Below, one piece after another: positions 1-27,910 of a DNA stretch of 27,910 bases. The translations under genes were made by a program, and so were the position numbers. The stretch's first letter is position 1; each line of letters opens with the position of its first letter. Source of the stretch: a virus. The notes beneath the pieces were generated by a model that made no database searches, was not told the DNA's origin, and was given only the letters and a program-made list of their open reading frames with translations. The DNA is taken from the IMG/VR virus record IMGVR_UViG_3300047174_000305, positions 1 to 27,910 of that record. One strand, 5' to 3'.

Positions 1-236
1 GGTGTGGGTGCCTTCTTCGTGCTGAACGTGGAAACCACTTCGGTGGCCAGGCTGGTGGCCTGCTGCTGTGCGCCCGTGCTGTCGGGCAGCACCATGGACA
101 TCAGCGCACCGGCTAGAACCGGAATCGCCTGTGCCAAACTCAATTGTTTCAGAACCAATGCGCTGATCGCCGCGATCAGCGCCGAAAAGCCAGCAACCGT
201 CGTCGGCTGCCGCGCCCAGGCGCGCAGATTTTGCAT
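1..236 (-). CDS. Small holin-like membrane protein, 3' end cut by window edge
   Basis: The reading frame opens with ATG at 236 and runs off the left edge without a stop (78 codons visible). AAGGA lies 8 nt upstream of the ATG. The product begins MQNLRAWARQPTTVAGF and has two hydrophobic stretches at about residues 14-30 and 36-53, separated by a short polar turn, followed by a polar Gln/Thr/Ser-rich tail. This two-helix hairpin downstream of tail-fibre genes is what a phage holin or small accessory membrane protein looks like. No specific family motif is visible, so the holin role is inferred from topology and position. Confidence 0.6.
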   Translation of the reverse strand, partial: MQNLRAWARQPTTVAGFSALIAAISALVLKQLSLAQAIPVLAGALMSMVLPDSTGAQQQATSLATEVVSTFSTKKAPT

Positions 237-317
237 CCTCGTATTCCTTCTGAAAAATTGTTTCGTGCAAGGCGCCGTGCGGGCCACGCTGCCCGTACGA
301 TCGCCTTTCCCTCGCCG

Positions 318-2105
318 CTACTGCGGCTGGAACATCGCGGGCATAATTAGGCCCGCATTCACCGCCGCCTGGTGCAAAGCGGCCGCCGGATGAACTCCGT
401 CGGCACTGGCCGGACCAAGGTCGATGCGCCATTTCCCCGACCCCGCCAGGTCGGCGAACACCCGGTCATCGTCAATCACGCCGGTGCACCCCAAGGCGGC
501 CGCGTGTTGGCGCAGGTAGGTGTTGTAGGACAAGCGATACATCTCCGCGGGGGCCGCGGCGGCCAACGCCGATCCAAAACTCAGCTTGGTGCCAGCCGGC
601 ACCGCCGCCGAGAGCGGCGCCGACAGGTTCAAGACCACCCCTGCAATGCCGGTAATCGTAGTGCCCGCGGCGACGCCCGTACCCGATACCGCCTGCGCCA
701 GCGCCAGATTGGCCACGCTTGCCATGGTAACGGAGGTAGCACCGGCGCTGGTGGCGGCCGCCCCGGTATTGGCCACCGCCACCGTCCAGCTTTGATTGGC
801 GAGCGTCGCCCAGCCATCGTTACTCTGTGTGGTAGGCGGCACCGAGAAACACCAAACGCGCTTGCCCGCCGCCAAATACCGTGCCGCCACCTGAGTTATC
901 GTGGACTCAAGCTGCACATCGCTCACGTTGAACGATAGCAGGTCGTTACGCCCATCCTCTAGCAAGACGTCCGTAATGCCTGTATCCACCGACAGGGCGT
1001 ATTGCCCATCACCATGCACCAAGACCGAAACCGCAGTCGTAGAACCACGCGCCGCGGTGATGAACCCGATATTGCCTTCAAGGCTGCGCTGGATATAGCC
1101 CTGCAGGCCAAGCGCGTCCGCATTGTCGCCGGTGCCGGCAGCGATGCTGTCCCCCAGGATCAGCACCGCACCCGGCGCTACCTGGCCCACGGGGAGAGTG
1201 ACCAATCCCAAAACCGCCACCGGACACCAATAGCCACCGCCGGTATTGGAAAGTGTTGCGGGAACCATCGTCTGATCCAGCGGAGTGGTGCTGCGGCTGT
1301 CAAATTCGCCGGCTAGGCGGCTGGTGGTTCCGGGGTAATCCATCAACTGGATACCTGGACCGGACATCGTGCCATAGCTACGCACGAAGAATGCCGTCCC
1401 GGGTGCGAGTTGCACCGCTACCGGATCGGATGTCACCACATCATGCGCAGGCTCGATGGTGAATTGACGCCGGCCGCCAAATTTTGCCGGGATGAACGAC
1501 CCGGCAAAGTTCATCGGCTGTCCAGCGGCGGTCATCGCTGTCGTGGGGCTGCTAAGGGTCACCACCGTCCCTGCCGGCGCATTGCCGGACCCGGCCACAA
1601 AACTGTTCGCCACGCCGGCCACATACGTATTTGCCGCAAGGCCGCCACCTGCGCTGCTCACCACCTGGCCGACGCTGATCCCATTCGCACCCAACGCGGT
1701 CGAAGAGAAGTTCAGGACGGACGACCCCAACGCAACCGAGCCGTTGGCGAAAACCTGGAAGGTGTTGGCGCCTGGCACATAAAAGGCAGCCGTGCCAGAC
1801 GCGGTAACGGGCCGGTCCACCTCGCCCTGCTGCGGCATATCAAAGGCCGCATAAACAAGCTTCACTGCCGTCACGGTGCCGTAAGCTGGCGAAACGCACG
1901 CAACCTGATCCATCACAGCGGTATTGATGTTGTCGAACCAAGGACTGGAGCCGTTCACCCCTCGTCGAGAACAAATCGGCACCCACACCTGCCGCCCCGC
2001 CAGCACGCGAAGGGATTTGGCTGGCGTCACGACGGAGGCGGCCGCTCCACCGTCGATCAGCAGCAATGAAGCCGCCAGCGCCGCGCGGCACAAAACCTGT
2101 TGCAC
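318..2105 (-). CDS. Secreted SGNH/GDSL-type hydrolase of the tail module
   Basis: A 595-aa protein. I chose GTG at 2105 because GGGAGA lies 7 nt upstream and the stop of the preceding gene is only 2 nt before it; the frame is open to an ATG at 2120. The N-terminus is a signal peptide (Leu/Ala-rich core, small residues near 20-25). SGNH hydrolase blocks are visible: GDS (catalytic Ser about 320), GRND (Asn about 387) and DGVHP (Asp about 569, His about 572). Such enzymes de-acylate carbohydrates or lipids, so removal of acetyl groups from a surface polysaccharide receptor is a reasonable inference. Two beta-rich modules of similar type occur, at about 120-202 and, inserted between the GRND and DGVHP blocks, at about 447-511. 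Confidence 0.82.
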   Translation of the reverse strand: MQQVLCRAALAASLLLIDGGAAASVVTPAKSLRVLAGRQVWVPICSRRGVNGSSPWFDNINTAVMDQVACVSPAYGTVTAVKLVYAAFDMPQQGEVDRPVTASGTAAFYVPGANTFQVFANGSVALGSSVLNFSSTALGANGISVGQVVSSAGGGLAANTYVAGVANSFVAGSGNAPAGTVVTLSSPTTAMTAAGQPMNFAGSFIPAKFGGRRQFTIEPAHDVVTSDPVAVQLAPGTAFFVRSYGTMSGPGIQLMDYPGTTSRLAGEFDSRSTTPLDQTMVPATLSNTGGGYWCPVAVLGLVTLPVGQVAPGAVLILGDSIAAGTGDNADALGLQGYIQRSLEGNIGFITAARGSTTAVSVLVHGDGQYALSVDTGITDVLLEDGRNDLLSFNVSDVQLESTITQVAARYLAAGKRVWCFSVPPTTQSNDGWATLANQSWTVAVANTGAAATSAGATSVTMASVANLALAQAVSGTGVAAGTTITGIAGVVLNLSAPLSAAVPAGTKLSFGSALAAAAPAEMYRLSYNTYLRQHAAALGCTGVIDDDRVFADLAGSGKWRIDLGPASADGVHPAAALHQAAVNAGLIMPAMFQPQ

Positions 2106-2107
2106 GT

Positions 2108-2740
2108 TCAGTTCTCCCATGCCGAGAAGATCCCGGCGACAGGTGCATAGACAGCGATCGCACCGCGGTTGATGAACGACCCACTCTCATAAAAAGTGCC
2201 TGCGGAGAAATAGGCGCAGTCAACGGCGTTCGGTGCTGCCGTGCCACCGAGCACATTGATCCACACCCCGCTTCCTTGCGGCACCTGAAATGAAAGATAA
2301 TGCCGCGTACCATTCACCGGAAACACCAATGTGCTAACCGATGCCGGCAAAGATACTGTGCGAGATGTCAACAAGCCACCGGCTGGCAGTGCTGGAACGC
2401 CCGCAGCGGCCGCAGACCAGAGCGATTTGAGCACGGCAACCACCGACCCCTGGCCGCCGGCATAGGCTGGGTCATTGACTGTTCCCAACGCCAAAGCTGA
2501 AGATTGCTCTGCCCCGATCTGCAACTGCTGGTTCGTCGCGGAGGAGGCCCCGACTTGGTTCGTGACCACCAGAGGCGATGCGGCCGTGCCGCACGGTATG
2601 GCTGTATTGTTGGCTCCCACACAATGCAACGTCACCGCTGGCGCACGATTAGTACCGTCCGGCAGAACATAGGAGCTGCCGGCCGCCGCCTGCCCAGCGG
2701 CGAGCACCAGCGCCCCGGCCATCAAGATTACCGATCGCAT
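2108..2740 (-). CDS. Hypothetical phage protein with signal peptide
   Basis: A 210-aa product. ATG at 2740 is preferred over an in-frame GTG at 2749 because AAAGG lies about 8 nt before it. The N-terminus (MRSVILMAGALVLAAGQAAAG) is a clear signal peptide with an AxA-type cleavage site near residue 20. The rest is rich in small and beta-forming residues, with cysteines in the N-terminal half (HCVG, IPCG) and one near the C-terminus (VDCAYF). I do not recognise the family. It is 2 nt from the SGNH hydrolase start, so the two secreted proteins are probably co-translated. It may be an accessory surface or adhesion protein, or a lysogenic-conversion factor. Confidence 0.7.
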   Translation of the reverse strand: MRSVILMAGALVLAAGQAAAGSSYVLPDGTNRAPAVTLHCVGANNTAIPCGTAASPLVVTNQVGASSATNQQLQIGAEQSSALALGTVNDPAYAGGQGSVVAVLKSLWSAAAAGVPALPAGGLLTSRTVSLPASVSTLVFPVNGTRHYLSFQVPQGSGVWINVLGGTAAPNAVDCAYFSAGTFYESGSFINRGAIAVYAPVAGIFSAWEN

Positions 2741-2782
2741 TGTATCCACCTTTCAGAGCTAGATTTCGCATACCGAGATCGG

Positions 2783-3208
2783 TCAGCGTTTGGCGAAACT
2801 CGCATTTACCAACCAGCCATAGATCGGCTGTGCCAACCAAAGCGCAGCACTCCCAACCACGCCGGCGCCAAACACCAGACCAGCGACCCTGGATTTCAGC
2901 CCCAATATTTCCGCAACTGGGCGCCGCAATGCTTCAACCGCGACACACATCTCGTCCATCGAACGGGCATTATCAGAAGCACTTACCCGCAATACTTCGA
3001 TCTCGTGCTGCACGATGTAGACGATGCACTCGAATTTTTCTTCGAGATCCCTCTGATCCCGGCGCAACTGCACGAGATCGTGTCTCAAAATATTATTCAG
3101 ATGCTCGGCCTGCATTTGCCGAAGGTCAATCGTCTCGTGTAGCGCTCGAATACCGGTCAGCACCTCGCTCACCTGCTGTGAAAGCAGATGCATTTCCCCT
3201 TGCGCCAT
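2783..3208 (-). CDS. Coiled-coil protein with C-terminal membrane anchor
   Basis: A 141-aa protein starting at ATG 3208, with a G-rich Shine-Dalgarno (GGGGGGAC) just upstream. Residues about 5-90 are strongly helical and charged, with heptad-like spacing of Leu/Ile/Val, suggesting a coiled coil. Residues about 107-134 form one transmembrane segment followed by a short basic tail (FAKR). This architecture is common in phage accessory genes near fibre and lysis modules, for example holin-associated proteins or inner-membrane superinfection factors. No catalytic motif is seen and the function is unknown. Confidence 0.72.
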   Translation of the reverse strand: MAQGEMHLLSQQVSEVLTGIRALHETIDLRQMQAEHLNNILRHDLVQLRRDQRDLEEKFECIVYIVQHEIEVLRVSASDNARSMDEMCVAVEALRRPVAEILGLKSRVAGLVFGAGVVGSAALWLAQPIYGWLVNASFAKR

Positions 3209-3239
3209 CGTCCCCCCTTGTCAGACCAGAAACAGGCTG

Positions 3240-5510
3240 TCAGGCGATGCTCAGCACCCCACCGTTGTTCCAAAGCTGATTCGAACCAGCGGTCGGCTTG
3301 GCCGTCGGCAAACCCGGAATGAAAATGCCCGTGGAGGGCGAAAACCACAGCGCGCCTTTCGGTTGCAAAGCCATCCCGCCGGCGTTCGTCGTAATCAGGC
3401 TAAGGTTGCCGGAGGTCGCGTTCTGCGTCACCAGCCAGTTCGTGGCGCCCGCCGTATTCATCAGGCTGATCATGTTACCACTGGCGCTCCCGCCCCCGGC
3501 AGCATTGACAAACAAATTGCCGCCCTTCGTCTGGATCGCGCCATTTACCGTGCCATCACTCCCATCGAAGCAGACCGTCGGGGGATTGGACGATGTCGCC
3601 GGCTGGTGACGAATAAAATTCGCCGCTGCCGCCACGTTGTTAACCTGGAACAACACGCCCCCGGCGACGTTGGAAAACACGTGGTCCTTGGTATTCCCTA
3701 TGCCCGTCGGAACACCTCCCGCAGGAGGCGTCATAAAGGATACAAAATTGCCGGCCTGTACGTTTGACCCATCAATGATCGCCGTCGCAAGAGGCACATT
3801 GTCCAGTTGCAGGCCGTAGGTGATCAATCCGACAGTGCCGTTTGACCCATTAATCTGGATGACTGTCGCCATATCCTCGAAATGGCACCCGGCGATCAAG
3901 TTGTGCGAGGAATTGAAGGTGCTGGTGAACGAGAAGGCAGTATCGGCTGACCCACCGCCAGCTGGCCCACCCACGAAATTACATTCGTTCACCTGGAAAT
4001 TGGACACATTGGTAAGAGCGAACATAGTCTGCGGCGTATTCGGTCCCCCGTCGCGAGTAATATCAACCGCTATAAACAGCCCTCCTGTGACCGCGGCAAG
4101 TCGCACGGTACCCAGGTTCGTGTTGACTTCCCCGTTTGAAACCCAAAGACCCAACAGCATCGGTTTGCCGAAAACGTAGCCCTGCCATTGCGTCTGATCC
4201 GTCTGCGCTACCAGATAGTCGGTGCCAACCACCAGCGGGTTGTTGATATAAATCCCCTCGCAATAACCGGTCTGCAAGACCACAGCGTTACCGTAGTAGG
4301 CCATTATCCCGGTCAGCCGCGTATCGAACGAACGGTTCACCTCCACCACGGCAGAGCTCGTCGTTCCGGCCGCGGCCGGTGGGCCGAACCACGAAACGTT
4401 GGTTATCTGTGTGCTCCAGCAACCATCCAAAACGATGCCGCGCAGGAAGGTCTGCGGAAACGGTGCTGTCCCATTGGCCGGGTTCGGATAGCTGAAAAAT
4501 TCCACATCATGGATAGCGGCGGTAACATAGCCCACTGAAGCCGCCGATGGGTAAGTGATCCGAATACCTGCGGCCGTCTGGCCGGTCGAACTCTCAGCAA
4601 GAAGACTGAAGCCGCTAAGCGCAACCTTGCTCAGCACGCTACCCGGGGCAATGTCGAAACCCACCCCGGTATGTTGCAGATGGATGCGGGTGATGCCGCG
4701 CCCTTCGCCGTGAATGGCGATCACCTTGCCGGCGATCACGATCGAGCTCTGCAAGCAATAGTCGCCCGAGGGCACGTAGATCGCACCGCCACCGCCGGGC
4801 AACTGGCTGACCGCTGCGTTGAACGCGGCCGTGCAATCCGGCCCACCCTGCACCGCCCCGAAATCGAGTACATTCAGCCTGTCGGCCGCGCGGTGTTGCA
4901 AAGTCCGCGGTACGCCGGCCGGCGCCGTCAATACCGTGCCCAGGCTGGTATCGCCCGCAACAGGAGCCGTCATCTGGCCGGCGTTGTTAAGCGCCGCAAA
5001 CCCGCCGGCCGGTATCTTCGTGCCCAGAACGGCAATGCTGGCTACCGCCGACGCCACCCCCTGCGACAACGTGGTGAGGCTGCCCACCACGCTCGGATCG
5101 GTCGAAGCGGCGATTACCCCCGTTGTCGCAATCGTCACGTTCGCGCCGCCGCTAAACAACGCGCGCAAAGCCGGCACGGGTAATCGCGTCGGCGTCCCGC
5201 TGGAATTGAGGATCACCTCATCGCCCACCGCAAAGGCCGGCTCCTGCGCGAACGTCGCATGGTCGCCGCCATTCGCCACCAGAGACGCGCTCTGGATACC
5301 CACGCCCACACCGATCGCCAGCGCCTCCGGCCCGCCCGGCCCCAACGATGCACGCCCGAGCACCACCTGGCTCGGCACCTCGATAGCTGCCTGCGTTCCA
5401 CTCAGCAGTTCTGCAACAGTCACCGCACGGGTGATGCCAGACTGGCTCACCGGTATCTCGTCCTGCGCGCCCGTCGCTGTCGCGGTAGGCAATTGCGGAA
5501 TCGTCGGCAT
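3240..5510 (-). CDS. Tailspike / tail fibre with pectate-lyase-type beta-helix
   Basis: A 756-aa protein. The start is ATG 5510, with AGGAGA 7 nt upstream; the longer open frame to 5792 has no support and overlaps the adaptor gene. The N-terminal ~200 residues begin MPTIPQLPTAT and look like a particle-binding and shaft region. At about residues 211-252 the sequence LNVLDFGAVQGG..D.TAAFNAAV....GG.IYVPSGDY is the entry motif of right-handed beta-helix, pectate-lyase-superfamily phage tailspikes. Short Asn/Gly-rich beta repeats follow to about 640. The C-terminus ends SNQLWNNGGVLSIA, a common end in phage fibres. It likely binds and may cleave a surface polysaccharide; active-site residues cannot be assigned by eye. 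Confidence 0.88.
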   Translation of the reverse strand: MPTIPQLPTATATGAQDEIPVSQSGITRAVTVAELLSGTQAAIEVPSQVVLGRASLGPGGPEALAIGVGVGIQSASLVANGGDHATFAQEPAFAVGDEVILNSSGTPTRLPVPALRALFSGGANVTIATTGVIAASTDPSVVGSLTTLSQGVASAVASIAVLGTKIPAGGFAALNNAGQMTAPVAGDTSLGTVLTAPAGVPRTLQHRAADRLNVLDFGAVQGGPDCTAAFNAAVSQLPGGGGAIYVPSGDYCLQSSIVIAGKVIAIHGEGRGITRIHLQHTGVGFDIAPGSVLSKVALSGFSLLAESSTGQTAAGIRITYPSAASVGYVTAAIHDVEFFSYPNPANGTAPFPQTFLRGIVLDGCWSTQITNVSWFGPPAAAGTTSSAVVEVNRSFDTRLTGIMAYYGNAVVLQTGYCEGIYINNPLVVGTDYLVAQTDQTQWQGYVFGKPMLLGLWVSNGEVNTNLGTVRLAAVTGGLFIAVDITRDGGPNTPQTMFALTNVSNFQVNECNFVGGPAGGGSADTAFSFTSTFNSSHNLIAGCHFEDMATVIQINGSNGTVGLITYGLQLDNVPLATAIIDGSNVQAGNFVSFMTPPAGGVPTGIGNTKDHVFSNVAGGVLFQVNNVAAAANFIRHQPATSSNPPTVCFDGSDGTVNGAIQTKGGNLFVNAAGGGSASGNMISLMNTAGATNWLVTQNATSGNLSLITTNAGGMALQPKGALWFSPSTGIFIPGLPTAKPTAGSNQLWNNGGVLSIA

Positions 5511-5593
5511 ATTTAATCTCCTGAAGATGCCCAGCACCCAGCCGATCCGATGTGGCTTGAAGCGCAGACTGGTTCCACAAAGGCGCGTAAAAT

Positions 5594-6076
5594 TTAGTTC
5601 GCTAGCAGCGGGTTGCCACTCTGGTCGGTCAGCGGCACACCGTTCTGGTCCGTGATGTCGGTTCCAAAAGGTGTCGGTGTGGACAGGCTCGACACCGGCA
5701 ACCCGATTGTCCGGGCAATCGTACGGCCACTGTGGGTGCCTATCACCACCGTTACCGCATAGGTCGTGCCAGATAGGCCGGCAACGAGCCAAAGTATCGC
5801 CTGGTCGCCGTCCGCCTGGGACGAAGCCAATACAAGATCACCCGGGTTGGCCGGCGTTATCGACACGTCGAGCGTCGCGATCCCGTCCCCGACGTCGCCC
5901 GCCAGCGCTCGCGACAGATCGACCACATAGTCCAAGTTGTCACCGGGATCCTTGACCGGCCAGGACAAGGCCGCTGGAGCAACCTGCCACGTTCCCCGCG
6001 GAAACGGTCCAAAGCCGTCCACCAACACAACGCGAGCGGTGCTGGGCTGAAAAATAAATTGTGCCGGCGTTCCCAT
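5594..6076 (-). CDS. Phage fibre-tail adaptor protein
   Basis: A 160-aa protein from ATG 6076, with GGGAGA 7 nt upstream. Residues about 38-125 carry the pattern WPVKDPGDNLDYVVDLS ... GLSGTTYAVTVVIGT..GRT, which matches the small Ig-like adaptor proteins annotated in many phages as fibre-tail adaptors. The C-terminus (ITDQNGVPLTDQSGNPLL) is a short polar extension. It sits between the glycine-rich fibre and the tailspike, as expected for a joint that attaches a fibre to the baseplate. Confidence 0.8.
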   Translation of the reverse strand: MGTPAQFIFQPSTARVVLVDGFGPFPRGTWQVAPAALSWPVKDPGDNLDYVVDLSRALAGDVGDGIATLDVSITPANPGDLVLASSQADGDQAILWLVAGLSGTTYAVTVVIGTHSGRTIARTIGLPVSSLSTPTPFGTDITDQNGVPLTDQSGNPLLAN

Positions 6077-6138
6077 GCGGAAATCTCCCTACAACTGGCG
6101 CGGACGTGCGACGAAACGGGTCCCCACCGCGGCCGGCC

Positions 6139-7386
6139 TCACCACTCCACCAGCACCAGCCCCGGGCCACCCTGCCCGCCCAGCCCAGCGCCAATGCCAC
6201 CGGACCCGCCGGAGCCTGGGCCGCCGCCATTCAAACCCGTAATCGGCGTTGAAGCCGTTCCTGCAATCGCCAGCGCCCCACTGCTTCCAAACGCAAAACC
6301 ACCCGCACCGCCCAGCCAGGCCGAACCAAGGCTGATCGCGTTCCCGCCCCCACTCCCTGGGATGATCAGCCCCGACCCTGCGCCTGAACCCTGTATCGTC
6401 GCACCCGCGCCACCGGTATTAGCCGCGCCACTCGCACCCGCCGTGCCACCCGTCGCCGACGCCAGATTGCCGAAGCTCGACGTCTCACCCGTCGCCGCCG
6501 GGCCAATCCCGCCGTTGCCAACAACAACCGAAAACACCTGCCCCGCGGTGGCGCCGTAGAAACCCTCGCTGTAGCCCCCACCCGACCCGCCTCCGCCGGC
6601 CCCGCCGAAACCGCTCCCACCCGCACCGCCCCCGCCCCAAATCCGCAGCTTCAGCACGCTCACACCGGACGGAACCACCCAATTTCCTTGGTTCGTCGGC
6701 TTGAACACCGCCAGATTGCGCGTGCCGGGCGTCAATTGCGGCATCTTCCAGTTCAGGAAAGGCGCTGTCGGGATCGTCGTAATACTCGAAGGGGTGATCG
6801 ATGTCTGGCCATACGCCACCGACACAACATAAAGCCCGACCCATCCTGCATCCACGGCCGGCACACTCGGGCTACCAATCGCCACGGCCGGCCCAGGCTT
6901 CATCGCCAACTGCACCGTCTGCTGGCGCTCCGTCGCCTGTGGCGCCCCATCGTTGCCCGGCCCGCTGAACGGCTGCGCAGGATTGGCAGCATTGTAATAT
7001 GGCAGCACTGTCGCTGAAGTGTCGGCCTCTAGCAGACTCGCCTCGATCAGATAATTGATCACTTGACCGGATGCCGTCGGCGGCACGAGCGCAAAATTAG
7101 TGCTCCCGATATTAACCCCAATCCGGACCAGCGAATTCGACGGTAGCGCCGCCAACGACCCGAACGGAGTGGTGTCAATCGCGCCAAACTGCGTAATGCT
7201 GCCTGACCCAATAGAAACGACCAGCGATGCCGGCGCCGTCGGCCCACAAGCCAGTCCGTCCACCACCGTAGACGTTCCCAGCACCATTTGCGCCAGATAG
7301 CCCACCGCAATCATGGTGTTACGCTGCGCGCCTAACAAATCCGTATCGAGCGGAATGCTGCCAGGATATACGATCTGCCTGTCCAA
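6139..7386 (-). CDS. Tail fibre with glycine-rich C-terminal domain
   Basis: A 415-aa protein. TTG at 7386 is the preferred start: GGAGAG lies 6 nt upstream and the product then begins MDRQIVYPGSIPLDTDLL. The N-terminal ~60 residues are the likely baseplate-attachment part. From about residue 251 to the end the protein is dominated by Gly-rich tracts (WGGGGAGGSG, GGGGSGGGY, GGPGSGGSGG) that end in GLVLVEW. Gly-rich tips of this type are known from phage adhesins that fold as poly-glycine sandwiches, where variation between Gly blocks sets host range. The tip is probably receptor-binding. This is inference from composition and position. Confidence 0.82.
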   Translation of the reverse strand: MDRQIVYPGSIPLDTDLLGAQRNTMIAVGYLAQMVLGTSTVVDGLACGPTAPASLVVSIGSGSITQFGAIDTTPFGSLAALPSNSLVRIGVNIGSTNFALVPPTASGQVINYLIEASLLEADTSATVLPYYNAANPAQPFSGPGNDGAPQATERQQTVQLAMKPGPAVAIGSPSVPAVDAGWVGLYVVSVAYGQTSITPSSITTIPTAPFLNWKMPQLTPGTRNLAVFKPTNQGNWVVPSGVSVLKLRIWGGGGAGGSGFGGAGGGGSGGGYSEGFYGATAGQVFSVVVGNGGIGPAATGETSSFGNLASATGGTAGASGAANTGGAGATIQGSGAGSGLIIPGSGGGNAISLGSAWLGGAGGFAFGSSGALAIAGTASTPITGLNGGGPGSGGSGGIGAGLGGQGGPGLVLVEW

Positions 7387-7452
7387 GTGGACTCTCCCCC
7401 AAATTACCTGCGTATCCCACAGCAAAGAAGCTGATGGCTCAGCACCCCTCCG

Positions 7453-8094
7453 TCAGTCCCGGATTTGCGTCCAAACCGTGTACGCGACAGGCATGATCGC
7501 CGCAGCCGACGCATAGATGTCGGCATCCGTCACCTGCGTCGTCACCATCGCCTGATTGCCATAAGCGAGCGCGCCACCAGTCCGATACCCCGCCACGTCG
7601 GCAATCCCGCCGCCCTGCGGCCGCTGAACAATTAGGAAGGTCTGAAGCGGCAGCGAGAGATTTCCCCATCCGCCCGCCACTCCGTAGCCTACCCCGCCTA
7701 CATTGTAGCCGCCGGTATCTGCGGGCCGCGACGGCTCGAACACGCTCACCGTACGCCCCGTCAACTCTGTCATGGAGGTCACCATCGCAGCGCGGGTGCC
7801 GCGCGGGCGAAGCAACTCGAACCCGATCCTGATCCGGTAATACGTGTCCGCTTCCCCTGGCCGCCGAGGCAAGGCGGCACCGAAAAAGTCGGCAGCGATC
7901 CTATCAATGAAGCCACCATACGCCGTCGCCAGCCTCGACTGTGCGCGAACGGCCTGTATCAGCGTATAAATGCTGGCCCAGGCAGTGCCAAAACCGCTCA
8001 GCACCGCGCCTTCGTTCACCGCAATATCGCCAAACCAACGCGGCGGCAGAACTCGTTTCAACCGGCCGACAAAATCGCCCACATCTCCCAGCAT
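7453..8094 (-). CDS. gpI-like tail/baseplate protein
   Basis: A 213-aa protein starting at ATG 8094, one base after the stop of the gpJ-like gene. The opening MLGDVGDFVGRLKRVLPPRWF and the later RRPGEADTYYRIRIGFELLRPRGTR resemble baseplate-peripheral proteins that follow gpJ in P2-like and Mu-like phages, where gpI links the J wedge to the fibre network. The C-terminal half is rich in Gly and beta-type residues. The gene order J, I, fibre supports the call more strongly than the sequence does. Confidence 0.72.
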   Translation of the reverse strand: MLGDVGDFVGRLKRVLPPRWFGDIAVNEGAVLSGFGTAWASIYTLIQAVRAQSRLATAYGGFIDRIAADFFGAALPRRPGEADTYYRIRIGFELLRPRGTRAAMVTSMTELTGRTVSVFEPSRPADTGGYNVGGVGYGVAGGWGNLSLPLQTFLIVQRPQGGGIADVAGYRTGGALAYGNQAMVTTQVTDADIYASAAAIMPVAYTVWTQIRD

Positions 8095-8095
8095 A

Positions 8096-9217
8096 TCAAC
8101 CCACCGTCACGCTGGTTGCGATGATCACTTCGCCTGGTGATGCTGCCAGATCCGCCGTACCGCCATTGATCCTAGTGACCGCCACGCTGGTAACGCTCGG
8201 ATCAACATTATGCGCCAACGCATCCAGCTTGGAGATCGCCAACGTGCCCGCCATCGGCAGCCCCGCAACCCATACACCGATCGCACTCTCGATGGCGGCG
8301 CAAACGGTTAGGTGCGTCAACGGATTGGATGTCACCACCGCCATCTGAACCGACGCCTGCAACACAGCTGGGCCGGTGACGGCGTAAGTCGCGCCAATCG
8401 GTCGAACGGCGTCCACCGCAGCACTCGCATTGGCCAACAACATATCGCCAGGCGCCCCCGTCCCATCATCCACTACCACCCAGAAATTACCGGCTAGTGG
8501 CTGATTGGCGGCGTTCACGTTCTCCAGCACCATATAGCGCAAACCTTGCTGCAACGAAGCAACCGCGAACTCAACCGCGCTCACCGTCGCCAACGATCGA
8601 CTGTTTATGTACAGCTGAAACCTGGTCCGCAGCGCAGCATCCGATTCGGGATCAAGGCCGCCCACGAACGGCTGGGCATTGCTCACATAATCCACGCCCG
8701 GAACGGCGCTCGCCAACCAACCGATCGCACCGGCCAAAATATTACCGGTTCGCCCAGGCGTCACCGCCTGCACCGGCACCAGAACATCCGTGGCGGCGCT
8801 TCCCAGCAGATAGCCCCCGTTGCCGTTCCACGCTGGATTAGATGATTGGGCGATCACCGAAAACGCCTGCGTCCGATCGGCGGTGTAAACCAGCGACCCA
8901 ACCGGAATGGTCGCCCCAACCCCCGCCGTATAACGCCCGAAATCAACCACGCCAGCGCTGGCCGATCCGGGCAAACGGATCAGTCCAAAATCCGCCATCC
9001 AACTATCCAGGTCGCTCGCGTTACTCGTCGCCGCCCGGGTCATGGATAACACCTGCAGGATCAGCCACTGCATCCAAAGTGCGACCGCCCCGCACGCCTC
9101 CAACAACGCACGCAACACGCTCCCAACCGATACATCCACGAGCGCGGCCGAGCCGCCCTGCACCGCAGCCGCCATATTTTCCAACAGGGTGGAGAATTTT
9201 TGTAGCGGCAAGATCAT
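8096..9217 (-). CDS. Baseplate J-like wedge protein
   Basis: A 373-aa protein starting at ATG 9217, one nucleotide after the gp25-like gene stop. Typical gpJ features are visible: an N-terminal helical part (SVGSVLRALLEACGAVALWMQWL), the block RLPGSASAGVVDF...IPVGSLVYTADRTQAF at about 80-120, and PESDAALRTRFQLYINS..LATVSAVEFAV at about 190-225. It forms the wedge of the contractile baseplate with the gp25-like protein upstream. Length and order are normal for the family. Confidence 0.92.
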   Translation of the reverse strand: MILPLQKFSTLLENMAAAVQGGSAALVDVSVGSVLRALLEACGAVALWMQWLILQVLSMTRAATSNASDLDSWMADFGLIRLPGSASAGVVDFGRYTAGVGATIPVGSLVYTADRTQAFSVIAQSSNPAWNGNGGYLLGSAATDVLVPVQAVTPGRTGNILAGAIGWLASAVPGVDYVSNAQPFVGGLDPESDAALRTRFQLYINSRSLATVSAVEFAVASLQQGLRYMVLENVNAANQPLAGNFWVVVDDGTGAPGDMLLANASAAVDAVRPIGATYAVTGPAVLQASVQMAVVTSNPLTHLTVCAAIESAIGVWVAGLPMAGTLAISKLDALAHNVDPSVTSVAVTRINGGTADLAASPGEVIIATSVTVG

Positions 9218-9218
9218 T

Positions 9219-9587
9219 CTAGGAACTCACTGAAAAGGTCAAAACCTGTGTTGTCCCGGCAGTCGAATCCACATAACGGATGCCCACGTAAACACTGCCA
9301 TCCGGCACGCTACGCACATCGATCACTGGTTCTGGCAGCCGGGAAACCGCGGCCTCCATGAATATCTGGCTCCGAATTTTTGCTCGGATCACCGCCACGT
9401 TGCACGGCATGCCCACAAACTGCGCCAGCCCCGCGCCGTACTCCGGATGCCAGATATAATCGCCAGGATTCGTCAGCAACCGTCGCAACACCCGCTGCTG
9501 TCCCAGCGCCGTGCCACTGGCCAATGCCAAGTCGCCGCTGTTGCCAGGCAGCAGATCCTGCCCCCACAGCAAAGCCAAATCCTGCAT
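9219..9587 (-). CDS. gp25/gpW-like baseplate wedge (lysozyme-fold) protein
   Basis: A 122-aa protein. ATG 9587 is chosen because AAGGAG lies 7 nt upstream; a TTG at 9602 overlaps the gpV stop but has no better site. The family signature is clear: QDLALLWGQDL...SGDLALASGTALGQQRVLRRLLTNPGDYIWHPEYGAGL, followed by a C-terminal half with EPVIDVRSV. gp25-like proteins are conserved wedge subunits that nucleate sheath assembly and help trigger contraction. The gene sits between spike and gpJ as in P2-like baseplates. Confidence 0.92.
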   Translation of the reverse strand: MQDLALLWGQDLLPGNSGDLALASGTALGQQRVLRRLLTNPGDYIWHPEYGAGLAQFVGMPCNVAVIRAKIRSQIFMEAAVSRLPEPVIDVRSVPDGSVYVGIRYVDSTAGTTQVLTFSVSS

Positions 9588-9598
9588 CGGGCTCTCCT

Positions 9599-10123
9599 TC
9601 AATCCGTTGGTTGCGGCCCCGCATTCGTCGGTGGGTGCACATGGGCATTGTAGTGGCCGCGTAGCGCCGACATCGCGCCATGCTTGTCGTACACATCACC
9701 ACTCACGTGCAGGTCGCCCGTATGATTCCACCTCGCGGCAGAACTCTCGATCGAACCATCGTTATGCAGCTTAAGAAAGCTACCAGCCTTGTGAACCAGC
9801 CAGAACTCTCCAACCGGCGCCTGTGGTGGCGCCGCAACATTCGACCAAAGCCGAGCCAGAATAATCCCATGCTCGGCATCGCCCTCCTGCCATATCACCA
9901 GCACCTGATCGCCCGGTGCTGGCAAACACACCAGTCCCCATCCCGCACCCACCCAGGCCGATGCGATTGGCAACCAACCCGAAAGAACCGACTCCGGCTG
10001 TATAGTCACCCGCGCCGTGAACGTGGCGGGGTCCACCGAGGAGATTATGCCCAGGCGCGGCTGCGCCCAACTCTGGTCGATCTGCGCTGCGTGACCCTTC
10101 ATGTAGTTCAGAAAGCTGTCCAT
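9599..10123 (-). CDS. gpV-like baseplate spike / puncturing protein
   Basis: A 174-aa protein. ATG 10123 overlaps the end of the hub gene by 16 nt and gives a start MDSFLNYMKGHAAQIDQSWAQ. An N-terminal OB-fold region (RLGIISSVDPATFTARVTIQPE...GWLPIASAWVGAG.G....PAPGDQVLVIWQEGD) is followed by a beta-rich C-terminal needle containing HNDGSIES and a terminal HYNAHVHPP motif. The His-x-His arrangement is typical of metal-stabilised spike tips in this family. It closes the central hub and pierces the outer membrane on contraction. Confidence 0.9.
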   Translation of the reverse strand: MDSFLNYMKGHAAQIDQSWAQPRLGIISSVDPATFTARVTIQPESVLSGWLPIASAWVGAGWGLVCLPAPGDQVLVIWQEGDAEHGIILARLWSNVAAPPQAPVGEFWLVHKAGSFLKLHNDGSIESSAARWNHTGDLHVSGDVYDKHGAMSALRGHYNAHVHPPTNAGPQPTD

Positions 10124-11118
10124 ACCGGCATCCTCGCTTCCAAAACCTGCACGAACCCCTGCTGAAAATCGATCCGGCGGTCCACCTCCGTAATCGTCCA
10201 AAGCCCGTCGAAATCGGTTCCCGTGTTCATCAGGGTCAGCAGATCTCGCGGCTTCGTCGTCACGTCGCCCGGCATTTCGATACTGATCGAACGTTCGTGC
10301 TGCGACATCTGGGTCAGCAGCCGCTGCGCCATCGTTTGCGCGGCTTGGTTAGTCAAGTTGGGCCGCACCACCACATACGAACCCATATTGCCGCTACCGG
10401 TCGCAGACGTCACAGTCTGAACTACGGCCTTCTGACCCCGGCAGTCCCAACTCTTCACGCTCACTTCCAGCCCGCCACTCAAGGTCAGCAACCGCCGCAA
10501 GCGCATTGCCATGCAGTCGCTGGGCCCCAACAACAGATTATTGCCGGCCTGGTTGGGCGGCGCGAAATTCAGCACCTGCCCATCCACCCACACGTCAAAG
10601 CCTTCCCCTTCCGCCAACCTGATCAACAGATCCCACTCGGTAGTCGACCGCGCATGCTGATCCAACGTCAGCCGTGAATGCCCACTTTGGTAGTTTCGGC
10701 CAACAAGATTCGTCGTCGCTGTCACCGCCGCCTGCAACCCATGCCGCGCCGCCAGCGCCGTCGCAATATCGCTCGCGGTCTGGTTTTCAAAGCTCTCCCG
10801 AGTCCGCGCGGCGATAAAACGCGAGGTCAAATCCCGCCCGTCCAGCCGAACAAGCCCACGGCCAATATCCACGTCCAGCCGATCCACGGCCCCGTAAATA
10901 AGACTCGCCCATCCACCCGCGAGCCCAACCCTGATCTCGACCAGGAAAGTATCGCCCACCCAGAATTCGTATCCGCAGCTATCCAGCGCTACACTCAAAC
11001 AGAACCGGCTCGCCGCGAGATGATTGTTCGCATTTATTTCGACGTTAATAACGCCAGGCAACATTTGCCCATTCACCAGAACCAGAACCTCCGGCGCGCG
11101 TGCGTTACTGGATGCCAA
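10108..11118 (-). CDS. gpD-like baseplate hub (late control D type) protein
   Basis: A 336-aa protein with a TTG start at 11118, preceded by GGAGG 5 nt upstream and overlapping the LysM-type gene by 14 nt. Recognisable hub features are an N-terminal beta-barrel with WVGDTFLVEIRVG, then VRLDGRDLTSRFIAARTRESFENQTASDIATALAARHGL at about 91-130, and a second barrel near the C-terminus with MPGDVTTKPRDLLTLMNTGTDFDGLWTITEVDRRID. These correspond to the gpD/gp27-type hub on which the gpV-like spike is mounted. The length is ordinary for the family. Confidence 0.9.
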   Translation of the reverse strand: MASSNARAPEVLVLVNGQMLPGVINVEINANNHLAASRFCLSVALDSCGYEFWVGDTFLVEIRVGLAGGWASLIYGAVDRLDVDIGRGLVRLDGRDLTSRFIAARTRESFENQTASDIATALAARHGLQAAVTATTNLVGRNYQSGHSRLTLDQHARSTTEWDLLIRLAEGEGFDVWVDGQVLNFAPPNQAGNNLLLGPSDCMAMRLRRLLTLSGGLEVSVKSWDCRGQKAVVQTVTSATGSGNMGSYVVVRPNLTNQAAQTMAQRLLTQMSQHERSISIEMPGDVTTKPRDLLTLMNTGTDFDGLWTITEVDRRIDFQQGFVQVLEARMPVWTAF

Positions 11119-11290
11119 CTCCGCCTCCCGCGGACGGATCCGGATCAGGCAGCAACAATACCGTCAGCCCCGTCAGCCACGGATCGGATATCCCATGCAA
11201 GGCGGCAATCCGGTTCCATTGCGTCGCATCACCCAAATAGGTGGCAGCAACATCGAACAACGTCACACCGGTCACACTAACGGTTCGCAT
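11105..11290 (-). CDS. Small LysM-like tail protein (gpX type)
   Basis: A 61-aa protein. ATG 11290 overlaps the preceding stop by one base (TGATG). The sequence MRTVSVTGVTLFDVAATYLGD..QWNRIAALHGISDPWL....VLLLPDP has the LysM-like pattern of P2 gpX: a start strand, a helix with AATYLGD, and a second helix before the closing strand. Such proteins sit at the tube/hub interface. The C-terminal tail is short and Gly-rich. The gene overlaps the gpD-like gene by 14 nt. Confidence 0.83.
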   Translation of the reverse strand: MRTVSVTGVTLFDVAATYLGDATQWNRIAALHGISDPWLTGLTVLLLPDPDPSAGGGVGIQ

Positions 11291-11970
11291 CAGCCGAGTA
11301 TCCCCTGCAAATTGACCATTGACCGATCGACAAATCCCTGAACCTGGCAAAACTGCGCAAGGTTGCCGGAGGCGATCACCAAGCTCGGCACATCGCCCGC
11401 GTCCAGACCCTGCTCCGCGGCGCCGATGCCCTGCGAAATTGCAGTCTGCACTCCGCTCAGTCCGGACAGCATCGCCGGAATGCCGCGCGCACCTGGCGAA
11501 AGCGCGCCGGGCAGGCCCGCCGTACCCAGAAGGCTCCCAGTATCCACAAACCTAGCGGCCACGCCGAGATCGGCGACGATGTCATCCGCCACTGAGGCTA
11601 CGGTCACGGTCACGGCTTGTGCCAGATCAATCAGGACCGTGCATTCGATCTCGTAGGTGATCCACCACGGACTGCAAAACTCCATATCCAGCCTTGAAAT
11701 GACAACATCATAACAATAGCTGTCCCACGCTAGCGACAGCACGTTGCCCGTCGCCCGCATCGCATCCAGCGTTCGTGCGCGATCCCCTGCCGCTGAACCG
11801 GTCAATACGCCGCGCCATCCCAAGGCCGCATCATCGCGACCCATCGTGTCAATCACCCTGGCGCCGCCTAGGAGTTTATGAACAGCCGCTCGTTGCGCGC
11901 CTCCAAAAGTAATCGACGCCGGTACCTCGAAACCGTCGAGTTGAATGTCGCCCAGGGTCAACAATGCCAT
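11290..11970 (-). CDS. Baseplate hub-associated / tail assembly protein
   Basis: A 226-aa protein starting at ATG 11970, in a TGATG overlap with the tape-measure stop. The first ~120 residues (LTLGDIQLDGFEVPASITFGG..., GWRGVLTGSAAGDRARTLDAMRATGN, YDVVISRLDMEF...ITYEIECTVLID) resemble the N-terminal domain of phage proteins encoded just after the tape measure, often called DNA-circulation or baseplate-associated proteins, which bind the tube/hub junction. The C-terminal half is Ala/Gly-rich with no recognised motif. The assignment rests on position and this N-terminal pattern. Confidence 0.68.
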   Translation of the reverse strand: MALLTLGDIQLDGFEVPASITFGGAQRAAVHKLLGGARVIDTMGRDDAALGWRGVLTGSAAGDRARTLDAMRATGNVLSLAWDSYCYDVVISRLDMEFCSPWWITYEIECTVLIDLAQAVTVTVASVADDIVADLGVAARFVDTGSLLGTAGLPGALSPGARGIPAMLSGLSGVQTAISQGIGAAEQGLDAGDVPSLVIASGNLAQFCQVQGFVDRSMVNLQGILG

Positions 11971-13142
11971 CAGTTCCCCACCGTCGGTCCGGGCAATACC
12001 CGCCCACGCCGTCCATCAAAGCCCGTGGGCCCAGCCGGCGCCCGCCCCGCGCCATCGGCCAGGTACCGCGCCATCCATCGCCCCACCAACATGCCGTCCA
12101 GGAAAACATCTCCCTCTGTCGGCCCTTGGGACTGGGCACCCGACTGCGGCGGCACCGGCGCGGGAGCCCTGTTTCCCGCGCCCTCCCGCCCATCCGGCGC
12201 GCCGCCAACTAGACCAGGCGGCCCAGCCGTCACCGCGGCCGCCGAACCAAAATTGAATGGCGGCCTCCGCTCACTTGCGCCATCATCGTTCCGCAGTGGC
12301 GGCGGCGACGAACGAACCGCAGGCCCCGGCGCCGAACCGCGACCATCCGGCACCTGTAACGGCAGCGTCGTCAGCGGCACGTCCGAAACCGCCCTTGCCT
12401 CCGCTCGAAAAACCGGAACATTTTGAGGCGCTTGCGGAACGCCCCGATCCGCCGCCGCCCGGACCAAGGCCTCAGGCTGCATCACGGGTGCGGCCACCCG
12501 AGACGGCGCAACCTCCATCTTGGCCATAGACACCGGCGCGGCCATAACCACGGGCACAATAGCCTGCTGCGCCGGAGGCCCCGCAGATGGCACGGTTGCA
12601 CCTGCCCGCCCCGCAGAAGCTGCCAACCTGGCCACAGGGCGTACTGAGACCTGCGTTACAGGAGCCGCCGCTAAACTCGACGCCACGTCTCGTTCGGCCG
12701 CCCTAGGTGCCAAGGCAGGCGCACTGGTCGATGCAGCAGGCCTTCCCGCCACCGCACTAGTCTCACGCGCCACCAACACCGCCGGCGCCACAACCGGCGC
12801 CGCAGCTTCCATCACCCGCGGAAGTGCCACGCTCTCCGCAGCCCGGCCGCTCATCCGCTGCGACGCCGGCGCCACCTCGGCGACATGCGCACCAAGCCGA
12901 GCATCGGCTTGCACTACATCAACCGCGCGCTCCGCCGGCCGCACTTCCGCCTTCGCTGTTGCTTGCACCCGCGGGTACGGCGCGACTGTCCCAACCGCCG
13001 CTCGCCGCAACTGCTGCACCGTCACCCCGCCCCGAGCAAGCGCCGTCTCGAACTGCGCCATATCCCGCCGCGCGCGTTCGATGCCCTCGGAAACGCCATC
13101 GCTGAGCGCCAGCGTCACGCCAATCTCATAAGCCTCGCTCAC
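11970..13142 (-). CDS. Short Pro/Ala-rich tape-measure-position protein
   Basis: A 390-aa protein with a GTG start at 13142 and GGGGAGG 7 nt upstream; it overlaps the preceding gene by 17 nt. The N-terminus YEIGVTLALSDGVSEGIERARRDMAQFE is a typical tape-measure opening. The C-terminus (DVFLDGMLVGRWMARYLADGAGR...GFDGRRGRVLPG) looks conserved. Between about 55 and 320 the sequence is low-complexity Pro/Ala/Val with little regular helix and no transmembrane stretch, peptidase or lysozyme domain. Tape measures set tail length; at about 1.5 angstrom per residue, 390 residues would give only a very short tail if helical. The gene's place between tail chaperone and baseplate supports the call. Confidence 0.65.
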   Translation of the reverse strand: MSEAYEIGVTLALSDGVSEGIERARRDMAQFETALARGGVTVQQLRRAAVGTVAPYPRVQATAKAEVRPAERAVDVVQADARLGAHVAEVAPASQRMSGRAAESVALPRVMEAAAPVVAPAVLVARETSAVAGRPAASTSAPALAPRAAERDVASSLAAAPVTQVSVRPVARLAASAGRAGATVPSAGPPAQQAIVPVVMAAPVSMAKMEVAPSRVAAPVMQPEALVRAAADRGVPQAPQNVPVFRAEARAVSDVPLTTLPLQVPDGRGSAPGPAVRSSPPPLRNDDGASERRPPFNFGSAAAVTAGPPGLVGGAPDGREGAGNRAPAPVPPQSGAQSQGPTEGDVFLDGMLVGRWMARYLADGAGRAPAGPTGFDGRRGRVLPGPTVGN

Positions 13143-13401
13143 CGCAACGCCTCCCCAGCCGGCGTGTCAATTCACCCAGCACATCATCCACCGCCGCGCG
13201 CGCCGCATTCTCCATCGGCGCAGTCGGCGCGTGGCCAACGCTACCCACCTCAGCCGCCACCACGTCATCGGCAACACTGCTGATGCGAACGATGCCGTCG
13301 CCGGAACTCACGCTCACAGCGCCGCTGAACCCGCGCTCCGTCAGGCCAGCACTCACCCTCTCCGCCAGCCGCGTTCGTGCGGCCCGCAGAGCCTGCTTCA
13401 C
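13126..13401 (-). CDS. Small phage tail-region protein, function unknown
   Basis: A 91-aa protein. I choose GTG at 13401, which overlaps the TGA of the frameshifted chaperone product as GTGA and has GGAAG about 6 nt upstream. The frame is open to another GTG at 13470, but that version would overlap the chaperone extension heavily. The N-terminal half is basic and helical (KQALRAARTRLAERVSAGL); the middle is beta-type (FSGAVSVSSGDGIVRISS); the C-terminus is helical and ends in Arg. No motif is recognised. Its position suggests a tail assembly factor. Confidence 0.7.
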   Translation of the reverse strand: MKQALRAARTRLAERVSAGLTERGFSGAVSVSSGDGIVRISSVADDVVAAEVGSVGHAPTAPMENAARAAVDDVLGELTRRLGRRCGERGL

Positions 13402-13909
13402 GGCTTCTTCCAACGCTGAGCGCTCCAGTCGTAATCGAACCCGTCGAACCGACCCATCACTACAACCCACGCCAACCGTTCATCGGCCGGCAGGCTGAAC
13501 GCCACGTCGAACGGCACCCCGTTCCTGACCAGGTACAAACAGTCCACCAGATCGGGGTGCCCACTCAGTTTCCCTGGGCGGCACTCCCCAAAGATACTGT
13601 GTCAGCCTCAGACAATGCACTCGCCACCGCAGAAATCCCGGCATCGCCCAGCCGCGCCACCAGCCCCTCCACCTGCCCCTCGGTCACCGGTGCCGGCACC
13701 GGAACCGTATCAATCGCCACCACACAGGCCGCCAGCATCGCCATCCCAAGATACGCGTTGTTTTGCGAAAGAACCGGCCCAATCGCCTTGAACAACCGCA
13801 GCCGATCCAGCGCGGTCATGCGCCGCAACACCAATTCGCGCCCCTCACCATCGCGCACCACCAGAGGCGCGTTCGCCGCCGCAACAATCTGCGCGCTAGG
13901 CGACGCCAT
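13398..13909 (-). CDS. Tail assembly chaperone, long form by -1 frameshift
   Basis: The zero-frame product is 114 aa (13909 to 13565), starting at ATG 13909 in a TGATG overlap with the tube gene. Its last sense codons are CAG GGA AAC before TGA. The heptamer GGGAAAC (13574-13568) is in the correct X XXY YYZ phase. A -1 shift there reads through 56 further codons to a TGA at 13398, giving about 170 aa. The extension (LSGHPDLVDCLYLVRNGVPF...DERLAWVVVMG...FDYDWSAQRW) looks like real coding sequence. Two-product chaperones made this way are a hallmark of the gene between tube and tape measure. The next gene overlaps the extended stop as GTGA, which supports translation of the extension. Confidence 0.85.
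13568..13574 (-). promoter_or_regulatory. -1 ribosomal frameshift slippery heptamer GGGAAAC
   Basis: In the minus-strand message the sequence is G GGA AAC, in phase with the zero frame and directly followed by the TGA stop. It permits tandem slippage to GGG AAA and entry into the extension frame. The same type of slippery site drives gpG/gpGT and gpE/gpE+E' production in lambda-like and P2-like tails. Confidence 0.82.
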
Positions 13910-14337
13910 CAAAGGCGCTGCCGCTGCGTCGCAAAGAACTCAAGCTTCTGCTTCACCGTGGAATCGCCCTTCCAGCTCCCCGCGTTCACCAGCTTGAAAA
14001 CCGCCCCGCTATATTGATAGGTCGAGGTGGATCCATCGACTTCCGTGACGTACTGGTACACGGTCCCCGCCGGCAAAGATCCCTGCGTCAGGAATATCTG
14101 TTCCGACGCAGCGATAAAATCGTCCACCGCGCTGGTGCCGCGTTCCACCTCGAAAGTACCCTCCCAGCCCTTCGGTAATTCCGCGCCCATCGGCACCCCG
14201 TCCAGCCGGTCCAACCGCACGGATTGCGTCATCTGCCGGCTCTCGAACCCGGTCACATACGTCAGGTCAACACGCCCTTGCGGCCCCATCACCACCAACT
14301 GGCAATCGCGCCCGATCGAAAACGAATTGATCGGCAT
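13909..14337 (-). CDS. Tail tube protein
   Basis: A 142-aa protein. ATG 14337 (MPINSFSIGRDCQLVV) is preferred over an upstream in-frame start at 14361; a GGGAGAG site lies about 8 nt before it. Residues such as GRVDLTYVTGFESRQMTQSVRLDRLDG and WEGTFEVERGTSAVDDFIAA fit the beta-barrel tube subunits of contractile tails. It follows the sheath gene directly and is coupled to the chaperone gene by TGATG. The product would polymerise into the inner tube. Confidence 0.88.
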   Translation of the reverse strand: MPINSFSIGRDCQLVVMGPQGRVDLTYVTGFESRQMTQSVRLDRLDGVPMGAELPKGWEGTFEVERGTSAVDDFIAASEQIFLTQGSLPAGTVYQYVTEVDGSTSTYQYSGAVFKLVNAGSWKGDSTVKQKLEFFATQRQRL

Positions 14338-14416
14338 AGTGTGCTCTCTCCCCAACCCCAAAACTTACAATGGTCTAGTCAATCCAGCCGAGATAACCCG
14401 CAGGAAAGATAGCCGG

Positions 14417-15988
14417 CTAAGCGGCCCCGGATGGCAGGATCTGCCGCTGGATCGCCACCGTCTGGCCGCCCTCCACATTCACCACGAATTTCTCGTTGAT
14501 GCTCTGGAACTGCACCTGCGCATCGCTCTGAACAAACCCCAGGCTAGTCCGGCTCTGCGGGTTGTTGCTCAGGTCACAAATCACGCTGAACGGCAGACTG
14601 CCATCCACGCTTCCCAAAATGCCCTGCGCATAAAGGTTCTGCATGAAGCTCAGCTGCGTCGACCGTATACGCTGGAACAAACCCGCGTTGATCACCTGGC
14701 CTACAAACTGTCCCATGCCGGCCGCCAGCGTCGCCGCCACGTAGTTCGTCAAGCGCGTGTAATTGTCCCCATTCGCCGCCACGTTGGAGGACGAATTATG
14801 CCCGCATCGCACTCCCCAATACGCCCCGCCAGGTTGCGGATTGGCAATCACGTCAATCCCGTTCTCAAACAACAACGCCAATTCGGCGTCGCTATAGGTC
14901 GACGTCTGGCCACTCCCCGGCAAGCCAGATCTCTGGGTTCCGATCACACTATAAAGCGGCTTGTTTAGGCTCGATTGTTCAGGGGACAGGTTTGCCAACC
15001 GCCCAGCCACAAAGCCCTGCGGTGATACCAGCCGCGTCAACCCATTCGTCTGGTCGTTCCAGAACACCCAGTCACCGAAAATCAGCTTGGCCGCGTACGA
15101 ATCCAAACCAACCTGCTGTTTCAAGGAAATCGCCGACATGATATCCTGGCCAAGCGGGCCTGTGAGGATCATATAGACACCTTCCGACAACCCGAATGCC
15201 GCCTCGGTCGTCCATTGGGTCGCATCATCCACATCCGCCAACACGCCGATGCCACAGCCTTGCGAGCGCAGCGCATACATCCCGCTCCTCGGCAAGCTGT
15301 CCAACCCCACGATCATCGCGGTCGAAACTCCGGTCGCACCATCGCTCCCACCGGCAAGCCCCTGCGGCCCGAACACCGCCGGCGCGCCAGACGTCACCGT
15401 CCCCAGCGACGCCACTACAATTTGCGAAGGTCCACGCAACGGCCCATTTCCCAGGTTGATCGCATTCACCAGATTCTGCCAGAATGCGGCTGGGGTCGGC
15501 GCTGCAATACTGGCATATTGTTCCGGCGCCAAACCCGGCATCGCAACCGTCAACGTCCAGTGCCCAGGCTTCGGCGCTGCAGACAGCTGCACGCTCACCA
15601 CGTTGCCCAGCGAGCCCGTATAGCGCGCGCTCAACAGCGCCGCGAACGCGCCGGCCGTCGCACCTATGCCATAGCTCGCCGCAGCGTCGGTTCCATCGCT
15701 CACCCGAACACAACGAAAATCCGCAGCCCCCTGCTGCACGGCGGCCGCCACCGCCGTTCCCATATCGTACTGTCGCACCACCACCGGCCCGAACGCCGCG
15801 GCGTAATCCGCCATCGTCCCGATCGCCACCGGCTCGTTGATCGGCCCCCAGGAAGCCGTGCCCACAACACCAATAACGTTGGTAGGAACGCCATTCAGAA
15901 CCAGGTTCTGCGGCGAAACGATCTGCACATAAAGATCAGGCACCACGAGCGACGTGGTATTCAGCGCGCCCTGTTGATAAATCGGCAT
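14417..15988 (-). CDS. Contractile tail sheath protein
   Basis: A 523-aa protein starting at ATG 15988, two bases after the stop of the 54-aa gene, with AAGGAAGG upstream; the frame is open to 16246 but that part overlaps two real genes. Sheath features include the N-terminal PDLYVQIVSPQNLVLNGVPTNVIGVVGTASWGP, and near the C-terminus YWGVRCGHNSSSN, YTRLTNYVAATLAAGMGQFVGQ and the final VNVEGGQTVAIQRQI strand, which in sheath proteins takes part in inter-subunit handshake connections. It establishes a myovirus-type tail. Confidence 0.93.
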   Translation of the reverse strand: MPIYQQGALNTTSLVVPDLYVQIVSPQNLVLNGVPTNVIGVVGTASWGPINEPVAIGTMADYAAAFGPVVVRQYDMGTAVAAAVQQGAADFRCVRVSDGTDAAASYGIGATAGAFAALLSARYTGSLGNVVSVQLSAAPKPGHWTLTVAMPGLAPEQYASIAAPTPAAFWQNLVNAINLGNGPLRGPSQIVVASLGTVTSGAPAVFGPQGLAGGSDGATGVSTAMIVGLDSLPRSGMYALRSQGCGIGVLADVDDATQWTTEAAFGLSEGVYMILTGPLGQDIMSAISLKQQVGLDSYAAKLIFGDWVFWNDQTNGLTRLVSPQGFVAGRLANLSPEQSSLNKPLYSVIGTQRSGLPGSGQTSTYSDAELALLFENGIDVIANPQPGGAYWGVRCGHNSSSNVAANGDNYTRLTNYVAATLAAGMGQFVGQVINAGLFQRIRSTQLSFMQNLYAQGILGSVDGSLPFSVICDLSNNPQSRTSLGFVQSDAQVQFQSINEKFVVNVEGGQTVAIQRQILPSGAA

Positions 15989-15990
15989 CC

Positions 15991-16155
15991 TTAGCCTTCC
16001 TTTCGTGTGTCTGTCATCGCCGTACGCACCGTCACCCGCACCACACTCCGCCGGTGCGCGCTGGCACCAATGGTCTGCGCCGTGCGGGCATCGGCGATTA
16101 CATCTCCCACCCGGTAGGCCTCGAACGGCCGAACCACCACAAGCACGATCGCCAT
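15991..16155 (-). CDS. 54-aa phage protein between neck genes and sheath
   Basis: A short gene with ATG 16155, AAGGA 8 nt upstream, 11 nt after the preceding stop and 2 nt before the sheath start. The product begins MAIVLVVVRPFEAYRVGDVI and ends in a basic tail (RRSVVRVTVRTA...RKEG). The FEAYRVGDVIAD part is plausibly a small beta fold. No family is recognised. Its tight spacing and good ribosome site make it a likely real gene, perhaps a neck or tail-completion protein. Confidence 0.68.
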   Translation of the reverse strand: MAIVLVVVRPFEAYRVGDVIADARTAQTIGASAHRRSVVRVTVRTAMTDTRKEG

Positions 16156-16166
16156 GTCGGCTTCCT

Positions 16167-16976
16167 TCATCCGTAAATGTCGCTGCCTGCCACATGCAGG
16201 TCACCAAACAACAAGCTAGGCACGCCCTGATGCACGGTCGTCGCATAATCCACGTCGTAGATCAGGTCGCGCCGATAAAGCTGAGCATCCTGCGCTTCAT
16301 CGAAGCTGCTCGTGGCGCGATACCGCACACGCCCGCCGGTCCCGTCGGCAAGGGTCAAAAACCCCGTCGCCGCGAAGGCTGCACTCAGCTCCGAACACAC
16401 CACGTCCCGCGTCGCCGGGTCCGGGCACCAAGCAGAAATACGAAACCCTTGTTCCTGCCTTCCCCATTCAGTTACCGTAGCGCCGTCGGCTCCAGTTCGG
16501 CCGATCAACCGAATGGCCCCCGGAACGGTTAACGTGGCCCCAGAAAGCCAGCACGTGCGCCCGGCCCGAATGTCCTGCGCCAGCACCGCCGCCACCAGCG
16601 CCGGCGTATCGCCCGCCTGCAAGCGGTAGGCGGAAACCACCCCGTCCACCAAAATGCCAGCCAAAAGCCCGGCACCGCCCGTTCCACCAAAGCTAACCGA
16701 CGTGCCGGACACCTCAACCGTCAGGCTCGCCACCCCCGGCGTCGTATAAACCACCGGCCCCCAACGCGTCGTATTGCGCGTCGCACCTGGCACCGCAAAC
16801 ACACTCACATTTGCGATCCCAGCCGCCAAATCCAGGTCGAGCGCCCCCGTCAGGGGCCACCCCCGATACACCCGCATAGGCTTGCCAGTCAGGCTCGGCC
16901 CATTGCCGCCCTGCGGATAAGCCACCGTCATCACCAACGCAGCCAACGCGGTTTCCACATCGGACAAATCTGCCAA
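16167..16976 (-). CDS. Phage tail-completion / neck region protein
   Basis: A 269-aa protein with a TTG start at 16976, preceded by AGGAGGG about 9 nt upstream. The opening (ADLSDVETALAALVMTVAYPQG) and PMRVYRGWPLTGALDLDLAAG...VSVFAVPGATRNTTRW resemble proteins found before the sheath gene in alphaproteobacterial myophages. The middle carries beta-rich sequence with TVTEWGRQEQGFRISAWCPDP and the C-terminus is RYRATSSFDEAQDAQLYRRDLIYDVDY, reminiscent of tail terminators. A tail terminator role is a reasonable inference but not proven. Confidence 0.62.
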   Translation of the reverse strand: MADLSDVETALAALVMTVAYPQGGNGPSLTGKPMRVYRGWPLTGALDLDLAAGIANVSVFAVPGATRNTTRWGPVVYTTPGVASLTVEVSGTSVSFGGTGGAGLLAGILVDGVVSAYRLQAGDTPALVAAVLAQDIRAGRTCWLSGATLTVPGAIRLIGRTGADGATVTEWGRQEQGFRISAWCPDPATRDVVCSELSAAFAATGFLTLADGTGGRVRYRATSSFDEAQDAQLYRRDLIYDVDYATTVHQGVPSLLFGDLHVAGSDIYG

Positions 16977-17029
16977 AACAGTCTACCCTCCTGCCAACTC
17001 CAGCCTGGCCAACCTGAAAACAAACCCGT

Positions 17030-17644
17030 TCACATACCAACCTGCCGCACCAGCAACCGCCAACCCAACGCACCCTGTTCCGCGCTACTCACCGCGTACA
17101 CGCCGCCAAGATCATCATTCACCACATCACCCACCTGCGGCGTCGCAATCACGCCCGGCAGCAACAAGGTCCAGTTGCCAAAACGTGCTTTCCCCGGTTC
17201 ACCCGGATTTCCATGGCCGCCACTCTCCAACAAACTCGCAGGCCACTGCGTGATCACCACCGCACCCGGCTCGGCAAAGAAACCGCTGTAGCCCGACTGC
17301 GCCGCCGGTAACGGCCGCACGATCGAAATCGTCCGGTTCGTCAGAACGCACTCCACCGGCAAACCGGGCAGCTGACAGGCAACAAAGAAAGTGTTCTCCA
17401 AACCGACAAGGTAATCCCCCGCCCGACTGTACGAAGCATCATAGATTCCGCGCCACAACGCCTGCCCGTAGCTCACCGCGCCACCATTCGGCAGAAATAC
17501 AGCCGGAAGCTCGATCATCTTGTTGCGTGCGCTCAACGGCGCCACGATTCCCCTGGGACGAAACAAACCTGCCGCCACGCCGGATCGCCGCGCCGCCACG
17601 CCCATCCCCTTACTAATCCGGTCCTGCAACGTTCTCGCGTCCAT
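17030..17644 (-). CDS. Phage neck/connector region protein, function unknown
   Basis: A 204-aa protein. ATG 17644 overlaps the preceding stop as TGATG and is preferred to the open frame reaching 17710. It begins MDARTLQDRISKGMGVAARR and contains YGQALWRGIYDASYSRAGDYLVGLENTFFVACQ and ECVLTNRTISIVRP. The C-terminus (VGDVVNDDLGGVYAVSSAEQGALGWRLLVRQ) resembles short beta-barrel head-closure or tail-attachment proteins. The exact role is unclear; position between adaptor and tail-completion protein suggests head-tail joining. Confidence 0.65.
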   Translation of the reverse strand: MDARTLQDRISKGMGVAARRSGVAAGLFRPRGIVAPLSARNKMIELPAVFLPNGGAVSYGQALWRGIYDASYSRAGDYLVGLENTFFVACQLPGLPVECVLTNRTISIVRPLPAAQSGYSGFFAEPGAVVITQWPASLLESGGHGNPGEPGKARFGNWTLLLPGVIATPQVGDVVNDDLGGVYAVSSAEQGALGWRLLVRQVGM

Positions 17645-18018
17645 CACACGGTCCAGCTCAGGCCCGAAAACCCCAGCCCCTCGCCAGGCGATAATCCCAA
17701 AAAACTGCATAGCCGGCGCCGCCAGGAATCGAATAGACGCAAACGATCTACCACCTCATTCGCATTGTGCTTCCAAGAAGCGGCCGCATCGCTATCCAAA
17801 TTCTCACTTGATCCCGGTACAGCCATCTCCAATTGCGACAACGTCGACAAATACCCAATCGCCACCGCCATCTCAGCTTCCGACAGATTGTTCATCCGAT
17901 ATTCCAACAACCCGTAAGCCGTAAAAAAACGCCACCCCATATTGCCGGCCGGTGAGGCGCCATACGCCGGATACCCGCAAAACCGGCGGATATCCGTCTT
18001 CTGCTGATCGGTTAACAT
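17644..18018 (-). CDS. Head-tail adaptor (connector) protein
   Basis: A 124-aa protein with ATG 18018 and a G-rich Shine-Dalgarno close upstream. It begins MLTDQQKTDIRRFCGYPAYG and continues with helical blocks (FFTAYGLLEYRMNNLSEAEMAVAIGYLSTLSQLEMAVPG) and LDSDAAASWKHNANEVVDRLRLFDSWRRRLCSFLG. An all-helical small protein directly after the capsid gene is the usual place for the first head-completion adaptor. The function is inferred from context and fold pattern. Confidence 0.7.
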   Translation of the reverse strand: MLTDQQKTDIRRFCGYPAYGASPAGNMGWRFFTAYGLLEYRMNNLSEAEMAVAIGYLSTLSQLEMAVPGSSENLDSDAAASWKHNANEVVDRLRLFDSWRRRLCSFLGLSPGEGLGFSGLSWTV

Positions 18019-18039
18019 GCGCCCTCCCCCGCCGTCCCC

Positions 18040-18065
18040 GGTGTGATGCGAAACCGCACCACACC
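18040..18065 (-). other. 11-bp hairpin downstream of the capsid gene
   Basis: In the gap between the capsid stop and the adaptor start, GGTGTGGTGCG pairs with CGCATCACACC (one G-T wobble) around a GTTT loop on the minus-strand RNA. No T-tract follows, so it is not a standard intrinsic terminator. It may stabilise or process the capsid message. Confidence 0.55.
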
Positions 18066-18081
18066 GCCCCCCCGCAACCGT

Positions 18082-19410
18082 TCAGCCCATATGTTCGATC
18101 ATCACCGCGCGCTTGAAGTTCGCGTTCGTCGATGTCGGAACCGTCAGACTATTCGTCGTCGTATCGCTCGGTGCGCAGAACCCACCGATCCAATACCAGG
18201 ATTGCGCGATAATCTGCTGCAACCTGTCGATCGGCTCACGGGTCACCATGCACACGCCGTCCACCATCGAAACGATCGCGTCCTTCGGCGCCACGTCATC
18301 CGCCGCCATTCCGGCGAAATCACCCTCGATCAACGCCCCCTGGCCCACCACGATCGGCCGCCGCACGATCGCCCCCGCAATCGTCGGATGCGGCTGCACA
18401 TAGGACTCGGTGGTCAACACAAACCGCAGTCCCAGGAATTCGTTCACCACCCCCTGCCCCGGCCGGAATATCTCGTTCGCGGACGTGGAACCAATGAACA
18501 GCCGCTGGAAATCCTGATCCGCAAACAACTGCCGAGCACTGATCGGATCCAGATAACAATTATACGCGCCATCAATGTCCGGCACCGCATTCACCCGCAG
18601 CCCAGCCACTGCATCCAGCACATTCGTCATGGAAAGCGTATCGCCGGTCTGCAACAGCCCAGTATTCGTTCGTGCATTCGGCCGCAGGATCAAGGAAGCG
18701 GTCGCCGCCTGAACACTGTTGCCAGCCGTCCCGTCACTTACCGAAACCGCGGTGGCGAGCGTCAGCACACCACTCACCCCACCCGGCGTGGTCGATACAT
18801 TCGTCGCGTCCGGCCCCACGCCAATCAACACGTAGATGTCGGCACCAATCGTCACGTTCAACGGATTGCCTGAACTCACGCTCTGCTGCGAACCGTTCAC
18901 GAAACCCGTCTGGAACCCGCGAACGTCGTCCACCGCAACCTGCGCCCCGGCCGAACCCAGTGTCGTCCGCACCCGGCTATTACCGCCGAAATACGAACCG
19001 AACAGCGCATTGCGCGCCAGGTCGTCCAGGCTACGCGCCGCCTGCTCGCCATTCACGTACGCATTCTGCAGAAACAGGCTCGCAATCCCCACGCGGCTCG
19101 TCACCATGTTTAAATCCATGGTCGCCGCATAATGGTTCAACGTCAGCGTAAATTGCTCCACGTTCCAGGATCCCGGCGTCAAGCCGTTATCCAAATTCGT
19201 GTTCGTCGAAGCGGCAATCGGCGTCGTCACCGAGGGCTTCAAACCAGCCCGCGTCTTCGTCAACGTCTCACCGATACCCACCGAGAAGTCCTCCCGGTCA
19301 GCACAGGCGCGATACCCAATGCGTGAACGTAGGGCCTGCTGGAACTCGCGCTCCAGAAAGCCCTGCTGGATGATCGGCTGCAGCGCCACCGGAAAATTGG
19401 AAATGCTCAT
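18082..19410 (-). CDS. Major capsid protein
   Basis: A 442-aa protein starting at ATG 19410, with GGGGG 5 nt upstream. The N-terminus (MSISNFPVALQPIIQQGFLEREFQQALRS) lacks a long scaffold-like delta region. Further blocks are FTLTLNHYAATMDLNMVTSRVGIASLFLQNAYVNGEQAARSLDDLARNALFG, an Ig-like or insertion region rich in Ser/Thr/Gly at about 180-270, and YNCYLDPISARQLFADQDFQRLF. The C-terminus has GVCMVTREPIDRLQQIIAQSWYWIGGF. The gene position after portal and scaffold, and the size, fit an HK97-fold coat protein of the P22/N4-type groups. No head protease gene is present, which fits an uncleaved capsid built with a separate scaffold. Confidence 0.87.
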   Translation of the reverse strand: MSISNFPVALQPIIQQGFLEREFQQALRSRIGYRACADREDFSVGIGETLTKTRAGLKPSVTTPIAASTNTNLDNGLTPGSWNVEQFTLTLNHYAATMDLNMVTSRVGIASLFLQNAYVNGEQAARSLDDLARNALFGSYFGGNSRVRTTLGSAGAQVAVDDVRGFQTGFVNGSQQSVSSGNPLNVTIGADIYVLIGVGPDATNVSTTPGGVSGVLTLATAVSVSDGTAGNSVQAATASLILRPNARTNTGLLQTGDTLSMTNVLDAVAGLRVNAVPDIDGAYNCYLDPISARQLFADQDFQRLFIGSTSANEIFRPGQGVVNEFLGLRFVLTTESYVQPHPTIAGAIVRRPIVVGQGALIEGDFAGMAADDVAPKDAIVSMVDGVCMVTREPIDRLQQIIAQSWYWIGGFCAPSDTTTNSLTVPTSTNANFKRAVMIEHMG

Positions 19411-19420
19411 TCAGGCCCCC

Positions 19421-19445
19421 AAAAGAAAAAGGGGCACCAGGCCCC
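19421..19445 (-). terminator. Intrinsic terminator or attenuator between scaffold and capsid genes
   Basis: On the minus strand GGGGC-CTGGT-GCCCC (19445 to 19431) is followed at once by TTTTTCTTTT (19430-19421). The stem is short but GC-pure and the U-tract is good. It lies in the 65-nt gap just before the capsid Shine-Dalgarno, so it may reduce read-through from upstream genes or mark the end of a shorter transcript. Confidence 0.6.
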
Positions 19446-19475
19446 CCATTGTCCGCATATCCCGAGCCATCGCAC

Positions 19476-19880
19476 TCACCGGCGACGTATCAACTCCGCA
19501 CGCGCCGCTCGCCACTCGTCCACGCTCATATCCGCAGCCATTCGCCGCCGAGCCGGTGCCGCCACGGGCGCCAAACCCGCGCTGCTAGACTGCGAGGCGC
19601 CAAACAACCAAGGTTTGTCGCGCCGCAATGCACGGATCACCTCACTCGCCTCCGCCCCCGCACTCCCGGTGGGCGCGTTCCACGCCGACGCATCCAGCAA
19701 CCGCAATCCATCCAAGTCGACGATGCCGGCACGAACCGCCTCCGCCTTCAATTCGGCCTGCCGCAACTGCAACATCGAACGTGCCTCAACCTCCTGCAAT
19801 TGCCGCTCCAACGCTTCAGCGCGTGACCGTAACGCCGCCAGCGCGTCGTCCGGTCCCACAACCGGTTCCGCTTCGCTCAT
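19476..19880 (-). CDS. Scaffold-like capsid assembly protein
   Basis: A 134-aa protein with ATG 19880 overlapping the portal stop (ATGA) and GGAGG just upstream. Residues about 12-45 form a charged coiled coil (LAALRSRAEALERQLQEVEARS). This is followed by AVRAGIVDLDGLRLLD and EVIRALRRDKPWLFG, the usual pattern at the C-terminus of phage scaffolding proteins. The tail is basic (ARAELIRRR), as expected for coat-protein contact. Its place between portal and major capsid genes supports a scaffold role. Confidence 0.75.
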   Translation of the reverse strand: MSEAEPVVGPDDALAALRSRAEALERQLQEVEARSMLQLRQAELKAEAVRAGIVDLDGLRLLDASAWNAPTGSAGAEASEVIRALRRDKPWLFGASQSSSAGLAPVAAPARRRMAADMSVDEWRAARAELIRRR

Positions 19881-21271
19881 CCCACCTCCTCCATTTTGAT
19901 CCGCCGCATTTCCGCGGCCACATCCTCGATGTCATAGCTCGCCGCCAGTACCCGCAGGGCGGTTTCGCGCGACATCTGCTTCGCCCCAACCAGCGAGATC
20001 AGCGTCTCCGCCGTCCGCTGCCCGTCCAGGGCGTCGTCCGGATACCAGTCCGGCCAGCGCAACCCGATAGGCGCGTCCATAGCCAACGCCGGCAAAGCGC
20101 GCCCCCCGGCCCGCAGCTGATAAACCTGGCTTGCTCGCAAAATCATTCGCGCCAGTTCTACCAAGGCCCCCTGGCCATAGCTCACGCGCAGATTATCCGC
20201 GAGCCACAACAGCCCCTGGTTCATCAGCTGCAACGCCCGGCCACTCGCCGGGGCCGACAACCGGCTCGCGTCCGCACGATTTCCGTGCAAACTCTCCAAG
20301 GCCAGCTCTCGCAAGATGCGCACATACTCGATCACCGCCTGGCTTGCCGTGCCACCGATCTCCAGCAGCTTCGCATCACCCTTCTCGCTCACCACCAACG
20401 CATTGGCAGCGCCACGAACCATCGTGCCGTCCAACCCAGCCGGCTCGCGGATCAACAAAGTAGGGTCGCTACTATACTTAAGCCCGCGTCCCGCCTGGCT
20501 AAGCTGATAGTCGATCTCGATCGACGTATCTATCGCCGCCCGAAATGTACACGCCCCGTCAAAACCTTTACCGCCAGGCAGATTACGTATCCACACAATC
20601 GGCACAAACCCCAACCCATGCCGAGTCGTATGCGCCAAATCCTCTACAGCCACCGCCGTAGAACCCACCGCCACCGGCTCATACCACCGCTCGAACTCAG
20701 TGTCCCAAATACGCTGAAACCAATAAAACGCACCTGGGTCCGCAATCTGGTAGCCCTGGGCTGCCAACATCGCCCCGTTCACCTTGTACCGCTCCACCAC
20801 CCGGCTAAGTGTATCCGGCGCATCAACCACCCAAACCGGCGTCAAATACGGCGTGTCCATCGCATCCACGAACACGCGGCCCTGCAGCACCCGCAAAAGC
20901 AACGCCACCGACCCGATACTGCCGCGCAGCCCCGCCTCAACCATCACCGAATTCAGCCGGGCATCTCGCACCACGGCCGCCAACGCATCCCGTACCGCTG
21001 CATCCGGTGATTCGAAACTCGGAAAGTGTCCCTCGCTAAACAATAGCGCAACACTGTCCTCCACCACCAGCCGGGCCAGCCCGTAACGAACCGAAGGCCT
21101 GCGCTGGCGCAACGGTATATACTCACCAGCTGAATTCCGTTCCTCGTGGAATTCATAGGGCAACGAGTCGTACAACGACCCATCCAGAACGCGCTGGTAG
21201 ATCGCTAACTGCCGGGTGCGTTCGGGGTAGTCACCGTCTAAAGGTGTCAGATCGCAGATCGTGGTATACAC
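19877..21271 (-). CDS. Portal protein
   Basis: A 464-aa protein with GTG start 21271 and GGAG about 8 nt upstream. The pattern fits SPP1 gp6-type portals: N-terminal helical region (YPERTRQLAIYQRVLDG), RYGLARLVVEDSVALLF, central WYEPV...VPIVWIRNLPGG, the IEIDYQLSQAGRGLKYSSDPTLLI block at about 255, and a C-terminal helical region with SGRALQLMNQGLLWLADNLR and LRWPDWYPDD. It forms the dodecameric DNA gate at the head vertex. It follows terL, as usual. Confidence 0.9.
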   Translation of the reverse strand: MYTTICDLTPLDGDYPERTRQLAIYQRVLDGSLYDSLPYEFHEERNSAGEYIPLRQRRPSVRYGLARLVVEDSVALLFSEGHFPSFESPDAAVRDALAAVVRDARLNSVMVEAGLRGSIGSVALLLRVLQGRVFVDAMDTPYLTPVWVVDAPDTLSRVVERYKVNGAMLAAQGYQIADPGAFYWFQRIWDTEFERWYEPVAVGSTAVAVEDLAHTTRHGLGFVPIVWIRNLPGGKGFDGACTFRAAIDTSIEIDYQLSQAGRGLKYSSDPTLLIREPAGLDGTMVRGAANALVVSEKGDAKLLEIGGTASQAVIEYVRILRELALESLHGNRADASRLSAPASGRALQLMNQGLLWLADNLRVSYGQGALVELARMILRASQVYQLRAGGRALPALAMDAPIGLRWPDWYPDDALDGQRTAETLISLVGAKQMSRETALRVLAASYDIEDVAAEMRRIKMEEVG

Positions 21272-21296
21272 GGATCACACTCCAAGGAAGGAAGCA

Positions 21297-21318
21297 GTCC
21301 TTTTTTGAAAAAACGGAC
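21297..21318. other. AT-rich hairpin between terL and portal genes
   Basis: GTCC-TTTTTT-G-AAAAAA-C-GGAC forms a long inverted repeat inside a 57-nt AT-rich gap between terL and the portal start. The T-run lies inside the stem rather than after it, so it does not look like a normal terminator on either strand. A regulatory or spacing role is possible. Confidence 0.4.
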
Positions 21319-21328
21319 CAAAAAACTT

Positions 21329-22732
21329 TTACCTTGAAGAGTACGACAATCTTGCAAAGCGAGCCGGCGCTGCAACGCCCAGCAACATCGAGAACGCTCT
21401 GGACAGCGCGTCTACCTGATCGTCCTTGCGGCACTCCGGGAAACTTGCCAATTCATCCAGAAACACCGCATTCCAGCCGGCCCGCCGCATCGCCAACGTC
21501 CCCGCCTGCATCTGCGCCGCCACCGGCATGGCTCGCACCATCTTGGAACCAGTCTCGGGCGTCGACTCCACCCGATACCCACCCAGCAACTGCGTCAGAA
21601 ACATCACCTGGCTTTTGCCGGCCTGCCCCGGATCCTTCGGCAAACCCACCGTCACTGCCACGCCGTCCGCCGCCGCCGCCGCCCGTATCCGCTCTACCAC
21701 CTCGCCCGGCACCGCCCGAAACCGGATCACGTCATCCACAAACACCGCGCCACTGGCATCGCGCACCAGCTTCACCCCCACCGTCCAATCCGGATCCCCG
21801 CTGGCATCGGAAGTCCCGGCCAAATCCCAGGCCCGAACCCCGGTGCCCTCGGGCACGGTATCCACCACGCGCAACAACCGTGGATCGAACACCTGCCCAC
21901 CCGCCCGCAACGGCGCCTGTTGAAACAACGCAGCGAACTGCCGCTCACCCAGCATCGCCCGCTTGGCCTCTATCGCCTCCCTGTCCTCCCAGTCGGGCCA
22001 CAGCGCCTCGCCCGGCGCACGGCCCATCGCATCTCCCGCCTCCGCCAACGCCGGCAGACGCAGCACCTTCCATCCGCCTTGCTCGATTAACCGGCCAGCA
22101 AGATCGTCGGTGTGCCAACGCGTCATCACCAGAACCATCCGCCCCTCCGGCTTCATCCGCGTCACCAGTTCGGATCGGAACCAATCCCAAAGATGCTCGC
22201 GCGCCGAAAAACTCTCCGCGTCTGCAAACGACCGGATTGGATCATCAATCAACGCCAGGTCAGCCCGACGCCCGGTCACCGCCCCATGCACCCCGATGCC
22301 AAAGAACTCGCCCCCCTCCTCCGTCGTGAACCGGCCCGCAGCCCGCTGGTCGTTCCGCACGTTCACCCCCAACAATTGTGGATGATCTTCGATCAAGCCG
22401 CGCACAGCCCGCCCAAAATGCTCCGCCAGCGGCGCCGTATGGCACGTCATGATCACCGAGCTTTGCGGATGCTGCGAAAGCCACCAGGCCGGAAACAACC
22501 GGCTGGCATACGTGCTCTTCGCCGCGCCCGGCGGCAGCAACAACATCAGCTGCCGGGTCTCACCGGCACTCACCTTCTGCAGCGCCGTCAGTATCGCCCT
22601 ATGGTGCGGCGCCGGTTTCTGACCCAGCGACCCCATGGCGTAACACGACCAGGCGGACAGGCTAGCCCGTACTAGCCCCCTCAACTCGCCTTCCAAGGCC
22701 AGCAATTCTGCGCAATTCATCCAGTTCGCCAT
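21329..22732 (-). CDS. terL: Terminase large subunit
   Basis: A 467-aa packaging motor subunit. Walker A is PPGAAKST at residues 67-74 and Walker B LALIDDP at about 159-165, followed by VMTRWHTDDLAGRL at 202-215 (coupling motif). The C-terminal RNase H-like nuclease has RAWDLAGTSD (Asp 303), GDPDWTVGV, and KDDQVDALSRA (437-447) carrying the last acidic residues. ATG 22732 has GGGGG directly before it, and ATG 22720 is an alternative; with the first, it overlaps terS by 71 nt. It translocates DNA into the prohead through the portal. Confidence 0.95.
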   Translation of the reverse strand: MANWMNCAELLALEGELRGLVRASLSAWSCYAMGSLGQKPAPHHRAILTALQKVSAGETRQLMLLLPPGAAKSTYASRLFPAWWLSQHPQSSVIMTCHTAPLAEHFGRAVRGLIEDHPQLLGVNVRNDQRAAGRFTTEEGGEFFGIGVHGAVTGRRADLALIDDPIRSFADAESFSAREHLWDWFRSELVTRMKPEGRMVLVMTRWHTDDLAGRLIEQGGWKVLRLPALAEAGDAMGRAPGEALWPDWEDREAIEAKRAMLGERQFAALFQQAPLRAGGQVFDPRLLRVVDTVPEGTGVRAWDLAGTSDASGDPDWTVGVKLVRDASGAVFVDDVIRFRAVPGEVVERIRAAAAADGVAVTVGLPKDPGQAGKSQVMFLTQLLGGYRVESTPETGSKMVRAMPVAAQMQAGTLAMRRAGWNAVFLDELASFPECRKDDQVDALSRAFSMLLGVAAPARFARLSYSSR

Positions 22733-22931
22733 CCCCCAATGGTCTCAACGGCGGCGCCACCCGCGCCCGCGCCGGCTTGGCATGCACATACGGCGCAGCG
22801 GCCTTGGCCACCGCCACCGCCGCCCCGGTCGCCCCCGTCGCCCGGTACCCACGCATCGCCTCCAACAGCACATCCAGCGGCGAAATCTGATCGTCCACAG
22901 AACCCCCAAACAGGATTATAAACCTATTCAC
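22662..22931 (-). CDS. Terminase small subunit-like protein
   Basis: An 89-aa protein. GTG 22931 has AGGGG 4 nt upstream; GTG 22898 with GGGGG 4 nt upstream is equally possible and gives VDDQISPLDVLLEAM at the start. The block SPLDVLLEAMRGYRATG...AVAVAKAAAPYVHAKPA at about 17-56 is the recognisable pattern of alphaproteobacterial phage small terminases (first helix, then AAK.AAPYVH.K.A). The C-terminal part is basic and flexible. It is directly upstream of, and overlaps, terL. The role is recognition of the packaging site. Confidence 0.78.
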   Translation of the reverse strand: MNRFIILFGGSVDDQISPLDVLLEAMRGYRATGATGAAVAVAKAAAPYVHAKPARARVAPPLRPLGDGELDELRRIAGLGRRVEGASTG

Positions 22932-22977
22932 AGATCCCCTTTATCCAGGCGATCCGCTCCCGAGAAAACCTGAAGAT

Positions 22978-23047
22978 TGCAAAGATTATCGGAACTATTG
23001 GCCAGCGAGCCGCTCGCTCAAACCGCTATCGTTAAGGAAGTTATACT
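22978..23047. repeat. Left part of interrupted ~120-bp direct repeat (copy A)
   Basis: TGCAAAGATT...GGCCAGCGAGC...CTCAAACCG.TATCGTTAA.GAA.TTATAC closely matches 26592-26675. The match breaks off at the transposon end and resumes at 26411 on the other side, showing that the element landed inside this repeat. Confidence 0.85.
23036..23047. repeat. Left target duplication of the transposon
   Basis: GGAAGTTATACT, matching GGAAGTTATACC at 26411-26422 in 11 of 12 positions. It abuts the left inverted repeat. The length is greater than the 8 bp usually described for IS1595-family insertions. Confidence 0.8.
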
Positions 23048-23069
23048 CAATTATCCCTTTGACAAAGCA
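23048..23069 (+). repeat. Left terminal inverted repeat of transposon
   Basis: Reads CAATTATCCCTTTGAC then AAAGCA. It matches the reverse complement of 26389-26410 except at position 16 (C here, G there). The TTGACA within it is the -35 of the transposase promoter. Confidence 0.88.
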
Positions 23070-23087
23070 AGCCGGTGGGTGCATTAT
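23059..23087 (+). promoter_or_regulatory. Transposase promoter overlapping the left inverted repeat
   Basis: TTGACA (23059-23064), a 17-nt spacer, then CATTAT (23082-23087). The predicted transcription start is at or a few bases before the ATG at 23095, so the message is probably leaderless; no Shine-Dalgarno is seen at normal spacing. Transposase bound to the repeat would cover the -35 box. Confidence 0.7.
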
Positions 23088-23094
23088 CCTACCC

Positions 23095-24057
23095 ATGAGC
23101 ACGATCAACCTCACCGACCCGATCTTCACCGACGCCGACAAGGCCCGCGAATGGCTTGAAAGCGTCCGCTGGGCCAACGGCGTGTTCTGCGCTCACTGCG
23201 GCTCTACCAACGTTCTCCGCATGGAAGGCGAGGCGCACCGCGCCGGCCTCCACAACTGCCGCGACTGCCGCAAGCAGTTCAGCGTGACGGTCGGGACCGT
23301 GTTCGAACGCAGCCACGTGCCGTTGAACAAGTGGGTGCTGGCCAACTACCTGATGAACAGCAGCAAGAAGGGCATCTCGGCCCACCAGCTCCACCGCACG
23401 ATCGGCGTCACTTATAAGACGGCCTGGTTCATGGCCCATCGCCTCCGCGAAGCCATGACCGACACGAACCTTCCGCCGCTGGGTGGCGAGGGCAAGGTGG
23501 TGGAAGCCGACGAGATGTACCACGGCAAGGCGGAAATCCCGCCCAGCCCGGCCCGCTACGGCCGACCCTACCTCAAGCAAGGCAAGAAGGCTCAGAAGCG
23601 CACCGTGATCGCCCTGGTAGAGCGTGGCGCTGAGGCCCGCGCGGTTCATCTGAGCGGGAAGCGTGTGACGGCTAAGAACGTGGCGGAAGTCCTGGTCAAG
23701 CACGCCGACGCGAAAAGCGCGCTGCACACGGACGAAAGCGTCCTCTACCCCTCCATCGGCCCGAGCTTCGCCAAGCACGAGACGGTCCGCCATGCCGCTA
23801 ACGAGTATGCCCGTGGCAAGGGCGCCGATCTGGTCACCACGAACAGCGTTGAGGGCTTCTTTGGCGTGTTCAAGCGCGGCTTCAACGGCATCTACCAGCA
23901 CTGCGGCGAGCAGCACTTCCAGCGCTACCTGGATGAATACACCTTCCGCTACAACCACCGCGTTAAGCTGGGCTTCACGGACGCCGAGCGCGCCCTGGTG
24001 GCCATGAAGGGCATCGAGGGCAAGAGGCTGACGTATCGGCGGATTAGTGAAGCTTAA
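23095..24057 (+). CDS. IS1595-family transposase (ISXO2-like DDE)
   Basis: A 320-aa protein. ATG 23095 (MSTINLTDPIFTDADKA) is chosen over ATG 23059, which lies inside the -35 box. An N-terminal zinc ribbon has Cys 32, 35, 55 and 58 (FCAHC...NCRDC). A helical region KKGISAHQLHRTIGVTYKTAWFMAHRLREAM follows. DDE-type catalytic positions are Asp139 (EADEMYHG), Asp213 (HTDES) and Glu253 in TTNSVEGFFG, with Asn250 in the family-typical position; FRYNHR closes the core. Length and motifs are complete, so it is probably active. It is followed by a terminator that isolates it from the cargo genes. Confidence 0.95.
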   Translation: MSTINLTDPIFTDADKAREWLESVRWANGVFCAHCGSTNVLRMEGEAHRAGLHNCRDCRKQFSVTVGTVFERSHVPLNKWVLANYLMNSSKKGISAHQLHRTIGVTYKTAWFMAHRLREAMTDTNLPPLGGEGKVVEADEMYHGKAEIPPSPARYGRPYLKQGKKAQKRTVIALVERGAEARAVHLSGKRVTAKNVAEVLVKHADAKSALHTDESVLYPSIGPSFAKHETVRHAANEYARGKGADLVTTNSVEGFFGVFKRGFNGIYQHCGEQHFQRYLDEYTFRYNHRVKLGFTDAERALVAMKGIEGKRLTYRRISEA

Positions 24058-24058
24058 G

Positions 24059-24087
24059 ACGCCTAGGCAGAGGGCTAGGGCGTTTTT
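24059..24087 (+). terminator. Intrinsic terminator after transposase
   Basis: ACGCCTAG pairs with CTAGGGCGT (one bulged G) around GCAGAGGG, followed by TTTTT. It begins two bases after the transposase stop. Confidence 0.75.
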
Positions 24088-24369
24088 GAGGTGGAGACGT
24101 TTTCTCCGATTCGAACCCTAGTTTGTTGCGTAACAAAGTTATCCACAGGCTCATCTATGTCCCTGCAAGCGCTCCTGGTGACACCAACTCATTGTTAATA
24201 AATAGTATTTTATTGTGATAATTGGACACTTGCAATCAGGAAACTCTGAGGGCATTTTGCACTTGACACATCGCCGAAGGCTCGGAACGCGTCTGCGCGA
24301 ATCGCGTCCTTTGACGATGTCAATATGTCCGATCGATTTCGAGGGCGATTTCGACGGCTGGAGGTTGGT
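24088..24369. other. Noncoding leader of the cargo genes with DnaA box and AT-rich tract
   Basis: About 280 nt with no credible gene. It holds a GGAGA/TCTCC hairpin (24093-24107), a TTTGTT-GCGT... AACAAA inverted repeat (24122-24137), a perfect DnaA box TTATCCACA (24139-24147), and an AT-rich stretch (24191-24224). A weak promoter with TTGTTA (24192-24197) and an extended -10 TGTGATAAT (24214-24222 region) could drive the cargo genes. The spacing is 19 nt, longer than ideal. Confidence 0.45.
24139..24147 (+). promoter_or_regulatory. Perfect DnaA-box sequence TTATCCACA
   Basis: Exact match to the strong DnaA-binding 9-mer, about 45 nt before an AT-rich tract inside the transposon. Only one box is seen and no initiator gene or iterons, so it may be chance or a regulatory site. 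Confidence 0.4.
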
Positions 24370-24558
24370 ATGACACAGTTGGAGATAGCGAAGGAGACGT
24401 TGTTTGGCACGGAGAATCTCCATGTCAAAAACGTAAAGCTGTTTCCGGGGACCAACCGTGATGCGACCCCGGAGCAGGTTGGTGCTGAAATCAACCTTAT
24501 CATCGCCCGCCTGAGTGATGGCGATTACGATGATATCACAGATGAGTGTGACGCTTAA
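24370..24558 (+). CDS. 62-aa protein, first gene of the cargo operon
   Basis: ATG 24370 has GGAGG 5 nt upstream, which is much better than the in-frame ATG at 24325. The product begins MTQLEIAKETLFGTENLHVK, continues NVKLFPGTNRDATPEQVGAEI, and ends in an acidic tail (DGDYDDITDECDA). It is small, soluble and acidic, with a likely helix at about 33-48. I do not recognise the family and no HTH is evident. It lies 46 nt before the ImmA/IrrE-like gene on the same strand, so the two probably act together, perhaps as a small partner or antitoxin-like protein. That role is inference from arrangement only. Confidence 0.75.
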   Translation: MTQLEIAKETLFGTENLHVKNVKLFPGTNRDATPEQVGAEINLIIARLSDGDYDDITDECDA

Positions 24559-24604
24559 CTAAGGGTCTTTTCAATTCCGTTTTGAGTTAGTAGGTTGCTA
24601 GGCT

Positions 24605-25177
24605 ATGTCCTACAACCTACTACTTGGCCATGTCCAAACGACCTCTGTTCCGGTCAGTCGTTCCTCCATACAAGCCAAGGTGTTAGCCTTAAAGGGCGTA
24701 GATCGGGTGAAAATCGCTCGGTTGACGATGGACACCACCCTATGCCGCGGAATGTACTGCTCGCCTCAAAATTATCTTCATCCAATAGCGGCCCAATGCG
24801 GGGGGCATGTCATCCTTGTTGCTAGGGGTCTCACCTACGAGTGGGAGAGGATGATAGTCATCAAAGAACTTATGCATATGCTCGATGGTGACAAACACGC
24901 TACGGATTCTGGCGCCAAGTTCGAGACGGTGCTTACCGAGTTAATGCTTGGCGGGTCAGCGGATCGGACACCCGAGACAGACGCCGAGATACGTGCAGCG
25001 TGGAGGGCGATTGGCTTGATCTGTCCAGAGAAGATCAGGAAGCAATACAAAGCTACACGATGCCCGACTGGTGCGGATGATCCTGAAATAGCCAAGGCGT
25101 TGAAGGTTCCTGTGAGCTATGTCGGACTCATGTTTGGCGCAAATTTTGAAAACCGCCTTGCAGACGTAGCTGACTAG
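24605..25177 (+). CDS. ImmA/IrrE-like protein with degenerate HExxH (KELMH)
   Basis: A 190-aa protein. The core at residues 80-116 (WERMIVIKELMHMLDGD...FETVLTELMLG) follows the ImmA/IrrE (DUF955) layout, in which a helix carries HExxH and a later helix has the ELLMP-type segment. Further on, DPEIAKALKVPVSYVGLMFG (159-178) matches the family's C-terminal 'A..f.VS...v..RL' helix pair. The first metal-ligand His is Lys87 (KELMH, 87-91), and the position of the usual third ligand is not acidic in my alignment, so zinc-dependent catalysis is doubtful. The N-terminal ~75 residues contain MDTTLCRGMYCSPQN. ATG 24605 has only a weak ribosome site. Likely a regulator, toxin or defence component; unproven. 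Confidence 0.72.
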   Translation: MSYNLLLGHVQTTSVPVSRSSIQAKVLALKGVDRVKIARLTMDTTLCRGMYCSPQNYLHPIAAQCGGHVILVARGLTYEWERMIVIKELMHMLDGDKHATDSGAKFETVLTELMLGGSADRTPETDAEIRAAWRAIGLICPEKIRKQYKATRCPTGADDPEIAKALKVPVSYVGLMFGANFENRLADVAD

Positions 25178-25190
25178 CTAATCGGTTTTT
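25149..25190 (+). terminator. Possible terminator after ImmA/IrrE-like gene
   Basis: AAAACCG (25149-25155) pairs with CGGTTTT (25183-25189), enclosing a TAGCT-GACT-AGCTA hairpin (25167-25180), and a T5 tract ends the structure. The stem starts within the last codons of the gene. It would separate it from the 65-aa gene. Confidence 0.45.
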
Positions 25191-25204
25191 GCAGAAGGCG
25201 CGCC

Positions 25205-25402
25205 ATGCGCACCTACCGATTCATCCACCTTACCCCCGGGATGCCCCTCGGGCGCGGCCTATCCTTCGTGTGCCGGGACGACCAACAAGCCCTCGCCAGG
25301 GCGCGGCGGATGGGCACGGAATATCGGCCGGCAGGGGTGTGGGAGGGTGAAAGGTTTGTCGGGCCGATTCAGGACGATCTCTCAGCGCCGTCGCCTAAGT
25401 AA
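25205..25402 (+). CDS. 65-aa hypothetical cargo protein
   Basis: ATG 25205 has GAAGG 6 nt upstream and lies 27 nt after the preceding stop. The product begins MRTYRFIHLTPGMPLGRGLSF and contains VCRDDQQALARARRMGTEYRPAGVWEGERFVG, a compact alpha/beta pattern like small alphaproteobacterial hypothetical proteins. No function is recognised. The base composition is more GC-rich than that of the two genes before it. Confidence 0.6.
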   Translation: MRTYRFIHLTPGMPLGRGLSFVCRDDQQALARARRMGTEYRPAGVWEGERFVGPIQDDLSAPSPK

Positions 25403-25475
25403 AGCTATGCCATCCCAGGTTGACGACTCGGAACAAAGTACGCCTCTGTAAAGCGGTAACGCCGCCGTTCTTTTT

Positions 25476-25541
25476 GCTCTCCGGACTCGTTCGCCTCTCA
25501 GCCCCTTTGGGCGCGGGGGCGTGAGGCGTCCCCGGAGCAGC
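25476..25541. other. Long imperfect hairpin in cargo
   Basis: Nested pairing: GCT-CTCCGG (25476-25484) with CCGGAG-C-AGC (25532-25541); CGCCTC (25492-25497) with GAGGCG (25523-25528); GCCCC (25501-25505) with GGGGC (25516-25520). About 66 nt in all, with bulges, between two small ORFs. A small terminator-like stem AACG-CCGC-CGTT followed by TTTTT lies just before it (about 25459-25475). Confidence 0.5.
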
Positions 25542-25569
25542 GGGCTCACTCCCGCCAGGGCAAACTGTT

Positions 25570-25701
25570 ATGACCAAGGTCCGAAGTGAGAGGATCAGGG
25601 ACGTTTTCGTTCGAAACTACGAGCGATACCGTCTGGGGCGCCTAGAGCATGTCCGTGCTCATTGGCGTTCCCATCCCGGCCAGTATGTTTTTTCGTTTTA
25701 G
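25570..25701 (+). CDS. Possible 43-aa cargo protein
   Basis: ATG to TAG, with AGGG about 11 nt upstream. The product begins MTKVRSERIRDVFVRNYERY and ends SHPGQYVFSF. It is strongly basic and probably one helix. It could be real, but there is no homology signal I can recognise and its ribosome site is weak. Confidence 0.3.
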   Translation: MTKVRSERIRDVFVRNYERYRLGRLEHVRAHWRSHPGQYVFSF

Positions 25702-25776
25702 GTAAGACGTAGAAACTTGACGGCGGCGTTGCACCCTTGCGTCGAGTCGAATCTTAGTACGGCTGCTGACTCGGCG

Positions 25777-25968
25777 TCAACTCGATTTTCTACCTGTTTG
25801 ATGGGACTCACTTTTCCCAAATTTAGAATTGTCAGTTTCTTTGCGACTCGGGGCGGGTTTTGGCTTAACCATCATCCGCCGCGCCGTCTCCCGCGCCCGA
25901 CGTTCAACCTCATTAGGATCGAAGATTGATCCATCTTGGGGGTCCGGGAGCATTTTTGAGTCGGACAT
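25777..25968 (-). CDS. 63-aa hypothetical cargo protein on the minus strand
   Basis: ATG 25968. The product has a polar N-terminus (MSDSKMLPDPQDGSIFDPNE), then a basic helix VERRARETARRMMVKPKPAP and a polar Lys/Ser tail. The DPxDGxIFDxxEVERRARETARRM pattern looks like a coding sequence rather than noise and resembles small alphaproteobacterial hypothetical proteins. The only ribosome site is a weak ATGGG. The function is unknown. Confidence 0.5.
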   Translation of the reverse strand: MSDSKMLPDPQDGSIFDPNEVERRARETARRMMVKPKPAPSRKETDNSKFGKSESHQTGRKSS

Positions 25969-26388
25969 AAAAACCCATCATCTGGTGGAAAAGACTCGCC
26001 CAGGACGCGCGCCGCAATGTAAGGCTGACTCGCTTGGCCACCCCAGACGCGAGTCCAGGGTGGCCAGGCTGGCGGACCCGGGGGGTGGGGTGTTCTTTAC
26101 GGGGTGCCCCACCCTTCGGTCGGTAGTCTATGGGGGTGTTGGGGCTGGTGCCCTGGGAGTTCCCGCGAAGTCCTTCCCTGCAGGGTTCGATCCCCTCCAC
26201 CTCCATCCCTACCTTAAGGCCCACCGCAACGCGGTGAGGCCTTAAACTAGGCCCAAAACCCCTTACAACGTCCGCCGCGCACTTGCACTTAAAATGTAAG
26301 TGCAGCTTACGTGCATTTGCATGACGCAATACGATTCAGACCCTAGTGCGACTCAGAGATTCGGCGCAAGCTTTTATTCCTGTCGAGA
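25969..26388. ncRNA. Hairpin-rich noncoding block at right end of transposon (candidate structured RNA)
   Basis: No credible gene. Four structures follow each other. H1 26035-26066: TGGCCACCC pairs with GGGTGGCCA, with inner GAC/GTC closing a GCGA tetraloop. H2 26083-26114: GGGTGGGG with CCCCACCC. Then a tRNA-like segment at 26132-26205. H4 26214-26245: TTAAGGCC+CACCGC with GCGGTG+A+GGCCTTAA around AAC. GNRA-type capping and such dense perfect stems are unusual for random sequence and could mean a structured RNA or a recombination/replication site. No T-tract follows the last stem on either strand. Confidence 0.45.
26132..26205 (+). ncRNA. tRNA-like (tRNA/tmRNA-remnant) segment
   Basis: GGGGGTG pairs with CACCTCC (one G-T wobble) as an acceptor stem of 7. 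A D-arm-like GGGG...CCCT follows a TT linker. The T-arm CAGGG-TTCGATC-CCCTC has 4 of 5 pairs and the canonical loop. The total is 74 nt, the usual tRNA length, ending in A, but no CCA is encoded and no proper anticodon arm forms. It may be a decayed tRNA, a tmRNA 3'-end remnant or a tRNA mimic. Confidence 0.3.
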
Positions 26389-26410
26389 TGCTTTCTCAAA
26401 GGGATAATTG
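26389..26410 (-). repeat. Right terminal inverted repeat of transposon
   Basis: Reverse complement reads CAATTATCCCTTTGAG then AAAGCA, matching the left end in 21 of 22 positions. The mismatch turns the left end's TTGACA into TTGAGA. Confidence 0.88.
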
Positions 26411-26470
26411 GGAAGTTATACCTATAGTTGGGTCATCTGGGCAACTGAAAACGTCCAAACTCTGGAAAAG
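26411..26470. repeat. Right part of interrupted direct repeat (copy A), including target duplication
   Basis: GGAAGTTATACCTATAGTTGGG.CATCTGGGCAAC.GAAAA..... CCAAACTC resembles 26662-26716. The first 12 bases duplicate the left flank of the element, so this is the rest of copy A displaced by the insertion. Confidence 0.85.
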
Positions 26471-26591
26471 AAATGCCCGTCACCAAAGCCACTACAATGC
26501 ACCCATCATGGCAAGCGGGCCTTTGCAACGCTTGAACAGCATGATTAACCCGGCCAAGACCTATATCCAGGTCGGCCAGCTTGGAGAACCC
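26471..26591. other. Spacer between repeat copies with a hairpin
   Basis: No gene supported. It contains GGCC-AA-GACCT (26552-26562) pairing with AGGTC-GGCC (26569-26577) around ATATCC. The rest is unremarkable. Confidence 0.4.
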
Positions 26592-26716
26592 TGCAAAGAT
26601 TGAGGTTATATCGAAACTCTTGGCCAGCGAGCCATCCGCTCAAACCGCCATCGTTAAAGAATTTATACCTAAAGTTGGGCCATCTGGGCAACCGAAAAAC
26701 ACCCAAACTCCAAAAC
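26592..26716. repeat. Intact ~125-bp repeat (copy B)
   Basis: Uninterrupted counterpart of copy A (22978-23047 joined to 26423-26470), with the shared blocks TGCAAAGATT, GGCCAGCGAGCC, CTCAAACCG, TCGTTAA, TTATACCTA, AGTTGGG and CATCTGGGCAAC. It has an extra ~8-10 bp near its left end. It is noncoding as far as can be seen, although the minus strand gives similar short peptides in both copies. Confidence 0.8.
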
Positions 26717-26764
26717 AAATTTCCAAAACCCAAACCCCCCAGCGAAATCTGCTAAACAGCCTCC

Positions 26765-27121
26765 ATGATCCGCCGCATCACCCTCCTGCTCCTGATCCCC
26801 CTCACCGCCTGCACCGGCATCCAGGAAACCCAGGTCTACGCCGGCCCCCAAACCCCGCTCGCCGGCACCTGTGACCCAACTAGCCGCGCAACGCTTACCC
26901 GCCGCGGCCAGGAAATCGTCGTCGCCCCCAACGACGGCACCATTACCCTCGAAGGCCAGATCACCGGCCAAACCCTCACCGCCAAAACCACCCTGACCGG
27001 CGTCGACAAGAAGCCCTACCCCCTCGTCTTCGCCGGCCAGCTCACCGGCACAACCATCAATGCCACGCTCAGCACGCCCCGTTGCCGCTACGCCCTGGCC
27101 CTCAAACTAACCAACGACTGA
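26765..27121 (+). CDS. Small lipoprotein (moron-like)
   Basis: A 118-aa protein from ATG 26765, on the strand opposite to the phage genes. It begins MIRRITLLLLIPLTACTGIQ, a bacterial lipoprotein signal with lipobox LTAC and acceptor Cys16. The mature part is beta-rich and Thr-rich (RATLTRRGQEIVVAPNDGTITLEGQI...PLVFAGQLTG...ATLSTPRCRYALAL), with a second and third Cys that could form a disulfide. It overlaps the DUF6362-like gene tail-to-tail by 15 nt. No clear Shine-Dalgarno is visible. A membrane-anchored protein in opposite orientation inside a prophage suggests a lysogeny-expressed moron; function unknown. Confidence 0.72.
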   Translation: MIRRITLLLLIPLTACTGIQETQVYAGPQTPLAGTCDPTSRATLTRRGQEIVVAPNDGTITLEGQITGQTLTAKTTLTGVDKKPYPLVFAGQLTGTTINATLSTPRCRYALALKLTND

Positions 27122-27610
27122 TCCCGCCACGTCCCGCCCCGGCGCCCCCACCGCCGTCACCAGCATGGCAATCCCCTGCGCGTGCCACCGCTGCACCGCC
27201 TTATGATCGGCGCCCATCACCACCCCCAACTGCCGCCACGAAAACAGATGCCGCTCCGTCACCGGGCTTACCAGGCTCCGCGCGCCCACGATCCGCCGCA
27301 ACACCGTGCGGTCCTTCGGGATCAGCGCAATCCACCCCATCGCCTCGTCCATCCGCGTAATCCGCGCCGCCGACGGCACCGCCGGCCGCGCGCGCCCAAG
27401 CTCGGCCCCACCGGCTAACGCCTGCACCTCCTGCGCCACATCCAGATGGCTGGTCTTCAGCCGGGTCGAGTATCCGGTGTTCGGCAACGCCAGCAACGTC
27501 GCCCCCGCCTCCTCCAACCGGCTCACAATGAACGCTGCGTCCACCGCCCGCTCATCCCGCCCCATCACCTCGTCCATCAACCCACCCTCATAACCTGAAA
27601 AACAGTTCAT
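27107..27610 (-). CDS. DUF6362-like phage DNA-binding protein
   Basis: A 167-aa protein from ATG 27610, with AGGA 7 nt upstream and 9 nt after the preceding stop. Residues 22-60 (AAFIVSRLEEAGATLLALPNTGYSTRLKTSHLD) and 87-145 (MDEAMGWIALIPKDRTVLRRIVGARSLVSP...FSWRQLGVVMGADHKAVQRWHAQGIAML) fit the DUF6362 layout, with a likely helix-turn-helix at about 122-143. Such proteins are common near phage terminase genes and are thought to regulate or assist packaging. The family name is from memory of the pattern, not from a search. Confidence 0.65.
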   Translation of the reverse strand: MNCFSGYEGGLMDEVMGRDERAVDAAFIVSRLEEAGATLLALPNTGYSTRLKTSHLDVAQEVQALAGGAELGRARPAVPSAARITRMDEAMGWIALIPKDRTVLRRIVGARSLVSPVTERHLFSWRQLGVVMGADHKAVQRWHAQGIAMLVTAVGAPGRDVAGSVVG

Positions 27611-27619
27611 TGTTTGTTC

Positions 27620-27910
27620 CTATAAGAAGACCGGATAAGGGTAAGCCTCGCCTTCAAGCACCGTCCCCAACGTCAGCAATCCCCAGGTCTGCGGATGCCC
27701 CGCCTGGCGCGCCGGCCGGTCGCGCGCCTCCTCCGGCGGCATCGGCGGCCCCAACCGCAACCGCCGCGCGCCAATCTTCCGTCCGCGTTCCAAAACCGTG
27801 TTCCGGCCCAGCCCCATCGCCAGCGCAATTTTGTCCCAGGTGGTCCCAACCTCGCGCAACTGCCTTAGCCGGTCATCCAGCTCCACCGTCCATCTAACAT
27901 GCAAGCGCAT
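27620..27910 (-). CDS. GcrA/Myb-like helix-turn-helix protein, possibly cut by window edge
   Basis: 96 codons are visible. An ATG coincides with the last three bases of the window, so the true start may lie outside. The N-terminal half reads WTVELDDRLRQLREVGTTWD, then KIALAMGLGRNTVLERGRKIGARR, a three-helix DNA-binding pattern (W...D..L..L...G..w..IA..mG..R..v..r..kiG) like GcrA-type and small phage regulators. The C-terminus is Pro/Arg-rich with no domain. It lies 9 nt upstream of the DUF6362-like gene in the same operon and probably regulates late phage functions. Confidence 0.65.
   Translation of the reverse strand: MRLHVRWTVELDDRLRQLREVGTTWDKIALAMGLGRNTVLERGRKIGARRLRLGPPMPPEEARDRPARQAGHPQTWGLLTLGTVLEGEAYPYPVFL

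Follow-up and report, generated by a model that had tools for sequence, protein, structure and literature searches.

A transposon of the IS1595 family carries, just inside its right end, an array of hairpins that most likely represents a non-coding RNA gene. The window, the whole stretch of 27,910 nucleotides analysed here, is a virus record whose minus strand carries phage ORFs, including a terminase recognised by Pfam, and the transposon (23046–26412, 3,367 bp) sits in this phage genome. A passenger RNA of the transposon, for which processing and charging with alanine are proposed, is the preferred explanation of the array, with a probability of about 0.5. This reading is favoured because of the place and strand of the RNA, the covariation of its stems and a base pair of the alanine-identity type. 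By analogy with tRNAs, the RNA is probably processed and alanine-charged; covariation among related sequences indicates that its fold is under selection, so that it looks functional.

The transposon and the hairpin array

The transposon has inverted ends (inverted repeats at 23048–23069 and 26389–26410) and is flanked by an 8-bp target duplication, AAGTTATA, with the left copy at 23038–23045 and the right copy at 26413–26420. The related phage contigs L003–L005 are collinear with the window and lack the stretch from about 22.99 to 26.63 kb. The transposase gene (23059–24057, plus strand) matches PF12762 above the cut-off (E 5.2e-28) and NF033547 with 174.7 bits (cut-off 75). The element thus has the DDE transposase, the terminal inverted repeats and the 8-bp target duplication of the IS1595 family. 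It shares the transposase, terminal repeats, 8-bp duplication and a passenger region with IS1595-family transposons that carry passenger genes, but unlike them it includes a structured RNA in its passenger. The passenger region also contains an ORF of 190 residues (24605–25177, plus strand) to which no family could be assigned; searches with the protein found no relatives, and its structure model (mean pLDDT 38) is not usable. From 24058 to its end the window has no match in phages, and the segment 24058–26764 has none in plasmids.

Several smaller features accompany the element. The transposon is inserted in one copy of a phage repeat that occurs twice (22987–23046 with 26412–26474, and 26609–26720). 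The motif TTATCCACA, which resembles a DnaA box, is found within the transposon at 24139–24147 and close to the right ends of the relatives L132 and L133. Another recurrent feature of IS1595 elements is a small ORF that contains a motif like FNETLKRMLKTPPKPH; it is present as cargo of L115, L121 and L132 (minus strand) and, read by eye, near L038 and L058; in RNA-bearing transposons it mostly points away from the RNA.

The earlier note had correctly placed the array near the right end of the transposon; the distance is about 200 nt. Inspection of 26035–26245 finds every hairpin named in the note in its position. All parts of the array are given here for the plus strand. The first stem pairs TGGCCACCC (26035–26043) with GGGTGGCCA (26058–26066), an inverted repeat that encloses an inner stem, GAC-GCGA-GTC (26046–26055), with a GNRA loop; in the predicted fold it extends to leader hairpin 1 (26032–26069) with the GCGA-capped stem inside. 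The second stem, GGGTGGGG (26083–26090) with CCCCACCC (26107–26114), lies in leader hairpin 2 (26078–26119), for which 19 bp are predicted; the leader resembles the leaders of L193 and L188. A T-arm sequence, GGTTCGATCC, follows at 26184–26193. The last stem, TTAAGGCCCACCGC (26214–26227) with GCGGTGAGGCCTTAA (26231–26245), has 14 bp and one bulged A and forms the downstream hairpin (26214–26245) both in the sequence and in the predicted fold. This hairpin has no T run; it is possibly a terminator or a 3′ processing flank.

The folding energy of the array is far below that of shuffled controls (z about −6.5). The segment 26025–26250 folds with −135 kcal/mol (z = −6.45), none of 200 dinucleotide shuffles is equally low, and a repeat run gave z = −6.7. 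Among 252 fixed 220-nt tiles covering both strands of the window, with 20 shuffles each, the lowest (z = −4.8) overlaps the array. The second most structured tile of the transposon, 24421–24640, has z values of −3.9 and −3.6 on the two strands and lies around an ORF of 77 residues. The statement that no ORF explains the hairpins holds with one reservation: no common reading frame over the RNA is seen in the ORF listing of relatives, but two mechanical ORFs of 138 residues each (25829–26245 on the plus strand and 25913–26329 on the minus strand) do overlap the array.

The tRNA-like domain of the window

What had been noted as a tRNA-like segment is a compact tRNA-like domain (26132–26204, plus strand), identified by a permissive Rfam match, a model match and comparison across relatives. 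It consists of a 7-bp acceptor stem with a G3.U70 wobble (26132–26138 with 26198–26204), a D arm with a UGGU loop (26141–26154) and a T arm with a UUCGAUC loop (26181–26197), all on the plus strand, followed by A73 at 26205. Read as a 7/5 acceptor/T branch, the T stem contains one mismatch. The copy has no clear anticodon arm: its constrained fold lacks the 5-bp stem with a 7-nt loop of a canonical tRNA cloverleaf, and its free fold is not a cloverleaf. It is a divergent member of its group and, since the free fold departs from a cloverleaf and the anticodon arm is unclear, it may have decayed. The G3.U70 pair, together with A73, is presumably an alanine identity element in this domain. A review (PMC7609411) states that G3.U70 marks alanine identity.

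Standard searches pass over this domain. ARAGORN reports no tRNA or tmRNA in the window, and Rfam at its cut-offs has no match there. The tRNA-like fold was first suspected because a permissive Rfam search of 25200–26760 returned a full-length selenocysteine-tRNA match (RF01852) at 26131–26205, with 25.4 bits and an E-value of 0.025, below the cut-off of 47. Bacterial Y RNAs (YrlA) combine an Rsr-binding stem with a tRNA-like module; Rfam at its cut-offs finds no match of any kind in the window. A covariance model of 12 Rhizobiales-type RNAs built without the window, L192 and L193 (R3) has its single match within the window at this domain (33.0 bits, E 5.4e-6), which by itself indicates a tRNA-like fold and no more, because ordinary tRNAs reach 29–35 bits with its sister model R1. 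With the domain model R2 the window scores 37.1 bits, below ordinary tRNAs at 40–47, and the next-best matches of that model are tRNA-Ala and tRNA-Gly(UCC).

The case for homology between the window copy and its relatives is made by three features: its location within the element, the combination of G3.U70 and A73, and the similarity of the leader. The window leader aligns with those of L193 and L188 with scores of 55 and 48, neither of which is reached in 300 shuffles each; with the best-scoring of 12 leaders chosen, a score of 48 occurs in 3 of 300 shuffles. Seven of the 12 single leaders have no clear excess similarity to that of the window, and a search with a leader-only model found nothing.

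Relatives, covariation and conserved positions

Homologues of the RNA lie 98–307 nt before the right end, in the same place and on the same strand, in 13 other IS1595 elements, which are mostly from Rhizobiales and one of which has a weak end. Shared place and strand, covarying stems and D and T loops that change together support the suggestion that the array is a structured RNA carried as cargo. The transposase search yielded 80 viral and 80 genome loci, and 107 of the 161 scored loci (including the window, redundancy kept) are two-ended by the criterion used here. The domain lies between the ends in nine of these 107: the window, L014, L038, L046, L115, L121, L126, L132 and L133. In L046 the flanks have no matching duplication, which leaves the right end uncertain; in L118 the RNA and a right end are present, but no left end was scored; in L037 the domain sits outside the element of its locus. 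The RNA regions of L126 and L132 have no match in plasmids.

This distribution bears on the suggestion that the array is a DNA site for transposition or replication, whose palindromes act as DNA. The right end is close and the palindromes are strong, but since only nine of 107 two-ended elements hold the domain, the IS1595 family does not need it to move, and the T loop, the G.U pairs and the covariation of the D and T loops are features of RNA. A role as a DNA site is highly improbable, and a use in transposition is not supported.

Model R1, made from eight RNAs including that of the window, finds matches in 10 of the 394 genomes from the family of G001, where six of the RNAs are new (L187–L192). 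An IS1595 right end follows 98–148 nt downstream in five of the six, weakly in L192 (16 of 21), and L187 lacks one. In the family of G007 (Acetobacteraceae), two of 299 genomes match (L193 and L194). R2 exceeds 50 bits in three of 398 genomes of the phylum, and all 26 lower matches examined, out of 38 listed places, are ordinary tRNAs. At an E-value of 1e-6, R2 matches in three of 397 genomes of the family of G007, in five of 385 of the class and in one of the 48 genomes behind the loci. An IS1595-type transposase lies beside L046, L058, L228 (41% identity) and L237 (32%), and none was detected in the stretches for L187, L191, L192, L193, L194, L227, L235, L236 and L238. Because most relatives came to light through the transposase or through models trained on transposon copies, the share of them that lies in IS1595 elements is biased upwards. 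Two more domains (L239, found by a pattern search, and L240) and a tRNA-like stretch in L243 stand outside the set of 26 domains described below. Some candidates were discarded: L002 is another phage tRNA, a tRNA-Met, whose D arm is similar, L196 was judged by eye to be a chance match, and weak R1 genome matches at seven loci are ordinary tRNAs.

The stems covary across the relatives. In the model-guided alignment of 19 sequences (A3; the 20th source, L046, fell under the model threshold and was left out), 94.7% of cells are paired, compared with 79.8% after shuffling and at most 61.4% after sliding, and 57 cells change on both sides compared with 15.3 after shuffling, a number reached in none of 500 shuffles; A3 is fitted to R1, so these counts lean towards the R1 structure. 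A MAFFT alignment of 14 domains gives 91.1% paired against 78.4% and 39 double-change cells against 11.7. The middle arm covaries as well, its outermost pair being GC in six, UA in six and CG in one of these sequences. MAFFT applied to all 20 domains misaligned the copies with a full D arm and was replaced by the model-guided alignment and the 14-sequence subset.

Across 26 domains, pair 3:70 is G.U in 24 (G-C in L189 and L228) and base 73 is A in 24, while pairs 5–7 vary with compensation. CC follows in 17 of the 26 and CCA is encoded in four; L228 has a glycine-type acceptor with U73 and CCA. The acceptor/T branch reads as 7/5 in all 26, the fit having sought 7/5 only. Every D loop with GG is accompanied by a UUC, UUU or CUC T loop (21 of 21), and every one without it (UAGU or AAGU) by a UGC T loop (5 of 5), so that the association holds in 26 of 26 (Fisher p 1.5e-5, with relatedness ignored). 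D and T loops touch in tRNA, and because they change together here, the comparison supports an L-shaped, tRNA-like three-dimensional fold. The middle arm mostly runs directly into the T stem when the folds are constrained, and its 7-nt loop in relatives is often CUUCCGA, UUUCCGA or UUUCCAU. In the most frequent reading these loops would be glycine-type NCC anticodons; UAC, GUC, UCU and CAU are read in a few copies. The score behind these readings favours loops with U33, and in several copies two choices come out nearly equal.

Possible functions and known systems

Transcription, processing, charging and function are all deduced here from known tRNA rules. The RNA would be transcribed rightwards and cleaved by RNase P on the 5′ side of GGGG; trimming of its 3′ end and addition of CCA would follow, and alanyl-tRNA synthetase would charge the domain because of G3.U70. 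If charged, the relatives' copies with a glycine-type loop would be non-canonical alanine tRNAs, as reported for some allo-tRNAs.

The same structure might serve as a processing or insulation module, in which RNase P and 3′ nucleases cut the transcripts of the element free from those of the host, the leader receives a defined 3′ end and the domain stays outside translation. The constant position and strand just inside the right end, the strong acceptor and T arm beside a variable middle arm, the mostly unencoded CCA and the separability of leader and domain, seen in the intervening sequence of L192, are consistent with this. On the other hand, processing alone would not require that G3.U70 and A73 be kept while pairs 5–7 vary, and domains also occur without the hairpin leader. 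Such a module is rather unlikely. In L192 the extra sequence between leader and domain is itself hairpin-rich, which gives the two the look of separate modules.

ORFs that end 7–127 bp before the domain in L058, L046, L227, L228, L235 and L239, or overlap it with their ends in L236 and L194, suggest a module of two parts, for instance a toxin–antitoxin or regulatory pair made up of the tRNA-like RNA and a protein encoded next to it. The model of the L236 protein (single sequence, mean pLDDT 63) contains a long helix predicted with confidence and, at low confidence, a helix-helix-strand-strand end, which can be read as winged-helix-like, and a coiled coil with such an end in this one model would suit a partner protein. 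The upstream proteins of L227, L228, L235, L239, L194, L058 and L046, however, have no significant mutual sequence similarity, and in the Rhizobiales elements and the window no such ORF directly precedes the domain; a two-part module is quite improbable. By eye, a coiled coil and a winged-helix-like end were seen among the upstream ORFs of L227, L228, L235, L236, L239, L194, L058 and L046. The L058 ORF (277 residues) matches DUF5343 (E 1.1e-6), for which the openly licensed PMC papers contain no paper, a weak absence.

The resemblance to tmRNA (RF00023) lies in the G3.U70 acceptor and the T arm. A shortened tmRNA, a tRNA half without the message part that is delivered to stalled ribosomes, could account for the matches of relatives' domains to the Rfam tmRNA model (24.6–40.8 bits, below the cut-off of 47) and for a 24-nt acceptor/T-arm string that the window shares with two permuted tmRNAs. 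It is nevertheless very unlikely: neither ARAGORN nor Rfam at its cut-off reports a tmRNA in the window, and the middle arm is a short covarying hairpin in place of a message domain. The permuted tmRNAs with this string are at L242 5262–5613 and L244 1246–1686, and the string also occurs in the tRNA-like stretch L243 10365–10388, all in viral contigs.

Among known RNAs, the passenger comes closest to the alanine/serine allo-tRNAs and to the tRNA half of tmRNA. Allo-tRNAs were reportedly described by Mukai et al. in 2017. In E. coli, according to a review (PMC7609411), alanine is the amino acid inserted by allo-tRNAs that carry G3:U70; the review also mentions a pseudogene of an allo-tRNA that overlaps with a transposon-related ORF. 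As that text describes them, they are likewise tRNA-like, some copies have a short UGGU-type D loop and some the G3:U70 alanine identity, the anticodon is mismatched to the acceptor identity, a mismatch that the domains here, with uncertain anticodon readings, may share, and one case lies beside a transposon ORF. Their 12-bp branch, in the same source, is divided 8/4 or 9/3, unlike the 7/5 of the domains here, and their longer variable arm, as in tRNA-Sec, would have no room in these domains; a long middle arm, a hairpin leader and a fixed place in IS1595 elements also set the RNAs described here apart from them. The alanine-type acceptor is shared with tRNA-Ala and, in many relatives, the glycine-type loop with tRNA-Gly(UCC), but the D arm is reduced, the variable loop is missing, the middle arm is elongated and ARAGORN misses the window copy. 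The RNA is classed as a variant of non-canonical tRNA-like RNA, kept apart from allo-tRNA and tmRNA because two defining features of the former and the message domain of the latter are absent.

Non-canonical tRNAs with an acceptor identity at odds with the anticodon are known as scattered genes, and the review contains the guess that some travel with transposons (PMC7609411). In the transposon family described here, some members have an RNA of this kind in a fixed position, which makes the guess testable. A broader proposal, which is doubtful, is that IS1595 transposons spread a family of mobile RNA modules. Each would consist of a compact tRNA-like RNA of alanine type, whose anticodon loop is of glycine type, and of a partner, either a structured leader or a small protein with a winged-helix-like C-terminus, and would alter translation or act like a toxin–antitoxin pair. 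The openly licensed PMC papers contain none with both "tRNA-like" and "IS1595", again a weak absence, and on tRNA cargo none in that collection is on point by title among the matches listed. Separately, about 200 nt before its right end, IS1595 element L097 contains a complete tRNA gene (8332–8417, plus strand) whose UUA anticodon would read UAA stop codons, and further genes for tRNAs with the same anticodon lie near IS1595 transposases in the viral contigs L043 (6662–6744, minus strand) and L060 (2145–2232, minus strand).
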